DNA of 64,000 nt from Amylibacter sp. SFDW26 (GTDB lineage: Bacteria; Pseudomonadota; Alphaproteobacteria; Rhodobacterales; Rhodobacteraceae): contig NZ_WEIC01000007.1 in NCBI RefSeq assembly GCF_009184395.1, forward strand, positions 1 through 64,000, given 5' to 3'. Below are positions 1 through 64,000 of the stretch, one piece after another (the first letter of the stretch is position 1; each line of letters begins with the position of its first letter). A model generated the notes under the pieces. The model was given only the letters and a program-made list of their open reading frames with translations, was not told the DNA's origin and made no database searches. Both the position numbers and the translations under genes were made by a program.

Positions 1-74
1 TGCATACTGACATTTGTTAATGCAACGTGACCTTCCAGTTTAACGGTCATGTTCTTAATCTTAACAAGACTCAT
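1..74 (-). CDS. znuC: ZnuC, zinc ABC transporter ATPase (N-terminal fragment)
   Basis: The complement of the first 74 bases reads an ATG followed by 24 sense codons that run off the window edge, starting MSLVKIKNMTVKLEGHVAL. This is a typical ABC-ATPase first beta strand before the Walker A region, which lies outside the window. The ATG overlaps the zur stop codon in an ATGA arrangement, so zur and this gene are translationally coupled. A zur-znuC(-znuB) operon opposite znuA is a common alphaproteobacterial layout, and that context gives the name. The ATP-binding motifs cannot be seen, so the identity is an inference from position and the short N-terminus. Confidence 0.7.
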   Translation of the reverse strand, partial: MSLVKIKNMTVKLEGHVALTNVSM

Positions 75-550
75 ATCTGTGCGCTTTTCTGGCACGATGG
101 GCACACGCCTTCTACTTCAATAACAGTATCTTCAATTGAGAAACCAGCCGCTTCTGCTGTGGTCCCCAAAAAGCTATGTAAAGGTTCGGTTTTTGTTTCA
201 ACTATATTTTCACAGACCCGGCAGATCATAAAGACAGGTGAATGAGATATCCCAGGATGAGAACAGGCAGAATAAGCATTCAGTTTCTCAATTTTATGGG
301 CAAACCCGTTTGTGACAAGAAAGTCTAGTGCGCGATATACGACAGGTGGTTGTGCGCCTAAGCCTTCGTCAGATAAATGGGCAAGGATGTCGTACGCACC
401 CAATGCTTTATGTTGCATAAGGAGAATTTCTAAAACGCGTCGGCGCGTTTTCGTGAACTGCAAACCGTTTTCACTACAATAAGTATCGGCAGTTTCTAAA
501 GCATCTTGGATACAGAAGGTATGATCATGGTTTTCAAATCCAACGGACAT
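71..550 (-). CDS. zur: Zur, Fur-family zinc-responsive repressor
   Basis: A 159-residue Fur-superfamily protein. A winged helix spans about residues 25-85 (recognition segment near PPVVYRALDFL) and a dimerisation domain follows. Two CxxC pairs, Cys110/Cys113 and Cys150/Cys153, form the structural zinc site of the family, and Cys96, His98 and His103 sit in the hinge region that binds regulatory zinc in Zur proteins. It is divergent from znuA, overlaps znuC by 4 nt, and has a 17-bp palindrome in its promoter. This context points to Zur rather than Fur, Mur or Irr. It should repress the Znu uptake genes when zinc is replete and probably itself too. Confidence 0.9.
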   Translation of the reverse strand: MSVGFENHDHTFCIQDALETADTYCSENGLQFTKTRRRVLEILLMQHKALGAYDILAHLSDEGLGAQPPVVYRALDFLVTNGFAHKIEKLNAYSACSHPGISHSPVFMICRVCENIVETKTEPLHSFLGTTAEAAGFSIEDTVIEVEGVCPSCQKSAQI

Positions 551-571
551 AGTTTCACTTTTCGGCTTGTA

Positions 572-588
572 GTGTTATAATATTACAC
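572..588. promoter_or_regulatory. Zur box between zur and znuA
   Basis: GTGTTATAATATTACAC is a 17-bp palindrome apart from its centre and one symmetric pair of positions. It lies in the 79-bp gap between the divergent zur and znuA starts, where it could control both promoters. The core resembles the AT-rich TGTTATANTATAACA-type sites bound by proteobacterial Zur. Assigning it to Zur is an inference from symmetry and position. Confidence 0.75.
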
Positions 589-629
589 ATATAGGAGATC
601 ACGTAATAAAGCAATCTTGAAGGTAAAAA

Positions 630-1544
630 ATGTTAAGAGCTTCTATTTATACTTTTATGTGCAGTGTAATGCTTGCGAATGTATCACAAGCGGATGTTCC
701 CAAAGTTGCAACGGATATTTCGCCAGTCCATTCGTTGGTATCGATTGTTATGGGTAATTTAGGAGAGCCTGGGCTAGTTGTACAATCAGGCGCATCCCCG
801 CATGATTTTGCATTTAAACCGTCACAAGCACGTATGTTACAAGATGCTGACGCTGTATTTTGGATTGGTGAAGATTTAACGCCCTGGCTATCGGACCCGA
901 TCCAAAAACTTGCAGGTAATGCAATCTCTGTTGAGCTTTTAGAAAACCCTAAGACGCAAGTTTTGAAAATTGAAGAAGATGAGCATGAAGAGGAAGAAAG
1001 CCATGATGAGCATGATCATGGTCACGGAGAACACGACCCTCATGCATGGTTGGATCCAGAAAATGCGATGATCTGGTTAGATGTGATCGCAACACATTTA
1101 ACAAAGCTGGACCCTGAGCATGCTGACATTTATGCAGCTAATGCAACCAAGGGAAAGTTGGATATCGAAAAGATTTCAGCTGAAGCTTCTGAACGCCTTG
1201 ATGAGATGGCAGATGCAAAAATTGTTGTTGCTCATGATGCATATGCATATTTTGCGGACCGCTATAACCTTAATATTGTCGGAGCGATTACACCAACTGA
1301 TGATGCCGCACCAAGTGCTGGACGTGTTGCAAAGCTTGTTGCGCTTGTTCAATCACAAAATGTAAAATGCATACTTACGGATCCGCTGTCCAAGGATGGT
1401 CTTATTGATGTTGTTGTAGGCAAGATAGATGTTAAACGTGCAACCGTTGATCCATTAGGTGCACATCTTCCAAATGGAGCATTATATTATACCCAGCTTA
1501 TCGGTGATATTGCGGTATCAATTGAAACTTGTTTTGGTAATTGA
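630..1544 (+). CDS. znuA: ZnuA, periplasmic zinc-binding protein
   Basis: A 304-residue cluster A-I metal-binding protein of the zinc ABC uptake system. A signal peptide covers residues 1-21 (cut after SQA). His58 in SPHDF is the first expected zinc ligand, and His138 in HAWLDP and the His of VVAHDAYAYF near 203 are further ligands. Residues about 116-139 form a Glu/Asp/His-rich loop, the zinc-scavenging loop that separates ZnuA from manganese-binding relatives. The ATG follows an AAGG at 8-10 nt. It is transcribed alone, divergent from zur-znuC, with the Zur box upstream, so expression under zinc starvation is expected. Confidence 0.93.
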   Translation: MLRASIYTFMCSVMLANVSQADVPKVATDISPVHSLVSIVMGNLGEPGLVVQSGASPHDFAFKPSQARMLQDADAVFWIGEDLTPWLSDPIQKLAGNAISVELLENPKTQVLKIEEDEHEEEESHDEHDHGHGEHDPHAWLDPENAMIWLDVIATHLTKLDPEHADIYAANATKGKLDIEKISAEASERLDEMADAKIVVAHDAYAYFADRYNLNIVGAITPTDDAAPSAGRVAKLVALVQSQNVKCILTDPLSKDGLIDVVVGKIDVKRATVDPLGAHLPNGALYYTQLIGDIAVSIETCFGN

Positions 1545-1566
1545 CTCTTTTTAAATTCGGGAAAAA

Positions 1567-1649
1567 TTATCGTCTCGATAAGAGAACTGGAATTTAAAGT
1601 ATTCTTCTGGACAGCCCCATATCTTTGCGTGTGATTATCAGGCAAAGAT
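1567..1649 (+). promoter_or_regulatory. Two inverted repeats in the leader between znuA and the next gene
   Basis: TTATCG-TCT-CGATAA lies at 1567-1581. ATCTTTGC and GCAAAGAT form perfect 8-bp arms around a 13-nt loop at 1621-1649, ending four bases before the Shine-Dalgarno GGGAG of the downstream dehydrogenase gene. The first could be a weak znuA terminator. The second could be an operator or a translation-affecting leader hairpin. No known riboswitch is recognised. Confidence 0.35.
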
Positions 1650-1665
1650 TAATGGGAGAGTGACA

Positions 1666-4086
1666 GTGAAAAGTCAGACACGTGTTGTTGTAATTGGGGG
1701 CGGTATTGCAGGGTGTTCAACCCTTTATCATTTAACTCAAGAGGGTTGGACAGATGTTGTTCTGGTTGAGCGAAATGAACTGACCAGTGGTACAACATGG
1801 CATTCTGCAGCGCAGGTGACAAATTTCGGTATGAACCAAACAATGGTTGGTCTTAAAAGTCATTCGATTGCTTTGTACAAAGAGTTGGCAGCAGATCCAG
1901 ACTATCCAATCAATTATCACCACGGTGATGGTGGCATCCGTCTGGCAAACACCGAAGAACAAATGCAGGGCTACAGGCATTTTCGATCAATGGCACGTGG
2001 AGTGGGTGTTGAATTCGAAGTGATAGATGCCGCAGAATGCGCGCGACGGCATCCGTTGATTTCTACTGATAATCTGATTGGTGGGCTTTGGGACGGTCAA
2101 GATGGAGATATTGACCCTGCACAGTTGTGCCAGGCTTTGGCGCGCCGTGCACGTAAAGCCGGTGCGGAAGTATATCGTAATACTCCCGTTACAGCTTTAA
2201 CTCAGCACAAAGATGATAGTTGGACGGTTCACACGACAAAGGGTGATATCAATTGTGAGATTGTTGTGAATGCTTGCGGATATCGTGTGAACGAAGTCGG
2301 CGCCATGATGGACGTTCATCATCCGGTGGCTTCTATGGAACATCAATATTTTCTAACAGAAGAAATACCTGCGATTAAAGACGCGGATAACCGCATGCCA
2401 CTTTTACGTTGCCCAATTTCTGATTATTATTGTCGTCAGGAAAAAAATGGATTGCTACTTGGTTTTTATGAACAAGATTGTCGTACTTGGGGTATGGATG
2501 GGATCGATCCAAATTTTGTTAATGCGCTTTGTCCAGATGATTTAGACCGGGTTACAGACGTATTAGAAGGTGCATTTGCCCGTATGCCTGCTTTGATGGA
2601 GGTAGGTATTCATACAGTCGTTAATGGCCCAATAACGTACACAATAGATGGAGCGCCATTGGTTGGGCCTATACCTAATAAACGTAATGCGTTTTGTATT
2701 ATCGGTTTACGTGCAGGCTTAGGTGAGGGCGGGGGTCATGGTTGGTTATTGGCACAACAGATCGTTCATGGAGAAGCTTGTTACGATACATGGTGTATCG
2801 ACCCAAGACGTTTTACAGGTCACGCAAATGTAGAATTAACAGCTTTAAAAGCGATCGAAGACTATCAAAATGAATTTCGTTTTCACTTCCCTCATGAGCA
2901 TCGTCCAGCGGGGAGGCCAGGAAAAACAACACCTTTGACACCTATATTAGAGGCAGAAGGGGCAGAATTTACAGTAGTGAATGGATGGGAACGCTTAGAT
3001 TATATTAAGCCTTCACCAGATTTCCACCCAACGCTTTCTTTTAAATTTGATGAAACATTTGATGTTGTTGCTGCAGAAGTGAAAAATATTCAAGAGAATG
3101 TTGGTCTTACAGAGATTTGTGGATTTAACCGTTTTGAAGTTATAGGCGAAGATGCACATGGTTTTCTTGATCGTATGATGTGTGGTCGCGTTACGTGCAA
3201 ACCTGGTAAAGTTGGCTTGGGATATATGTTGAATCATCGCGGAATGCTTAGGGGTGAAGCAACGGTTGCGAATTTACCAGATGGGCGTATTTGGTATGGC
3301 TCTGCTGCAGCTGCTGAATATCACGATATGGATTGGTTGGTTTCAAATATTGGTGCTAATGAGGATGTACAAATCCGCTCGCTAACAAATGAACATACAA
3401 TTCTGGTTATAGCAGGGCCTAAGGCGCGAGATGTTTTATCCGCGGTAAGTCGTGCAGATTGGTCAAAAGAAGTGTTTCCTTGGTTATCTGTGCGTACTGC
3501 ATTTATTGGCATTGCACCTGCTGTTGTGATGTCTGTTAGTTTTTCAGGAGAATTGGCATACGAAATTCATGTGCCGAATAACCAATTGTATTCTGCATAT
3601 CTTGCATTGAGAAAAGCGGGTGAAGATTTTGGTATGAAATTATTTGGTGCTCGCGCTGTTGAATCCATGCGTATGGAAAAGGGATATTTGCATTGGAAGG
3701 CAGATATTTTAACTGAATTTGATCCATTCGAAACTTCACTTAGCCAGTTTGTGAAGATGGATAAAACGGATTTTGTTGGCAAAGCGGCTCTTGAAAAAAG
3801 AAAAGAAAATGGAATGAGCCGTAAACTTGTAACGCTTACTGTCGATTGTAAATATGCAGCGGCTCATGGTGGTGCTTCAGTGATGCTAAATGGTAATGTG
3901 ATTGGTACTATAACCTCTGGGGGTTGGGGTCATAGAGTGGCTAAGAATATAGCTTATGCTTTTATGCAGCCAGAATTTTCTGCAATTGGGACGACAGTGG
4001 ATATCGATATTCTTGGCCAATTACTGCCCGCTGAAGTTATTGAGGCTGGGCCTTATGATCCTGAATATAAACGAATTAGGAGTTAG
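1666..4086 (+). CDS. Dimethylglycine/sarcosine dehydrogenase-like FAD-GcvT fusion enzyme
   Basis: About 806 residues. The N-terminal half (about 1-380) is a DAO-type FAD domain with the dinucleotide motif VVVIGGGIAGCS. GTTWHSAAQ near residue 46 carries the His that covalently holds FAD in dimethylglycine and sarcosine dehydrogenases. A linker is followed by a GcvT/aminomethyltransferase fold (about 420-800, including GYMLNHRGMLRGEATV and SFSGELAYEIHVPN) that transfers the released one-carbon unit to tetrahydrofolate. GTG at 1660 is only 1 nt from GGGAG (1654-1658), whereas GTG at 1666 has 7-nt spacing and is preferred. The substrate is probably an N-methylated amine but cannot be fixed; Roseobacter genomes carry many paralogs. 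Confidence 0.85.
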   Translation: MKSQTRVVVIGGGIAGCSTLYHLTQEGWTDVVLVERNELTSGTTWHSAAQVTNFGMNQTMVGLKSHSIALYKELAADPDYPINYHHGDGGIRLANTEEQMQGYRHFRSMARGVGVEFEVIDAAECARRHPLISTDNLIGGLWDGQDGDIDPAQLCQALARRARKAGAEVYRNTPVTALTQHKDDSWTVHTTKGDINCEIVVNACGYRVNEVGAMMDVHHPVASMEHQYFLTEEIPAIKDADNRMPLLRCPISDYYCRQEKNGLLLGFYEQDCRTWGMDGIDPNFVNALCPDDLDRVTDVLEGAFARMPALMEVGIHTVVNGPITYTIDGAPLVGPIPNKRNAFCIIGLRAGLGEGGGHGWLLAQQIVHGEACYDTWCIDPRRFTGHANVELTALKAIEDYQNEFRFHFPHEHRPAGRPGKTTPLTPILEAEGAEFTVVNGWERLDYIKPSPDFHPTLSFKFDETFDVVAAEVKNIQENVGLTEICGFNRFEVIGEDAHGFLDRMMCGRVTCKPGKVGLGYMLNHRGMLRGEATVANLPDGRIWYGSAAAAEYHDMDWLVSNIGANEDVQIRSLTNEHTILVIAGPKARDVLSAVSRADWSKEVFPWLSVRTAFIGIAPAVVMSVSFSGELAYEIHVPNNQLYSAYLALRKAGEDFGMKLFGARAVESMRMEKGYLHWKADILTEFDPFETSLSQFVKMDKTDFVGKAALEKRKENGMSRKLVTLTVDCKYAAAHGGASVMLNGNVIGTITSGGWGHRVAKNIAYAFMQPEFSAIGTTVDIDILGQLLPAEVIEAGPYDPEYKRIRS

Positions 4087-4104
4087 CAAATATTTGTACT
4101 GTGA

Positions 4105-5010
4105 TTAGATTTTGAGTTTGTCCCAAAGCTTATTCAAGGATGGCTTTATATTATCTTTTTCACGGTACAATCTGATTTCTAGTTCTGAAGCATATGAAGT
4201 ATCGCCAGCATGAACTAAGCGTCCTGTTTTTAGGTCGTTTTTACAGATTTCTTGTGGCAACCAACCCAATCCGAATTCTTCTGCAATCATTGCTTTGATA
4301 CTTGTCGCTAATGCATTTTGATTCACCACAAGCATAGGAGAGTTGTTTAGTTTGTTAGATAGAATATCTTTCATAACTGGATGTAATGCAGAAACGGGGT
4401 CATATGCCAAAAGCGGCAGAGGCTTCTTGTTTTGGCTTGGTAGTGGATATAATGGATCGCCATTTGGTTTTGGTCTAGTGACGGGAATAAGTTTATCTCT
4501 TGATAGTGTTATATATTCGCATTTTGCCACCTCTAAGGGTGCCAAAAAATCCATGGATGGATGCCAATAAGTCAGGATGACGTCACAGTAACGTTGTAAT
4601 AATGCAGTAACGAATTGATCGGCTACCCAAGATGTTGAGTTTAAATCAATATCAAGTCCTGCTGAATCTAATAGTGGTGCGATGTGCGTTTTATAATGTG
4701 TAATATAAAGAGATTGCGAGGTTGCAAATCTGATCACACTTTCATTTGCGGCTTCAATATTACGGCACCGTTCAAGTGTTTCAGTATAAGTTCTTAATAT
4801 TGATCTGGCTTGTGTTAAAAATATTTCGCCAGCAGGTGTAAGAGATAATGGCAGTGTTTGCCTGTTTATTAATTTTGCACCTACAGTATCTTCTAATGTA
4901 CGAATCCGTCTGCTGAATGCAGGCTGGCTAACATTACGTTCTTCTGCTGCGCGCGAAAAATTTTTCTGCGCGGCAAGTGATTCAAAATCTTTTAGCCAAA
5001 GGATATCCAT
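4105..5010 (-). CDS. LysR-family transcriptional regulator
   Basis: A 301-residue LTTR. The winged helix-turn-helix is at residues 1-60 (NFSRAAEERNVSQPAFSRRI), followed by the linker helix and a periplasmic-binding-protein-like effector domain. It begins 27 bp after the end of the ABC ATPase gene on the same strand, so it is probably the last gene of the peptide-transporter operon and may regulate it. It converges on the FAD-GcvT gene with an 18-bp gap. The inducer cannot be inferred. Confidence 0.9.
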   Translation of the reverse strand: MDILWLKDFESLAAQKNFSRAAEERNVSQPAFSRRIRTLEDTVGAKLINRQTLPLSLTPAGEIFLTQARSILRTYTETLERCRNIEAANESVIRFATSQSLYITHYKTHIAPLLDSAGLDIDLNSTSWVADQFVTALLQRYCDVILTYWHPSMDFLAPLEVAKCEYITLSRDKLIPVTRPKPNGDPLYPLPSQNKKPLPLLAYDPVSALHPVMKDILSNKLNNSPMLVVNQNALATSIKAMIAEEFGLGWLPQEICKNDLKTGRLVHAGDTSYASELEIRLYREKDNIKPSLNKLWDKLKI

Positions 5011-5037
5011 ATTCGTAACTTGGTACAGGGTCGACTA

Positions 5038-6066
5038 TTAGTCGATCCGTCCCTCTTCAACAGCGTGACAAGCTACAACACTACCGTCTGATTGCTCGAT
5101 GGCAAGGGGTTGTTCTGTACCGCATCTTGCATCCGCATAGGCACAGCGACTTTGGAATGGGCAGCCTTTTGGTAGATTTATGGGTGTTGGGATTTCCCCT
5201 TTTAGGCGGATATGGTTCGGACGATCATCCGATAATTGCGGCACAGCGCTTAGCAATGCACGCGTATATGGGTGTTTTGGATTCGCGAATAATGTGGCAG
5301 TATCTGCCAGTTCGCAAATGGAACCTAAGTATAAAACAGCAACGCGTGTCCCGAAATGTTGTACGACGGAAAGATCGTGAGTAATAAAAAGATATGTTAA
5401 GCCGCGATCTTCTTTGGCTTCTAGCATTAGGTTTAAGACTTGGGCTTGTATTGAAACGTCTAATGCAGAAATTGGTTCATCCGCGATGACAAATTCAGGA
5501 TCTACAGTTAATGCGCGTGCAATAGCAATACGCTGTCTTTGTCCGCCAGAAAATTCATGTGGGTATCGGGATGCCCAGCTTGGATCAACACCAACCGACT
5601 GCATCACTTCAGTCACTTTATCTTTTATCTGCCCGCGTGAGAAACTTGGGTTGTGATGGCGAACCGGTTCCTCCAATGCTTGCTGGATTGTCATACGTGG
5701 ATTAAGCGATGCATAAGGGTTTTGGAATATCATTTGCATGCGTTTACGATAAGGCAGTAGAGCGTTGCCTTTTAGGGTATCAATGCGGTGCCCATCATAA
5801 TGGATTGCACCCTTAGTTGGATTAAGTAATCCAGAGACCAAACGCGCGACAGTTGATTTTCCGCAACCGGATTCTCCAACCACACATAGTGCTTCGCCTT
5901 TTGTAATAGTCAAGGAGATGTCATTTACAGCGTGAACGGAACGTTTTTCGCGTGTGATACGGCCTTTTTTAAACTTGATTGTTTCTAGAAACCCTTTGTC
6001 TAAGTCAAAACTTTTTGACAGGTTTTCTAATTCTAATATTGCTGGATTTGATGCGTTATCTTTCAT
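5038..6066 (-). CDS. Peptide-type ABC transporter ATPase (DppF/OppF family)
   Basis: A 342-residue ATPase of the oligopeptide/nickel (PepT) family. Walker A is GESGCGKST near residue 65, the signature FSGGQRQRIAIARAL lies near 170, Walker B FVIADEP follows, and the switch His is in FITHDLSV. The C-terminal oligopeptide ATPase domain has the family Cys cluster (GCPFQSRCAYADARC, then VACH), which binds an iron-sulfur cluster in some relatives. Its ATG overlaps the stop of the preceding ATPase by 4 nt. It pairs with that ATPase as a heterodimer driving the two permeases. Confidence 0.92.
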   Translation of the reverse strand: MKDNASNPAILELENLSKSFDLDKGFLETIKFKKGRITREKRSVHAVNDISLTITKGEALCVVGESGCGKSTVARLVSGLLNPTKGAIHYDGHRIDTLKGNALLPYRKRMQMIFQNPYASLNPRMTIQQALEEPVRHHNPSFSRGQIKDKVTEVMQSVGVDPSWASRYPHEFSGGQRQRIAIARALTVDPEFVIADEPISALDVSIQAQVLNLMLEAKEDRGLTYLFITHDLSVVQHFGTRVAVLYLGSICELADTATLFANPKHPYTRALLSAVPQLSDDRPNHIRLKGEIPTPINLPKGCPFQSRCAYADARCGTEQPLAIEQSDGSVVACHAVEEGRID

Positions 6067-7058
6067 GCCAAATCCTCTTGTTTGTGTGTCTCATGATGTA
6101 AGCGGCGCACTTCATGGCATGCTACTTTTACAGGGCCAATTTGTTCAAAATTTGGGACTTCCATGCGACATCTATCTTGTGCAAATTCGCATCTTGCATT
6201 GAAAGCACATCCTTTAGGTGCTGCAGATAATGACGGCATATTCCCTGGGATTTGTTTTAAACGTTCACCAGGTAAAGTCTGCTGTGGCAAAGCATTGATC
6301 AATCCTTGTGTATAAGGATGTTGAGGATCATTGATGATTTCACGTGTCCGACCCGCTTCTATGATGCGGCCTGCATACATAACGAGGGTGTTTTCCGTCA
6401 TTTGGGATACAACGCCTAGATCATGAGTGATCAAAATCAAGCTTACCTTTTTGGTTGTACAGAGTTCTAATAACAACTCCATGATGTCGGCTTGAATGGT
6501 TACATCAAGAGCAGTTGTAGGTTCGTCTGCTATGATCAATTGGGGATCTAGTAAAAGAGCAATTGCTATGATGATCCGCTGACGCATGCCCCCTGATAAT
6601 TCATGCGGGTATTGTGCCAAACGTTCCTCGGGGGCGGGGATATAAACTTCGCGCAGTTTTAGTACAGCAATTTGTTCGGCTTCTTTCCGAGACAATTTGC
6701 GGTGCGCTTGAAGTGTTTCCACCATTTGTTGCCCGATGGTCAGCACAGGGTTAAGCGTAACCATCGGGTCTTGGAAGATCATTGCCATTTTGTTGCCGCG
6801 CACTTCACGTAGCTCGGCATCTGACATGTCTGCCATATTCATTCCGTCAAAAAGGATTTCACCACTGTCGATAAAACCTGGGCGGCTGATCAAATTTAAG
6901 AGGGCAAAACCAGTTACAGATTTACCTGCACCAGATTCACCTACGATACCCAAACGATCCCCGCGCGCAACATCGAAGGAGATGGATTTAAGTGCGGTGA
7001 CGGTTTCGTCTCGCATTGCGAATTTTACAACAAGATCGCGTACTGAAAGCAAAGGCAT
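6063..7058 (-). CDS. Peptide-type ABC transporter ATPase (DppD/OppD family)
   Basis: A 331-residue partner ATPase. Walker [10 protein letters not shown] is near residue 39, signature [15 protein letters not shown], Walker [13 protein letters not shown], and switch His in LITHDLGV. The C-terminal extension holds [15 protein letters not shown] and VACHEV, as in DppD/OppD. The signature departs slightly from LSGGQ, which is common in this subfamily. It lies 4 nt after the DppC-like gene and overlaps the DppF-like gene, inside one operon. Confidence 0.92.
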
Positions 7059-7062
7059 CGCT

Positions 7063-8007
7063 TTATCCTTTGTACAGTTTTGGGTTTAGGACGTCGCGCA
7101 TCCAGTCCCCCAAAAGATTAATGACAAGTACCAGAACAACCAGAACAACGCCCGGTATAGTCGTGATCCACCAACTGCCAGAGAAGATATAGTCAAACCC
7201 ACTGGAAATGAGTGAGCCCAGTGATGGTTGTGACACTGGCATTCCCAAACCAAGGAACGATAATGATGCTTCTGAAATAATGGCGTTTGCGACCTGTACA
7301 GTAGAAATCACAAAGATAGGGGACAGGGAATTTGGCAGGATATGACGCACCATGATGCGTATAGAGCTAAAGCCCAGAACACGTGCACTATCCACATATT
7401 CCTTTTTCTTTTCCGCCAAAACGGTTGCACGTACTGTACGCGCATATTGCGGCCATTCTGCGATACCAATTACGCCCACTAGCATAAACAATGCGTATTT
7501 GTTGAATGTTTCACTGCCGAATAGAGCTTGTGAAACGGCAAGGAAAATAATGGCAACCATCAGTGTAGAGAATGACAATTGGATATCGGCAAAGCGCATT
7601 AGGATATTATCGATACGACCACCGACGTAACCAGAGATTAGGCCGATTGATATGCCAAGGAAGGCTTGAACGAAAACGGCGCAAATGCCGATAATCAATG
7701 ATGTACGTGTACCATATAGAATTGCACTCCATAGGTCGCGCCCTTGATCATCAGTGCCAAATAGAAATTTTGGATCGCCTTGATTTGTCCATGCGGGAGG
7801 TAACTCACTATCTAAAATATCATATAGTGAGGGATCATAGGGGTCTGTAGGGGCAATAAGCGGCGCGAATACTGCCGCTAAAGTTATGATTAGGAAAATA
7901 GCCATAGACACAATCGCAACAGGGTTGCGCTTGAAACTATAGGCCATGTTCGAATTCATAATGCGTGCGAACAAGGAATTGCCTTGGTGGTCTGCCATCA
8001 TGCTCAT
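7063..8007 (-). CDS. Peptide-type ABC transporter permease (DppC family)
   Basis: A 314-residue inner-membrane permease. An N-terminal extension precedes a first transmembrane helix (about 33-53). A long periplasmic loop follows with [20 protein letters not shown], the hallmark of DppC/OppC proteins. The remaining helices carry the EAA loop (about 205-225, [20 protein letters not shown]) that contacts the ATPases. The gene overlaps the upstream DppB-like gene by 4 nt, so the permeases are translationally coupled. Confidence 0.92.
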
Positions 8008-8984
8008 GCGTCCATCCTCGACAGATTCACCGTTGGATTGACTAGGCCATAAATCAGATCAACTATTGTATTCGTTACAACAAAAATGAAACCGACAACA
8101 ATCAAATAGGCTACGATTAATGGCGTATCGACGCGGTTCACGGCTTCTAGAAACATAAAACCCATACCCGGCCATTGAAATACGGTTTCTGTTAGAATTG
8201 TGTAAGCGACCATTGTGCCGATTTGTACACCACCCACAGTGATTACGGGGAGTAATGTGTTTTTCAAGGCGTGCACAAACCAGATGCGTTTTGGTCTTAT
8301 ACCTTTTGCCCAAGCAAAGCGAACGTATTCGCTTTGTAATGTTTCCATCATTTCGGCCCGAATAAGGCGGATGAACAATGGCAGCATAATGGACGCTAAA
8401 GCTACAGATGGTAGTAGAATATGAAGCCAGCCATCCACTGTTGCGAAGTTTGTCGACCAAGGCCCAAAGACGTGGACAACATCGCCGCGCCCAAACGAGG
8501 GGAGCCATCGTAATTCAACAGAGAATATAAAAATCATTAAAATAGCGGTTAAAAAGACGGGGATCGAAATGCCAATGATGCTGATGCCCATAACAATTTT
8601 ACTAAATAGTGAGTTCGGTTTAATAGCAGTGTAAACTCCCAGAGGAACCGAGACGCCAATGATGATGATTGTTGCACCTAATACCAATTCTAAGGTGGCG
8701 GGCAATTTTTTCAAAATCACATCTAATGCTGGTTCTTTAAAGAAATAGGATGTACCTAGATCGCCTTGTAAAACCTTACCAGCGAAGCGAGTGTATTGTT
8801 TAAAGAAACTATCGTTTAAGCCTAGTTCATCACGCAGTTCTTGGCGAACTTCTTCGGATACAGATTGTCCAACAAGCTCACGCAGGGGATCCCCTAGGTT
8901 ATCTTGGATTGCAAAGCTGATCAGAGATATAGCAAACATAACAGCTATAGCTTGAAACAGGCGTTTCATGAGGTAGGCAAACAT
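8004..8984 (-). CDS. Peptide-type ABC transporter permease (DppB family)
   Basis: A 326-residue permease with six predicted membrane segments, starting MFAYLMKRLFQAIAVM as in the DppB/OppB family. The EAA-type loop near residue 210 (EYVRFAWAKGIRPKRIWFVH) is the ATPase contact, and the C-terminal WPGMGFMFLEAV segment is also typical. It is the first permease gene after the solute-binding protein gene, separated from it by 131 bp that contain a stem-loop. Confidence 0.92.
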   Translation of the reverse strand: MFAYLMKRLFQAIAVMFAISLISFAIQDNLGDPLRELVGQSVSEEVRQELRDELGLNDSFFKQYTRFAGKVLQGDLGTSYFFKEPALDVILKKLPATLELVLGATIIIIGVSVPLGVYTAIKPNSLFSKIVMGISIIGISIPVFLTAILMIFIFSVELRWLPSFGRGDVVHVFGPWSTNFATVDGWLHILLPSVALASIMLPLFIRLIRAEMMETLQSEYVRFAWAKGIRPKRIWFVHALKNTLLPVITVGGVQIGTMVAYTILTETVFQWPGMGFMFLEAVNRVDTPLIVAYLIVVGFIFVVTNTIVDLIYGLVNPTVNLSRMDA

Positions 8985-9076
8985 TTTACTCTTTCGATAT
9001 CAGGACAGCTTGAACACTAGCGCAAATTAAACGCGAAATGTATTCATTGTAGTTTTGGCGTGTAGATATGCAGAAA

Positions 9077-9099
9077 ATGGGCGGGACTGATCCGCCCAT
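9077..9099 (-). terminator. Stem-loop between SBP and permease genes (attenuator or terminator)
   Basis: ATGGGCGG and CCGCCCAT form a perfect 8-bp stem around a 7-nt loop. On the transcribed (minus) strand the stem is followed by TTTTCTGC, giving a weak intrinsic terminator just after the solute-binding protein gene. Such hairpins usually lower permease mRNA relative to the abundant binding protein. Confidence 0.6.
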
Positions 9100-9115
9100 A
9101 TCTAACTGTCTTCTA

Positions 9116-10669
9116 TCACTTAACGACTAGGTCGCCAAAGTAAGGGAAGTTCATTGCGTTTACGATACCTGCAGCGTCCACACCTTTGCGTGCACCCCAA
9201 GCTAGGTTCTGCCAATGCAATGGAATGAAAGCAGCATCTTCGTATAGGATACCTTCAAGTTCTTGCAACATTGCAGCACGTTTTGCAGCGTCTGTTTCAG
9301 TGTTAGCCGCAGCCATCAATGCATCCGCTTCTGGGCTACAGTAGTTACCAGAGTTGTATTGGCCCGCACCTGTATCCGCATTTGGACAATGTGATAGGAA
9401 CTCGTGGAAGTTTGCTGAATCTTCAGTATCTGAATGCCAACCGATCATCATCATATCAGCAGCACGCTCATCAAACTTTGGCCAGTATTGTGCTTTTGGC
9501 ATTGTTTGAAGATCAACTTTGATGTTGATTTTTGACAGCATAGATACAACGGCTTGCGCGATTTTATCATCATTCACATAGCGATTGTTTGGCGCCATCA
9601 TTGTGATTGAAAAGCCATCAGCATAACCAGCTTCTGCCATCAATGCCTTTGCTTTCTCAACATCGTAACGTGGTGTAAGTGATGCATCATAACCTTGATA
9701 GCCAGCAGGGCTTGCTTGACCACCTGGTGTACCGAAGCCACGCATAATACGGTCAACGATACCAACGTTGTTCACAGCATAATCGATTGCTTGACGTACG
9801 CGTTTGTCTTTGAACGCTTCAACACGATCTTGGTTCATTTGGAATGTAATGATACGTGTGCCTGGCATTGTCACAAGATCCGTTGCGCCATCGCCATCGA
9901 TACGAGCCAAATCTGTTGGCGGAACTGGTGCGATAAAGTCAACATCACCAGATAGTAGGGCAGCAACACGTGTTGGTGCTTCTTTAATTGGTGTCAATGT
10001 GATGCTGTCAACATTACCAGCGCTTGCTGTATCCCAGTAATCACCGAAACGTTCAAACTGTACGCTTACACCTTGCTCGCGTGATGTCACTTTATATGGA
10101 CCAGTGCCTGAGATGTTACGAGATGCGAAACTATCGCCGTGCTTCACAATAGCAGCTTTGTCATTTCCATTGTCTTCGGCACCAGAAAAGAAAGCTGAAT
10201 CCATTGGGAATAGATATGTCGCTGTATGTAGCACCAGTGGATATGGTTCGCTTGTTTTCAAATCGAATGTATGATCATCAATGACTTCCACACTTGTGAA
10301 CAGGTTGAAGATCGCTTTGAAGTCATCACTGGCTTTCAGACGGTTGAATGTCCAAAGAACATCAGCGGCAGTTAATTCATTTCCAGAGTGAAACTTAACA
10401 CCATCGCGTAATTTAAAACGTGTTGTTGTTGGATCGATCTGTTCCCAGCTTTCAGCCAATCGTGGTTCGAATGCTAATTCTTGGTTCCATCGTACAAGTG
10501 GGTCATAGACCATATGTGATAATTGAAGTGTACCACCAGAAAGCTGCTCATGTGGATCTAAAGAAACTGGATCTGCGTCATACGCAATCTTGATGGACTC
10601 AGCGCTGACACTTGCTGTTAATGCAAGTGTTACGGCGCAAGCCGAAACAAACTTGTTAAATATTTTCAT
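9116..10669 (-). CDS. Family 5 extracellular solute-binding protein of a peptide-type ABC transporter
   Basis: A 517-residue periplasmic binding protein of the SBP_bac_5 (peptide/nickel/opine) family. The signal peptide covers residues 1-23 (cut after VSA). The mature protein opens with IKIAYDADPVSLDPHEQLSG and contains the family signature WTFNRLKASDDF and the HSGNELTAADV motif. It heads the operon with the B, C, D and F genes downstream. The substrate is not readable; members bind di- or oligopeptides, opines, glutathione or other compounds. Confidence 0.92.
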   Translation of the reverse strand: MKIFNKFVSACAVTLALTASVSAESIKIAYDADPVSLDPHEQLSGGTLQLSHMVYDPLVRWNQELAFEPRLAESWEQIDPTTTRFKLRDGVKFHSGNELTAADVLWTFNRLKASDDFKAIFNLFTSVEVIDDHTFDLKTSEPYPLVLHTATYLFPMDSAFFSGAEDNGNDKAAIVKHGDSFASRNISGTGPYKVTSREQGVSVQFERFGDYWDTASAGNVDSITLTPIKEAPTRVAALLSGDVDFIAPVPPTDLARIDGDGATDLVTMPGTRIITFQMNQDRVEAFKDKRVRQAIDYAVNNVGIVDRIMRGFGTPGGQASPAGYQGYDASLTPRYDVEKAKALMAEAGYADGFSITMMAPNNRYVNDDKIAQAVVSMLSKINIKVDLQTMPKAQYWPKFDERAADMMMIGWHSDTEDSANFHEFLSHCPNADTGAGQYNSGNYCSPEADALMAAANTETDAAKRAAMLQELEGILYEDAAFIPLHWQNLAWGARKGVDAAGIVNAMNFPYFGDLVVK

Positions 10670-10816
10670 ATGTTTTCTCCCAAACGTTATTGGCAGAGCT
10701 TAGCCGTGTCCTTAGATTTTATCTAATGCCAATTTTAGACGGCTATGCAAATGGTGCATTGCGTGCGGATAATTTGTGTTACATTACTACTTTATCTAGT
10801 ATCACGGGGTTATTTT

Positions 10817-11665
10817 TTGACAGCTATATTAGGGTTAATTGCAGCCTTCGCATGGGGTACACATGATATTTTAGTACGATATGTTAGTCAGCGTACGTCT
10901 ATTTACTCAGCGCTGTTTGTTGTTCTGTTATCAGCATGTATTTGTCAGCTGTTCTTTGTTTTATCACAAAACTTAGAATTTGAGTTGACTGTCTCTGATA
11001 TTGTGTCCGCAAGTGTTGTGGGCCTTTCTTTCGTTGGGGCGAGTGTTGGTCTTTATAAAGCATTTGAAATAGGACCTATACGGCTTGTCTCTCCACTTAT
11101 TGCAACGTTTTCCATCTTTGCAATATTTTGGGGTGCTGTTAACGGTCAAAATATAACATTATCCCAGTGGATTGCTGTTTTTATTGTTCTTATCGGTGCC
11201 AGCATCGTCGCGATATTGTCTGATAAGAGTGGTCAGCAGAATACAGTACAACAAAGAAATGCCGCTATAATGTGGTCTTTAATGTCCAGCGTATGCTTTG
11301 CAATTACGTTTGAATTGGGACACTCCAGCGTTGCCAATGCCCCTGATAGAATAATCGTTTTGATAACAAGAACAGCGTCTTTGGGGATATTGCTGAGTCT
11401 TATGCTTGTGTTGCGTACCAAGATTTGGCCTTTGCTTTCTCAAGCCCCAGTTTTAATCTTTATGGGTTCATTAGATGCAGTTGCACTTGCAAGTGTTATG
11501 TCGGCTGGAAATTTACCAAATGCGAATTATGCAACTGTAGGTGCATCAGCATTTGGAGTTATTACCATTGTTATGGCGCGTTTCTTTTTCAAAGAACGAA
11601 TGTCGTTAGTGCAATGGTTTGCCGTCTTTATGGTATTTTCAGGAATAACCTTCTTAGCTTTATAA
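10817..11665 (+). CDS. EamA/DMT-family membrane transporter
   Basis: A drug/metabolite transporter with ten predicted helices in two EamA repeats. An open frame begins at 10745, but the family start (LGLIAAFAWGTHDILVRY) fits TTG at 10817, which has GGGG (10806-10809) 7 nt upstream; this gives about 282 residues. The longer start would add a Cys-rich hydrophobic stretch not usual in the family. It is divergent from the peptide SBP gene. Export or import of a small metabolite is likely, substrate unknown. Confidence 0.82.
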   Translation: MTAILGLIAAFAWGTHDILVRYVSQRTSIYSALFVVLLSACICQLFFVLSQNLEFELTVSDIVSASVVGLSFVGASVGLYKAFEIGPIRLVSPLIATFSIFAIFWGAVNGQNITLSQWIAVFIVLIGASIVAILSDKSGQQNTVQQRNAAIMWSLMSSVCFAITFELGHSSVANAPDRIIVLITRTASLGILLSLMLVLRTKIWPLLSQAPVLIFMGSLDAVALASVMSAGNLPNANYATVGASAFGVITIVMARFFFKERMSLVQWFAVFMVFSGITFLAL

Positions 11666-11718
11666 GTAGAAGCGGCTCTCTCATTATTTTAATTGTCAGA
11701 CATTTAAAACTAATGTAG

Positions 11719-11731
11719 TGACAGGCTGTCA
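11719..11731. promoter_or_regulatory. TGACAG-G-CTGTCA palindrome upstream of metY
   Basis: A perfect 6-bp inverted repeat with one central base lies 71 bp before the metY start, in the 137-bp gap after the EamA gene. It could be an operator for the metY operon. No SAM-II core is recognisable in this gap. Confidence 0.3.
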
Positions 11732-11802
11732 ATCTTTTGCGACATTTATGGGAGAGATACAGCTATTTCACATGATTTGCTGTGCATATAGGGAGAATCA
11801 AT

Positions 11803-13107
11803 ATGAGCGGTGACTATAAATTTGACACCCTAAGTTTGCATGCTGGACACAGTCCAGACAGCCGCCACGGCAGTCGTGCAGTGCCGATCCATCAAACGAC
11901 ATCTTATGTTTTTCAAGACACGGAACAAGCTGCGGCTTTGTTCAACTTGGAAATTGGTGGCCATATTTATTCACGCATATCCAACCCTACTGTTGCTGTT
12001 TTAGAGCAACGTTTGGCTGCACTTGAGGGTGGTATTGGGGCGGTAGCGACATCATCTGGCATGGCAGCATTGTTCCTAACCGTTATGGCATTGTGTAGTG
12101 CAGGGGATCATATTGTATCTTCGTCGCAAATGTATGGGGCGAATATCAACCTGTTCCAGCACACGCTAAGTCGTTATGGGATAACTACAACATTTGTTAA
12201 ACCAAATGATCCAGCCGCGATCGAAGCCGCTATTCAGCCAAATACGAAAATGGTGTTTGGTGAAGTCATCGGTAATCCAGGTATGGATGTTTTGGATGTA
12301 CCAGTCGTTGGCAAGATCGCAAATGATGCGGGTGTACCGCTGATTATTGATGCAACATTCAATACGCCTTGGCTTTTGAAGCCTTTAGAGCATGGTGCGA
12401 ATATTGTGATCCATTCCTTGACGAAATGGATTGGCGGGCACGGTGTTGCTTTGGGCGGCGCTGTAATTGACGGTGGTAATTTTGATTGGGGTCAGAATGA
12501 TCGTTTCCCGACATTAACGGAACCACATTTTGGATTTCAAGGTGTGAATCTTTGGGAAGAGTATGGTCCAGCTGCATTCATTACACGTGTGCGTACAGAA
12601 GGTATGTACAATGTTGGACCGTGTTTAAGTCCAACGAATGCATTCCACTTGATCCAAGGCATCGAGACATTGGGTCTGCGGATGGAGCGCCATATGTCAA
12701 ATACTGCAAAGATGTTGGATTTCCTTTCAAATCATGAAGGGATTTCGTGGGTAAAGCACCCATTGCTGCCAGATCACCCTGATCATGAAGTGGCAAAACG
12801 TTTGATGCCGAAAGGGGCAGGATCAATCATTGCTTGCGGTATCAAAGGAGGTCGTGATGCTGGGCGGGCGTTTATTGAAAATGTTCAAGTTGCATCGCAT
12901 TTGGCAAATGTTGGGGATGCTAAAACATTGGTTATTCATCCAGGGTCAACAACACATTCGCATATTACGCCGGATGCAATGGAGGCGGCAGGTTTAACTG
13001 ATGATCTACTTCGTATTTCTGTAGGTCTTGAGGATTTTGATGATATTGCTGCGGATTTCAAAAACGCGCTGCGTGCAGCCAGTAAAGTTGCAGGAGCCAT
13101 AAAATGA
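11803..13107 (+). CDS. metY: O-acetylhomoserine sulfhydrylase (MetY type)
   Basis: A 434-residue PLP enzyme of the Cys/Met metabolism family that joins O-acetylhomoserine with sulfide (or methanethiol) to give homocysteine (or methionine). The family start FDTLSLHAGHSPD, the SSGMAALFLTVMAL segment and the PLP-lysine motif HSLTKWIGGHG near residue 210 are present. The length matches MetY (about 430) rather than cystathionine gamma-synthase (about 390). ATG 11803 has GGGAG at 7-nt spacing; the in-frame GTG at 11782 lacks this. It overlaps the next gene by 4 nt, placing it first in an operon with acyl-CoA genes. Confidence 0.9.
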   Translation: MSGDYKFDTLSLHAGHSPDSRHGSRAVPIHQTTSYVFQDTEQAAALFNLEIGGHIYSRISNPTVAVLEQRLAALEGGIGAVATSSGMAALFLTVMALCSAGDHIVSSSQMYGANINLFQHTLSRYGITTTFVKPNDPAAIEAAIQPNTKMVFGEVIGNPGMDVLDVPVVGKIANDAGVPLIIDATFNTPWLLKPLEHGANIVIHSLTKWIGGHGVALGGAVIDGGNFDWGQNDRFPTLTEPHFGFQGVNLWEEYGPAAFITRVRTEGMYNVGPCLSPTNAFHLIQGIETLGLRMERHMSNTAKMLDFLSNHEGISWVKHPLLPDHPDHEVAKRLMPKGAGSIIACGIKGGRDAGRAFIENVQVASHLANVGDAKTLVIHPGSTTHSHITPDAMEAAGLTDDLLRISVGLEDFDDIAADFKNALRAASKVAGAIK

Positions 13108-13898
13108 AGGTGACCATAAGGAGCCAAGAGGTCTTTGTTTCTACGGGCGGCCGTGAATTTGATCCAAAACAAAATGTTTTGATGTTTATTCATGGCAGTG
13201 GCCAAAGCCATCTGAGTTTTATGTTGCAAGGCAGGTTTTTTGCGAACCGTGGTTGGGCTGTGGTTGTTGCTGATATGCCAGCACATGGCTTATCTAAAGG
13301 TGCTGCGTTGACCACTATTGAGGACATGGCTGATTGGCATGCCGAATTGATGGATGAATTAGGTGTCATCTCTGCTAACATTATTGGCCATTCACAAGGT
13401 GGTTTGATTGCTTTGGAATTGGCGCGCCGTCATGCAGATAAGGTGAAGGGATTGTCTCAAGTTGCAACAGCTCTGGCCATTCCAGTGAATGATATGTTGC
13501 TTTCTATGGCTGAAAATAAAGAAGCCGCGGCAATCGCTGCCATGACGGATTGGGGGCATGGTGTTGATGGGCATATGCACGAACACACAATGCCAGGGCA
13601 AAACCATATGAACTATGGCAAACAATTGATGGCTGCAAATGAAAGCGGCGCATTGTTTGCAGATCTATCTGCGTGTGCAAATTATACAGACGGCCCGAAA
13701 GCAGCGGCAGCAGTCACATGTGCGTGCCAGTGTATTTTGGGGCAAAAAGATAAGATGACGCCGATGAAGGCTGGCTTGCAAATGGCGCAAGCGTTGAATG
13801 TAGATGACCCGACAATTGTGGTCGGAGCAGGGCATATGATGCCATCTGAACGCCCATTTGAAGTGAACAAAGCGCTGCGTGCGTTTTTTGAGGTATAA
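13104..13898 (+). CDS. Alpha/beta-fold hydrolase
   Basis: A 264-residue cytoplasmic alpha/beta hydrolase. The oxyanion motif MFIHGSGQS is near residue 30, the nucleophile elbow GHSQGG near 97, the acid is probably the Asp of LGQKDKMTP near 214, and the His is in GAGHMM near 238. No signal peptide. Its start overlaps the metY stop (ATGA) and it ends 4 nt before the next ATG. Possible roles are acyl-homoserine or thioester hydrolysis, but the substrate cannot be read from the sequence. Confidence 0.85.
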   Translation: MKVTIRSQEVFVSTGGREFDPKQNVLMFIHGSGQSHLSFMLQGRFFANRGWAVVVADMPAHGLSKGAALTTIEDMADWHAELMDELGVISANIIGHSQGGLIALELARRHADKVKGLSQVATALAIPVNDMLLSMAENKEAAAIAAMTDWGHGVDGHMHEHTMPGQNHMNYGKQLMAANESGALFADLSACANYTDGPKAAAAVTCACQCILGQKDKMTPMKAGLQMAQALNVDDPTIVVGAGHMMPSERPFEVNKALRAFFEV

Positions 13899-13902
13899 GT
13901 TT

Positions 13903-16245
13903 ATGTCTGATTTTAAAAAGATTGCCGTAATCGGCGCAGGAACTATGGGCAGCGGGATTGCTGCACAAATTGCCAATGCGGGCCATTCTGTCATCCTGAT
14001 GGATTTGCCAAGAGATGATGATGCTTATGCCGTCGTGAATGCAGCAAAAGATCGTTTGTTGAAATCAGATCCACCAGCTTTGGTTAATAAAAAGCGCATT
14101 GATCTGATTGAGCTAGCTAATATTCGTGATGATTTCGATAAACTTGCTGAATGCGATTGGATTGTTGAAGCCGTCGTTGAGCGTTTAGATATTAAAAAGG
14201 ATCTGTATAAACGTCTGGATGCTGTCATTTCTGACGATTGCATCGTGACATCTAATACGTCCACTATTCCGATCTCGTTTTTGGTTGAAGATATGCCAAT
14301 TGCGTTTCGTAAGCGATTTGCGATTACGCACTACTTTAATCCTGTGCGTTACATGCGCTTGCTAGAGCTGGTGCGCGGTGCGGATACGGACGAAGCTATT
14401 ATGGATAAGCTTGCCGCTTATAATGATGAAGTGATGGGTAAAGGTGTGGTTCGGTGTAATGACACACCAGGGTTTCTGGGCAACCGTGTGGGTGTTTTTG
14501 CATTACAGGTTGGTATGGACGAAGCTTCTAAGCTCGGGCTGACAGTAGAAGAGGCCGATGCATTGATGGGGCGCCCGATGGGTATTCCGAAAACGGGTGT
14601 ATTTGGGCTGTATGACTTGATTGGTGTCGATTTGATGTCAGATGTTGTAGATACTTTGGGTGATATTTTGCCTGAGAACGATGTGTTCCACCCGATTGGC
14701 ACTAAAGGTAATCCTGTTATGCCGTTGATCCGTTCTATGGTCGCTGATGGGTATACTGGTGACAAAGGCAAAGGTGGGTTTTACCGCGTCGTAGATGGCA
14801 AAGATTGTGCTGTTGAATTGGAAACAGGGGATGTTCGTACGCGTATTGCTGAGTTGCCTGTAAAGGCAGTGAAGGCTGCAGAACAGCAAGCGGCAGGTCA
14901 AGAAACTTTGACTGATTTGATTGTTGGTAATGATGCGCAAACGACATTCTGCCGTCGTATGTTGGGTCGTGTTTTTGCCTATGCTGCAGATTTGGTCCCA
15001 GACGTGACGCACAGCCCGCAAGATATTGATGATGCTATGAAGCTTGGTTTCAACTGGGTGCGTGGCCCATTTGAGATGATGGATGCTTTGGGTGCTCAAA
15101 TTTCAAAAGAATTGGTACAAGAGGCGGGATTGTCTGTACCTATGTCTTTAGAGGCCTCTGTTCAGAATGGCCCATTTTACTCTGTAGATGGTTCGAATTT
15201 GAATGTTCGGGTGTTTAAGGCAGATGATGTTTCAGGGCAGCCAGCACCTGTTGTTTTGCCTAAAGGAACAGTTCGGTTTCATATGACAAAGCGAACGATG
15301 AAACCTGTTGCTGGTAATGAAGCTGCAAGTCTTTATGAATTGGAAAATAATCTACGTTTAATTGAATTCCATTCCAAAGCGAATGCATTGACTGGTGCTT
15401 CTATGGAAGTTGTTGCCGAGGCTGCAAAAAACCATGGATCAGGGGTCTTAGTACATAATGATGCACAACACTTCTCAGCTGGTGTTGACCTGAACCGCTT
15501 TCGCACCTTTATTGAAAATGGTGATTGGGACGGTATGGATGGATTCCTGAATGATTTCCAACAAGCTGTGAAAACATTAAAATATACGCCTGTTCCTGTC
15601 GTATGTGCGCCTTCTGGACTTAGCATAGGCGGCGGTTTCGAAGTCCTAATGCACTGCGATAAAGTTGTTGCACATACTAACACGGTCTTTGGTCTTGTTG
15701 AAACAGGTGTGGGTGTAGTGCCAAGTGGTGGTGGTGTAAAAGAAACGCTTTGGCGTTGGTATCAAGCTACAAATGATTGGGAAAAAGCATCTTGGAATAC
15801 GTGGATGCAAGTTGGCTACGGTCAAATTGGGACAAGTCCAGATATATCTGCGCGCTACCAATATTATTTACCAGAGCGCGATATTGAAGTGATCAACCGT
15901 GATAAACTTGTGGTATCTGCGACTGCAGCTTTAAGCGATATGCAGCAAAGCTATTCGGCCCCTGTGCCCCCTGTTTTTGAGTTGCCAGGAAAAGGTATTT
16001 TGTCAAAGATGTCTGATTTTATGGATAAAGGGATCAAAGATGGTCTATTCTTTGAACATGATAAGACGGTAGCGATGGAAGTCGCCGAGATAGTTGTGAA
16101 TTCTGAAAGTGATGGATCACTTGAGCAAAGTGAACAGGATTTATATGATCGGGAACGTCGTGCATTTCTGACTTTGGCAAAGACCAAAGAAACACATGCG
16201 CGTATTGCCAGCCTGTTGGATACAGGTACGGCCGTAAGAAATTAG
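13903..16245 (+). CDS. Bifunctional 3-hydroxyacyl-CoA dehydrogenase/enoyl-CoA hydratase (FadN-type)
   Basis: 780 residues with the dehydrogenase first and the crotonase last, the order of Bacillus FadN and opposite to FadB/FadJ. The NAD motif IAVIGAGTMGSGIAAQIA starts the protein, and two 3HCDH C-terminal domains follow (about 190-420). The crotonase fold (about 480-720) has HFSAGVDLNRF for the oxyanion hole. Both catalytic glutamates are in place (FEVLMHCD and VETGVGVVPSGGG). ATG 13903 has GAGGT at 8-nt spacing, so the upstream in-frame start at 13879 is not used. The substrate class, straight-chain or branched, is open. Confidence 0.88.
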   Translation: MSDFKKIAVIGAGTMGSGIAAQIANAGHSVILMDLPRDDDAYAVVNAAKDRLLKSDPPALVNKKRIDLIELANIRDDFDKLAECDWIVEAVVERLDIKKDLYKRLDAVISDDCIVTSNTSTIPISFLVEDMPIAFRKRFAITHYFNPVRYMRLLELVRGADTDEAIMDKLAAYNDEVMGKGVVRCNDTPGFLGNRVGVFALQVGMDEASKLGLTVEEADALMGRPMGIPKTGVFGLYDLIGVDLMSDVVDTLGDILPENDVFHPIGTKGNPVMPLIRSMVADGYTGDKGKGGFYRVVDGKDCAVELETGDVRTRIAELPVKAVKAAEQQAAGQETLTDLIVGNDAQTTFCRRMLGRVFAYAADLVPDVTHSPQDIDDAMKLGFNWVRGPFEMMDALGAQISKELVQEAGLSVPMSLEASVQNGPFYSVDGSNLNVRVFKADDVSGQPAPVVLPKGTVRFHMTKRTMKPVAGNEAASLYELENNLRLIEFHSKANALTGASMEVVAEAAKNHGSGVLVHNDAQHFSAGVDLNRFRTFIENGDWDGMDGFLNDFQQAVKTLKYTPVPVVCAPSGLSIGGGFEVLMHCDKVVAHTNTVFGLVETGVGVVPSGGGVKETLWRWYQATNDWEKASWNTWMQVGYGQIGTSPDISARYQYYLPERDIEVINRDKLVVSATAALSDMQQSYSAPVPPVFELPGKGILSKMSDFMDKGIKDGLFFEHDKTVAMEVAEIVVNSESDGSLEQSEQDLYDRERRAFLTLAKTKETHARIASLLDTGTAVRN

Positions 16246-16255
16246 GGTGGGGACT

Positions 16256-17875
16256 ATGACGAATAACAAATTTGAATGTTTTGATAAAAACGCAGCAAAT
16301 CATGTGCCGCTGTCACCGCTTTCCTTTCTGAAACGCACCGCGCTGATGTACCCAGATTATGTTGCCACCATATATGGGGATCGGCAGTATACTTGGGGTG
16401 AAACCTATGATCGCTGCCGTCGTTTAGCCTCTGCGTTAAAGGCATATGGTGTTCAAAAAGGTGATACGGTTTCGATCGTTGCTGCAAATACACCAGAAAT
16501 GTTGGAGGCACACTTTGGTATCCCAATGTCTGGTGCTGTGTTGAACACGATCAATACGCGTTTGGATGCGGATACTATTGCGTATATTTTAGAGCATGGT
16601 GAAGCGAAGGTTTTGATCATTGATACAGAGTTGGCACCAGAGGCCGCTAAAGCTGTTGAGCAATTGAATAATCCTGATCTTCTGGTCATCGATATTATGG
16701 ATATGCAAGCCTGTGATGCACCGCGCTCTATCGGGTCAATGGATTATGAAGCATTCCTATTAAAAGGTGATCCTAATGCAGATTGGGATTTGCCGAATGA
16801 TGAATGGGATGCGCTTGCCTTAAACTATACTTCTGGCACCAGTGGTCGCCCGAAAGGGGTCGTGTATCATCACCGCGGTGCATATTTGATGGCTATCGGT
16901 ACGATTTCCGATTGGGCGTTACCGCGGCATCCAAAATATTTATACATCGTACCAATGTTTCACTGTAACGGCTGGTGCCATGGTTGGGCTATGGCGGCTG
17001 TGGCTGGCACGATCGTTTGTACTAAAACAATTACGCCTGCTGTGGTTTACGATGCGATTGCAGAACATAAGGTCAGTCATTTTGGCGGCGCGCCAATTGT
17101 ATTGGGTATGATCTTGAATGCAGATGATGCAGACAGAAAACCGTTTGATCATCCAGTCGAAATAATGACTGCTGGGGCACCGCCGCCTGCTGCGATTTTA
17201 GAGGGCATTGAAGGTTTAGGATTTAACGTAACCCAAGTTTATGGCCTGACTGAAACTTATGGCCATACGATTATGTGCTCATGGAATACGCAATGGGATG
17301 ATCTGAACACATCTGATCGCTCTATGATCAAGGCGCGCACAGGCGCTGCAATGGTTATGATGGAAGACATGCGCGTTGTTGATACGGACACGATGCAAGA
17401 TGTTCCAGATGATGGTGAAACCATTGGTGAAATTGTTATGCGTGGAAATTCCACCATGAAAGGGTATCTGAAAAATCCTGAGGCTACTGCCGAAGCGTTT
17501 GAAGGGGGTTGGTTCAGAACGGGCGATTTGGCAGTAATGCATCCCAACGGGTATGCGCAAGTAAAAGACCGTTTGAAAGATATCATCATTTCTGGTGGTG
17601 AAAATATTTCTTCTGTGGAAATAGAAGGGGCATTACACCGTCATTCTGCTGTTTCATTAGCGGCGGTTGTTGCTAAAGCAGATGATAAATGGGGCGAAGT
17701 GCCTTGTGCTTTTGTGGAGCTGAAACCTGGGATGTCAGCGACAGAAGATGAAATTATTCAATTCTGCCGTGACCATTTGGCAAGCTTTAAGCGCCCAAAA
17801 CAAGTTATCTTTGGTGAATTACCAAAAACAGCGACTGGTAAAATTCAAAAGTTTGAGCTGCGCAAACAGCTATAG
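16256..17875 (+). CDS. AMP-dependent acyl-CoA synthetase
   Basis: 539 residues of the ANL adenylate-forming superfamily. P-loop-like TSGTSGRPKGV is near residue 190, the ATP motif YGLTETYG near 325, the hinge Asp in RLKDIIISGGENI near 440, and the catalytic lysine in TATGKIQKFELRKQL at the C-terminus. It activates a carboxylic acid to its CoA thioester, presumably feeding the FadN-type enzyme 11 nt upstream. The family includes short/medium-chain and methylthiopropionate (DmdB-like) ligases. Substrate choice cannot be made without alignment. Confidence 0.88.
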   Translation: MTNNKFECFDKNAANHVPLSPLSFLKRTALMYPDYVATIYGDRQYTWGETYDRCRRLASALKAYGVQKGDTVSIVAANTPEMLEAHFGIPMSGAVLNTINTRLDADTIAYILEHGEAKVLIIDTELAPEAAKAVEQLNNPDLLVIDIMDMQACDAPRSIGSMDYEAFLLKGDPNADWDLPNDEWDALALNYTSGTSGRPKGVVYHHRGAYLMAIGTISDWALPRHPKYLYIVPMFHCNGWCHGWAMAAVAGTIVCTKTITPAVVYDAIAEHKVSHFGGAPIVLGMILNADDADRKPFDHPVEIMTAGAPPPAAILEGIEGLGFNVTQVYGLTETYGHTIMCSWNTQWDDLNTSDRSMIKARTGAAMVMMEDMRVVDTDTMQDVPDDGETIGEIVMRGNSTMKGYLKNPEATAEAFEGGWFRTGDLAVMHPNGYAQVKDRLKDIIISGGENISSVEIEGALHRHSAVSLAAVVAKADDKWGEVPCAFVELKPGMSATEDEIIQFCRDHLASFKRPKQVIFGELPKTATGKIQKFELRKQL

Positions 17876-17884
17876 TTTGCGCAG
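17858..17884. terminator. Stem-loop between convergent genes
   Basis: CTGCGCAAAC and GTTTGCGCAG form a perfect 10-bp stem with a 7-nt loop, starting inside the last codons of the acyl-CoA ligase and ending 5 bp before the convergent OmpA-like gene. There is no clear T-run on either strand. It may act as a bidirectional terminator or a 3'-end protecting hairpin. Confidence 0.5.
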
Positions 17885-17889
17885 CACTA

Positions 17890-19449
17890 TTAACGTGTCG
17901 TTAGGATAATTTCAATCCAACCGTTTTCAGCGATTTTTGAAAAATCTTCGCCTGTTTCTAGTGTTTTAAACTGTCCGAATGCATTCGCCGATAAGCGTTC
18001 TGATGGGATAGAGCTGTTCTTAATCAAATGTTGAACAACTGATAGCGCACGCGATTGCGCCAATTCCCAGCTTTTGGTCTCAGCATCAGCATGGCCGTCA
18101 ACACGCAATACCCAATCTACACCTTTGGGAATGCGGTTTGGAACTTCGTCCAGAAGTGTCGCAATGTTGTTTATTCTATTTTGCCCATTGTTGCTAAAGC
18201 GTGCATTCCCAGTCTGGAACAGCGTTTCAGAAGGCATCATGAAACGGTTATAAACTTGTGGTACTGATGTTTTTGTTGAAGTAGCGGCACGCAAGCGGTC
18301 ATGCAAATTCGCATTTAATGTTGCTAAAATTACGGCATTGCGTTCCGAGCGTGCACGTTGTGCACGGCGTAATTTACCCTCTAATTTATCAAACGAAGCA
18401 CGTGCAGTTTGGATATCTGCATCCAATGATTTTTGCATATCCGCGCCAGTTGACAGAGTGGTTTCATAGTCGTTTAATTTGCTGTTTTCTTGCTGAAGTG
18501 TTTGCTCTGCTTGGGTCAGTGTTTGTTGCGATTTTCCCAAGCTGGCCTTTGCAGCTTTGATTTCAGCCTGTATCTGTTGTATTCGTATTTTCTGTTTTGC
18601 ATCATGTTCTTTATAAGCTTTGTCTGCATTCGCAAAATTCGCATAAGCCGTTTCAACTGATTTATTTGCAGATGCCAATGTTTCCTGCTTTTCAGTTAAC
18701 TCGCTTGTTACATTTGCCAGCCTTACCTCTGTCGTTTCCAACGCATTGCGAGCTACAGCTGCTGATTTCAACGTTGCTTTAGCCTGTTGATTAGCCTCTT
18801 TAACAAACCCACTTTCCAACAGATCTGATGATGTTTCCGAACCCTCGCCATTAATTTCTGCGATCGCTTTTTGGGCAGAGATTGCTGCATCTGCTACAAC
18901 TTGCGCCGCCTTCGCTGATGCATCCGCTGCTGTTACGGCGTTTTTCAACTGCTTAACGGTTGAATTGGCGCGTTGAAATTCTGCTTCTGTTGTTGTGATT
19001 TCTTGTTTTATGGCATCTGTTGCTAGCAAAGCTGCGTCCAATTGGGATTGCCGTTCGCTTAATTTAGAACTTAGTTCACGACCTTTGGGATCATCTTGGC
19101 TGTTCTCTGCTGTGGTTAATGTTTCTTCCGCTTCCGCCAATGCAACCAGTGCATTGTTTAAGGCTTGTTCAGCAGATTTAATTTTGCCTTTTTGCGATGA
19201 GATATCCGCTTTTGCCGTAGCGTTTGCTGATTTTAAATCTTCACTTGCTTTAATGATGTCACTTAGTTTCTTTTGCGCAGCTTGCCATTCAATAACAAGT
19301 TGATCGTAATCTGCGCTGTTTGCAGCATGCGCTTGGTTCGTGAAACCGCTTAGCGGAAATATGTCAAAAGACAGAACGTCTGTTGTTGCCAGTGATGTGA
19401 ATGGCGCAGCTAAAACCAATAGCCCTATTTGAATGAAACGTTTACTCAC
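17890..19449 (-). CDS. Exported coiled-coil protein with C-terminal OmpA-like domain
   Basis: 519 residues. An N-terminal hydrophobic segment and an AHA cleavage site near residue 43 suggest export. Residues about 45-350 are Ala/Lys/Glu/Gln-rich heptad sequence, a long coiled coil. Residues about 395-515 form an OmpA/MotB-type peptidoglycan-binding domain (MMPSETLFQTGNARFS, then LRVDGHADAE and AQSRALSVVQHL). The layout suggests a periplasmic spacer tethered to peptidoglycan. It is divergent from two LysM proteins that may share the envelope role. No enzyme motif is seen. Confidence 0.8.
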   Translation of the reverse strand: MSKRFIQIGLLVLAAPFTSLATTDVLSFDIFPLSGFTNQAHAANSADYDQLVIEWQAAQKKLSDIIKASEDLKSANATAKADISSQKGKIKSAEQALNNALVALAEAEETLTTAENSQDDPKGRELSSKLSERQSQLDAALLATDAIKQEITTTEAEFQRANSTVKQLKNAVTAADASAKAAQVVADAAISAQKAIAEINGEGSETSSDLLESGFVKEANQQAKATLKSAAVARNALETTEVRLANVTSELTEKQETLASANKSVETAYANFANADKAYKEHDAKQKIRIQQIQAEIKAAKASLGKSQQTLTQAEQTLQQENSKLNDYETTLSTGADMQKSLDADIQTARASFDKLEGKLRRAQRARSERNAVILATLNANLHDRLRAATSTKTSVPQVYNRFMMPSETLFQTGNARFSNNGQNRINNIATLLDEVPNRIPKGVDWVLRVDGHADAETKSWELAQSRALSVVQHLIKNSSIPSERLSANAFGQFKTLETGEDFSKIAENGWIEIILTTR

Positions 19450-19640
19450 TACATGCCCCCCCGAGCGATAATATATTTAAAGCATTTTCTCTTTTGTAGC
19501 CGCTTATCAATAGGGTGAGAAGCAAAATAAAGGGAGTTTGGTAAAAAAATATACTACATATAGCAATATCTATACATCCGGCTCTTGCGATCAGCAGGTA
19601 AGACTGGCACATTAGCCAAAATGTATTTGGGGGAATACTG

Positions 19641-20714
19641 ATGTTTACAAAGTTATTATTAACAACTGGATTTGTAGTTGGTTTAGGAATTACGTCCGCC
19701 GCTGCACAAAGTTGTGGTGGTCTTTATACTGTCAAGCGTGGTGATACATTATCCCAAATTGCAGACACACAATATAAAGATGCTCGAAAATGGTCTGTTA
19801 TCTATAGCAACAACTTAAAGGCAATTGGCGAAAACCCGAATGCAATCCGCGTTGGTGCTAAATATAACTTATCTTGCATCGGTGGCTTACCTCTTGGATT
19901 AGAAGGTGGCGCACAAATTGTACAAGCAGTCGCAGAGCCAGAGGTAGCCACAACAACTACAACGGCGCCAAACGCTAGAAGGATTTCGATTTTGACGGGC
20001 GATGCTTATGCACCGTTCACTGACCGCGGTTTGTTAAACGGCGGTTTGATCACTGATCTTGTTGATACAGCGATGAAAGCTAATTCAGACGTTTCGGAAT
20101 ATAGTATCAATTGGTCTAATGATTGGGTTTCGCATCTTGATCAACTTTTGCCAAACAATCTTGTGGATATGAGCTTCCCATGGATTAAGCCTGACTGTGT
20201 AGCTTTGCCAGATCATGAACGTTGCCGTTTTGTATATTCAGAACCAATGTTTGAAATGTTAATGTTGTTGTTCACAAACAAATCGAACCCAATGAAGTTC
20301 ACACAAGACAGCGACGCTCTTGGTAAAACGTTCTGCCGTCCACAAGGGTATACGACTCATATCTTTGAAAAGGGTGGTCGTGATTGGATCAAAGATGGTA
20401 AGATTACATTGAAACAGCCTGGTTCGTTGAAAGAGTGTTTTGATATGCTGCTGGACGGATCTGTTGATGCCGTTGCATTGAATGAATTCACAGGTCGTGG
20501 TGAAATTAAGAAGCTTGATATTGTTGATAAAGTCGAAGTTATTGCAACACGTCCACTATCCATCGAGGGCCTTCATGTCATTGCTTATAAGGAAAATCCA
20601 GAAGCGGATGAATTGATCAGCATCGTGAATGCAAGCTTGGAGAAAATTAAGAGATCAGGCGCGTATCAAAAAGTGATTGATGCTCAAATGACGGAGATTT
20701 GGAAAGACTTTTAA
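19641..20714 (+). CDS. LysM domain fused to a family 3-like solute-binding domain (copy 1)
   Basis: 357 residues. The signal peptide is residues 1-22 (cut after AAA), then a LysM repeat (about 26-77, LYTVKRGDTLSQIADTQYKD) that binds glycan or peptidoglycan. An Ala/Thr linker follows, then a periplasmic solute-binding fold (about 113-357) of the amino-acid SBP_bac_3 type. Cys residues recur in pairs (SCGG/SCIGG, PDC/ERC, FCRP/ECF), suggesting disulfides. GGGGG precedes the ATG. A homologous gene follows after 39 nt. No permease or ATPase is adjacent, so ABC import is not obvious. Confidence 0.82.
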   Translation: MFTKLLLTTGFVVGLGITSAAAQSCGGLYTVKRGDTLSQIADTQYKDARKWSVIYSNNLKAIGENPNAIRVGAKYNLSCIGGLPLGLEGGAQIVQAVAEPEVATTTTTAPNARRISILTGDAYAPFTDRGLLNGGLITDLVDTAMKANSDVSEYSINWSNDWVSHLDQLLPNNLVDMSFPWIKPDCVALPDHERCRFVYSEPMFEMLMLLFTNKSNPMKFTQDSDALGKTFCRPQGYTTHIFEKGGRDWIKDGKITLKQPGSLKECFDMLLDGSVDAVALNEFTGRGEIKKLDIVDKVEVIATRPLSIEGLHVIAYKENPEADELISIVNASLEKIKRSGAYQKVIDAQMTEIWKDF

Positions 20715-20753
20715 GATCGTAATTGTATGTCACGTTGTTCTGGGGGGACGGTA

Positions 20754-21773
20754 ATGATGAGTAAATGGTTTGTAACTGGGATATTTGCACTTGCTGCAAC
20801 TCCGCTTGCTGCCCAAACTTCTTGCGATGTGACACACACTTTGCAAGGCGGTGATAGTCTTTTGTCAGTTGCTGAACAATATTACGGTGATCGCAGCCGT
20901 TGGTCCGTGATCTATTATGCAAATGAAGTCGCACTTGCTGGAAACTTGGTGAATGTACCTGTGGGTGTGGAATTAACTATCCCATGTCTAGAAACGGCAA
21001 ATCGCAAGGCTGATCCAAAACCATTGTTGCAAGATGATGCTGGTATCAAGTTGCTGACTGGATCGAATTACGCGCCGTTTACGGACCAAGATTGGTCAGG
21101 GCAGGGGTTGGCGACAGAGCTGGTGAATGCTGCTTTAGAAGAAAGCCCATCACCTGTTCCATTCTCGTTAACTTGGGAAAATGACTGGTCACAACATCTA
21201 TTTCCAAAGTTGGATAATAAAGAATTTGATATGGGGTTCCCATGGATTAAGCCAGATTGTAATGCGGATCCTGAAAATGAACGCTGTGTGAATTTTCACT
21301 TTTCGGAGCCAATTTTTAACATCCTCGTCCGTTTATATGTACAGGATGGAGATTCATTAGCTTTTGAAAAGGATGATGAGCTACACGGGAAAACACTTTG
21401 TCGTCCGAAGGGGTATTTCACGCATGACCTTGATCGTGAAGATCGGCAATGGCTTACCAAAGGTCTGGTGAAGTTAACGCAGGCGGAGAGCCCTGAAGCG
21501 TGTTTCAATCTTTTAACAGAAGGTAAGGTTGATGGCGTTACATTGAATGAATTTCTTGGATACCAAAAGATCAAGGATATGGGGTTGGCGGACAAAGTAA
21601 AAACTTTGGACCGCCCAATTTCGACAGAAACGCTTCATGTTATTATATCTAAACGCCATTGGCGGGGTACGACGCACTTGTACCGCTTCAATGCTGGTTT
21701 GGAAAAACTTAAAAGTACAAAGCGTTATGAAGAGATTGTGAGCCGTCACTTAGGGTTATTCTGGGGTGAATGA
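20754..21773 (+). CDS. LysM domain fused to a family 3-like solute-binding domain (copy 2)
   Basis: About 339 residues from ATG 20754 (ATG 20757 is also possible), after GGGGGG at 20742-20747. Same architecture as its upstream neighbour: signal peptide (cut after LAA near 20), LysM (GGDSLLSVAEQYYGDRSRW), solute-binding fold. Shared landmarks include DM-FPWIKPDC, GKT-CRP-GY and the LNEF segment, so the two arose by tandem duplication and then diverged. The paired cysteines are kept. The ligand is unknown; a peptidoglycan fragment or amino acid is a guess. Confidence 0.82.
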   Translation: MMSKWFVTGIFALAATPLAAQTSCDVTHTLQGGDSLLSVAEQYYGDRSRWSVIYYANEVALAGNLVNVPVGVELTIPCLETANRKADPKPLLQDDAGIKLLTGSNYAPFTDQDWSGQGLATELVNAALEESPSPVPFSLTWENDWSQHLFPKLDNKEFDMGFPWIKPDCNADPENERCVNFHFSEPIFNILVRLYVQDGDSLAFEKDDELHGKTLCRPKGYFTHDLDREDRQWLTKGLVKLTQAESPEACFNLLTEGKVDGVTLNEFLGYQKIKDMGLADKVKTLDRPISTETLHVIISKRHWRGTTHLYRFNAGLEKLKSTKRYEEIVSRHLGLFWGE

Positions 21774-21836
21774 AATGCTGAAGGATAGATGTCCTGATTG
21801 GCCCATTGGCTTATATTATTGATACAAAAAGAGATT

Positions 21837-22184
21837 CTAAAAAGATAAGACGGGGCCGCAGTCTGCGAAAGTGGCATCGCCATATTTTTCTAATGTATTT
21901 GCAATTACATTCATCTTGTAACCACGCGCTAGCATAGCGTGGATGGGTGATGTGCCTGCCACCATTGCTTCTACTAATGCTAACTTCATATCGTCTTCTA
22001 AATGTTCGTCTGCCTTACTCATGGCGCAAGTACATTGTGCGTAGGTCACCTCTGCGAGACGCCCTTCTTTGTCGGCTAAGTTGCATACGTCTTCGTTCGT
22101 GAGTTCTGCGTAGGCTGTAGAAGGCAAGAACATACAGCATGCAACTACGCATTTGATTTGAGTATTATTCAAATTCAGTGGCAT
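21837..22184 (-). CDS. Small exported protein, function unknown
   Basis: 115 residues with a probable signal peptide (about 1-26, cut after AYA). The mature part has Cys residues in DVCNLAD, QCTCAM and ADCG, with a largely helical, charged middle. The Cys pattern suggests disulfide-stabilised periplasmic helices. It is separated from the TRAP permease gene by a strong stem-loop, so it is probably transcribed on its own. No family is recognised. Confidence 0.6.
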   Translation of the reverse strand: MPLNLNNTQIKCVVACCMFLPSTAYAELTNEDVCNLADKEGRLAEVTYAQCTCAMSKADEHLEDDMKLALVEAMVAGTSPIHAMLARGYKMNVIANTLEKYGDATFADCGPVLSF

Positions 22185-22207
22185 ATACTTTCAACTCCTA
22201 AACGATT

Positions 22208-22232
22208 TAGAGGCCGGGAATGCCGGCCTCTA
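22208..22232 (-). terminator. Terminator-like stem-loop after the TRAP permease gene
   Basis: TAGAGGCCGG and CCGGCCTCTA form a perfect, GC-rich 10-bp stem with a 5-nt loop, 27 bp after the permease stop on the minus strand. The following bases on that strand, AATCGTTT, are only moderately T-rich. It stands out in this AT-rich DNA. Confidence 0.65.
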
Positions 22233-22259
22233 ATCTGTTAATAATCAAAGTGACTATGT

Positions 22260-24605
22260 TTAATTGCTACCGCTTAGGTATTCAGGCAGCCATAGTGCGA
22301 TCTCTGGGAAGATGAAGATCAAAATTAGACCAAGCATCTGGATACACATGAATTGCATCATACCAAGATAGATATCTTTTAGATCCCACTCAGGCACAAC
22401 ACCTTTGAGGAAGTAGGCCGAGAGCGCTACGGGTGGACTGAGCCACGCGGTTTGCAAATTCACGGCGACGAGGATCGCGAACCAAGTCAACATATCAACT
22501 TCGTTTTCGAACCCAAGATCCAATGAAAGCACTGTTGGAACCAAGATTGGAATAATGATCAACACGATTGGCACCCACTCAAGTGGCCAACCAAGCAAGA
22601 AGATCAATGCCATAATCAAGATCAGCATCATAATTGGTGACATATCCAAAGACAGCAACAATTCTGTTAGCATTTTCGGTGTACCCAAGTTTGAGAACAC
22701 AGCGCCAAAGAAGTTTGATGCAGCTACTAGGAACATGATCAATACTGATAGCTCTAGTGTTTTGATCAACGCATCATATAGACCTGCTGTTGTGAACTTC
22801 TTGTATGCAACTGACAAGATAATGGAACCTAATGCGCCACAAGCCGCAGCTTCTGCTGGTGTGGCCCAACCAGCCAAAATAGAACCAAGTGCAAATGCAA
22901 TCAGTACTGTTGGTGGTACCAAGCCCATGAAGAACTCGTACCATAGGTCCGAGAAGTAGAAGCCACCTGGCTTCACTTTTCTTGTCCAATTATACACTGC
23001 ATACATTATGCCGATCCATGCGATTGGGAATAGCAGCCCTGCAAAAGGGAAAATTGCTAATGCACCAGTCGAGGCTTTGATACACAGCCAGATGAAGAAG
23101 AATAATGCTGCGAACACGATTGCAACTTCAGCAGGATAGTATGGTGAAGTTTCTGGTTGCTCATCAACAGGTAGAATTGGACCTAAAGATGAATCCATCA
23201 AACAACGACCAAGTGAGTAAACCAAGTATAGTGATGCAAGCATGATACCTGGTAAGATTGCTGCGCGGAACAAGTCCGTAACAGGAACCTCAAGAACAGG
23301 GCCCATAACGATCAACATAATAGATGGTGGGATCAAGATACCCAAAGTACCACCAGCTGTAATCGTACCAGCCGCCAGACGCACGTTGTACCCAGAGCGG
23401 TTCATGGTTTTACCAGCCATAATACCAAGGATTGTAACAGACGCACCAACGATACCTGTCGCCGCAGCAAAGATTGTTGATACGAACAACACCGCCACAT
23501 AAAGCGCACCGCGTGTACGGCTCATCATCAATTGTACCGCACGGAACAGACGTTCCATCAGGCCAGCTTGTTCCATCATAATACCCATGAAGGTAAACAA
23601 TGGCACCGCAACCAGCTGATCATCCAACATCACAGCGTTTGTTTGCAATGTCATCAAGAAGAATGTCAGCTTACTGCTTGTTCCCCATGTACCGAATACG
23701 AATGCTAGGAAGATCAACGTAAACGAAATTGGGAAGCCTACGAAAATCGCAAACAACATTGCAGCCAACATGAACAGACCAATTGTTGGTTTTGAGAAGC
23801 TAAATGCATCGGAACCACCAAATATACCAGCAAACCAGTCATCAATTGGAGATACGTTTGGATAGTATACTGTTACAAATACAGCAGCCAGAGCAACAAA
23901 GTAGAATGGAAGAAGCTTTAAAAACTTCGATTCACGCTCTTTGCCCATTTGGTGGAATGCACGGAATAGTTCTGGGAAACCTTGTAGTAACAACAAGAAT
24001 GCACCAATTGGCATAAATGCACGTGCAGGCCCAACATAAGGTGCCCATGTACTGTCACTTGCGCGTTCCCAACCAACTGTATCGAAGATGTTTCCGCCAA
24101 ATGCTTTTAAGCCATATTCATATGATGACCAGAAAAAGAAAAGCATAGCAGGGAAGTAGAATGCCAAATACAAGGCTGCATCTACAGTTGCCTGCGTTTT
24201 ACTGGACCAGTTTCTGTATAAGAAGTCGGCGCGAATGTGTACGCCGCGCATCAATGCATAACCAGCAGCACCCATAAAGAGAATACCACCTGACATCCGA
24301 CTGATATCGTAAGCCCACAAAGTAGGGCCGAGACCCCATGAGCGTGCCAAGTCAGCCATGTCATTTGCGGATAAAACGGCAAAGGCTTTACGAGAAACAA
24401 CCTCGAATACCATTGCAAAGATCAAAGGGACCAATAGGAGACAGATAATTTTACCTGCCCACATGTTTATCACGTCAATCGTACCAGTTATTGGACGTTG
24501 CCAAGACGTCATGTCCTCTGGCGTTTCACCAGGTTCCTCTGCACGTCTTTCGGCGATCAATTCATCAGTTATTTCCAGGTTCTCTGGAATTTCTTCTTCG
24601 GCCAT
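22260..24605 (-). CDS. TRAP transporter fused permease (DctQ-DctM)
   Basis: 781 residues joining the small and large TRAP permease subunits. An acidic cytoplasmic N-terminus leads to the four-helix DctQ part (about 50-225, with GYALMRGVHIRADFLY). The DctM part (about 270-775) has many helices and typical segments such as FPISFTLIFLAFVFG, LLIPPSIMLIV-like TLGILIPPSIMLI and WATPAEAAACGALGS. It moves an organic acid using a sodium gradient, fed by the binding protein encoded 115 bp upstream. The next genes upstream (GMC oxidoreductase, hpsNOP) suggest a polar C2-C3 substrate, but this is inference. Confidence 0.92.
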   Translation of the reverse strand: MAEEEIPENLEITDELIAERRAEEPGETPEDMTSWQRPITGTIDVINMWAGKIICLLLVPLIFAMVFEVVSRKAFAVLSANDMADLARSWGLGPTLWAYDISRMSGGILFMGAAGYALMRGVHIRADFLYRNWSSKTQATVDAALYLAFYFPAMLFFFWSSYEYGLKAFGGNIFDTVGWERASDSTWAPYVGPARAFMPIGAFLLLLQGFPELFRAFHQMGKERESKFLKLLPFYFVALAAVFVTVYYPNVSPIDDWFAGIFGGSDAFSFSKPTIGLFMLAAMLFAIFVGFPISFTLIFLAFVFGTWGTSSKLTFFLMTLQTNAVMLDDQLVAVPLFTFMGIMMEQAGLMERLFRAVQLMMSRTRGALYVAVLFVSTIFAAATGIVGASVTILGIMAGKTMNRSGYNVRLAAGTITAGGTLGILIPPSIMLIVMGPVLEVPVTDLFRAAILPGIMLASLYLVYSLGRCLMDSSLGPILPVDEQPETSPYYPAEVAIVFAALFFFIWLCIKASTGALAIFPFAGLLFPIAWIGIMYAVYNWTRKVKPGGFYFSDLWYEFFMGLVPPTVLIAFALGSILAGWATPAEAAACGALGSIILSVAYKKFTTAGLYDALIKTLELSVLIMFLVAASNFFGAVFSNLGTPKMLTELLLSLDMSPIMMLILIMALIFLLGWPLEWVPIVLIIIPILVPTVLSLDLGFENEVDMLTWFAILVAVNLQTAWLSPPVALSAYFLKGVVPEWDLKDIYLGMMQFMCIQMLGLILIFIFPEIALWLPEYLSGSN

Positions 24606-24671
24606 GATCGAGCCCCTCCCTTATTTTAATCATTATATGGCAAGGCTTAAATGCCCTAGCAAATAATGATT

Positions 24672-24697
24672 GGTGCAGGGCAAAAATGCCCCGCACC
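24672..24697 (-). terminator. Stem-loop between TRAP binding protein and permease genes
   Basis: GGTGCAGGGCA and TGCCCCGCACC pair over 11 positions with one mismatch around an AAAA loop. It sits just after the dctP-type stop codon on the minus strand, the usual place for an attenuator that keeps binding-protein mRNA above permease mRNA. Confidence 0.55.
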
Positions 24698-24720
24698 TAC
24701 ATAGTGTAAGTATTTAAGTC

Positions 24721-25833
24721 TTAGTTACCAGCTGCAACTTGGTCAGCGAATGCTTTACCCAAAGCTGCGTTTGATGTTTGTGCACCAGCCCAGAAAGGAA
24801 CTGCGATTGCAGCGAAGTCTTTTTGAGACTGCCAAACTTTAGCAAAGAATTCGTTTTCTGCTGCATTCTTCTCTAGAGCTGCGTTCGCTGCATTCATGTA
24901 TGCAGGGAAGTAGTCAGCTGGAGTGTCATGCAAGATAACGCCGTGGTTCTCTGTCAAATCTTTAAGAGCTTTACCGTTTTCGTAGATACGGTAAGACATT
25001 GATTTAGACAAAGAAGCGTTTGCAGCAACTTCGATTGCTTTTTTCTGTAGATCAGTCAAGCCGTTGTAAACGTCTTTGTTGATGTACATGTCAGCGTTCA
25101 CAACAACCTGGTGTAGACCTTGTAGGTAGTAGTGCTTAAGTACTTTTTGGAAACCGAACACTGAGTCAGGCTTCGGGCAGCACCATTCAGCCGCATCGAT
25201 TGTGCCTTTTTCAAGAGCTGGTAGAATGTCACCACCACCCATAGCAACAGAAGCAACGCCAATGTCTTTATATGTTTGACCAGGGATGCCTGGAGGTGTG
25301 CGGAAACGGTACTTACGGAAGTCGTCCATTGAATTAATTGGCTCTTTGAACCAACCCAAAGCTTCTGGGCCAACTGGCTGAAGCATGAAGCCTTTTACGT
25401 TCATGCCCATTTCGTCCCATAGTTGGTCGTAAAGTTCTTTACCACCACCGAATTGGAACCAAGACAAGAATGCGATGTTGTCGATACCAACACCAGCACC
25501 AGCTACTGGAGAACCGAATAGCATTGCTGCTGGGTGTTTACCTGACCAGTAGTGTGTCCAAGCAAAGCCACCTTCAACCAAACCTTGGTCAACAGCGTCT
25601 AGAGTTTCTTTAACACCAACAACAGAACCTGCTGCTAGGACTTCGATTTTTACTTCGCCATTTGTCAACGCAGCAACGTCGTCAGCAAAGTTGTTTAGCA
25701 TTACAACTTCGTCTGATTTCGCTGACAGCACAGACTGTACGCGAATTGTTGTTTCTGCGAATGCAGAAGCAGCAAAAGACAGGCCAACAGCCGCAGCTGC
25801 AACGCCAGTCGTTACTTTCTTAAAGTTAAACAT
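24721..25833 (-). CDS. TRAP transporter solute-binding protein (DctP family)
   Basis: 370 residues from ATG 25833, which is preceded by GGAGGAAA on the coding strand. A longer open frame to 25932 would put 33 residues before an evident signal peptide (MFNFKKVTTGVAAAAVG, cut after AFA). The mature protein has the DctP fold, with the conserved ligand-binding Arg probably in YRFRTPPGIPG (about 165-175). IDAAEWCCPKPDSVFGF, near residue 210, fills the position of the substrate-contacting segment in SmoM/TakP-type proteins; the adjacent Cys pair is unusual. Substrate unknown. Confidence 0.9.
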   Translation of the reverse strand: MFNFKKVTTGVAAAAVGLSFAASAFAETTIRVQSVLSAKSDEVVMLNNFADDVAALTNGEVKIEVLAAGSVVGVKETLDAVDQGLVEGGFAWTHYWSGKHPAAMLFGSPVAGAGVGIDNIAFLSWFQFGGGKELYDQLWDEMGMNVKGFMLQPVGPEALGWFKEPINSMDDFRKYRFRTPPGIPGQTYKDIGVASVAMGGGDILPALEKGTIDAAEWCCPKPDSVFGFQKVLKHYYLQGLHQVVVNADMYINKDVYNGLTDLQKKAIEVAANASLSKSMSYRIYENGKALKDLTENHGVILHDTPADYFPAYMNAANAALEKNAAENEFFAKVWQSQKDFAAIAVPFWAGAQTSNAALGKAFADQVAAGN

Positions 25834-25938
25834 GGTTTCCTCCCATTTGTTTTGTCTTCTTATTAATCGTTGTCCACCCATCGAAGACAATAAGGTGGTG
25901 ATTACTTGGGTCAGCACCGAAGTACTGACCACAAATTC

Positions 25939-26613
25939 TTAATGTCCGCCGCCTTTGCTTGTTTCAAAGCCTTCGACCAATCCAAGCATTGGGCCAACCC
26001 CTGTATTGATGTCATAGAAACCGCGGTACAGCATTTCGCCAGCAACCCAGATCAGAACAATCAAACCAACCCATGAGATCCAAGGGTATTTAGCGAGCAT
26101 TTTCATGATGAGTGTAGCAGCAAAGGCCATCAAAACAATAGCTAAGCCTAAACCAAACACCAACATTGTGGTGTCACCATCGGCAATACCAGCAACAGCA
26201 AGCACATTATCAAGTGACATAGTGATATCTGCGATCGTAATTGAGACCAAAGCAGAGAACATTGTGCGTTTTTGAGGACCTGTATAACCCTCTTCAGGGT
26301 CAGCAGCATCCATTAATGCGTGTTCTGCTTGGTGATCCACACCCGAACGTATTTCTTTGAACAGTGTCCAACAAACAAAGAATAGCAAAAGAGCACCAAC
26401 GAATAGCAAACCTTTTACGCCCAAAAGGCTTGTTGCGATGATTGCGAAAACGATACGCAATACTGCTGCGATGACCATACCATAAAAGATTGCTTTTTTA
26501 CGTTGTTCTGCGGGCAATCCAGCAGCGGCCATACCAATAACAAGTGCATTATCGCCTGACAAAATTAAGTCGGCGATGATGATTTGTCCAAATCCTATAA
26601 ATGTATCCATCAT
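25939..26613 (-). CDS. TerC-family integral membrane protein
   Basis: 224 residues with about seven helices. The acidic membrane motifs typical of TerC are present twice: ADLILSGDNALVIG (about 14-27) and IADITMSLDNVLAVAG (about 118-133). The family exports or buffers divalent metals such as manganese or calcium, and was named after tellurium resistance. The start codon overlaps the stop of the GMC gene (TAATG), and the TRAP binding-protein gene follows 105 bp later. Its presence between a TRAP system and an oxidoreductase is unexplained. Confidence 0.88.
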   Translation of the reverse strand: MMDTFIGFGQIIIADLILSGDNALVIGMAAAGLPAEQRKKAIFYGMVIAAVLRIVFAIIATSLLGVKGLLFVGALLLFFVCWTLFKEIRSGVDHQAEHALMDAADPEEGYTGPQKRTMFSALVSITIADITMSLDNVLAVAGIADGDTTMLVFGLGLAIVLMAFAATLIMKMLAKYPWISWVGLIVLIWVAGEMLYRGFYDINTGVGPMLGLVEGFETSKGGGH

Positions 26614-28217
26614 TAGGCAGCATCCTCCAATACCATATCTGAAACTTTTTCACCGATCATGATTGCAGGGGCATTTGTATTACCACTTGTAATGATAGGC
26701 ATGATTGAACAGTCCGCTACGCGCAAACCTTCAATTCCGTGTACTTTTAGTTTTTCATCCACAACAGACATTGGGTCATTACCCATCTTACAGGTTCCTG
26801 TTGGGTGATAGATTGTTACCGATGTATTGCGCGCCCAATTAAGTGTCGCGTCATAATCGTCCATAGCTACTTCATACCCTGGATCATACTCTTCGGTGAT
26901 ATGCTGTTTCAAGGGTTCGAACTGCGCAATTTTACGCGCGATTTGAATTCCTTTAACTATCGTATCTTGATCTAGCTTTGTCGCTAAGTAATTCGGGTGA
27001 ATCTCGGGGTGATCTAGATAATTTGCAGACTTCAATTTCAATTCGCCAGCGCTTTCAGGGCGCATTTGTAAAACAGAAGCTGTGAATGCAGAGAATTTAT
27101 GCGGGCCTTCAACAGCGTTTGTGGCACTGAAAGGTTGAATGTGGAACTGAATGTCTGGTGTTGCCAAACGTTCATCTGTTTTCAAGAACCCTGTGCCCAA
27201 GCTTGCTGCCATTGTCATCGGGCCAGTTCTATTCAACGCATATTGCAATGCAATCATGCCTTGTTTGAAATAGTTGTTTGTCTCGATGTTAATTGTAGAC
27301 AGGTTTGTTTTGAAAATAGGGCGCGCTTGCAAATGGTCTTGCAAATTTTTGCCAACGCCTTTCAGGTCTTTGATCACATCAATACCTAAAGGTGCCAAAT
27401 CGTCCGCTTGGCCAATACCAGAAAGCATTAAGATTTGCGGAGAACCAATTGCGCCTGCCGAAAGGATAACTTCCTTACGTGCATTAATAGTAATGTTCTT
27501 GCCTTTAGTAACGGCATCAACACCTGTTACACGACCTTCAACAATGTTCAATTTGCGAACCTGCGTATGTGTGATGATCTCGAGGTTCTGCCGGCTGCGC
27601 GCTGGTTTCAGATACGCTGCCGCAGAACTACAACGACGACCATTATTCAATGTAAGCTGGAAGTAACCAACACCTTCTTGATCGTGACCGTTGCCGTTGT
27701 AATCATCATTACGTTTATATCCTGCAGCTTCAGCTGCATCTAGCCAACGATCAACAACGTCACGCTTTAATGCTGTTGGAGAGACAGAAAGAGGTCCATC
27801 CGTACCACGTTCATCAGTGGAAGGATCACCTTTCCATGTTTCTGCGCGTTTGAAATAAGGTAGAACATCGTCCCAACCCCAGCCGGCATTGCCCATTTGG
27901 CGCCATCCATCAAAGTCTTCAGCCTGACCACGTACATATAGTAGTCCGTTAATAGAACTACAGCCGCCAAGAACTTTACCACGAGGCCATGGGATAGAAC
28001 GGCCATTCAGGCCAGGATCTTCGTCAGTTTTATACTGCCAATCGGTATTCGGGTTCCCCATCGTTTTAAAATAACCAACAGGGATATGAATCCATGGGTT
28101 GGAGTCTTTTCCGCCTGCTTCAAGCAAGGCAACGCTATAGCGCCCATTTTCAGACAAACGGTTGGCAACTGCACATCCAGCTGAGCCTGCACCTACGATA
28201 ACAAAGTCGAATTCCAA
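26613..28217 (-). CDS. GMC-family FAD oxidoreductase (choline/alcohol dehydrogenase type)
   Basis: 534 residues. The FAD motif DFVIVGAGSAGCAVANRLSE opens the protein. PWPRGKVLGGCSSINGLLYV (about 82-101) is GMC signature 1, and GAIGSPQILMLSGIG (about 255-269) is signature 2. The catalytic His is in YHPTGTCKMG near residue 466 and its Asn partner in SGNTNAPAIMIGEK near 515. It oxidises a primary alcohol to an aldehyde, passing electrons to FAD. Choline dehydrogenase is the usual automatic label, but no betaine aldehyde dehydrogenase gene is nearby. Context suggests an alcohol imported by the adjacent TRAP system. Confidence 0.88.
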   Translation of the reverse strand: MEFDFVIVGAGSAGCAVANRLSENGRYSVALLEAGGKDSNPWIHIPVGYFKTMGNPNTDWQYKTDEDPGLNGRSIPWPRGKVLGGCSSINGLLYVRGQAEDFDGWRQMGNAGWGWDDVLPYFKRAETWKGDPSTDERGTDGPLSVSPTALKRDVVDRWLDAAEAAGYKRNDDYNGNGHDQEGVGYFQLTLNNGRRCSSAAAYLKPARSRQNLEIITHTQVRKLNIVEGRVTGVDAVTKGKNITINARKEVILSAGAIGSPQILMLSGIGQADDLAPLGIDVIKDLKGVGKNLQDHLQARPIFKTNLSTINIETNNYFKQGMIALQYALNRTGPMTMAASLGTGFLKTDERLATPDIQFHIQPFSATNAVEGPHKFSAFTASVLQMRPESAGELKLKSANYLDHPEIHPNYLATKLDQDTIVKGIQIARKIAQFEPLKQHITEEYDPGYEVAMDDYDATLNWARNTSVTIYHPTGTCKMGNDPMSVVDEKLKVHGIEGLRVADCSIMPIITSGNTNAPAIMIGEKVSDMVLEDAA

Positions 28218-28238
28218 CGAAACCCCCAGAAATATTAA

Positions 28239-28263
28239 AAAATGAGACTTTTAGTCTCGTTTT
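28239..28263. promoter_or_regulatory. Inverted repeat in the GMC/iclR divergent promoter
   Basis: AAAATGAGACT-TTT-AGTCTCGTTTT has 11-bp arms with a single mismatch and lies 22 bp upstream of the GMC start, between that gene and the divergent iclR-type gene. No gene ends nearby on the plus strand, so an operator, probably for the IclR protein, is more likely than a terminator. Confidence 0.5.
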
Positions 28264-28319
28264 ATGTGTGTAACAGTTCTATGATAGTGAGGAACTGATT
28301 CGCAACCCGAAGTTTTGAA

Positions 28320-29081
28320 ATGACCGAAGAAAATCGCATACCAACCAATTTACGCACTCTATTAATCCTAGAAATTATAGGTCGTAGTGACCATGCAATG
28401 ACTCCTACCGAGATCAACGAACAAATACGGTTACCTAAACAAACTGTTCACCGTTTGGTGGCTACATTAGAAAAAGAAGGCTTCTTAGCAAAAGAAGTAA
28501 GTGGCAAGAGATACAGACCAACACGTCGATTACGTTTACTTGGTGCAGGATTATTGCATGCCTCTCGTTTTCACATAATGCGCCACCAAGTTTTGCAAGA
28601 AATAGCAAGCCAAGTAAAAGAAACAGTAAACTTTGTTGTGCCCGAAGAAAGTGGAATGCATTATTTGGATCGTATTGAAACCGATTGGCCTTTTCGTGTG
28701 CAATTACCTGTAGGTTCTAATGTTCCCTTTCATTGTACCGCGAGCGGTAAAACATTTCTTGCAAGTCTTTCAAAATCTGCCCGCAAAAAATTTGTGTCAG
28801 GTTTAGCATTGGAGAAACTCACGGAAAACTCACATACAACGCATGAAGCTCTGTTGAAGGATTTAGACAAATGTTCAAAGCGTGGTTACGCTTTAGATGA
28901 TGAAGAATTCATTGATGGCATGGTCGCTATTGCTGTACCAGTAAAAGACACATTAGAACGTTATGTTGCAAGCATTGCTTTTCACTGTCCTGTGCAAAGA
29001 TTGTCAGTGGATAATTTGGTGTCGCGTAAGGATGTTTTGTTGGAAGGTGCAGAGAATCTTAAGGTTGCGCTATTCTCTTAA
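28320..29081 (+). CDS. IclR-family transcriptional regulator
   Basis: 253 residues. A winged helix-turn-helix occupies about 10-75 (MTPTEINEQIRLPKQTVHRLVATL), and the GAF-like IclR effector domain about 85-250. It is divergent from the GMC-terC-TRAP genes and convergent with the hpsNOP-type genes, overlapping hpsP by 4 nt at the 3' ends. It is therefore placed to control both sets. The effector may be the sulfonate or alcohol substrate, which is inference. Confidence 0.9.
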   Translation: MTEENRIPTNLRTLLILEIIGRSDHAMTPTEINEQIRLPKQTVHRLVATLEKEGFLAKEVSGKRYRPTRRLRLLGAGLLHASRFHIMRHQVLQEIASQVKETVNFVVPEESGMHYLDRIETDWPFRVQLPVGSNVPFHCTASGKTFLASLSKSARKKFVSGLALEKLTENSHTTHEALLKDLDKCSKRGYALDDEEFIDGMVAIAVPVKDTLERYVASIAFHCPVQRLSVDNLVSRKDVLLEGAENLKVALFS

Positions 29082-30070
29082 GGATTGAGTATTATCTTAG
29101 GGGCAGCAACGTTCCCTGCTAAGATATCTGTAAACGCTTGATTGCCATCTTTTAGTGCACGATTTTCCATCCAATTTAATGCGCCAAACTTCTGGGCGTA
29201 AATAGCCTGTGCGGTCTCTCTAAAGTCATCTTCAGTATAGGTGTATGTTCCAATGAACATGATTTCTTGCAATGTGAGGCGGCGAATATCCAAACCCTCT
29301 TTACTGTCACCCAAGCCTATGTGGAGAATAACGCCACCAGGCTTTGCCAACATACATGCATCCGCACGACTGCCCGAGAAACCTACGGCGTCTACGACTA
29401 CGTCATAATGCGATGATACATTATGACCATTGCTAGGGTCATATGTTGCAAAGCAATTAAGATCGTTCAGAACATTGCGGCGAATTTCATTAGGTTCGGA
29501 AATAGTTATATCCGTTGCACCCTTTGCCTTTAGGCTTAGGGCTGATCCTAAACCAATTGCGCCGCCGCCAATTACCAAACACTTTGCCGTATCCAGATCT
29601 GTATGTAGAGATTCTTCACCCAAACGAATTGCATGCCAACAAACAGCTAAAGGTTCTGCCATTGCAGCATGGTCGTAAGAGATGTGATTTGGGATTTCCA
29701 CTAAGTTACGGGAAGGCATCGCAACTTGTTCTGCAAAAGCTCCTTCACGTGGTTGCATAGATATAATCTGCCGGTTGGCACAAAGATTGGTCCGGCCCGT
29801 TAAACAAGCTTCGCATCTTTGGCATGTGACCAATGGGTTTACTGTGACGCGTTTGCCCTTCAAGGGTCCTTCGATAACATCACCCGCTGCTTCATGCCCT
29901 AAAATCAAAGGGGCAGGGCGGCGTTCGTCGTGGCCTAAATATGCATGCATGTCAGACCCGCAAAGACCAACGGACCTAATAACGATCAAATTATCCCCTT
30001 CGGATAAAACTGGATCAGGGACATCTTTGTATTCTAGATTTTTAACGCCAGTATAAACGAGTGCCTTCAT
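29078..30070 (-). CDS. hpsP: Zinc-dependent alcohol dehydrogenase, HpsP-like
   Basis: 330 residues of the medium-chain dehydrogenase family. The catalytic-zinc residues are in GLCGSDMHAYLGHDE (about 37-51) and GHEAAGD (about 58-64). Structural-zinc cysteines are in CQRCEACLTGRTNLC (about 79-93). The NAD site is CLVIGGGAIGLGSALSL (about 164-180). It overlaps the SDR gene by 4 nt and is third in hpsN-hpsO-hpsP order. In the DHPS pathway HpsO and HpsP are proposed to interconvert the enantiomers through the ketone. The symbol depends on that context; alone it would be called a sorbitol/threonine-type dehydrogenase. Confidence 0.72.
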   Translation of the reverse strand: MKALVYTGVKNLEYKDVPDPVLSEGDNLIVIRSVGLCGSDMHAYLGHDERRPAPLILGHEAAGDVIEGPLKGKRVTVNPLVTCQRCEACLTGRTNLCANRQIISMQPREGAFAEQVAMPSRNLVEIPNHISYDHAAMAEPLAVCWHAIRLGEESLHTDLDTAKCLVIGGGAIGLGSALSLKAKGATDITISEPNEIRRNVLNDLNCFATYDPSNGHNVSSHYDVVVDAVGFSGSRADACMLAKPGGVILHIGLGDSKEGLDIRRLTLQEIMFIGTYTYTEDDFRETAQAIYAQKFGALNWMENRALKDGNQAFTDILAGNVAAPKIILNP

Positions 30071-30822
30071 TTCGCAGTAAACCCCCCATCAACATATAGC
30101 ATCTGACCCGTTACATAATTACTGGCATCTGAGCACAGAAATAAAACAGGGCCGGTTAAATCGTCCATTGTCCCATTCCGCCCAATGCATGTTTGGTTGG
30201 CGTTTTTATCTGCAAGTTCTGAATCCCCAAAAACAGGGGCAGTTAATTCTGTTGGGAAAAACCCAGGAGCTAAAGCATTTGCTGTAATCCCGTCTTTTGA
30301 CCAAGCCTCCGCCATTGCGCGAGTTAGCTGATCAACGCCACCTTTTGAGGCGCCATAAGCAATGCCATTTGCGAATGCGCGACGAGACTGTAGGGAGCCA
30401 AAGTTAATAATGCGCCCCCATCCTTTTTCTTTCATCATTGGGACCAATGATTGTGCAAGAAAAAAGGGCGCGTTTAGATTTATATCTAGCGTATTACGCC
30501 AACCTTCAAAAGTAACCGCATCAGCATGCTGACGAGTGTTTAATCCTGCAGCGTTGATCAAAACATCAACTGGACCAAAAGGCTTGCAAATATCTAATGC
30601 AAGATCAGGCAGTGTATCTATATCACTCAAATCTGCTGCGACGATTTCCGCATTCCCTACAGCTTCATCTTTCCACTGTTGTAAAGCATCTGCGCGTCTT
30701 GCAACCGCAATTACATTAGCACCTGCTTCGCATAACATTGTAGAAACAGCGCGACCGATGCCACTGCTGGCACCAGTTACACAGATTGTTTTGCCTTCTA
30801 CGCTAAACAGATTTTTTTGCAT
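30067..30822 (-). CDS. hpsO: SDR-family oxidoreductase, HpsO-like
   Basis: 251 residues of the classical short-chain dehydrogenase family. The NAD(P) motif is ICVTGASSGIGRAV (about 13-26), NAAG near residue 90, and the catalytic YGASK near 158 with the Ser in FGSLQS upstream. C-terminal VTGQMLYVDGGFTAK is typical. It starts one base after the hpsN stop and overlaps hpsP, so the three are one operon. In DHPS degradation HpsO is the 2-dehydrogenase acting on the secondary alcohol. Assignment rests on the conserved neighbourhood. Confidence 0.75.
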   Translation of the reverse strand: MQKNLFSVEGKTICVTGASSGIGRAVSTMLCEAGANVIAVARRADALQQWKDEAVGNAEIVAADLSDIDTLPDLALDICKPFGPVDVLINAAGLNTRQHADAVTFEGWRNTLDINLNAPFFLAQSLVPMMKEKGWGRIINFGSLQSRRAFANGIAYGASKGGVDQLTRAMAEAWSKDGITANALAPGFFPTELTAPVFGDSELADKNANQTCIGRNGTMDDLTGPVLFLCSDASNYVTGQMLYVDGGFTAK

Positions 30823-32130
30823 TTATGCTTCCGCAGTTAGATCAAAATTCTCTTCTGGAAAATATTTGTGCAAACGAATATCAGCCGTGCGCGCATGACC
30901 TTCCATACCTTCAAGACGTGAAATACGTGCGGTTGCTTCTGCAACGCGTTTTGAACCCTCACGTGTCGAACGCTGCCATGTTACAACTTTCATGTACTTA
31001 TGAACAGAGAGACCACCTGTGTATCTTGCAGAGCCAGATGTTGGTAGAACGTGATTTGTTCCAGATGATTTATCACCGTAAGCAACGGTTGTTTCTTCGC
31101 CCAAGAACAAAGAGCCGTAGCATTGCAGACGTGACAGCCACCAATCAAGATCTTCTGCTTGCACAGTCAGATGTTCTGGTGCGTAATCATCAGAGGTTGC
31201 TGCCATCTCTTCGCGATCATCACAGACGATAACTTCTGCATAATCACGCCAAGCAGCAGTAGCATTCTCACGGTTTAATTCTGGCAAAGCATCAATCAAT
31301 GGTGGCACTAATTTCATAACGCGTTCAGCCAAATCATTACTGTCTGTCACTAACCAAACAGGTGAGTTGTATCCGTGTTCAGCTTGGCCAACCAAATCAG
31401 CGGCAACAATATCAGCATCTGCTGTTTTATCTGCAAGAATTAGGCTGTCCGTTGGACCTGCAATCATATCGATACCAACGCGACCAAAGAGTTGGCGTTT
31501 TGCTTCTGCAACGAATTGATTTCCTGGGCCAACAATAATGTCAGCTTGTGGCAGACCGAAAAGACCGTAAGTCATAGAAGCCACGCCTTGGACACCGCCA
31601 AGAGACAAGATTTTATCTGCGCCACATAATTTTGCTGCATAAACAATAGCTGGGTTCACACCTTTATCGCCTTGTGGTGGGGAACATGCTGTAATGTGAT
31701 GAACGCCCGCAACTTTGGCAGTTGTCACTGTCATCATTGCAGATGCAACATGCGAATAACGGCCCCCTGGAACGTAACAACCAGCTGCACGTACTGGCAT
31801 CATACGCTGGCCTGCGATCAGACCAGGTGTGATTTCAAATTCAACATCTGACATGCTGGCTTTTTGTGCTTCGGCAAAACGGCGGATGTTGTCGTGTGCA
31901 AATTGCATATCATCTCGTAATTTTTGTGAAACTTGCGAAATGGATTTTTCAATCGCTTCATCATCTAAAAGAGCAGGGCCAGTATAGTTGTCAAATTTTT
32001 GCGCCAATTCCATCGCAACTGCATCGCCGCCAGTTTCGATGTCTTGCAAGATCTTACGTACTGTTGCCTGTACATCAGTTGCATCTGTTTGAGATGTTTT
32101 GGTAGCTTTTTTCAGATAAATACGTGCCAT
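30823..32130 (-). CDS. hpsN: Sulfopropanediol 3-dehydrogenase, HpsN-like (histidinol dehydrogenase family)
   Basis: 435 residues of the HisD family, expected to oxidise (R)-2,3-dihydroxypropane-1-sulfonate to sulfolactate with NAD+. The family zinc and catalytic residues are visible: GQAEHG near 250, YAPEHL near 320 and the Asp/His of YGDKSSGTNHVLPT near 355-370. The N-terminus MARIYLKKATKTSQTD and the AGCYVPGGRYSHVASA segment match remembered HpsN sequences rather than HisD. No other histidine gene is nearby. HpsO- and HpsP-type genes follow directly, which is the described DHPS gene set. Confidence 0.82.
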   Translation of the reverse strand: MARIYLKKATKTSQTDATDVQATVRKILQDIETGGDAVAMELAQKFDNYTGPALLDDEAIEKSISQVSQKLRDDMQFAHDNIRRFAEAQKASMSDVEFEITPGLIAGQRMMPVRAAGCYVPGGRYSHVASAMMTVTTAKVAGVHHITACSPPQGDKGVNPAIVYAAKLCGADKILSLGGVQGVASMTYGLFGLPQADIIVGPGNQFVAEAKRQLFGRVGIDMIAGPTDSLILADKTADADIVAADLVGQAEHGYNSPVWLVTDSNDLAERVMKLVPPLIDALPELNRENATAAWRDYAEVIVCDDREEMAATSDDYAPEHLTVQAEDLDWWLSRLQCYGSLFLGEETTVAYGDKSSGTNHVLPTSGSARYTGGLSVHKYMKVVTWQRSTREGSKRVAEATARISRLEGMEGHARTADIRLHKYFPEENFDLTAEA

Positions 32131-32179
32131 ACGGGATCCTTCGCGTCATAATTTTCTGCAAACTGAGGGATATTTCTGT

Positions 32180-32207
32180 TGGATGAAAGCGAATTATCCT
32201 TCATCCA
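32180..32207. promoter_or_regulatory. Inverted repeat upstream of hpsN
   Basis: TGGATGAA and TTCATCCA are perfect 8-bp arms around a 12-nt spacer, 50 bp upstream of the hpsN start. The position and symmetry suit an operator for a dimeric regulator. It differs in sequence from the repeat in the GMC/iclR gap, so one regulator for both is not shown. Confidence 0.4.
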
Positions 32208-32351
32208 TAAACACCAAAACTAAGTTTTTGGTTTTGTGGAAAGCTGTCGTGTAAAGTGATGGCCAACATGTTTTTGATACTACTATATAGGGGATAATCA
32301 AAAGCGTGTGACAAGTTTACCCATTTCTATTTCATAAAAGAGGCATATGGG

Positions 32352-32378
32352 ACGATCAAAACCAAAATTTTGAATCGT
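32352..32378 (+). promoter_or_regulatory. Hairpin in the sulP leader
   Basis: ACGATCAAAA and TTTTGAATCGT pair over 10 bp with one bulged A and a 6-nt loop, ending 16 nt before the preferred sulP ATG (32395) and covering the alternative GTG at 32377. It may be an operator or an RNA structure affecting translation. Confidence 0.35.
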
Positions 32379-32394
32379 GAAAGGTGCATTAGTT

Positions 32395-34146
32395 ATGCGC
32401 ATTGAAACCATATTCCCTGCTTATTCTTGGATGACTAAAATGAATGGGAAAACTGTATCAGCTGATGCTTATGCAGGGTTCACGAATGCTGCGATCGTTT
32501 TACCGCAAGGTGTTGCCTTTGCTACGATTGCTGGTTTGCCACCAGAGTACGGCCTTTACACAGCTATGATTACAGCTGTGGTTGCTGCATTGTTTGGGTC
32601 TTCGATGATTATGATCTCTGGACCAACAACAGCTATCTCGGCTGTTTTATTTGCCACTCTTAATGGGATAGCTGAGCCAGGTACTGCCAAATATATTGAG
32701 CTTGCCCTTATTATGACTGTCTTAGTGGGGGTATTTCAAGTTGTAGCCGGCTTAGCACGATTAGGTGGATTGGTTTCTTTTGTATCTCATTCGGTTATGA
32801 CTGCCTTTACTGCTTCTGCGGCTCTTTTAATCGGTGTCAGCCAACTTGCTGGTGCAACGGGCGTTGAAGTTGAACGCGGCGGTAATATTATAGAACGCCT
32901 TACCCGTTTGTCTGAGCATTTTGTTGATGTGAATATTTACGCAGTTACAATTTCTATGTCGACATTAGGTCTTGCAGTGTTTTGCCAAAAATATTTACCT
33001 AAACTACCTGGCTTTATGATCGCATTAGTTGCTGGGTCTGGTCTTGCATGGTATTTAGATGCTGCAGCTCATGGCGTTTCTATGGTGGGGGCCCTGCCAT
33101 CAACATTACCACAGTTCACACCACCAACAGGTATTTTCAGCGAGTTATCGCAGTTGGCTCCGGGTGCAGCAGCGATTGCGTTAGTAGGGCTATTAGAAGC
33201 GATATCAATCGGACGCGCTTTCGCCATTCGTAGAAAAGAACCGTTTGATTCAAATCAAGAGATGGTAGGGCAAGGCTTGTCTAATTTATTTGGCGGTATG
33301 TTCCAGTGTTATGCTGGTTCAGGATCATTTACCCGCAGTGGCGTGAATGCAACCGCGGGCGCAATGACGCCACTTTCTGGGCTTTTTGCCAGTGCAATAC
33401 TTGCATTGATGCTGTTGTTTATTGGCCCTCTTGTTGCACATATTCCAACGCCCGCTATGGCAGGTTTGATCCTATTCGTGGCATGGCGCTTAATAGACGT
33501 AAATGAAGTGAAACATATTATAACGTCTAGTCGCCCAGAAACAGTAATTCTAGTACTTACATTAGCTGCTGGTTTATTTATTGAGCTCGACTTTGCAATT
33601 TATATTGGTGTGATCTCATCTTTTTGTGTGTTTATTTATGAGAGCGCCCACCCTGAATTACCTGTGACAGCCCCAATGGTTTCCGCATCAGGCGAACGTA
33701 AGTTCCGTGATGCTAAACTACATGGCATTAGCCAATGCCCCCAGCTGGTAACATTTCGTTTGGATGGGCCGTTATACTTTGGCTCAGTGGAACATGTTGA
33801 ACGCAAATTGAAAAAAATGCGTCAAGAAAATCCAAAACAGATACATATGATCTTATACTTGAAAGGTGTTGGTAAAATTGATTTGGCAGGTGCAGATTTG
33901 CTAATTGATACTATTCGTGAAGTAAAATCAAAAGGCGGCTCTTTCCGCATCGTTGCGCTATTCCCACCATTGATTAATAAATTGCGCGTACTGCATGTCA
34001 TCGATGAGTTGGGAGAGGATAAATTATTCAGTTCGAAAGGCGAAGCTGTGGCAGATGCTACAAAAGACCTGAACCGGAATATTTGTAAGGTCTGCTTGAA
34101 AGATGTTTTCAAAGAATGCGATAGTATTCGCGATGAAGCCAATTAG
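32395..34146 (+). CDS. SulP-family anion transporter with STAS domain
   Basis: 583 residues from ATG 32395, with AAGG at 10-nt spacing; GTG 32377 would add 6. The membrane part (about 15-410) has the family opening SADAYAGFTNAAIVLPQGVAFATIAGLPPEYGL-like stretch and a GSGSFTRSGVNATAG motif. The cytoplasmic STAS domain spans about 435-550 (LDGPLYFGSVEHVE, VGKIDLAGADLL). A short Cys-rich tail follows (ICKVCLKDVFKEC). SulP proteins move sulfate, bicarbonate or dicarboxylates. Divergence from hpsN makes sulfate/sulfite handling plausible, but the sequence alone does not show it. Confidence 0.88.
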   Translation: MRIETIFPAYSWMTKMNGKTVSADAYAGFTNAAIVLPQGVAFATIAGLPPEYGLYTAMITAVVAALFGSSMIMISGPTTAISAVLFATLNGIAEPGTAKYIELALIMTVLVGVFQVVAGLARLGGLVSFVSHSVMTAFTASAALLIGVSQLAGATGVEVERGGNIIERLTRLSEHFVDVNIYAVTISMSTLGLAVFCQKYLPKLPGFMIALVAGSGLAWYLDAAAHGVSMVGALPSTLPQFTPPTGIFSELSQLAPGAAAIALVGLLEAISIGRAFAIRRKEPFDSNQEMVGQGLSNLFGGMFQCYAGSGSFTRSGVNATAGAMTPLSGLFASAILALMLLFIGPLVAHIPTPAMAGLILFVAWRLIDVNEVKHIITSSRPETVILVLTLAAGLFIELDFAIYIGVISSFCVFIYESAHPELPVTAPMVSASGERKFRDAKLHGISQCPQLVTFRLDGPLYFGSVEHVERKLKKMRQENPKQIHMILYLKGVGKIDLAGADLLIDTIREVKSKGGSFRIVALFPPLINKLRVLHVIDELGEDKLFSSKGEAVADATKDLNRNICKVCLKDVFKECDSIRDEAN

Positions 34147-34267
34147 ATAATAGACGTTATCAGCGGCGGATGTTGTTATTTTTAGGCTACCCAATTCATT
34201 AGGCTTATTGTATACCCTATTCACCCATTCTGAATAATTTTGAATGGAAGTATCTAGGGTTACTTAC

Positions 34268-36013
34268 ATGTATGATTATGATGAAGTTATAGTCACAAGC
34301 GGAATAAAAACACCGTTTATTCCACATATTATTACACCAAAAATCGAAAAGCCAATGCGGAATAACCGCTATGAAAAAGGTAAACTTAAGGGCTTACAAT
34401 CGGCTTTGAAGCCTGGGGATAATGTGCTTGAATTGGGTGGCGGTATTGGTTTGATTTCCACTGCTGCAGCTCAAGTTAAAGGCGTTTCAAAAGTTACAAC
34501 AATTGAAGCCAATCCCAAAATTATACCAGTCATTCATGAAACTCACCGTTTAAATGATGTCCAAGGTGTTGATTTGCGGAGTGGTGTCGTATCATCAGGA
34601 CCTGCTCAAGACGTTGATTTTTACATACGAAAAGATTTTTGGGCATCATCCATGGAGCCAGATTCTAGAGCGTATGAATCTGTGGAAAAATTACCAAACT
34701 TTGACATCCGCGAACTTGTAAATGAAATTAAGCCTAATGTTATTATCTGTGACATTGAGGGGGCCGAATTGGGGCTGTTCGACAAAGTCGATCTGTCCAA
34801 AGTACGTATACTAATCCTTCAGGTTCATCCGAAAGTTTACGGCCAAGAAAATCTATTAAGCATAATGAACATGCTTATGCACAAAGGCTTTTCTATTATT
34901 CCAGAAAAGAAACCATCGTCTGTTTGGCGGTTTGAACGTGCTACTCAAAACATTTCGGCACCTAGTGAACCTGAGCTGAGTACATTAGAAGTGATCAAGC
35001 CTCAGCTTGATTTTCCTAAAAAATCTTGGAACGATTCAGATCCAAAAGTTATGATTTCAACATGCATGAAAGATGAAGGGCCTTTCATATTAGAATGGAT
35101 TGCTTGGCATAAATCTATCGGAATTAACAATATCGTAGTATTCAGCAACGATTGTACCGATGGTACTGATCTTATACTTGATAGGCTTCATGCAATGGGG
35201 TTAGTGCATCATATGCCAAACCCTGCTGCTGTCTATGGTCGTCCCGATTTCCAACCGATTGCATTGGCGTATACACCTCATTTTAATGAATTTAAGACGT
35301 CTGACTTTTATATTTCGATGGATGTTGATGAGTTTATTAACATTCGACATGGAACAGGTAAGATCACTGATTTACTTAAAGCAACAGGTCCTTTTGATGC
35401 TCTATCCATCAGCGAGCTGAACCATGGCAGCAATCAGAAAGAAGATTATGAACGCGGCTTTGTGACTGAATTATTTGAAAAGCATCAACGTGAACGCCCT
35501 GGAAAACCTAGATCTTTGCGTGGCGTTAAAACGCTTGTCAATTTGAATGATAAGCTACGTCAAATTCGCAATCACAGACCTGATTTACACAAAGATCGCG
35601 GTGATGTGACATGGCTTAATGGCTCTTCCCAGCCCATTGATATTTTCCACGAGCAAGATGATAAGAATGGAATGGATTGCAGAGGTGCATACGATGACGT
35701 TGTTCTGGAACACTATCCTTTGCGCTCATTAAATTCATATCTTGTTAAGATGTTTAGAGGCGATGTCGTTGTAAAAGGCAAAATGGTATCCCAACGATAT
35801 TGGAGAATGCGAAATCGCCAATCAGATCACACATCTACTTTAGAGCGGCAGCAAATAGGTTTTCAGAAAGCATACGCAGATCTTATTGCTGATGAAGAAT
35901 TAAGCCTCTTACATGAAGCGAGCTGTAAAGCTCATGAAGATAGAATTGCAGAACTTTTGAAAGACCCAGTTTTCCAAAAACGTAAAAAGTGGGTTTTTGC
36001 AGAATGCTGGTAG
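34268..36013 (+). CDS. FkbM-type methyltransferase fused to a GT2/GT92-like glycosyltransferase
   Basis: About 581 residues from ATG 34268, preceded by AGGG at 8 nt; ATG 34244 has no good ribosome site. Residues about 30-220 form an FkbM-like SAM methyltransferase (NVLELGGGIGLISTAAAQ, then TTIEANP and VIICDIEGAELGLF). Residues about 255-500 form a Glyco_tranf_2_4/GT92 domain (MISTCMKDEGPFILEWIAWH, NDCTDGTD, and the DXD motif in FYISMDVDEFINI). The product may glycosylate and methylate a surface glycan or protein. The following glycosyltransferase gene is 12 nt away. Confidence 0.8.
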   Translation: MYDYDEVIVTSGIKTPFIPHIITPKIEKPMRNNRYEKGKLKGLQSALKPGDNVLELGGGIGLISTAAAQVKGVSKVTTIEANPKIIPVIHETHRLNDVQGVDLRSGVVSSGPAQDVDFYIRKDFWASSMEPDSRAYESVEKLPNFDIRELVNEIKPNVIICDIEGAELGLFDKVDLSKVRILILQVHPKVYGQENLLSIMNMLMHKGFSIIPEKKPSSVWRFERATQNISAPSEPELSTLEVIKPQLDFPKKSWNDSDPKVMISTCMKDEGPFILEWIAWHKSIGINNIVVFSNDCTDGTDLILDRLHAMGLVHHMPNPAAVYGRPDFQPIALAYTPHFNEFKTSDFYISMDVDEFINIRHGTGKITDLLKATGPFDALSISELNHGSNQKEDYERGFVTELFEKHQRERPGKPRSLRGVKTLVNLNDKLRQIRNHRPDLHKDRGDVTWLNGSSQPIDIFHEQDDKNGMDCRGAYDDVVLEHYPLRSLNSYLVKMFRGDVVVKGKMVSQRYWRMRNRQSDHTSTLERQQIGFQKAYADLIADEELSLLHEASCKAHEDRIAELLKDPVFQKRKKWVFAECW

Positions 36014-36025
36014 GAGTAAAATACC

Positions 36026-37033
36026 GTGGCTGAACTTCCAGAAATAGCAAGCCTTTGGATTGGCGGCCGATTATCTTGGCTCGAACAATTATGTTTAGTT
36101 TCATTTGCACATGCAGGGCATAAAACGACTCTATACAGCTATTCCCATATTGATAATGTTCCTGACGAAGTCGAACAGCGCTCTGCTGAAGACATTTTCC
36201 CATCCGAACCAATGCATAAACACGCTAGAACGGGCAGCCCAGCTATCCATGCGGACCTCTTTAGATTGAATCTCTTAAAGAAAACCGATCAAATATGGGT
36301 AGATGCAGATATGTACTGCCGACAACCATTCGATTTTGGCACCGATTGTGTCTTTGGCTGGGAAAAACCAGGCCTGATTTGTAATGCTGTTTTAGGTTTG
36401 CCCAGAAATTCTCCTGCTTTAGACGCGATGCTGGAATTCTTTAAAGATGAATACGCAATTGGGCCGTGGCTAAAAGAAAGCCAGCAAGCAGAATTAAAAG
36501 CAGAACGTGATGCTGGAAAACCAGTCCATATGACGGAGCAAAACTGGGGTTTTACTGGCCCAGCTGCTGTGACTTGGTTCTTAGAAGAAAGCGGAGAGGC
36601 GACCATAGCACGCCCGCAAGAAGCGTTCTATCCGATTTCTTTTAAAGATCGTAATAAGATGATTTTAACGCGCTTCAAAATTGGCCAACAATTAACGGAC
36701 GAAACTTATGGTGTTCATTTTTGGGCCCGCCGCATGAAACCACGATTAGAAGAGAAGCATAATGGTGTGCCAAGAGGTGGAAGTTATTTAGATGGGTTAA
36801 TTGGCAAACATAAAATAGACCCAAGCGCAGCACCGATTCCAACAAGAGTGAAACCGGTGAATGAAATTGCAAACGACCCAGTACTGTGCGCAAAAATAGC
36901 CCTCGAAGGGTTAAAAGGTGAGCAGTCTATTGATGCTTTGTCTCGTAAATATCTAGTAGAAAAGCAGTTTATCAAAACATGTATAAGTACACTTACTGAT
37001 AAAGCGCCCGAATTGTTCAAAACAAATAGCTAA
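36026..37033 (+). CDS. DXD-type glycosyltransferase with an IS3-OrfA-like helix-turn-helix tail
   Basis: 335 residues from GTG 36026, with AGGAGT 10 nt upstream. The catalytic part has SLWIGGRLSWLEQLCLVSF at the N-terminus and the sugar-nucleotide DXD motif in QIWVDADMYCRQPF near residue 95, as in the Gly_transf_sug superfamily. Residues about 286-331 (AKIALEGLKGEQSIDALSRK, then a second helix ending APELF) resemble the Transposase_8 helix-turn-helix of IS3-type OrfA proteins. No other transposase sequence surrounds it. The domain may be a repurposed oligomerisation or binding module. Confidence 0.75.
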   Translation: MAELPEIASLWIGGRLSWLEQLCLVSFAHAGHKTTLYSYSHIDNVPDEVEQRSAEDIFPSEPMHKHARTGSPAIHADLFRLNLLKKTDQIWVDADMYCRQPFDFGTDCVFGWEKPGLICNAVLGLPRNSPALDAMLEFFKDEYAIGPWLKESQQAELKAERDAGKPVHMTEQNWGFTGPAAVTWFLEESGEATIARPQEAFYPISFKDRNKMILTRFKIGQQLTDETYGVHFWARRMKPRLEEKHNGVPRGGSYLDGLIGKHKIDPSAAPIPTRVKPVNEIANDPVLCAKIALEGLKGEQSIDALSRKYLVEKQFIKTCISTLTDKAPELFKTNS

Positions 37034-37131
37034 TATTGGCAAGACCTATGAATAAATGGACCCATCAGGTTCTCATTATATTATACATGGCTGAGTGCAG
37101 TGAATAGCCACAGATTATAAGGAAATGTATT

Positions 37132-37743
37132 ATGCCAGCCGAAACCAAACCCCACATTATTTTAATTGGCTTTCCAAAGTCAGGCACATCAACAATCCAC
37201 AACGCATTGATAAAGTCAGGCATAACTGCTGCACATTGGATGGTAGATGATAAGCCTGTTGGTAAATTAATTTACGATGGATGGTTTGAGACGGGCGATC
37301 CTTTCCACCATTTTTCAGGGATAGAGGCAATAACCCAGCTCGACTTCTGCAATCATCCAATTAAAGGGGCGCCATTGCTGAGCTTATGGCCAAATCTAGA
37401 TATATCTTTATTGATAGCCATTAGAAAAATGTATCCAAAATGTAAATTCATACTAAATTACCGTTTACCAGCTAAGACTGCCAACAGCATTTCAAGATGG
37501 CACAATCTTCAAGACAGAATAACTAAATCAGATTGCCCAGGGCTACCAATTGGCCGAGGCACTTCTGATGAAATAGAACGATGGATAACATCTCATGTAG
37601 AGGCCATTAAATATGTATTTAATGGCGATAAGTATTTTCTCAACCTAGATATAACATCTGATAATGCACGTGCCGAATTAGAGGGCTTTTTGGGCCGAGA
37701 AATAGTTTGGTGGGGTGTGGCTAATAAGAATAAGAGAAGATAA
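37132..37743 (+). CDS. Sulfotransferase-family protein
   Basis: 203 residues. The 5'-phosphosulfate-binding loop GFPKSGTSTI (residues 13-22) follows a first beta strand, as in PAPS-dependent sulfotransferases. The 3'-phosphate segment is probably FILNYRLPAKTANSISRWHN near 105-124. The protein is short for the family (usually 250-300), ending soon after LNLDI. It is probably a compact bacterial type acting on a glycan. It follows two glycosyltransferase genes after a 98-bp gap and converges on the next gene. Confidence 0.75.
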   Translation: MPAETKPHIILIGFPKSGTSTIHNALIKSGITAAHWMVDDKPVGKLIYDGWFETGDPFHHFSGIEAITQLDFCNHPIKGAPLLSLWPNLDISLLIAIRKMYPKCKFILNYRLPAKTANSISRWHNLQDRITKSDCPGLPIGRGTSDEIERWITSHVEAIKYVFNGDKYFLNLDITSDNARAELEGFLGREIVWWGVANKNKRR

Positions 37744-37792
37744 TTATACATACTCAAGACTGTCGAAATGAGATTAGCCTTACTGTTTCACA

Positions 37793-38698
37793 TTAACCGT
37801 TAACTTCATTTGCTGAAATAGGTTCAATTATTTCTGTATTGTCGATACGCTTAATATAGTACCAGTCATCTTCATAGCTATGGGTTAGTGTATCTGCTTG
37901 CTCTGCTGGCCAATAAGAAATCGTTTCTTCATGATTTAGGTTGGGGAATTGTCTTAAAAATGTCTTCCTTACTTTTAATAAGCTTTCTTGATCTAAATCA
38001 GGATACTCTTTTGTATATTTTGTGAATAATTGGGCACCTTGAAAACTTAGCCCAGTCCCTTGTGAGACAGGTGGGTCAATTAAGTCTTGGTGATTTGGTA
38101 GGCCTGTAAAAGCTCCTATGACATCGCGCCATATATATGGATAATCTTCATAGCGCCATATTGTAGTGCCAATTGCATTATTTTTGCCCTGTATGCGATG
38201 AATGAATTTTGACCAACGAAAGTCATTTAAATCATGCCCTGATAAAAATGCTTCGAATACATTGAAATTACCACTAAGAATAGATTCCGCATAGGCGACT
38301 TCCGTCAAGCTAGTGGGGTTTCGTGTTTCGGCGTATAAGCGAACAGTATGACCTTCAAAAAGCTTTTTAAGGTCTCTGTAATAAGTTCCCACTCTAGGGG
38401 CATAAAACGTCTTTCCAAATGGCCTATTTTTTGCCCCAATCATTCTAGAGTCAACTATCAGAAGGGTTTTTGTTTCTGGCTTTATACTTAAAGGGCCACG
38501 TAAGCGCTGCTGTATATCTTCTATATCATCACCAGCTTTCATTGATGAAATTGCCTCTGATATACGTTTCAGAGTCCGGCGGGTCGCTGGAGAATAAGAA
38601 ATTTTTTCAGAGTGCATATAGTCACTATTCGCAGCTAGTGTAGAAGAAAAATGTTCCAAATTAGTACGATGCCCACCGACATAAACTTTTACTTCCAT
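37793..38698 (-). CDS. Divergent sulfotransferase-like protein, function unknown
   Basis: 301 residues. The fold order resembles bacterial sulfotransferases: a first strand plus loop (VYVGGHRTNLEHFSSTLAAN), a long helical region, then RLYAETRNPTSLTEVAYAES (about 118-137) like the 3'-phosphate segment, and a late WRYEDYPYIWRDVIGAFTGL. However the P-loop reads HRTNLEH where the family has K-[ST]-G-T-[ST], so PAPS binding may be lost. No signal peptide or membrane helix. It converges on the sulfotransferase gene. The relationship is a pattern judgement and needs a profile search. Confidence 0.55.
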   Translation of the reverse strand: MEVKVYVGGHRTNLEHFSSTLAANSDYMHSEKISYSPATRRTLKRISEAISSMKAGDDIEDIQQRLRGPLSIKPETKTLLIVDSRMIGAKNRPFGKTFYAPRVGTYYRDLKKLFEGHTVRLYAETRNPTSLTEVAYAESILSGNFNVFEAFLSGHDLNDFRWSKFIHRIQGKNNAIGTTIWRYEDYPYIWRDVIGAFTGLPNHQDLIDPPVSQGTGLSFQGAQLFTKYTKEYPDLDQESLLKVRKTFLRQFPNLNHEETISYWPAEQADTLTHSYEDDWYYIKRIDNTEIIEPISANEVNG

Positions 38699-39040
38699 TG
38701 AAAGGTATCTTTCCTTGCTCGTACAGCTGTTATCTTAATAAACAATTGCTTATAAATTATATGTGCTAATATATATATTCAAGAGTGTTTACATGGAAAA
38801 CTCATATCTATCATATTAACATAAGAAATATTATGCGTTTAAATGTGTCGCCAGAATTAAAAATGAATTTTGTAAAATGCATACAGAATACCCCTCAAAT
38901 ATTAGCTTATAAAATAATCAAAAGATGAAATTCAGCACATTTTAAAGGCAAGTAATTCTATAAAGATCAAATTAAACACTCACGCTATTATTAATTTATT
39001 GCAAAGCGTTAATTAGATAGCATCTTATCATGGTTACGTT
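38699..39040. other. 342-bp AT-rich gap upstream of nasT
   Basis: Very AT-rich DNA between two genes pointing away from each other. A 31-codon open frame (38833-38928) lacks support. The nasT promoter must lie here, but no clear sigma-54 (GG-N10-GC) or NtrC site is recognised. Confidence 0.6.
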
Positions 39041-39625
39041 TTGACAGAAACTCTACATATCGTTGTTATTGACCCCAATAAAGACCGCGCATTTCTTATT
39101 GTGGACGGCTTACAAGAGTATTCTGGTTATAAAGTTACAGTCGTTGGCGAAACGCATGGCTTGGCTCGAAAGCTGTTATCATTAAAACCAGACATTATTC
39201 TGATTGATCTAGAAGATCCTTCGCGTGATAGTTTTGAACAGATTGTCAGTGCTCTTAATGCGGCCAAACAACCCGTTGCAATGTTTGTTGATCATAGTGA
39301 TCAAAGCATGATGCGCGCTGCTATTGAAGCAGGTATAAGTGCATATGTTGTCGATGGAATGCGAAAAGATCGCATTAAACCCGTACTGGAGACTGCGATC
39401 GCTCGGTTTCATTCCTTTCAACGAGTAAAAAAGGAATTAGAGACAACGAAAGCTGCACTTGCAGAGCGCAAACATGTTGACCGCGCGAAAGGCATGTTAA
39501 TGAAAGCGCGCAACCTTACCGAAGAAGAAGCCTATTCTTTATTACGCAAAACTGCGATGGACCAAGGCCGTCGTGTTTCAGAAGTCGCTGAAGGACTGCT
39601 TACAGCAGCAAAGTTATTATTGTGA
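39041..39625 (+). CDS. nasT: NasT, ANTAR-domain antiterminator for nitrate assimilation
   Basis: 194 residues from TTG 39041. Residues 1-125 form a receiver-like domain (IVVIDPNKDRAFLIVDGLQE, then IILIDLEDP at the phosphoacceptor position). Residues about 135-192 are an ANTAR RNA-binding domain (DRAKGMLMKARNLTEEEAYS, then LLRKTA). In Paracoccus and Azotobacter, NasT is released by nitrate-bound NasS and prevents termination in the leader of the nitrate operon. The nasS start overlaps its stop (GTGA) and the leader contains matching RNA hairpins. Confidence 0.92.
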   Translation: MTETLHIVVIDPNKDRAFLIVDGLQEYSGYKVTVVGETHGLARKLLSLKPDIILIDLEDPSRDSFEQIVSALNAAKQPVAMFVDHSDQSMMRAAIEAGISAYVVDGMRKDRIKPVLETAIARFHSFQRVKKELETTKAALAERKHVDRAKGMLMKARNLTEEEAYSLLRKTAMDQGRRVSEVAEGLLTAAKLLL

Positions 39626-40782
39626 GCAAAGCTATAAACATCGGTTTTGTACCTTTAACAGATGCAGCACCCTTAATCTTAGCTGTTGAAATGGGTTTTG
39701 CAGAAGAAGAGGGTTTAAGTATAAATTTAGTCCGCGAACACAATTGGTCATCTGTAAGGGATAAATTGTCTTTTGGAGTTCTAGACGGCGCTCATATTTT
39801 ATTGCCAATGGCTCTTGCGATGTCTTTGGGCCTAGCACCCGCCCCTAATAAAATTGATATCCCGATTATTTTAAACATGAATGGTAACTCTTTTGTTGCT
39901 GGGAATAAGCTTACTAAAAAAATTAAAGCTGTTGGTGGTGTATTTGGAAAAACAAAGGATATTGGCGAAGCTCTAATTACTTTGACGCAAGAAAGCCCTA
40001 TTCGTGTCGCAGTACCCTTTTTACAAAGTATGCATGTCACAATGCTGCGCCATCTTATATCTCAATTAGGGCACACGCCTGAAACGGTCTTTGATTTTCA
40101 TGTCTGCGCTCCATCCTCAATTGAAATGGCTTTGAATACAGGCAATGTAGATGCCTTTATGGTTGGCGCACCTTGGGCCACAAATGCTATCGATAATGGT
40201 AGTGGGCATCTTATGCTAACGTCAAATTCGATCTGGCAAGGTGCGCCAGAAAAAGCGTTTGGCATACGGCGCCAGTGGCTGGACGAGCATCGAAATGAAG
40301 CCGAACAAATGGTGCGTGTCTTGTACAGGGCTGCCAATTGGGTTTCGAACCCATCGAATGCTTCTGTTGCAAGTGAAATTTTATCAAATCCTAAATACTT
40401 AGACTTAGATACAAATCACATTGAAAGCAATCTGCGTGGTGACATACTAGTAAAGAGCAATGGCATGACCATAAATGAACCCCTTGCTTTACAATTTGAT
40501 GCAAAACGCATTGGGTTCCCGTGGAAAAGCACCGCAGCTTGGATCGCAGAGCAAAACGCACCTTATTGGGGTGTGAGTATAGAAGATGCACGAACTATTG
40601 CACGTGAAGCTTGCCGTACAGACATTTACCGTTCTGCTTTAGAATCAGTCAAAGCACCGCTCCCTTCTGCAAATGAAAAAGTAGAGGGCAGCCTAAAGGC
40701 ACGAACTTCGGTTTCAGGGTTCCACGAACCAATATTCGGCCCAGATGCCTTTTTTGATGGCATTACATTTGACGTTGCCTAA
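39622..40782 (+). CDS. nasS: NasS, cytoplasmic nitrate/nitrite sensor
   Basis: 386 residues, NrtA/CmpA-like binding fold without a signal peptide: it starts at GTG 39622 with INIGFVPLTDAAPLILAVEM immediately. DGAHILLPMALAMSLGL, near residue 53, corresponds to the nitrate pocket region of NrtA. The lack of an export signal, and coupling to nasT, separates it from the transporter component nrtA downstream. NasS sequesters NasT when nitrate is absent. The C-terminal region includes a WIAEQNAPYWGVS segment also seen in related binding proteins. Confidence 0.92.
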   Translation: MSKAINIGFVPLTDAAPLILAVEMGFAEEEGLSINLVREHNWSSVRDKLSFGVLDGAHILLPMALAMSLGLAPAPNKIDIPIILNMNGNSFVAGNKLTKKIKAVGGVFGKTKDIGEALITLTQESPIRVAVPFLQSMHVTMLRHLISQLGHTPETVFDFHVCAPSSIEMALNTGNVDAFMVGAPWATNAIDNGSGHLMLTSNSIWQGAPEKAFGIRRQWLDEHRNEAEQMVRVLYRAANWVSNPSNASVASEILSNPKYLDLDTNHIESNLRGDILVKSNGMTINEPLALQFDAKRIGFPWKSTAAWIAEQNAPYWGVSIEDARTIAREACRTDIYRSALESVKAPLPSANEKVEGSLKARTSVSGFHEPIFGPDAFFDGITFDVA

Positions 40783-40849
40783 ATTACGCGCACAAAAAAT
40801 ACGTCATAGGAATTGACCCTTTTCCACCTACTTCTTATCCTAGTAACCA

Positions 40850-40911
40850 TTATGACAACGATGTCATAAGACTACACCCTTTAAGTTTACCCCTACAAGC
40901 AATGCCGCTTG
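40850..40911 (+). promoter_or_regulatory. Two-hairpin ANTAR target (antiterminator) in the nrtA leader
   Basis: Hairpin 1 (40850-40869) is TTATGAC-AACGAT-GTCATAA, a perfect 7-bp stem. Hairpin 2 (40896-40911) is CAAGC-AATGCC-GCTTG, a 5-bp stem. Both loops are six bases with A at position 1 and G at position 4, the described signature of RNAs bound by ANTAR proteins. The 3' arm of hairpin 2 is also part of the terminator stem, so the two structures exclude each other. NasT binding should therefore allow readthrough into nrtA. Confidence 0.88.
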
Positions 40912-40966
40912 ATCTAAGAACAACAGTGCAATGTGCTCTGGTGTATTTTGATCAAGCGGCTTTTTT
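40904..40966 (+). terminator. Conditional intrinsic terminator in the nrtA leader
   Basis: GCCGCTTGATC (40904-40914) pairs perfectly with GATCAAGCGGC (40950-40960), followed directly by six T. The stem is 11 bp with a 35-nt loop. It lies 18 nt before the nrtA ATG and overlaps ANTAR hairpin 2 at 40904-40911. This is the arrangement of NasR/NasT-type antitermination. Confidence 0.9.
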
Positions 40967-40983
40967 ATGCGGAGTTATACAAC

Positions 40984-42327
40984 ATGCGATTAAAATCAAT
41001 TCTCTTATCAGCGACAGCTGGTATTTTGACCTCATTTCCTGTTTTAGCAGAAATACTTGACGTCGAAAAAGATGAGCTAAAGTTTGGTTTCATTAAACTA
41101 ACAGACATGGCTCCCTTAGCTATAGCTTATGAAAAAGGTTTTTTTGAAGACGAAGGTTTATTTGTAACCATCGAACCTCAAGCAAACTGGAAAGTGCTAC
41201 TAGATGGTGTGATTGATGGTACGCTAGACGGTGCACACATGCTAGCGGGTCAGCCTTTGGCGGCAACCATCGGATATGGCACCAAATCCCATATCGTAAC
41301 CCCCTTCTCTATGGATTTAAATGGCAACGGCATCACCGTTTCTAATGAAATTTGGGACGAGATGAAACAATATGTGCCTAAAGATGCAGATGGAAAATAC
41401 ATCCATCCTATTTCTGCAAAGTCACTAAAACCAATTGTTGAACGTTACAAAGACGAGGGCAAGCCGTTTAACATGGGAATGGTTTTCCCAGTTTCTACAC
41501 ATAACTATGAGTTACGTTATTGGTTGGCTGCTGGCGGCATTAACCCTGGTTTTTACACAAAAGATAATATCTCTGGCCAAGTGGATGCAGATGCATTGCT
41601 ATCTGTGACACCCCCACCGCAAATGCCTTCTACATTAGAGGCTGGTACGATCTTGGGATACAGTGTGGGTGAACCATGGAACCAGGCAGCCGTATTTAAA
41701 GGTATCGGTGTTCCTGTGGTAACAGATTATGAAATCTGGAAAAACAACCCAGAAAAAGTATTTGGTCTGACGAAAGAGTTCACAGAAAAATATCCAAACA
41801 CGACTTTAGCTTTGACCAAAGCCTTAATACGCGCGGCCCAGTGGTTAGACGCAGATGATAATGCCAACCGCGCTGAAGCCGTAGAAATTCTAAGCCGCCC
41901 AGAATATGTGGGCGCGGATTACGATGTGATCGCAAACTCTATGCTTGGTAGTTTTGAATATGAACGTGGAGACAAACGTGAAGCGCCTGATTTCAATGTG
42001 TTCTACCGCTACAACGCCACCTACCCCTATTATTCGGATGCCACATGGTACCTAACGCAAATGCGCCGTTGGGGGCAGATCACAGAAGCAAAGCCAGTAG
42101 AATGGTACGAGCAAGTGGCAAAAGACGTTTACAAACCTGACATCTATTTAAAGGCCGCTGAAATGTTGATCGAAGAAGGCCATATCAAAGCAGAAGATAT
42201 TCCGTTTGGCACAGATGGATACAAACCAGCCACATCTGATTTCATTGATGGCATCGAATACGATGGCAAAAAACCCTTGGAATATCTGGAAGCTTTGAAA
42301 ATTGGCCTAAAAGACAGCGCCTCTTAA
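40984..42327 (+). CDS. nrtA: NrtA, periplasmic nitrate-binding protein
   Basis: 448 residues from ATG 40984, with GGAG 9 nt upstream; an upstream in-frame start at 40933 lies inside the terminator loop and is excluded. Signal peptide 1-22 (cut after VLA; no lipobox seen). The mature protein has [20 protein letters not shown] and the pocket segment [20 protein letters not shown], as in NrtA/CmpA. It captures nitrate for the NrtBCD transporter. The gene is first after the NasT-controlled leader, so the whole operon through the cysG-like gene is likely nitrate-induced. Confidence 0.92.
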
Positions 42328-42346
42328 TTCTCCCACCCGTTATCAC

Positions 42347-42373
42347 TTGGTCTGCTATGCTTTGGCAGGCCAA
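42347..42373 (+). terminator. Stem-loop between nrtA and nrtB
   Basis: TTGGTCTGC and GCAGGCCAA form a 9-bp stem with one G-T pair and a 9-nt loop in the 71-bp gap between nrtA and nrtB. There is no T-run. It is more likely a 3'-stabilising or partial attenuator structure than a full terminator. Confidence 0.5.
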
Positions 42374-42398
42374 AGACTATACTTGAAAGGTAAGACCA

Positions 42399-43472
42399 AT
42401 GACAACCATGGCCGACCCCATCCTAGCGAAAGAAGCCCGCAAAGAACGACTTTTTTCTAAGATCAACAAAGCAGATAAATATGTATCCATCTTAGGTCTT
42501 GCTTGGCTAACACCATTGCTAAAGATGATTTTAGGCGATGATCTTAAAACGAATGGCAAAGAGATTTGGCGTTTATTGGGTGTCCCTGTTGTGGCCATCG
42601 TATTATTCTTAACTGCTTGGGGTGTTCTGGCACCGAAAGTTGTCACCTCTCTTGGTGCGGTGCCTGGGCCTGTTCAAGTTTGGGAACAGTTTACAAATCT
42701 AAATGCTGATCATGTGCGCCAACGTGAAAAAGCGACCGCTTTTTATGAACGCCAAGATGTACGTAATGAAAAGCTGATTGCGGCGGGTAATGCGGATAAA
42801 GTGAAACACCGTATATTTACAGGTGCACCAACATATTACGATCAAATTTGGACATCATTACAAACTGTATTCTTTGGTTTCCTCGTGGCGACTGTCATCG
42901 CCATACCATTAGGTATTGCGGGTGGTTTATCCCCCATGGTTGGCGCGGGCATGAACCCGATTATCCAGATATTCAAACCTGTTTCCCCATTGGCATGGTT
43001 ACCCATTGTGACAATGGTCGTATCAGCAACCGTTAGTTCAGTTGATCCATTATTAGCCAAGTCATTCCTCGTTTCCGCAATCACAGTAACGCTTTGTTCG
43101 ATATGGCCAACTTTGATCAATACAACACTTGGTGTGGCAAGTATTGATAAAGACCTAATCAACGTGGGCAAGGTTTTGAAACTTGGCACATGGACAAAGA
43201 TTACAAAGCTGGTTTTACCGTCTGCCCTGCCCCTTATTTTCACAGGATTACGCCTTTCATTAGGTGTTGGTTGGATGGTTTTAATTGCCGCAGAAATGTT
43301 GGCGCAAAATCCAGGCCTTGGAAAATTTGTTTGGGATGAATTCCAAAATGGCTCCAGCCAATCGCTTGCAAAAATCATGGTTGCGGTTCTGACAATCGGT
43401 TTGATTGGCTATCTCTTGGATCGCCTGATGTATGCCTTGCAATCCATGTTCACATTTACAGCGAATAGGTAA
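42399..43472 (+). CDS. nrtB: NrtB, nitrate ABC transporter permease
   Basis: 357 residues. A cytoplasmic N-terminus of about 55 residues is followed by a first helix (VVAIVLFLTAWGVLAP) and a periplasmic-type segment (about 85-145). The BPD_transp_1 domain has about five more helices (about 150-350). The EAA-like ATPase contact is in GVASIDKDLINVGKVLKLGT (about 247-266). Length and layout fit NrtB/SsuC-type nitrate permeases. It is followed 5 nt later by the double ATPase gene. Confidence 0.92.
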   Translation: MTTMADPILAKEARKERLFSKINKADKYVSILGLAWLTPLLKMILGDDLKTNGKEIWRLLGVPVVAIVLFLTAWGVLAPKVVTSLGAVPGPVQVWEQFTNLNADHVRQREKATAFYERQDVRNEKLIAAGNADKVKHRIFTGAPTYYDQIWTSLQTVFFGFLVATVIAIPLGIAGGLSPMVGAGMNPIIQIFKPVSPLAWLPIVTMVVSATVSSVDPLLAKSFLVSAITVTLCSIWPTLINTTLGVASIDKDLINVGKVLKLGTWTKITKLVLPSALPLIFTGLRLSLGVGWMVLIAAEMLAQNPGLGKFVWDEFQNGSSQSLAKIMVAVLTIGLIGYLLDRLMYALQSMFTFTANR

Positions 43473-43477
43473 TCGAT

Positions 43478-45151
43478 ATGAGCATCCTATCCTTAAAAGA
43501 AATTTGTAAATCCCACGGCGACACATCCGTTTTGAAAGACATTAATCTGGAGATCGAAGAAGGAGAGTTTATCGCTATTCTTGGATTCTCAGGATCTGGG
43601 AAATCAACGTTGATTAATATCCTTGCAGGATTAGAAAATGCCGATAGCGGTGAAGCCTTGTATAATGGCATGCCTATTGCAGAACCAAGCCCAGAACGCG
43701 GTTTAGTATTTCAAAGCTATTCGCTTATGCCTTGGCTGACTGTGCGTGATAATATTGGCTTGGCCGTACATTCCGTCCACACAGATAAATCTAAAACAGA
43801 GCGTTTGGACATAATCGAAAAATATATCGATATGGTTGGCCTATCACACGCAGCAACACGCCGCCCCGCAGAGCTTTCTGGTGGCATGCGCCAGCGCGTG
43901 TCTGTTGCACGGGCACTTGCAATGCAGCCAAATGTTTTGTTGCTGGATGAACCTTTATCAGCACTGGACGCTCTGACACGCGCCAATTTACAAGATGAGA
44001 TTGAGGCCATTAGTCAAAAAGAAAAGAAGACCATCGTCTTGATCACCAATGATGTGGACGAGGCAATATTGCTGGCAGATCGTATTATCCCTTTGAATCC
44101 TGGTCCAGATGCGGATCTAGGTCCTGATTTCAAAGTAAACATTCCCCGCCCACGCGACCGTACTGCAATGAATGACAATAAAACATTCATTAAATTAAGA
44201 TCGGATATCACCAATTACCTGATGGAAGTTGGTTTTGAAGCGGCAACCGAACAAACGCGTGTTTTGCCTGATATCACGGCGATACATCACCTTGTCCCTG
44301 CAGCATTTCGCAAGGCAGCAAAGTCAGAAACAGCAAACAATGAACGGTATCTGCAATTTTCCAAAGTGCACAAAGTTTATCCTACTCCAAAGGGCCCTTT
44401 GACCGTTGTAGAAGACTTCGACCTGACAATGAAAAAAGGGGAGTTTATCTCTATAATTGGTCATTCGGGCTGCGGCAAATCAACAGCTCTGACTATGGCG
44501 GCTGGCTTAAACCCAATTTCAAAGGGTGGTATTATTCTAGACGGCAAACACGTTGAAGGTGCTGACCCTGAACGTGCCGTAGTATTTCAGTCCCCTAACC
44601 TATTCCCATGGCTAACAGCAAAACAGAACGTAGCAATTGGTGTTGATAAAGTTTACCCCAAAGCAACACAACAAGAACGCCAAGAGGTTGTTGAATATTA
44701 TCTGGAACGTGTTGGCCTTGCCGACGCTATGGATAAATCAGCAGCTGATATGTCCAATGGAATGAAGCAGCGTGTAGGAATTGCCCGCGCATTTGCCCTC
44801 TCTCCAAAACTATTATTGTTGGATGAACCTTTTGGCATGTTGGACAGCCTGACACGCTGGGAACTGCAAGAGGTTTTAATGGATGTTTGGTCCAAAACCA
44901 AAGTGACAGCAATCTGTGTGACCCACGATGTAGACGAAGCCGTTCTACTGTCAGATCGCGTTTGTATGATGACAAATGGCCCGCGGGCAACGGTAGGTAA
45001 ATTGATGACCGTTGATTTGCCACGTCCCAGAACACGCAAAGCATTATTGGCACATCCTGATTATTACAAATACCGCGCAGAAGTGCTGCAATTTCTAGAA
45101 GATTACGAGCATGGGGACCCTACCCCATCTCAAGAAGGAGAGGCTGCATAA
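43478..45151 (+). CDS. NrtC-NrtD-like nitrate transporter with two fused ATPase domains
   Basis: 557 residues with two complete ABC domains. Domain 1 (about 1-260): Walker A GFSGSGKST, signature [15 protein letters not shown], Walker B VLLLDEPLSALD. Its H-loop reads LITNDVDEA, with Asn where the switch His is expected. Domain 2 (about 290-545): Walker A GHSGCGKST, signature MSNGMKQRVGIARAF, Walker B LLLLDEPFGMLD, H-loop CVTHDVDEA with His. It replaces the separate NrtC and NrtD of cyanobacteria, without NrtC's binding-protein domain. The site pairing domain 1 Walker motifs with the domain 2 signature looks degenerate. TAATG overlap with nirB. Confidence 0.9.
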   Translation: MSILSLKEICKSHGDTSVLKDINLEIEEGEFIAILGFSGSGKSTLINILAGLENADSGEALYNGMPIAEPSPERGLVFQSYSLMPWLTVRDNIGLAVHSVHTDKSKTERLDIIEKYIDMVGLSHAATRRPAELSGGMRQRVSVARALAMQPNVLLLDEPLSALDALTRANLQDEIEAISQKEKKTIVLITNDVDEAILLADRIIPLNPGPDADLGPDFKVNIPRPRDRTAMNDNKTFIKLRSDITNYLMEVGFEAATEQTRVLPDITAIHHLVPAAFRKAAKSETANNERYLQFSKVHKVYPTPKGPLTVVEDFDLTMKKGEFISIIGHSGCGKSTALTMAAGLNPISKGGIILDGKHVEGADPERAVVFQSPNLFPWLTAKQNVAIGVDKVYPKATQQERQEVVEYYLERVGLADAMDKSAADMSNGMKQRVGIARAFALSPKLLLLDEPFGMLDSLTRWELQEVLMDVWSKTKVTAICVTHDVDEAVLLSDRVCMMTNGPRATVGKLMTVDLPRPRTRKALLAHPDYYKYRAEVLQFLEDYEHGDPTPSQEGEAA

Positions 45152-47595
45152 TGGCCCAAAAATTAGTTATAATTGGGGCTGGCATGGCCTCTGGCCGTTT
45201 GATCGAGCATTTGTTGGATAATGATCCAAACGCATATGATATTACCCTTTTCAATGCAGAACCACGCGGCAATTACAATCGCATCATGTTGTCCCCTGTC
45301 CTATCAGGCGAAAAGACATATGAAGATATCATCACACATTCAGATGATTGGTATGCAGAAAACAATGTCACCACATATTTTGGTGAAGCTGTTACAACGA
45401 TTGATCAGGATGCAAAAACGGTCACCTCAAAATCGCACACTGTTACCTATGATAAATTGGTTATAGCGACAGGATCTGCACCTTTCATCATTCCAGTTCC
45501 AGGTAAAGATTTGTCTGGCGTCATGGCTTACCGTGATTTGGATGATGTGAATAAGATGTTAGCGGCCTGTGACAAGAAAAACGCCAAAGCTGTTGTCATT
45601 GGCGGTGGCTTGTTAGGTTTAGAAGCAGCTGCTGGCTTAAAAGAGCAAGGCATGGATGTGACCGTACTGCATATTGCAGGTCACTTAATGGAACGCCAGC
45701 TTGATCCTGCTGCGGGTCATCTATTGCGCAAAGAGCTGGAAAACCGCGATATCAAGATTCACACCGAAGGCTTTACCAAAGCGATTTTGGGCGAAGATAA
45801 GGTTGATGCTGTTTTGTTAGAAGATGGCACTATTTATGAAGCTGATATCGTTGTGATGTCCGCAGGCATTCGCCCCGAAACGCGCATTGCAACAGACTTG
45901 GGCCTTCATGTGGAACGTGGCATCGTCGTGGATGATGGCATGCAAACAAGCGACCCAAATATTTTTGCAGTTGGTGAGTGTATTGAACATCAAGATCAAC
46001 TTTATGGTTTGGTTGCCCCTCTTTATGATCAAGCTAAAGTGTTAGGTGCAAATTTGCTTGGCGGAGATGAGATTTTCAGCCCCGTGGAAATATCAACAAA
46101 ACTCAAAGTTACGGGATGCGATCTGTTTTCTGCTGGTGATTTTGCAGAAGGGTCAGACCGCGAGGAAATCGTTTTCCGCGATGCAGTACGCGGCGTATAC
46201 AAACGCCTGATAATCCAAAAAAACATCATCATTGGCGCTGTTATGTACGGCGATACAGCTGATGGTGGCTGGTTCTTGCAAAAAATCAAAGATCGCGAAG
46301 ATATATCCGAATTGCGCGACACATTAATCTTTGGACCAAATTTTGCGAGCGGGGCACCATCGGACCCGTTGGCAGCCGTTGCAGCCTTGCCGCTTGATGC
46401 TGAAATCTGCGGTTGTAACGGCGTTTCTAAAGGCGACATATTAGCAGCCATCGAAGGTGGCGCAGACAGTTTAGACGCGGTTAAAATGCTAACCAAAGCC
46501 TCTACATCCTGTGGGACGTGTGCTGGATTAACAGCCCAAGTTGTACAGATTGGATTGGGCGATGACTTTGTGCTGCCAGAGGCAGATACAATCTGTAAAT
46601 GTTCTGATTACAGCCATGACGATGTACGCAAGCTTATAATTTCAAAAGAGCTGAAAACCATTCCTGACATAATGCAGGAATTACAATGGAAAACGTCTTG
46701 CGGATGCATCACCTGCCGCCCTGCCCTAAACTATTACTTAGTATGTGCATGGCCGGGTGAATATGTGGATGATGGTCAAAGCCGTTACATCAATGAGCGT
46801 GTTCATGCGAACATTCAAAAGGATGGCACCTATTCAGTTGTTCCACGTATGTGGGGCGGCATTACAACCCCCGATGAATTGCGTGCGATTGCTGATGCAG
46901 CGGATAAGTACAACGTACCGACTGTGAAAGTAACAGGTGGGCAGCGGATTGATTTATTGGGCATCGAAAAAGAAGACCTACCTGCAATTTGGTATGATTT
47001 GAACGAAGCTGGCATGGTGTCAGGCCAAGCCTATGCAAAAGGTTTACGGACTGTGAAAACTTGTGTGGGTTCAGATCATTGCCGTTTTGGGACACAAGAC
47101 AGTACAGGACTTGGTATTCAGCTTGAAAAAGCAATGTGGGGTGCATGGTCACCGCATAAATTCAAACTTGCCGTATCTGGTTGCCCACGCAATTGCGCAG
47201 AGGCAACTTGTAAGGATTTAGGCATCATCTGTGTCGACAGCGGATATCAAATCCTTGTCGGCGGCGCTGCTGGTATGGATTTACGTGAAACAGAGTTGTT
47301 GGCTCAGGTTACAACCGAAGAAGAGGCATTAGAACTGGCCTGTGCATTTTATCAACTGTACCGCGAAGGCGCACAATATTTGCACCGCCCTTATAAATGG
47401 ATTGCAAAGGTTGGTTTGGATTGGGTCAAAGGACAATGTGTTGAGGACGTTGAGAACCGTAAAGCATTGGCCGGTCGGTTCCATTATTCACAGACATTCT
47501 ATCAAGTTGATCCTTGGGCAGAGCGCGCGTCCAAAGGCAAAGATGCCTATGAATATTCCCCATTAGCAGATTTTTCAAAGGTGGCAGCAGAATGA
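45151..47595 (+). CDS. nirB: NirB, assimilatory NADH-nitrite reductase large subunit
   Basis: 814 residues. FAD (KLVIIGAGMASGRLIEHLL) and NAD(H) (AVVIGGGLLGLEAAAGL) domains occupy about 1-310. A BFD-like [2Fe-2S] region follows (CGCNG ... SCGTCAG, about 412-455) with a second Cys cluster (CKCSDY ... CGCITC, about 482-525). The siroheme/[4Fe-4S] ligands are in TCVGSDHCRFG (about 634-645) and SGCPRNCAEATCKDLG (about 672-687). It reduces nitrite to ammonium in the cytoplasm. Start overlaps the nrtCD-like stop, and its end overlaps nirD by 4 nt. Confidence 0.95.
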   Translation: MAQKLVIIGAGMASGRLIEHLLDNDPNAYDITLFNAEPRGNYNRIMLSPVLSGEKTYEDIITHSDDWYAENNVTTYFGEAVTTIDQDAKTVTSKSHTVTYDKLVIATGSAPFIIPVPGKDLSGVMAYRDLDDVNKMLAACDKKNAKAVVIGGGLLGLEAAAGLKEQGMDVTVLHIAGHLMERQLDPAAGHLLRKELENRDIKIHTEGFTKAILGEDKVDAVLLEDGTIYEADIVVMSAGIRPETRIATDLGLHVERGIVVDDGMQTSDPNIFAVGECIEHQDQLYGLVAPLYDQAKVLGANLLGGDEIFSPVEISTKLKVTGCDLFSAGDFAEGSDREEIVFRDAVRGVYKRLIIQKNIIIGAVMYGDTADGGWFLQKIKDREDISELRDTLIFGPNFASGAPSDPLAAVAALPLDAEICGCNGVSKGDILAAIEGGADSLDAVKMLTKASTSCGTCAGLTAQVVQIGLGDDFVLPEADTICKCSDYSHDDVRKLIISKELKTIPDIMQELQWKTSCGCITCRPALNYYLVCAWPGEYVDDGQSRYINERVHANIQKDGTYSVVPRMWGGITTPDELRAIADAADKYNVPTVKVTGGQRIDLLGIEKEDLPAIWYDLNEAGMVSGQAYAKGLRTVKTCVGSDHCRFGTQDSTGLGIQLEKAMWGAWSPHKFKLAVSGCPRNCAEATCKDLGIICVDSGYQILVGGAAGMDLRETELLAQVTTEEEALELACAFYQLYREGAQYLHRPYKWIAKVGLDWVKGQCVEDVENRKALAGRFHYSQTFYQVDPWAERASKGKDAYEYSPLADFSKVAAE

Positions 47596-47930
47596 ATGAT
47601 TTTGTAGATATTGGTGCTGTGGAAGATATCCCTGTGCGTGCTGCACGTGTTGTGAAAACTCCACAAGGCTGTATTGCTGTTTTTAGAACAGCAACAAATA
47701 AAGTCTATGCCATCGATGATAAATGCCCACATAAAGGCGGGCCATTATCGAATGGTATTCAGCATGATGAAAGCATCACTTGTCCCTTGCATAATTGGGT
47801 GTTTGATTTGAATACAGGTCAGGCAAAAGGGGCAGATGAAGGTTCTGTAAAAACATACACGATCAAAGTTACAGATGGTCGTATTCTAATGGATACATCA
47901 GAGTTTATTCCTGAAATGGCTGCGGAATGA
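47592..47930 (+). CDS. nirD: NirD, nitrite reductase small subunit (Rieske type)
   Basis: 112 residues. Rieske [2Fe-2S] ligands are complete: CPH at 45-47 and CPLH at 64-67. Many NirD proteins lack these ligands, so a cluster-carrying form is worth noting. It partners NirB, and the genes overlap by ATGA on both sides. Confidence 0.92.
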   Translation: MNDFVDIGAVEDIPVRAARVVKTPQGCIAVFRTATNKVYAIDDKCPHKGGPLSNGIQHDESITCPLHNWVFDLNTGQAKGADEGSVKTYTIKVTDGRILMDTSEFIPEMAAE

Positions 47931-50560
47931 CAGCCACACGTACAACTTGTGCATATTGCGGTGTTGGCTGTGGAATTATCGCAAACAATGGTGCGAATGG
48001 TGAGGTTGAGATCAAAGGCGACCCTGACCATCCTGCAAATTATGGGCGCTTATGTACAAAAGGCAAAACACTTGGTGAAACACTATCATTAGAAGACCGC
48101 CTGCTTACGCCTATGATTGATGGAAAACAGGCCTCTTGGGATCACGCAACGGATTTAGTTGCCGAAAAGTTTAAAAAAACAATCGCCAAACACGGCCCAG
48201 ATAGTGTTGCGTTTTATGTTTCAGGTCAATTATTGACCGAAGATTACTATGTCGCCAATAAATTGATGAAGGGTTATATTGGCTCTGCAAACATCGATAC
48301 GAATTCTCGTCTGTGCATGGCTTCATCTGTTGCTGGTCACAAACGCGCCTTTGGTACAGATACTGTGCCAGGAACGTATGAGGACTTAGAAACTGCTGAT
48401 CTGATTGTTCTAGTCGGATCAAATCTAGCTTGGTGCCATCCTGTGCTGCATCAACGCATTATCGATGCAAAAGATACCCGTGGCACTAAAATCATCAATA
48501 TTGACCCCCGTAAAACCGCTACGTCAGAAATGGCAGATGTTCATTTAAATATTAGACCTGGTGGTGATGTCGCTTTATTCAATGGCCTATTAACAGCCAT
48601 TTCTAACGCTGACGCAATAAACGCCGAATACGTTAAAAGCCATGTAAATGGGTTAGAAGATGCTCTGAAAGCAGCACAGAAAATGGACATCCCCGCGATT
48701 TCTGCGCTGACAGGGCTAACTCCTACTCAACTATCCGAGTTCTATTCGGCCTGGATAAATACGAAGCGTGTAGTCACAATATATTCTCAAGGTGTGAATC
48801 AAGCTTCAGATGGATCTGACAAAGTAAATGCCATCATAAACTGCCACCTAGCCACTGGGCGTATTGGCACAGAAGGTTGTGGGCCTTTTTCCATAACGGG
48901 GCAACCTAATGCGATGGGTGGACGCGAAGTTGGTGGTTTGGCTAATATGCTAGCAGCCCACCTTGATATAGAAAACTCACAACATCGCACTGTAGTCAGA
49001 GATTTTTGGGATGCCCCTAATTTACCATCAAAAGCAGGGTTAAAAGCGGTCGACCTCTTTGACGCTTGTGCAGATGGCAAAATCAAAGCCTTATGGGTGA
49101 TGTGCACAAATCCTGCTGTCAGCATGCCACGCGCAAATGATGTAAAAGCAGCAATCGAAGCGGTCGATTTTGTTGTTGTATCTGACATCGTACAAGACAC
49201 CGACACCACAGCGCTAGCAGATGTTTTATTACCTGCAACAGGTTGGGGCGAAAAAGATGGTACTGTTACCAATTCAGAACGCCGTATTTCGCGCCAACGT
49301 TCATTTTTAAGCCCTCCACATCAAACCAAACACGATTGGCAAATTATATGTGAGGTTGCTGCAAAAATGGGTTGGGGCAACGCATTCAACTATGAATATC
49401 CAAGTGAAATATTCAGCGAATGGGCCGCGATGACAAAGCTTTCTGTCGACGCACAGAAAGATCTAGATTTAACGAATCTAACAAACATGCATAACAACGA
49501 ATATGACGATTTGCCCCCCATACAGTGGCCTGTAACTGCGGATAGGTCAGATACTCGGTTTTTTGCCAATGGGGGATATTTCACGGCCGATGGCAAAGCG
49601 CGTATGTTACCCATTACACCAAGAGAACCTGCAAATGTGCCTTCATCTGAATACCCTTTCATTTTAAATACAGGGCGTATCCGCGATCATTGGCATACAA
49701 TGACACGCAGTGCTAAATCTTCCACACTGAGCACACATATTGCCGAACCATTTCTTGAACTTAATCCCGCGGATGCAGAACGTTTAAATATCAAACAGGC
49801 TGAACTGGTACAGGTGAACAGCCCACATGGATATATTATACTACGCACATTGATCACTGACCGCACACAAGTTGGTCAAGTCTTTGCTCCCATACATTGG
49901 ACATCACGGTGGGCGGCTTGCGGCCGCGTTGATACGGTTGTTACATCCGTTGTTGATCCCGTATCTGGGCAACCAGAATTGAAGCGAACACCCATATCCA
50001 TATCCCATTACAAAGCGAAATGGTTTGGATTTGCAGTCGTCAAAGACGAACCGTTTCCAACATCTGGTTATTGGGCAAAAGCCAAAACTCACTCAGGCTG
50101 GCGTGTAGAAATGGCAACCTTAACTGCACCCGATGATTTCGAACAATTTACACGTGACCAACTCGGAATAAAAACCGCTCAAGCTGTAACTTATTCCGAT
50201 ATAGCGACAGGACAAAACCGGATCGCATTATCTGAAAATAATACTTTGCTTGGTATAATGTTTGGCGCAACTAATCCTGTAAGTTTATCACGCAACTTCG
50301 CTATAGATGCATTCGATCGAAACGATGAAATGGATATCCTAGCGGGCTTTGCTGGCTCTAAAACTTTCGATGCTGGCCCTACAATCTGTTCATGCTTTAA
50401 TGTTGGCATCAATACGCTTGTTAAATTGATTGCATCTGGTAAGGCCGCAACACTTGAAGATATTGGCGCAAATCTGCAAGCTGGAACAAACTGTGGGTCA
50501 TGTCGACCAGAATTGATGGGGCTCTTACAAAACCACCAACCAAAGATTGCCGCTGAATGA
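47927..50560 (+). CDS. nasA: NasA, assimilatory nitrate reductase catalytic subunit
   Basis: 877 residues of the Mo-bis-MGD family. The N-terminal [4Fe-4S] ligands are Cys8, Cys11, Cys15 and Cys43. The molybdopterin domains include SRLCMASSVAGHKRAFGTD, near residue 126, where the Cys is the expected Mo ligand, and the C-terminal molydopterin-dinucleotide domain (LNTGRIRDHWHTMTRSAKS, about 582-600). The last 60 residues are a BFD-like [2Fe-2S] domain (ICSCFNVG ... NCGSCRPEL). No signal peptide, so it acts in the cytoplasm. Electrons come from a ferredoxin or a flavoprotein not seen in the window. Confidence 0.95.
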   Translation: MTATRTTCAYCGVGCGIIANNGANGEVEIKGDPDHPANYGRLCTKGKTLGETLSLEDRLLTPMIDGKQASWDHATDLVAEKFKKTIAKHGPDSVAFYVSGQLLTEDYYVANKLMKGYIGSANIDTNSRLCMASSVAGHKRAFGTDTVPGTYEDLETADLIVLVGSNLAWCHPVLHQRIIDAKDTRGTKIINIDPRKTATSEMADVHLNIRPGGDVALFNGLLTAISNADAINAEYVKSHVNGLEDALKAAQKMDIPAISALTGLTPTQLSEFYSAWINTKRVVTIYSQGVNQASDGSDKVNAIINCHLATGRIGTEGCGPFSITGQPNAMGGREVGGLANMLAAHLDIENSQHRTVVRDFWDAPNLPSKAGLKAVDLFDACADGKIKALWVMCTNPAVSMPRANDVKAAIEAVDFVVVSDIVQDTDTTALADVLLPATGWGEKDGTVTNSERRISRQRSFLSPPHQTKHDWQIICEVAAKMGWGNAFNYEYPSEIFSEWAAMTKLSVDAQKDLDLTNLTNMHNNEYDDLPPIQWPVTADRSDTRFFANGGYFTADGKARMLPITPREPANVPSSEYPFILNTGRIRDHWHTMTRSAKSSTLSTHIAEPFLELNPADAERLNIKQAELVQVNSPHGYIILRTLITDRTQVGQVFAPIHWTSRWAACGRVDTVVTSVVDPVSGQPELKRTPISISHYKAKWFGFAVVKDEPFPTSGYWAKAKTHSGWRVEMATLTAPDDFEQFTRDQLGIKTAQAVTYSDIATGQNRIALSENNTLLGIMFGATNPVSLSRNFAIDAFDRNDEMDILAGFAGSKTFDAGPTICSCFNVGINTLVKLIASGKAATLEDIGANLQAGTNCGSCRPELMGLLQNHQPKIAAE

Positions 50561-51546
50561 CTGATTTCGCAAAATATGTGTATGCAATGGGCCGAGGTCC
50601 ATCCAAAGGGCGCAATTTAACGCGCACAGAAGCCATGGATGCGATGGCTCAAATATTAGCTGGCCAAGTAGATCCCCATGCTATTGGTGCGCTTTTAATG
50701 TTGATGCGTTATCGCGGGGAGACGCCAAATGAAATTGCTGGCTTTGTTGATGCCATGCGCATGGGTTCAACTAAATGGGCAGAATTAAATATAGCGCTAG
50801 ACTGGCCAAGTTACGCTGCGGGGCGCACCCGCGGTTTACCGTGGTTTTTACTATCTGCAAAACTTGTAGCATCCGCAGGTTTCCCCATCATGTTACATGG
50901 TTGGAATTCGCACCAAAACACCATTGCTAGCGTCACAAATGCCGTCCAAAATATCGGTATTCCCACATGCAATACTATAGACGAAGCAAACGTTAGTTTG
51001 CGCGAAAACGGCATTATTTATTGTCCATTGCAAGCACTTGATCCTAATATTCTAAACCTGTTGAAACTTCGAGATGTATTGGGTTTACGGTCAGCAATAA
51101 ACACAGCGCTGCGGGCTTATAATCCAAGTCGCGCCCCTGTATCTGTTCAGGGCGTTTTTCATCCAAGTTACCGCACATTACAATCTCAATCGGCACTATT
51201 GCTAAAACAAGAAACGCTCGCTGTAATCAAAGGCGGCGGCGGTGAATTCGAATGTAATCCGACTAAAGACACCGAAGTTTTCATAGTACAATCGGATCAA
51301 GAAAATCAATATATTGCACCCGCAATTTTGTCAGATACAAAACGCTTATCTGATGCCTCAAATATCACAGATGGACTACAAGCTTTATGGCAAGGTGAGA
51401 TTGAAAACACCTTCGCAGAAAAAATCATCATATCAACTGCGGCTATAGCTCTTCATGCATGTAATCCAGCGGGAACATATAAACACTCATTACAATATGC
51501 AGCTGACTTATGGACCCAAAGACCGCCCATAAACGCGAACGGATAG
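50557..51546 (+). CDS. TrpD2/YbiB-like glycosyltransferase-family-3 protein in the nitrate operon
   Basis: 329 residues of the anthranilate phosphoribosyltransferase-like fold. The helical N-domain has RNLTRTEAMDAMAQILAGQV and GALLMLMRYRGETPNEIAGF. The alpha/beta domain holds LVASAGFPIMLHGWNSHQN, where TrpD has the PRPP/pyrophosphate GTGGD-type loop; that loop is not conserved here. This fits the TrpD2 group, some of which bind nucleic acid instead of acting as transferases. The start overlaps nasA by 4 nt, so it is translated with the reductases. Its role in nitrate assimilation is unknown. Confidence 0.8.
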   Translation: MTDFAKYVYAMGRGPSKGRNLTRTEAMDAMAQILAGQVDPHAIGALLMLMRYRGETPNEIAGFVDAMRMGSTKWAELNIALDWPSYAAGRTRGLPWFLLSAKLVASAGFPIMLHGWNSHQNTIASVTNAVQNIGIPTCNTIDEANVSLRENGIIYCPLQALDPNILNLLKLRDVLGLRSAINTALRAYNPSRAPVSVQGVFHPSYRTLQSQSALLLKQETLAVIKGGGGEFECNPTKDTEVFIVQSDQENQYIAPAILSDTKRLSDASNITDGLQALWQGEIENTFAEKIIISTAAIALHACNPAGTYKHSLQYAADLWTQRPPINANG

Positions 51547-51550
51547 CTTT

Positions 51551-52498
51551 ATGAAAACCTTCCCTATGTTTCTGAAAATGAAAAACCGCCGTGTATTAAT
51601 CATAGGCGGTGGAGAACAAGCCGCGCAGAAAGCACGGCTGATCTTAAAGACAGAAGCTAAAATATGTATCCTGGCAGACCATCTAAATTCTGAATTAGAA
51701 CTTCTAAAAACCGAAGGTCACATAACCCATTTCACAGGGCCATTGACGATTGATTTGTTAAAATCATCAATCCTTACATTCTCTGCAACCGGGTGTTCTG
51801 GTGCGGGCGCTGCACATGCAGCTTTAGCAGAACAAGCGAATAGCATAATTAACGTAGTTGACATGCCTGAATTTTGCGAGGCTATGACACCTTCAATTGT
51901 TGACCGTGATCCTTTTATCATTGCAATTGGCACTGAAGGAAATGCGCCAATCCTTGGCCGTCAAATGAAGAGTAAGATTGAAACCTTTTTAGAACCAGGG
52001 CTGGGCCGATTAGTCTCATTCGCAGGAGCTATGCGCACTGATGTAGCTCAGTACATTGAAGAAAAACAGAGGCGACCTTTTTGGAATTGGGTATTTAATG
52101 GAACGCCAAGACAAGAGTTCGGCAAAGGGAATGAACGCCGTGCATTTGAAATTATAAGAAAACAAATCCAATCTAATGGCATCAATACTTATAAAAATGG
52201 GCATACTGTCATGATAGAAGTATTAGATTCTAACCCCGATAATTTAAGACTTAAGGATCTAAAGAGCCTTCAAGAAGCTGATCTAATCCACTTTAAAAGC
52301 GGGTTTCATGAAGACATATTAGAACTTGCAAGGCGTGATGCACTACGGCAGGCCTATACTCATCTTGAAAACATTCTAAACACTTTGAAAGAACCCAATA
52401 TTAACGAATATAATGAAGGTAAAAATATCGTAGTATTATGCTCTAAGCCATTAGGATCGCTTTCCAAACCCAATCTAAAAGTTATTTCGACAGCCTGA
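51551..52498 (+). CDS. Siroheme synthase CysG-like, precorrin-2 dehydrogenase with a reduced methyltransferase half
   Basis: 315 residues. The N-terminal NAD fold (RRVLIIGGGEQAAQKARLIL) and the CysG dimerisation segments (about 115-205, IIAIGTEGNAPILGRQMKSK) belong to precorrin-2 dehydrogenase/ferrochelatase. From about 210 the sequence follows the start of uroporphyrinogen-III methyltransferase (LRLKDLKSLQEADLIHFKSG, then ILELARRDA). The GAGPGDP-like SAM motif is replaced by EVLDSNPDN, and only about 105 of the usual 250 residues remain. Siroheme for NirB would need a separate CobA/SUMT elsewhere. It is 4 nt after the previous gene. Confidence 0.82.
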   Translation: MKTFPMFLKMKNRRVLIIGGGEQAAQKARLILKTEAKICILADHLNSELELLKTEGHITHFTGPLTIDLLKSSILTFSATGCSGAGAAHAALAEQANSIINVVDMPEFCEAMTPSIVDRDPFIIAIGTEGNAPILGRQMKSKIETFLEPGLGRLVSFAGAMRTDVAQYIEEKQRRPFWNWVFNGTPRQEFGKGNERRAFEIIRKQIQSNGINTYKNGHTVMIEVLDSNPDNLRLKDLKSLQEADLIHFKSGFHEDILELARRDALRQAYTHLENILNTLKEPNINEYNEGKNIVVLCSKPLGSLSKPNLKVISTA

Positions 52499-52596
52499 AT
52501 GTCGCAAACAGACAAAAAGGTGTCATTACGTTACTTTTAAATGTCAGACAATTGAAGTAAATAGAATCCAGTAATTAATTCTATTAGGGTATGATA

Positions 52597-53718
52597 ATGG
52601 CTGGTGCTCAAATATTTCCTTCACGCAGGCTGCGTGCAACACCATTTAGCCGCCGCGTTGAAGCTGCAGGCGTTTCAGGGTACACAGTTTACAACCATAT
52701 GTTGCTACCAACTGTATTTCAGGGTCTAGCTGAAGATTACCACCACCTTAAAAAATATGCCCAGATTTGGGACGTTTCAGCAGAACGCCAAGTTCAATTA
52801 AAAGGCCCTGATGCGCATAAGCTTGCATGCATGATGAGCGCCCGTGATCTACGCAATGCTCAACCGGGTCGCTGTTATTATGCACCAATTTGTAATGAAA
52901 ACGGTGGGCTTTTAAACGATCCAGTAGCTCTATGCATTGCAGAAGACACTTATTGGTTCTCTATTGCTGATAGTGATTTATTACACTGGGCAGCAGGATT
53001 AGCTCAAGGTATGGGATTAGACGTAGAAGTAACCGAGCCAGATGTATCACCACTAGCTATTCAAGGCCCAATGGCAGAAGATTTATTAGTAGATGTCTTT
53101 GGCCCAAAAATTCGTGATATTAAATTCTTCCGTTTCGCTTCTTTCCCTTTCAAGGGGCGGATGTTGAACATCGCGCGATCTGGCTGGTCAAAACAAGGTG
53201 GCTTTGAAATCTATTTGGATGATAGCAGCCTTGGTTTGGATTTATGGGATGCAATCGCCGAAAAGGGCGAACCTTATAATTTACGCGCAGGATGTCCTAA
53301 CCTAATCGAACGTATCGAAAGTGGCCTATTCGGTTACGGCAATGATATGACGATTGAAGATACACCGCTAGAGGTTGGCCTTGATAAGTATTGCGCCCTA
53401 GACAATGACGCAGAATTTATTGGCAAGGAAGCTTTATTGCGTCAGCGCAAAGAAGGCATTCAAAAGAAGCTAATGGGACTTACTATATTAGGTAACCAGT
53501 TGGAACCTGTATCCGTTCCTTTAGCTTGTTTGCACTCAGGTTCAAAAGTCGGCATTGTCACATCTGGTGTTTATTCCCCCGATTTGGACGCTAACATAGC
53601 ATTTGCAATGCTCGATAAATCCGTTTGCGTACCAGGTACAGAGATAGAAGTAAGAACCAGTGGAAATATTCAAATGGCTACGGTTTGTGAGATATCAAGC
53701 TTTGAAACATTAGCTTAA
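52597..53718 (+). CDS. dmdA: DmdA, DMSP demethylase (tetrahydrofolate-dependent)
   Basis: 373 residues of the GcvT fold. It matches remembered Pelagibacter DmdA along its length: GVSGYTVYNHMLLP, WDVSAERQVQL, GRCYYAPI, IARSGWSKQGGFEIYLD and GCPNLIERIES. These distinguish it from glycine-cleavage GcvT and from the GcvT half of dehydrogenases. It moves a methyl group from dimethylsulfoniopropionate to tetrahydrofolate, giving methylmercaptopropionate. ATG 52597 has AGGG at 7-nt spacing; ATG 52591 is too close. Its 3' end overlaps the convergent glycosyltransferase gene by 4 nt. Confidence 0.9.
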   Translation: MAGAQIFPSRRLRATPFSRRVEAAGVSGYTVYNHMLLPTVFQGLAEDYHHLKKYAQIWDVSAERQVQLKGPDAHKLACMMSARDLRNAQPGRCYYAPICNENGGLLNDPVALCIAEDTYWFSIADSDLLHWAAGLAQGMGLDVEVTEPDVSPLAIQGPMAEDLLVDVFGPKIRDIKFFRFASFPFKGRMLNIARSGWSKQGGFEIYLDDSSLGLDLWDAIAEKGEPYNLRAGCPNLIERIESGLFGYGNDMTIEDTPLEVGLDKYCALDNDAEFIGKEALLRQRKEGIQKKLMGLTILGNQLEPVSVPLACLHSGSKVGIVTSGVYSPDLDANIAFAMLDKSVCVPGTEIEVRTSGNIQMATVCEISSFETLA

Positions 53719-54950
53719 AGAACGTAATATCGTTGTTTTAATGCATTCCAAGCGGCTTTTCGAGATTGTGTTTTTGTGTACACAGCATCTTGGTCATCCC
53801 CAATAAGATCATCACACGCTTGAACGGCCGTGAAGATAGTATTTTGTGCTCCTTTATCACACGAAAAACGAACGCTCCCAATTTTCAAGCTGTTTTCACG
53901 TATTTTGCTTTTCAACTTCGCTAGTTTAGAATGGCGCTTCCTAGGCATTTTTAACGCTGTGTCTAACAAATCTAATTTATTTATGCTCTTCGCATATTGT
54001 TTTAAGCTTTGCACAAGTTCAGCACGCAATTTTGGAGTCATTTTATGTGCGTTTTCAACTATAAATTCAAACCATGCAGCATAGTTTATTCTTGCTTTAT
54101 CAATACCACCTATGACACGAGCGGTTTCTAAAGATAGAAAGAAGACTGCAGCGATGTTAGCTCCAAAATCCGCAACATCCAAATTTTTGTCGATAGCATT
54201 CTCTGCCATAAATTTCGCAGCAATCTCTGGAACCTCATTACCAAGAGCAATCTGTTTTTGCGATCCGCCGTTGCTTGCTGGGCTATACCCATTTAACGTA
54301 AATGGGTGGTCACAATACATAAGTTTGCCTCCCTTTAATAAGGAGAGATAACTAAAAAAAATATCTGGTATAGTACAATTAAAAAACTGGCCATCTGAAG
54401 TTTTTAAACTATCGAGGTAGGAACGCGAAACAACTCCATGATATAAAGCAGGATAATATTCTTCGCTCTTCAGGTTGCAATCCACAAGTTCTTGGGAAAG
54501 TTTAGTAACGTTAATTGTATCGACAGATCCAAATAATGAACTTTTCTTAAAGCGCACACCACCTGTTTTAGCATTACCATCTACTGGCCAGCCGTAGCGC
54601 ACAAGAGGCCATTTTAAAACATCGGGGTTCTCATTAGATAAAATCTTCTTCAGGATTGGAATCTGGCGCGGTAAGACCCCATCATCATCTCCAAAGAACA
54701 TGATATAATCACCTGTGCTGTGCTTTAGGCCGTTTTCAAAGTTAGCCCGCATCGAAACTCTCTGACCAGTATTCACATATTTAAAACGCGGGTCATTTAT
54801 CTTAGATAAAACCTCATACGTGTCATCTTGGCTTGCGTTATCACTAACGATGATCTCTACGTTTGGATCATCGACCGCCAATGCGGTTTTAACCGACTCG
54901 CGAAGATATTGAATACGTTCGCGTGTAGGGATAATAATGCTTAGTTTCAT
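53715..54950 (-). CDS. Family 2 glycosyltransferase
   Basis: 411 residues. The GT-A fold is at about 1-230: SIIIPTRERIQYLRESVKTA, NASQDDTYEV, then the DXD-type YIMFFGDDDGVLP near residue 85. The C-terminal 180 residues are mostly helical and basic (KMPRKRHSKLAKLKSKIREN) and are not recognised. It is the leftmost gene of the polysaccharide cluster, 15 bp after the CmcI-like gene on the same strand. The sugar donor is not predictable. Confidence 0.85.
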   Translation of the reverse strand: MKLSIIIPTRERIQYLRESVKTALAVDDPNVEIIVSDNASQDDTYEVLSKINDPRFKYVNTGQRVSMRANFENGLKHSTGDYIMFFGDDDGVLPRQIPILKKILSNENPDVLKWPLVRYGWPVDGNAKTGGVRFKKSSLFGSVDTINVTKLSQELVDCNLKSEEYYPALYHGVVSRSYLDSLKTSDGQFFNCTIPDIFFSYLSLLKGGKLMYCDHPFTLNGYSPASNGGSQKQIALGNEVPEIAAKFMAENAIDKNLDVADFGANIAAVFFLSLETARVIGGIDKARINYAAWFEFIVENAHKMTPKLRAELVQSLKQYAKSINKLDLLDTALKMPRKRHSKLAKLKSKIRENSLKIGSVRFSCDKGAQNTIFTAVQACDDLIGDDQDAVYTKTQSRKAAWNALKQRYYVL

Positions 54951-54965
54951 ATTATTTTGCGTTTC

Positions 54966-55736
54966 TTATTTTACGCGTTTCAAAAATCCATCGGGACAAA
55001 CTGAAATCAAAAGCTTTTCAAACATCTGCTTATCAATTTCAAATTCGGGATGGCGCTCGACATAATCCCACAAAGCGGTCTTTGGATTATCACCTGGTCC
55101 CCAAGGCCGGTCAGGATACATATCTTCAGGTAAATCTTCGACAATACTGTCAAATACAACACAATAGCTTCCAACAGACGTAAGCGGTGCATAGGCTTCT
55201 AATTCTGCTAAAACATGTGAATGTGTATGATTGCTATCCAAGCATACAAGAATCCGTTCATAATCTGCCGCATAATCTTTGACTTGTTGAATAATTTCTG
55301 GAGCAATGCTCGAACCTTGAATCATATCAATACGCGAGGACATAGGGTGCTTTTCTATTTCAATTCTATTGTGCTCACGAATATCGATATCCACACCCAA
55401 AATACGGCGTTTAGATTGAGCAGGATCAATAGTTCTGCCATCTTCAATGGCTTCACACATGTCTAACATCGCTAAAATTGACGCATTATAAATCAAAGAT
55501 CCACCGTGTGCGATGCCCATTTCAACAATCAAATCTGGTTTTACATCCCAGATAATTTCTTGCACTGCTACCATATCTTGTGGGTATTGAATAATAGGGC
55601 GTGTTTGCCACGAAAAGTTATAACAGTACTTTGGTTGTGTTGATGCGCGCATAAAATCAGACGCTGCTTTACGCATCTCTTTTTCGTTTACATAGCTGGC
55701 AACACGATCTTCAACTTCTTTTACAAAATCAGTCAT
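54966..55736 (-). CDS. CmcI/cephalosporin-hydroxylase-family methyltransferase-like protein
   Basis: 256 residues of the CmcI family, a Rossmann SAM-methyltransferase fold often encoded in O-antigen and glycopeptidolipid clusters (rhamnosyl O-methyltransferase relatives). The SAM motif is LIVEMGIAHGGSLIYNASI near residue 70, ILGVDIDIREHN near 112 and the metal-site segment VCLDSNHTHSHV near 165. It probably O-methylates a sugar here. It shares a transcript with the GT2 gene downstream. Confidence 0.78.
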   Translation of the reverse strand: MTDFVKEVEDRVASYVNEKEMRKAASDFMRASTQPKYCYNFSWQTRPIIQYPQDMVAVQEIIWDVKPDLIVEMGIAHGGSLIYNASILAMLDMCEAIEDGRTIDPAQSKRRILGVDIDIREHNRIEIEKHPMSSRIDMIQGSSIAPEIIQQVKDYAADYERILVCLDSNHTHSHVLAELEAYAPLTSVGSYCVVFDSIVEDLPEDMYPDRPWGPGDNPKTALWDYVERHPEFEIDKQMFEKLLISVCPDGFLKRVK

Positions 55737-55752
55737 TATAATTTCCCTAGTC

Positions 55753-55768
55753 TAGACTGTATAGTCTA
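55753..55768. promoter_or_regulatory. TAGACT-GTAT-AGTCTA palindrome upstream of the CmcI-like gene
   Basis: A perfect 6-bp inverted repeat with a 4-nt spacer lies 17 bp before the CmcI-like start, in the 235-bp divergent region up to the epimerase gene. It could be an operator. The rest of this region is AT-rich with nothing else recognised. Confidence 0.3.
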
Positions 55769-55971
55769 TCTCAAGTATTCTATTTCAGGTCAAGCTAGAC
55801 ACCACTCATTGTATGTGGATTCTTGTGAAATTCCTCAAGAACTACTTTATAATATTATAAAAAACATAATTAATTTAAACATTCGATAAAGGCCAATCGC
55901 TTTTAAGCTGTTAAACCTGCCCAAAATAGTAATAAATCCAACATAACACTATTCAAATCAGAGATTATCGA

Positions 55972-56805
55972 ATGGCAAGTATATTACTCACTGGCGCAAC
56001 TGGGTTTGTTGGCACACAAATTCTTAAGCAGCTTGAAATCCAGGGCCACAATATTCGTATTGTCGTGCGGCCCAATTGGGAAAAGCGTATCAAGATCAAT
56101 ACGAACCATACAGATGTCGTAGAGACCAGCGATCTATTCGCGCAAAATACCAAATGGTGGCGGAAAAATTTACAAGATATTGATATCATCATACATGCCG
56201 CTTGGTATGCGGAACCTGGCGTGTATTTAACATCACCCAAAAACAATGACTGTCTTAGGGGAACATTAGAATTAGCGAAAGCAGCAGCGGAGACTAACAT
56301 AAAACGGTTTGTTGGCTTAGGAACCTGCATCGAATATAAAATATCAGATAAGGTGCTATCGCTTGAAACCCCTCTTGCACCGACAACACCATATTCTAAT
56401 TCAAAAGTTAAAGCCTTTGAGAATTTAACAAAGCTATTCGGTAGAACAAAAACGTCTTTTTTATGGTGTCGTTTATTTTACCTTCATGGTGAAGGTGAAG
56501 ATGCACGTCGTCTTGTCCCATTTTTACATGAAAAACTGCGAAATGGCGAAATGGCAGATTTGACAAGCGGCCTTCAAATCAGAGATTTTATCGACGTAAA
56601 GGACGCAGCAAAAATGATTATCAGTGGCACTTTTAGTGCCGTTGAGGGTCCTGCAAATATCTGTACAGGAGTTGGCAAAACCGTAAAAGAACTGGCAGAA
56701 GAGATTGCAGAGATTTATGGGCGCAGAGATTTATTGAATTTTGGAGCACGGGCAGATAATCTAGTAGACCCACCAAGTATTATAGGCGCGCCAACTAGGT
56801 TTTAA
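55972..56805 (+). CDS. NAD-dependent epimerase/dehydratase family protein
   Basis: 277 residues of the extended SDR family. The NAD motif is LLTGATGFVGTQILKQLE at the N-terminus, and the catalytic Tyr/Lys pair is in YSNSKVKAFEN near residue 143. It is on the short side for sugar epimerases (usually 300-330), which fits a nucleotide-sugar reductase or a compact epimerase. It converges on fcl with a 2-bp gap. Substrate unknown. Confidence 0.82.
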   Translation: MASILLTGATGFVGTQILKQLEIQGHNIRIVVRPNWEKRIKINTNHTDVVETSDLFAQNTKWWRKNLQDIDIIIHAAWYAEPGVYLTSPKNNDCLRGTLELAKAAAETNIKRFVGLGTCIEYKISDKVLSLETPLAPTTPYSNSKVKAFENLTKLFGRTKTSFLWCRLFYLHGEGEDARRLVPFLHEKLRNGEMADLTSGLQIRDFIDVKDAAKMIISGTFSAVEGPANICTGVGKTVKELAEEIAEIYGRRDLLNFGARADNLVDPPSIIGAPTRF

Positions 56806-56807
56806 AC

Positions 56808-57755
56808 TTATATTCTCGCTGTTTTCACTAAATTTCTGAATTCTTGTATTGTGCGAACAATGCCTTCTTCCATAGCAATCGATGGCGACCATCCAAGCTC
56901 TTTTAGCTTAGTTGAATCCATTAGCTTGCGCGGCGTACCATCAGGCTTTGTTGTATCTTTGACAATTTCACCACTAAATTCTGAAGCTTTCGCTATCATC
57001 TGCATTAATTCAAAAATACTGACCTCTTGACCACTGCCAATATTAACATGTTCATAGCCTGAATAGTTTTGCATTAAAAACACGAGCGCATCCGCACAAT
57101 CATCCGCATGCATAAATTCCCGCAGTGGGGATCCCGTGCCCCACATAATAACATTATCTGCGTCAGTATTTTTTGCCTCTTCTACTTTACGGATCAAAGC
57201 AGGCATTACATGACTGCTTTCCAAATCATAGTTGTCGCCCGTACCATAAAGATTTGTTGGCATTGCCGAAATATAATCTACACCGTGCTGCTTACGATAC
57301 GCTTGACACAGTTTGATTCCAGCGATTTTAGCAATCGCGTACCATTCGTTGGTTGGCTCTAAAGCCCCTTCTAAAAGTTCGCTTTCTTTGATCGGCTGTT
57401 CTGCAAATTTTGGGTAGATACACGAAGAACCTAGGAACAGAAGCTTCTCAACATTAACATCAAATGCTGCTTTGATGATGTTTGTTTCAATCATCAAATT
57501 ATCATACAGGAAATCCGCAGGCATCGTATCATTCGCTAGAATTCCGCCCACCTTAGCCGCTGCTAAAAACACAGCATCCGGTTTATATTCTTCAAACCAA
57601 GCGTTCACAGCCGCTTGGTCCTTCAAATCCAACTCAGCACGTGTAGCTGTCAAAATGATACAGCCCTCATCCGCTAAGCGGCGGACAATTGCAGAGCCGA
57701 CCATACCACGGTGCCCTGCAACATAAACACGCTTACCTAATAGATCATAGCTCAC
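56808..57755 (-). CDS. fcl: GDP-L-fucose synthase
   Basis: 315 residues. VYVAGHRGMVGSAIVRRL is the near-invariant N-terminal NADP motif of Fcl/WcaG. SSCIYPKFAEQPIKESELLE carries the catalytic Ser/Cys (about 108-110), and YAIAKIAGIKLCQAYRKQ (about 137) the Tyr/Lys pair. It converts GDP-4-keto-6-deoxymannose to GDP-L-fucose. It follows gmd by 2 nt, so both enzymes of the pathway are co-expressed and feed the two fucosyltransferases in the cluster. Confidence 0.95.
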   Translation of the reverse strand: MSYDLLGKRVYVAGHRGMVGSAIVRRLADEGCIILTATRAELDLKDQAAVNAWFEEYKPDAVFLAAAKVGGILANDTMPADFLYDNLMIETNIIKAAFDVNVEKLLFLGSSCIYPKFAEQPIKESELLEGALEPTNEWYAIAKIAGIKLCQAYRKQHGVDYISAMPTNLYGTGDNYDLESSHVMPALIRKVEEAKNTDADNVIMWGTGSPLREFMHADDCADALVFLMQNYSGYEHVNIGSGQEVSIFELMQMIAKASEFSGEIVKDTTKPDGTPRKLMDSTKLKELGWSPSIAMEEGIVRTIQEFRNLVKTARI

Positions 57756-57757
57756 GG

Positions 57758-58804
57758 TTAAGCTTCCCGCTGCGCTTCTTTGAAATCAACTGCAACCATT
57801 TCAGCAACCAAATCATCAAAAGATGTTTGCGGTGTCCAACCTAACTTATCTTTAGCTTTTGTCGCATCACCCAATAGCGTTTCTACCTCTGTTGGGCGGA
57901 AATAGGTTGGATCAACAGAAACGACAACATTACCATTTGCATCACGACCAATTTCGTCAACGCCTTTGCCTTCGAATGTGATTTTCATATCTAAAGCTTT
58001 TGCGGCGGCCAGAACAAAGTCACGTACTGAATATTGAACACCCGTCGCAATCACAAAATCCTCAGGATCATCTTGTTGCAACATCAACCATTGCATTTCT
58101 ACATAATCACGTGCGTGACCCCAGTCACGTTTTGCATCCATGTTACCAAGTTTCAGTTCGTCTTGTGTGCCCAGCTTGATCCGCGCCAAAGCACGTGTGA
58201 TTTTACGCGTCACGAACGTTTCACCTCGTAGTGGGCTTTCATGGTTAAACAAGATGCCATTACAGGCATACAAACCATAAGCTTCGCGATAATTTACAGT
58301 AATCCAATACGCATAAAGCTTTGCAACAGCATATGGGCTACGTGGATAAAATGGCGTAGTCTCTTTTTGTGGGATTTCTTGAACAAGACCATAAAGCTCT
58401 GATGTAGACGCTTGATAGTATTTCGTCTTCTCACCTAAACCCAAAATGCGAATAGCCTCAAGAATACGTAGCGCACCTAAAGCATCAGAGTTTGCTGTAT
58501 ATTCAGGTTCTTCAAAAGACACCGCAACATGGCTTTGCGCAGCCAAGTTATAAACCTCATCAGGTTGCACTTTTTGTAAGATATGCGTCAGGCTTGTACT
58601 GTCCGTCATATCACCGTGATGTAGTTGAAATTGACCAGATTGACCCGCTTCACCTTCGAACAGATGATCAATACGCGCTGTATTAAACAAAGATGTACGT
58701 CGTTTAATACCGTGAACCTCGTAGCCCTTATTAAGCAAGAATTCTGCCAAATATGCCCCGTCTTGTCCCGTTACACCAGTGATTAAAGCTTTCTTTACGC
58801 TCAT
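57758..58804 (-). CDS. gmd: GDP-mannose 4,6-dehydratase
   Basis: 348 residues. [19 protein letters not shown] and [10 protein letters not shown] mark the family, with [18 protein letters not shown] (about 131-148) and the catalytic [10 protein letters not shown] near 157. It makes GDP-4-keto-6-deoxy-D-mannose, the precursor for GDP-L-fucose (by Fcl) and possibly other deoxysugars. It lies 14 nt after the GT10 gene on the same strand. Confidence 0.95.
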
Positions 58805-58818
58805 GTCTTTTCCTACTT

Positions 58819-59694
58819 CTAATCCAAGCTACCACGGATCGTTTCTGCCGCGCGCTTAATATAATCTGCATGCTCATATGCAAACTGCTTATTTTTCTTA
58901 ATCCATTCCATGCGGGACTCATAGTCCGAAACACTAGTTTGTTCTAATGCTGCATTAATTTCTGCGGCAGAAGTACAAATAATCATACCACGCGGATCAA
59001 AATAGTCGGCAACATTTGGCACCCCCCAATAAATTGGAACCGTTTCGCACAAACACGCATCAACCAACTTTTCAGAAAAATAATCTTTTTCGCGCACATT
59101 CTCGATGACAATAGAGTATCTATAAGGGGCTAAACCATCTGCTTTGTTATCAAACGGCTTATAACCACGCCCCATAATATCAACATCAAGGCCTATATTT
59201 CGAATGTGATCAACGATTTCATGCCGTAATTTATGCCCTTCTAGGTTACGTCGAGCAGACGCAATTAAAGATGCCATCTTATTCTTGGTCGTATCAATCT
59301 GGTCGATGTCCGTAAGAAATGTTGATCCGAAATATAAAAATAGCCCGTTCTTAATTTTACCTAACAAAGGCGCATTCTTGGTCATAACTTTATAAAAGCG
59401 CCAGTTGAGCCACCTTGCAAAACTTAAATACACCTGATGGACTGCATCAGGTTCTACAATCATAACTGATATTTTTGCCTTTACACCAAACCGCGGGAAA
59501 AAAAATACAGGTTTACGGGGGTACGTAATAAGATGATCTTTGTTGTCTAGATCACGCAAGCATCCATTCATTAATCTTTGTGGGCGCCCCAGTGGCCACT
59601 CTAGATCATCCAAAGACATCGTTGCCAATTTACGCGTAGGCCATTTCCCATATGGGACAACAGCAACAGCAGGAAGATCATCATTTACAGTCAT
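58819..59694 (-). CDS. Family GT10 fucosyltransferase (alpha-1,3/1,4 type)
   Basis: 291 residues. The GT10 signature lies at about 225-260: [20 protein letters not shown] followed by the segment ending [13 protein letters not shown], which binds GDP-fucose in alpha-1,3-fucosyltransferases. No membrane anchor. The N-terminal half would bind the acceptor and is more divergent. Adjacent gmd and fcl support fucose as the donor sugar. Linkage cannot be told from sequence alone. Confidence 0.85.
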
Positions 59695-59697
59695 ATG

Positions 59698-60603
59698 TTA
59701 ACTCAGTTTATAGAATGAGTTATTCCGACTACGCCCAACTAACTGATAATTCAACTGCTCAAATGCTTTTGTGCACCCAGGATAGTCGGTATCGGCTGTA
59801 GGATGCTCAATAACAATCCGCTGCGGTAATTGTTCTTTTGGGGCGTTCATCAAGAATGGAACAAGCGCCTTGTCTTCATGCCCTTCAATATCAATCTTTA
59901 GCCCATGAATAGTTTTAATAGATTTCTCATCTAGGATAGATGCAAGAGTACGAATAGGAATACCTTCATTCTTACTCTCATCTACGGCAACAATGGCAAC
60001 ATCATTCTTACGAATAACAAGAGAGCCGCATCCATCTATGTCACTAACAGCAGTTGATACCATGTCTAAGTTATTTAACCCTGAAGCATGAGCATTAAAT
60101 TTCAGGCGCATTGCCATAAGTGGGTTAGCATCTATCGAAATCGTCTTCCCCTTGGGGGAAGCGTAAGCCATAGGCTGAGAATACAAACCAATATTAGACC
60201 CCATATCAACAAAATTAGCATCTTCTGCTGCATCTTCTATTAAGAAATCTAGATCAGCGTGATTATAATCGGGGTTTAATAATAACCCATATTCAATCAG
60301 ATTATGTTCCCCCCAAATACGGTACGCACAATCCCTGAAAAATATATCCAACGGCCCGTTTGATAGAGACATAATAAATGTTGCATACCCCCCTCTAAAA
60401 ACCCCCCTTTTCAGAATAGTTTTTTGCCCAACAGATATTAATAGTCGTTGCAGTAAATTCGGTGCGAAAGCCCCAAAAGCTGCAGCATCAAAATTATCAC
60501 CACCAGTCAGCTCGTCCGCAGTTAATGCGCGCCATACACCAGTCATATATTTTATTTCCCCTAATCGTAATAAACTCCTAAACAAAAGTGCATTGTTTTT
60601 CAA
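59698..60603 (-). CDS. FkbM-family methyltransferase
   Basis: 301 residues. A long N-terminal extension (about 1-110) precedes the SAM fold: NFVDMGSNIGLYSQPMAYAS, TISIDANP, then the family hallmark LKIDIEGHEDKALVPFL near residue 238. FkbM proteins O-methylate sugars or polyketides. It is 3 nt before the GT10 gene on the same strand, so methylation of a fucose residue is a reasonable guess. It is divergent from a second FkbM gene. Confidence 0.85.
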   Translation of the reverse strand: MKNNALLFRSLLRLGEIKYMTGVWRALTADELTGGDNFDAAAFGAFAPNLLQRLLISVGQKTILKRGVFRGGYATFIMSLSNGPLDIFFRDCAYRIWGEHNLIEYGLLLNPDYNHADLDFLIEDAAEDANFVDMGSNIGLYSQPMAYASPKGKTISIDANPLMAMRLKFNAHASGLNNLDMVSTAVSDIDGCGSLVIRKNDVAIVAVDESKNEGIPIRTLASILDEKSIKTIHGLKIDIEGHEDKALVPFLMNAPKEQLPQRIVIEHPTADTDYPGCTKAFEQLNYQLVGRSRNNSFYKLS

Positions 60604-60693
60604 GAAATCTTAAGTTATCCGCGTGGAAACTATATTTGCGTAATTAACATAATGACGTAAATTAAGTGTACCAGATCATGTGGAGGGGAAACC

Positions 60694-61428
60694 ATGAAAA
60701 TTGCACAAGGGCTAGAAACCTGGGTTAAAACACGCTTGCCAACATCATTGCGTGACCGATTACACCAATCAAAATATCGCTATATCATGCGCAAAACAAA
60801 ACCAATTGAACTGATTGTTCATATTGGAGCTCACTATGCTGAAGATAGATTTTTTTACGAAGAACTTGGCGCAGAAACCGTTTTATGGATCGAAGCTGAT
60901 CCTGGTACATTTAAAACATTGAAAAGCACACTTAACGAACACCCTAAAAATACTACCAACCACCTCATGGAATGTGCATTGGTGTCATCACATGATGACA
61001 CTGTATTAGAGTTCTACAAATTCAATGGTGATGGCGCGTCCTCTTCTGTTTATAGGGCAAGCGAACGACTAAGAGAAACTTTTGAGCATGTACACGAAAC
61101 AGGCGAAGTTTTAAAACTAAAGTCAAAAACCCTTACATCTATTTTAGAAGCCCATAATATCGACATTAAGAATGCAGAAAATTCCATGCTTGTTGTTGAC
61201 GTGCAAGGCCACGAAATGGCTGTCTTAGAAGGGGCAACTCAAGCCATTTCCGAATTTAAGTTTTGCAAATGCGAAGTATCGAGAATTGAAATCTACACGG
61301 GTGGGGCGCAATTCTGTGATGTAGATGACTACTTCCGATCAAAACAATTTAAGCTATCATCTCACCCATATTGGCGGGTCCCTAAACATGGTGATGTTTT
61401 ATACACCAATATAAAAGACCCTAAATAG
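60694..61428 (+). CDS. FkbM-family methyltransferase (second, divergent)
   Basis: 244 residues, preceded by GGAGGGG. The SAM motif is VHIGAHYAEDRFFYEELGAE near residue 50 with VLWIEADP after it, and the family segment MLVVDVQGHEMAVLEGA near 170. It has Val-Gln where most members have Ile-Glu (DIEG), as in a known FkbM subgroup. It is only loosely related to its neighbour, so it is not a recent duplicate. Its 3' end overlaps the convergent GT11 gene by 8 nt. Confidence 0.83.
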   Translation: MKIAQGLETWVKTRLPTSLRDRLHQSKYRYIMRKTKPIELIVHIGAHYAEDRFFYEELGAETVLWIEADPGTFKTLKSTLNEHPKNTTNHLMECALVSSHDDTVLEFYKFNGDGASSSVYRASERLRETFEHVHETGEVLKLKSKTLTSILEAHNIDIKNAENSMLVVDVQGHEMAVLEGATQAISEFKFCKCEVSRIEIYTGGAQFCDVDDYFRSKQFKLSSHPYWRVPKHGDVLYTNIKDPK

Positions 61429-62278
61429 TCATCCAATCAGAAGGTAAAATATCCGGATTGTTCATCTTAGGATCTGCAAACCAAGTTTGTGGCGCGATAA
61501 CCACTTTATTTGGATCTTGGTTTAACCAAGCTCCCCACCATGAAAAAGAAGAGTTTGCTATAATATGATGTTTACAACGACTCATAAGACGTAAATCTTC
61601 ATAGTTTTTCTGGGATGAATTATGCCCCATATATTGAACATCCACTGGTAATTTTAAATTCTCAGAAACCCACTGTGGATCATCTGAGAATGCAAAGACA
61701 ACAATATCGTTGCCAAAACGTTCAACTAAATGCGCTACTGCTCGTGTATAATATGCTAAATCACATGTGCCGTGTGCAGCATTATACCCCGCATTTGAGA
61801 CATAATCTCCTCTTCGAATATGCAATGAAACCGCGGTACAACCATCAATCTTTTTCAATACAGCAATATTCTGATCGCTCGCTGCATCAACAATCTCAAG
61901 ATCTTTTGCTATTTTTTCAACACAATCTTTAAAGTATTTTTCTGTCTGCCAATACCCTTTGAAATACGTTCCATCTGGTTTAGATATTGCAGCACTATCA
62001 AACCCTAAATGAGGTTCTTGATAGACGTGTTTTTGATTACCTCGTACAATATCCCAAACATAGGAAAGCTTTCCGTCTTTCTTGTGCTTAATCAAACCCT
62101 CTGGATTGTATTTCGCACGTAAATTAAACCGATACAAACCCATTTCAAAAGCACTGTTTTCGTTATACTCGCGGATATCTAAGCCCACATCTACGCCCAA
62201 ACGATCAGCAAGCGCACGCGCAATACAATATTGAAACAGCTGGTTACCCAAGCCCCCACGAATACGTGTGTAAATCAT
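61421..62278 (-). CDS. Family GT11 alpha-1,2-fucosyltransferase
   Basis: 285 residues. RIRGGLGNQLFQYCIARALA at the N-terminus, the HIRRGDYV motif near residue 150 that binds GDP-fucose, and the C-terminal IIANSSFSWWGAWL are the three classic GT11 motifs (FutC/WbsJ-like). It adds fucose in alpha-1,2 linkage, probably to a galactose. It starts 5 bp after the GT25 stop on the same strand. Confidence 0.93.
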   Translation of the reverse strand: MIYTRIRGGLGNQLFQYCIARALADRLGVDVGLDIREYNENSAFEMGLYRFNLRAKYNPEGLIKHKKDGKLSYVWDIVRGNQKHVYQEPHLGFDSAAISKPDGTYFKGYWQTEKYFKDCVEKIAKDLEIVDAASDQNIAVLKKIDGCTAVSLHIRRGDYVSNAGYNAAHGTCDLAYYTRAVAHLVERFGNDIVVFAFSDDPQWVSENLKLPVDVQYMGHNSSQKNYEDLRLMSRCKHHIIANSSFSWWGAWLNQDPNKVVIAPQTWFADPKMNNPDILPSDWMTI

Positions 62279-62283
62279 CTTAT

Positions 62284-63039
62284 TCAGTCTCCAAAAACCA
62301 TTGGCTTAAAGCTCTTCTTAGAATACCGAACAACCTTGCGCCGATAAACCATACGTTGCCATTCACGTACTAGCTTAGTCAGTTTTGGTGTTTTTATTGA
62401 TAAAGTACTACCACCAGTTTCTCGTGTACGGTCCGAAACACCAGAGGGCTCAACACATACTGGCCGCAAGCCCGTTACCCAATGCATTTGTAAAACCCCA
62501 TCTACTGGCCGATCAAACTTTTCAGTCTCTTTCAAAAGATGTATCGCAGCTGCACGGCTAATCAGCTGCGCAGAACATCTGAGTAAGGTTGGTGACGGCT
62601 GTAAGAGCTGTACGTTGCCACATGTATCCAATACTTTACATTTTTCAGGAACACCGCGCACCTGAAATTGAATAAATCCATATTCTTTTGACCAAGCCTG
62701 CGCTGCCTGAATATTTTTAGAAAAAACATCAGGATCAATTTGAACATCATCTTCGAAAACCAAACCAGCGGTTAAGTTCTGATCTACAATTCTTTGCCAG
62801 GCTGCTCTATGGCTTAGAAAGCACCCTATCTCACCCGAATTCATCCCAAACGGATATTTTGGGCGTAAAAATAATTGTTCTTTATAACACTCATTTATAT
62901 CTTGATCAGACAGCAATCGACCATCTACAGCATCAACCACTTCTGCATCGAACGGGGACTTAGAAATCAGATCATCAACCTGTGCCTTGCGTCGCTCAGA
63001 TCGCTTTAAATGAATTATGAAACTTTTGTATTTAGCCAT
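62284..63039 (-). CDS. Family GT25 glycosyltransferase
   Basis: 251 residues from ATG 63039; an in-frame ATG at 63051 would add four residues. SFIIHLKRSERRKAQVDDLI, AVDGRLLSDQDINECY, then GEIGCFLSHRAAWQRIVDQN and LVFEDDVQIDPDVF (DXD-type) are typical of the LPS-biosynthesis GT25 family, often galactosyltransferases. The start overlaps the upstream GT4 gene by 8 nt. A galactose added here could be the acceptor of the GT11 enzyme. Confidence 0.88.
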   Translation of the reverse strand: MAKYKSFIIHLKRSERRKAQVDDLISKSPFDAEVVDAVDGRLLSDQDINECYKEQLFLRPKYPFGMNSGEIGCFLSHRAAWQRIVDQNLTAGLVFEDDVQIDPDVFSKNIQAAQAWSKEYGFIQFQVRGVPEKCKVLDTCGNVQLLQPSPTLLRCSAQLISRAAAIHLLKETEKFDRPVDGVLQMHWVTGLRPVCVEPSGVSDRTRETGGSTLSIKTPKLTKLVREWQRMVYRRKVVRYSKKSFKPMVFGD

Positions 63040-64000
63040 GGTTGGTTCCATTCCACAAACCTTCGTAAACTTTGGCTATACCAGCTGCTTCCTTTTCAAC
63101 GCTGTGCTGTTGCGCAATGAATGCAGGGGCCAACTTAGACCCTCGATTTAACATTTCCTCATCCGACAACCAAGAGCCAATTGCACGCGCAGCGCTTTCG
63201 GCATCTTCAAGCGGAACAACAGTTCCAAGGTTGCCCTCATTTGAAAATGCTTCAAAATATCCCGTGTTAGATGCAACAAATGGTGTGCCAGAAGCTAACC
63301 CTTCCAACGGTGTCATTCCATATCCTTCATAACGCGGTAAAGCCACAAGCAGGCTAATCGCTTGCATCAATGCTGGCATTTTATCTGGTCCAAGCTCTCC
63401 AACAAATAAAAGACGGTCAGAAAGGCCCGCCTCCGAGATTTGGAACATTAAGTCCTGTTGGAATTTTTCATGCTTCTTTGATGCTTTCCCAACAATCAAA
63501 GCTACCAGATCAGGTCTTTCTGACAAAACCTTGAGCATTGTTTTCACAAAAACATCCGTTCCTTTTTCAGGCCGCACTCTCCCTATTGTGGCAACACCAC
63601 ATTTACCGCCATATCCCAAAGCCTGCCATGCAGACGCTTTATCCTTTGATGAACAGAATCTACTGGTATCCACACCATGGGGCACAACTGCACGCACATT
63701 ATCTACATATTTAGCCGCTTCAGGTGTTGTCGCGATAACAGCATCCATTTTGGAAATAAGCCAGCGTGGGTACATCGAATGAAACCGCTGTGCCGCAGAT
63801 GTAAACACAATTTTAATCGGTAACCGTAAAACATCCCGCGCCCATATAGCAGTACGCATTTCAGGATTACGCCGCACATGCCAAATAGCAAAGGGCTTAT
63901 CCCCTTCCCCACCAGCCTTAGAAAGATTAAACGCCTCTCGTTTAGAAATTGGTGTAGGACAACTTGGTAACGGGACACCAACCAATTTCATATCGAACTG
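63032..64000 (-). CDS. Family GT4 glycosyltransferase, LpcC-like (N-terminus beyond the window)
   Basis: At least 322 residues, open to the right edge. An ATG at 63991 exists, but the frame continues (QFDMKLVGVPLPSC), and the usual N-terminal Rossmann segment is missing, so the true start lies outside. Visible GT-B features are ATIGRVRPEKGTDVFVKTML, the donor-site RYEGYGMTPLEGLASGTPFV with the EX7E pattern, and NTGYFEAFS. IWHVRRNPEMRTAIWARDVL and FTSAAQRFHSMYPRWLISKM recall LpcC-type LPS-core mannosyltransferases of alphaproteobacteria. Confidence 0.82.
   Translation of the reverse strand, partial: QFDMKLVGVPLPSCPTPISKREAFNLSKAGGEGDKPFAIWHVRRNPEMRTAIWARDVLRLPIKIVFTSAAQRFHSMYPRWLISKMDAVIATTPEAAKYVDNVRAVVPHGVDTSRFCSSKDKASAWQALGYGGKCGVATIGRVRPEKGTDVFVKTMLKVLSERPDLVALIVGKASKKHEKFQQDLMFQISEAGLSDRLLFVGELGPDKMPALMQAISLLVALPRYEGYGMTPLEGLASGTPFVASNTGYFEAFSNEGNLGTVVPLEDAESAARAIGSWLSDEEMLNRGSKLAPAFIAQQHSVEKEAAGIAKVYEGLWNGTNHG

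Follow-up and report, generated by a model that had tools for sequence, protein, structure and literature searches.

The leader of nrtA in Amylibacter sp. SFDW26 is very probably a NasT antitermination leader, that is, a transcription attenuator at which NasT, by analogy with its characterized relatives, would bind the leader RNA and allow read-through into a nitrate operon. This conclusion was reached because a covariance model placed the site first in the genome, because nasT is the sole ANTAR gene of that genome, and because NasT and the leader co-occur across genomes. The original prediction, an antitermination switch of the NasR/EutV/NasT type, was thus supported by the presence of the elements and the fact that they exclude each other, by conservation and covariation among relatives, by the co-occurrence with NasT, and by the RNA-contact residues that NasT has kept. 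The two hairpins of the leader, P1 and P2, are probably used jointly across the 26 nt that separate them.

Within the window (the whole stretch of 64,000 nucleotides that was analyzed), the gap between nasS and nrtA holds P1, P2, and an intrinsic terminator (Table 1). Both A1/G4 hexaloop hairpins lie exactly where they had been predicted. The terminator 5' arm begins within the P2 loop, and the 3' arm of P2 (GCTTG, 40907 to 40911) lies wholly inside it, which confirmed that P2 shares this arm with a perfect 11-bp terminator followed by six T residues; P2 and the terminator are therefore mutually exclusive, and that part of the prediction was upheld as well. The outer stem of the terminator encloses 35 nt, and the enclosed part also folds. 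Dual-hexaloop ANTAR leaders are defined by two hairpins of at least 3 bp with six-base loops, by A1 and G4 in both loops, by a second hairpin that is exclusive with an intrinsic terminator, and by an ANTAR protein in the genome. Here, the stems have 7 and 5 bp, the loops AACGAT and AATGCC carry both bases, P2 overlaps a terminator that ends in T6, and one ANTAR protein is encoded 1.2 kb upstream of the leader. The linker of 26 nt falls outside the 5-to-12-nt range within which EutV works.

Table 1. Features of the window and, in the last two rows, genes that follow second leaders in related genomes
Feature	Position or locus	Strand	Description
nasT	39041..39622	+	TTG start; Pfam ANTAR (E 5.8e-20) and Response_reg, receiver-like (E 5.5e-7)
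nasS	39622..40782	+	NrtA-like putative nitrate/nitrite sensor; Pfam NMT1_2 (E 1.3e-61); overlaps nasT end
Likely nrtA promoter	40813..40841	+	TTGACC-17-TATCCT; promoter-like match; TTGACC invariant in aligned leaders
P1 hairpin	40850-40869	+	7 bp; loop AACGAT, 40857-40862 (A1, G4); first ANTAR-type hexaloop; covariation in relatives
P1-P2 linker	40870-40895	+	26 nt; no predicted hairpin (MFE 0.0)
P2 hairpin	40896-40911	+	5 bp; loop AATGCC, 40901-40906 (A1, G4); second ANTAR-type hexaloop; antiterminator
Intrinsic terminator	40904-40966	+	perfect 11-bp outer stem, 40904-40914/40950-40960; T6, 40961-40966
nrtA	40984..42327	+	nrtA-like nitrate-binding protein; first gene of regulated operon; Pfam NMT1_2 (E 2e-94)
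Probable operon remainder	42399..52498	+	co-transcription inferred from gene order and strand
Full CysG-type protein after second leader (eight)	L233, L235, L237, L240-L243, G564/L256		
Uroporphyrinogen methylase frame after second leader (one)	L234		

The leader (40840 to 40972) folds at -39.1 kcal/mol compared to a shuffle mean of -23.8 (sd 3.0; z -5.1), and as low an energy was reached in 0 of 200 shuffles. The full arrangement, two A1/G4 hairpins of which the second overlaps a terminator, arose in none of 5,000 dinucleotide shuffles of 40780 to 40983; 253 of these contained one or more A1/G4 hexaloop hairpins of at least 5 bp, 5 contained two, and 46 contained a terminator of at least 9 bp. 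P1 together with P2 has a predicted energy of -12.1 kcal/mol and P1 together with the terminator one of -25.3 kcal/mol, and the predicted fold of an RNA lacking the terminator 3' arm already contains P1 and P2. TTGACC, the -35 element of the likely promoter, is the same in all 6 leaders that were aligned, the window included, and from the promoter spacing nrtA transcription would start near 40848; promoter-like pairs in the region were not above chance (4 found, 7.0 expected).

Pfam and NCBIfam matches agreed with the claim that nasT-nasS lies just upstream of the leader and a nitrate operon just downstream. The genes that follow nrtA encode an ntrB-like permease (below the NCBIfam cut-off), a fused ntrCD-type ATPase and NirB (both above it), a Rieske protein, a NasA/NasC-like molybdopterin reductase (NasC and formate-dehydrogenase matches both below their cut-offs), a glycosyltransferase-3 protein, and a CysG N-terminal-like protein. 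nasT gave the only ANTAR match in the 3.1-Mb genome, and its product aligned to the EutV structure 6wsh (E 2.4e-15). Six of the nine RNA contacts named for EutV (PMC8934654) are identical in NasT (R142, K143, Y164, R168, M172, and R177), the remaining three being replaced (K147 by R, N173 by D, and R175 by G); this matching assumes that the chain numbering of 6wsh is shifted by 2 from that of the paper, a shift that we inferred. In the EutV-RNA structure, Y164 stacks on loop G4 (PMC8934654). Two marks of a NasS-NasT system were thus found, a protein with receiver-like and ANTAR domains that keeps key RNA-contact residues and an adjoining NrtA-like NasS sensor.

A covariance-model search, which had been proposed as a check, was carried out with a model (R1) built from 38 leaders with the window's genus excluded. 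The site in the window ranked first in the genome (34.4 bits; E 1.1e-5). The runner-up, at C5:553752 (20.1 bits; E 0.05), was rejected as a second leader since it has by eye the appearance of an ordinary terminator, and a second exact copy of the P2 12-mer at C1:735105 was absent from the R1 matches; the genome has a single leader. When 80 named NasT loci were searched, R1 matched 62 at an E value of 0.01 or lower, 39 of these being training leaders or a duplicate, and missed 18 (15 from Paracoccus, one each from Falsirhodobacter and Gemmobacter, and one cut contig). The unmatched Paracoccus loci (L053, L057, L061, L065, L071, and ten others) include that of Paracoccus denitrificans (L071), and they suggest that these leaders form a distinct subclass. 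Among 296 Rhodobacteraceae genomes, R1 matches were found in 121, NasT (E 1e-20 or better) in 127, and both in 117, so that a leader was detected in 117 of 127 NasT-bearing genomes versus 4 of 169 genomes without NasT. The best E value in the four genomes with R1 matches alone was 2e-5. The ten genomes with NasT and no R1 match include that of the window and one other (G020), which do have a leader; both leaders were lost through the stricter filters of the large searches.

Leaders from relatives were collected by a scan of genome contigs, in which 81 regions were examined: 79 of the best 80 of 293 loci (one contig stops inside nasS), the window, and one further locus (L008). The selection rule required P2 and an overlapping terminator and ignored P1; 48 of the 81 regions passed, and removal of L058 (odd terminator) and L042 (duplicate of L041) left 46 leaders, mostly from Rhodobacterales. 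The P2/terminator overlap is kept among these 46, as the selection rule demanded. In the loop of P1, an unselected feature, A1 was present in 44 of the 46 leaders and G4 in all 46, and one of the two A1 exceptions (L044) is misaligned, its actual loop being AACGAG. Among the 38 leaders from other genera, 5 of 6 tested pairs of the P1 stem had changed on both sides. The covariation observed over the full structure was reached by 0 of 500 column shuffles of these leaders on any of five measures, a comparison that ignores kinship. Conservation of the leader is centered on the hexaloops and the terminator. The original prediction would have been refuted had relatives lost A1/G4 or stem covariation, and neither loss was seen. 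Since its loop bases are conserved and its stem covaries strongly, P1 seems to have been under selection as an ANTAR target.

These data bear on a variant of NasT antitermination in which NasT would act on P2 alone, or separate dimers would act on P1 and P2, and in which P1 would be a bystander or a 5' hairpin for RNA stability. The 26-nt linker without predicted structure speaks for such a variant, as do studies of EutV, in which 20 extra linker nucleotides abolished antitermination in vitro and the protein bound isolated P1 or P2 similarly well (PMC8934654). The conservation and covariation of P1 argue against it, as does the finding that hairpin HI of the P. denitrificans leader, taken as the counterpart of P1, is required for growth on nitrate (PMC5424462), and we consider this variant unlikely.

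Among the closest known systems is the NasS-NasT/nasA leader of P. denitrificans, which belongs to the same pathway and where nasTS also lies directly upstream, the leader has hairpins, and the ANTAR protein is likewise NasT (PMC3795266, PMC5424462). There, NasT binds the nasA leader RNA, and NasS gives up NasT in the presence of nitrate or nitrite (PMC3795266); HI and HII are placed 137 and 91 bp ahead of nasA, and expression on nitrate stayed nearly the same when HII was mutated (PMC5424462). Unlike the operon in the window, the regulated genes are nasABGHC, and R1 does not match the leader. The eut leaders of Enterococcus faecalis share with the nrtA leader two A1/G4 hexaloop hairpins, a P2 that shares terminator sequence, and a protein with receiver and ANTAR domains (PMC3369931, PMC8934654), but their linkers are 5 to 12 nt long, and EutV is activated by phosphorylation whereas NasT is activated by release from NasS. 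In Klebsiella, NasR mediates nitrate-responsive ANTAR antitermination of a nas operon at the nasF leader, again with A1/G4 loops, but, as described, the nitrate sensor and ANTAR domain are in one protein, without NasS (PMC3369931). NasT of Bradyrhizobium diazoefficiens is said to bind the 5' leader of nosR, preventing a terminator; its target is a denitrification gene (PMC6759348).

Linker length sets the nrtA leader apart from the eut leaders, in which a 14-nt linker drastically cut eutP induction (PMC3369931). The ANTAR motif definition of 2012 permits a variable linker (PMC3369931), and an actinobacterial curation of ANTAR targets took linkers of 2 to 25 nt (PMC8164766). The 46 leaders, with the same order of P1, P2, and terminator, have linkers of 26 to 40 nt, the window's being the shortest and a few being overestimated where P1 is mismatched. 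A linker fold was predicted in 45 of the 46, the window being the sole exception; the mean z was -1.74 versus mononucleotide shuffles, individual folds reached P < 0.05 in just 16 of 46, and in some leaders the predicted fold differs from a CCC/GGG hairpin. By a stem-and-loop rule, a middle hairpin was present in 43 of 46 leaders, versus 55% of shuffled linkers, and 20 of these 43 hairpins carry both A1 and G4 in the loop (13 seven-base and 7 six-base loops), versus 4.3% in shuffles. All three tested pairs of the middle stem vary on both sides among the 38 leaders, in an imperfect register: pairs were counted in a single register, probably one off, since U-G predominates at the outer pair (20 of 38) and 11 of 38 leaders have no pairing at the inner one. 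A second set comprised 60 regions, with second leaders and some genomes of the named loci among them; in it, 41 leaders were called by a crude P1 rule (four of the chosen P1 loops lack A1), and by the same lenient stem-and-loop rule 40 of the 41 have a linker hairpin, the exception being a cysG leader (L242).

Outside the family, both linker types occur. A search of Pseudomonadota gave 115 genomes with NasT, and 40 NasT regions were scanned, 35 outside Rhodobacteraceae and 5 inside. P1, P2, and a terminator were called in 18 of the 40 (14 outside and 4 inside the family), for 21 calls in total, among which some far from nasT may be due to chance; three block-wise mononucleotide shuffles of each of the 40 regions gave no such call. 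Beyond the family, there are two-hairpin leaders with short linkers of 1 to 8 nt (e.g., L153 and L173) and also three-hairpin leaders (L162, L164, and second sites in L171 and L173). L171 and L173 each gave two NasT-type leader calls, of which one is a short-linker leader and the other a three-hairpin leader with an A1/G4 middle loop. In our reading, long P1-P2 spacing is a trait of the window's group, and the middle hairpin predates the genus and was lost in the window. It is possible, if on balance doubtful, that the NasT leaders of this group represent a three-hairpin class, in which a hairpin close to CCC-RANGAYY-GGG stands between P1 and P2 and serves either as one more ANTAR-type contact or to shorten the distance by folding. 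Such leaders would be read by a larger NasT assembly, for which the spacing rule of EutV is relaxed, rather than by a single dimer passed between neighboring hairpins; the window, which retains P1, P2, and terminator, would then be a natural deletion. That an assembly of this kind might bridge the linker is suggested by P. denitrificans, whose released NasT behaves as roughly a hexamer (PMC3795266). If the three-hairpin reading is true, the window leader would show that the middle hairpin is dispensable.

The course of events proposed for the window, with nitrate release of NasT, RNA binding, and read-through taken from the named relatives, is as follows. Without nitrate, NasS would hold NasT. 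RNA polymerase, arriving from the nrtA promoter or continuing from nasTS, would make P1 and then P2; the far more stable terminator would overtake P2, and transcription would end before nrtA. With nitrate or nitrite, NasS would free NasT, which would bind the hexaloop of P1 and then that of P2 and hold P2 closed during synthesis of the terminator 3' arm, and polymerase would then proceed into the nrt-nir-nas operon. A natural experiment fits this model. In Amylibacter isolate 3-365 (L037:3540-3960; judged by coordinates to be the same as G032, 99% complete), NasT, P1 (with one mismatch), and P2 are kept, NasS was not found in the genome (the only nasS-like matches fall in the nrtA frame), and the terminator 3' arm has decayed (GATCAACAG, versus GATCAAGCGGC in the window). 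The joint loss of sensor and terminator, in one genome, agrees with the model.

This decay also counts against the view that the terminator is an ordinary one that ends nasTS while control of nrtA lies with a promoter of its own, perhaps by way of NtrC. Its position just after nasS is as that view would have it, and an exact match to the NtrC consensus (as given in PMC5424462) lies at 40746 to 40762, inside the 3' end of nasS and about 50 bp before the -35 element; matches with 0 or 1 mismatch are enriched upstream of leaders (8 of 46, versus 1.1% of shuffles). But the terminator stands downstream of the conserved TTGACC, and any RNA begun there would have to pass through it; leader and NasT co-occur across genomes; and the NtrC-like match also encodes a recurring DAFFDG-type stretch of NasS, a coding role that may explain its conservation. 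We did not count the NtrC site as established because it encodes this stretch and because in L037, where nasS was not found, even the best match differs at 2 positions. Across the whole window, neither the NtrC pattern with up to 2 mismatches (144 matches, 140 expected) nor the sigma-54 pattern (110 matches, 99 expected) was above chance. An ordinary nasTS terminator is, on these data, very improbable. A different structured RNA, a small RNA or riboswitch, is extremely improbable, since a weak match to SpF19_sRNA (E 0.11; 23.4 bits versus a gathering score of 60) is the sole point in its favor, no Rfam family reaches its gathering threshold within the 64-kb window, and conservation is centered on the hexaloops and terminator.

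Siroheme is the cofactor of NirB-type nitrite reductase. Two R1 matches were found in 10 of the 296 Rhodobacteraceae genomes, and in 9 of the 10 the second leader is followed by a siroheme-synthesis gene (Table 1); in the tenth (G545, L236), the gene after the second leader gave no family match. In Rhodobacter aestuarii (L063:2681-2787) and R. maris (L082:2640-2746), a divergent second leader precedes a tetrapyrrole methylase. The genome of the window has its CysG N-terminal-like gene inside the nitrate operon; this open reading frame (51551 to 52498) matched the NAD-binding and dimerization domains and gave no methylase domain match, and a methylase match lies elsewhere in the genome, in a 473-aa frame at C1:643227.

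Our literature search was limited to open-licence papers, in which neither three-hairpin NasT leaders nor NasT leaders on cysG were found described; this is not a claim that they are absent from print. The switch type itself was already known; what is new here, and was no part of the original prediction, is the long spacing, the missing middle hairpin, and the siroheme genes behind NasT-type leaders in relatives. The second leaders point to NasT control of siroheme supply, too, in some relatives. Moreover, the nrtA leader offers a clean nitrate switch that lends itself to testing, and the 46 aligned leaders vary naturally in hairpin spacing, a feature that is strict for EutV, and comparison of the window leader with its three-hairpin relatives would reveal how ANTAR proteins measure distance.
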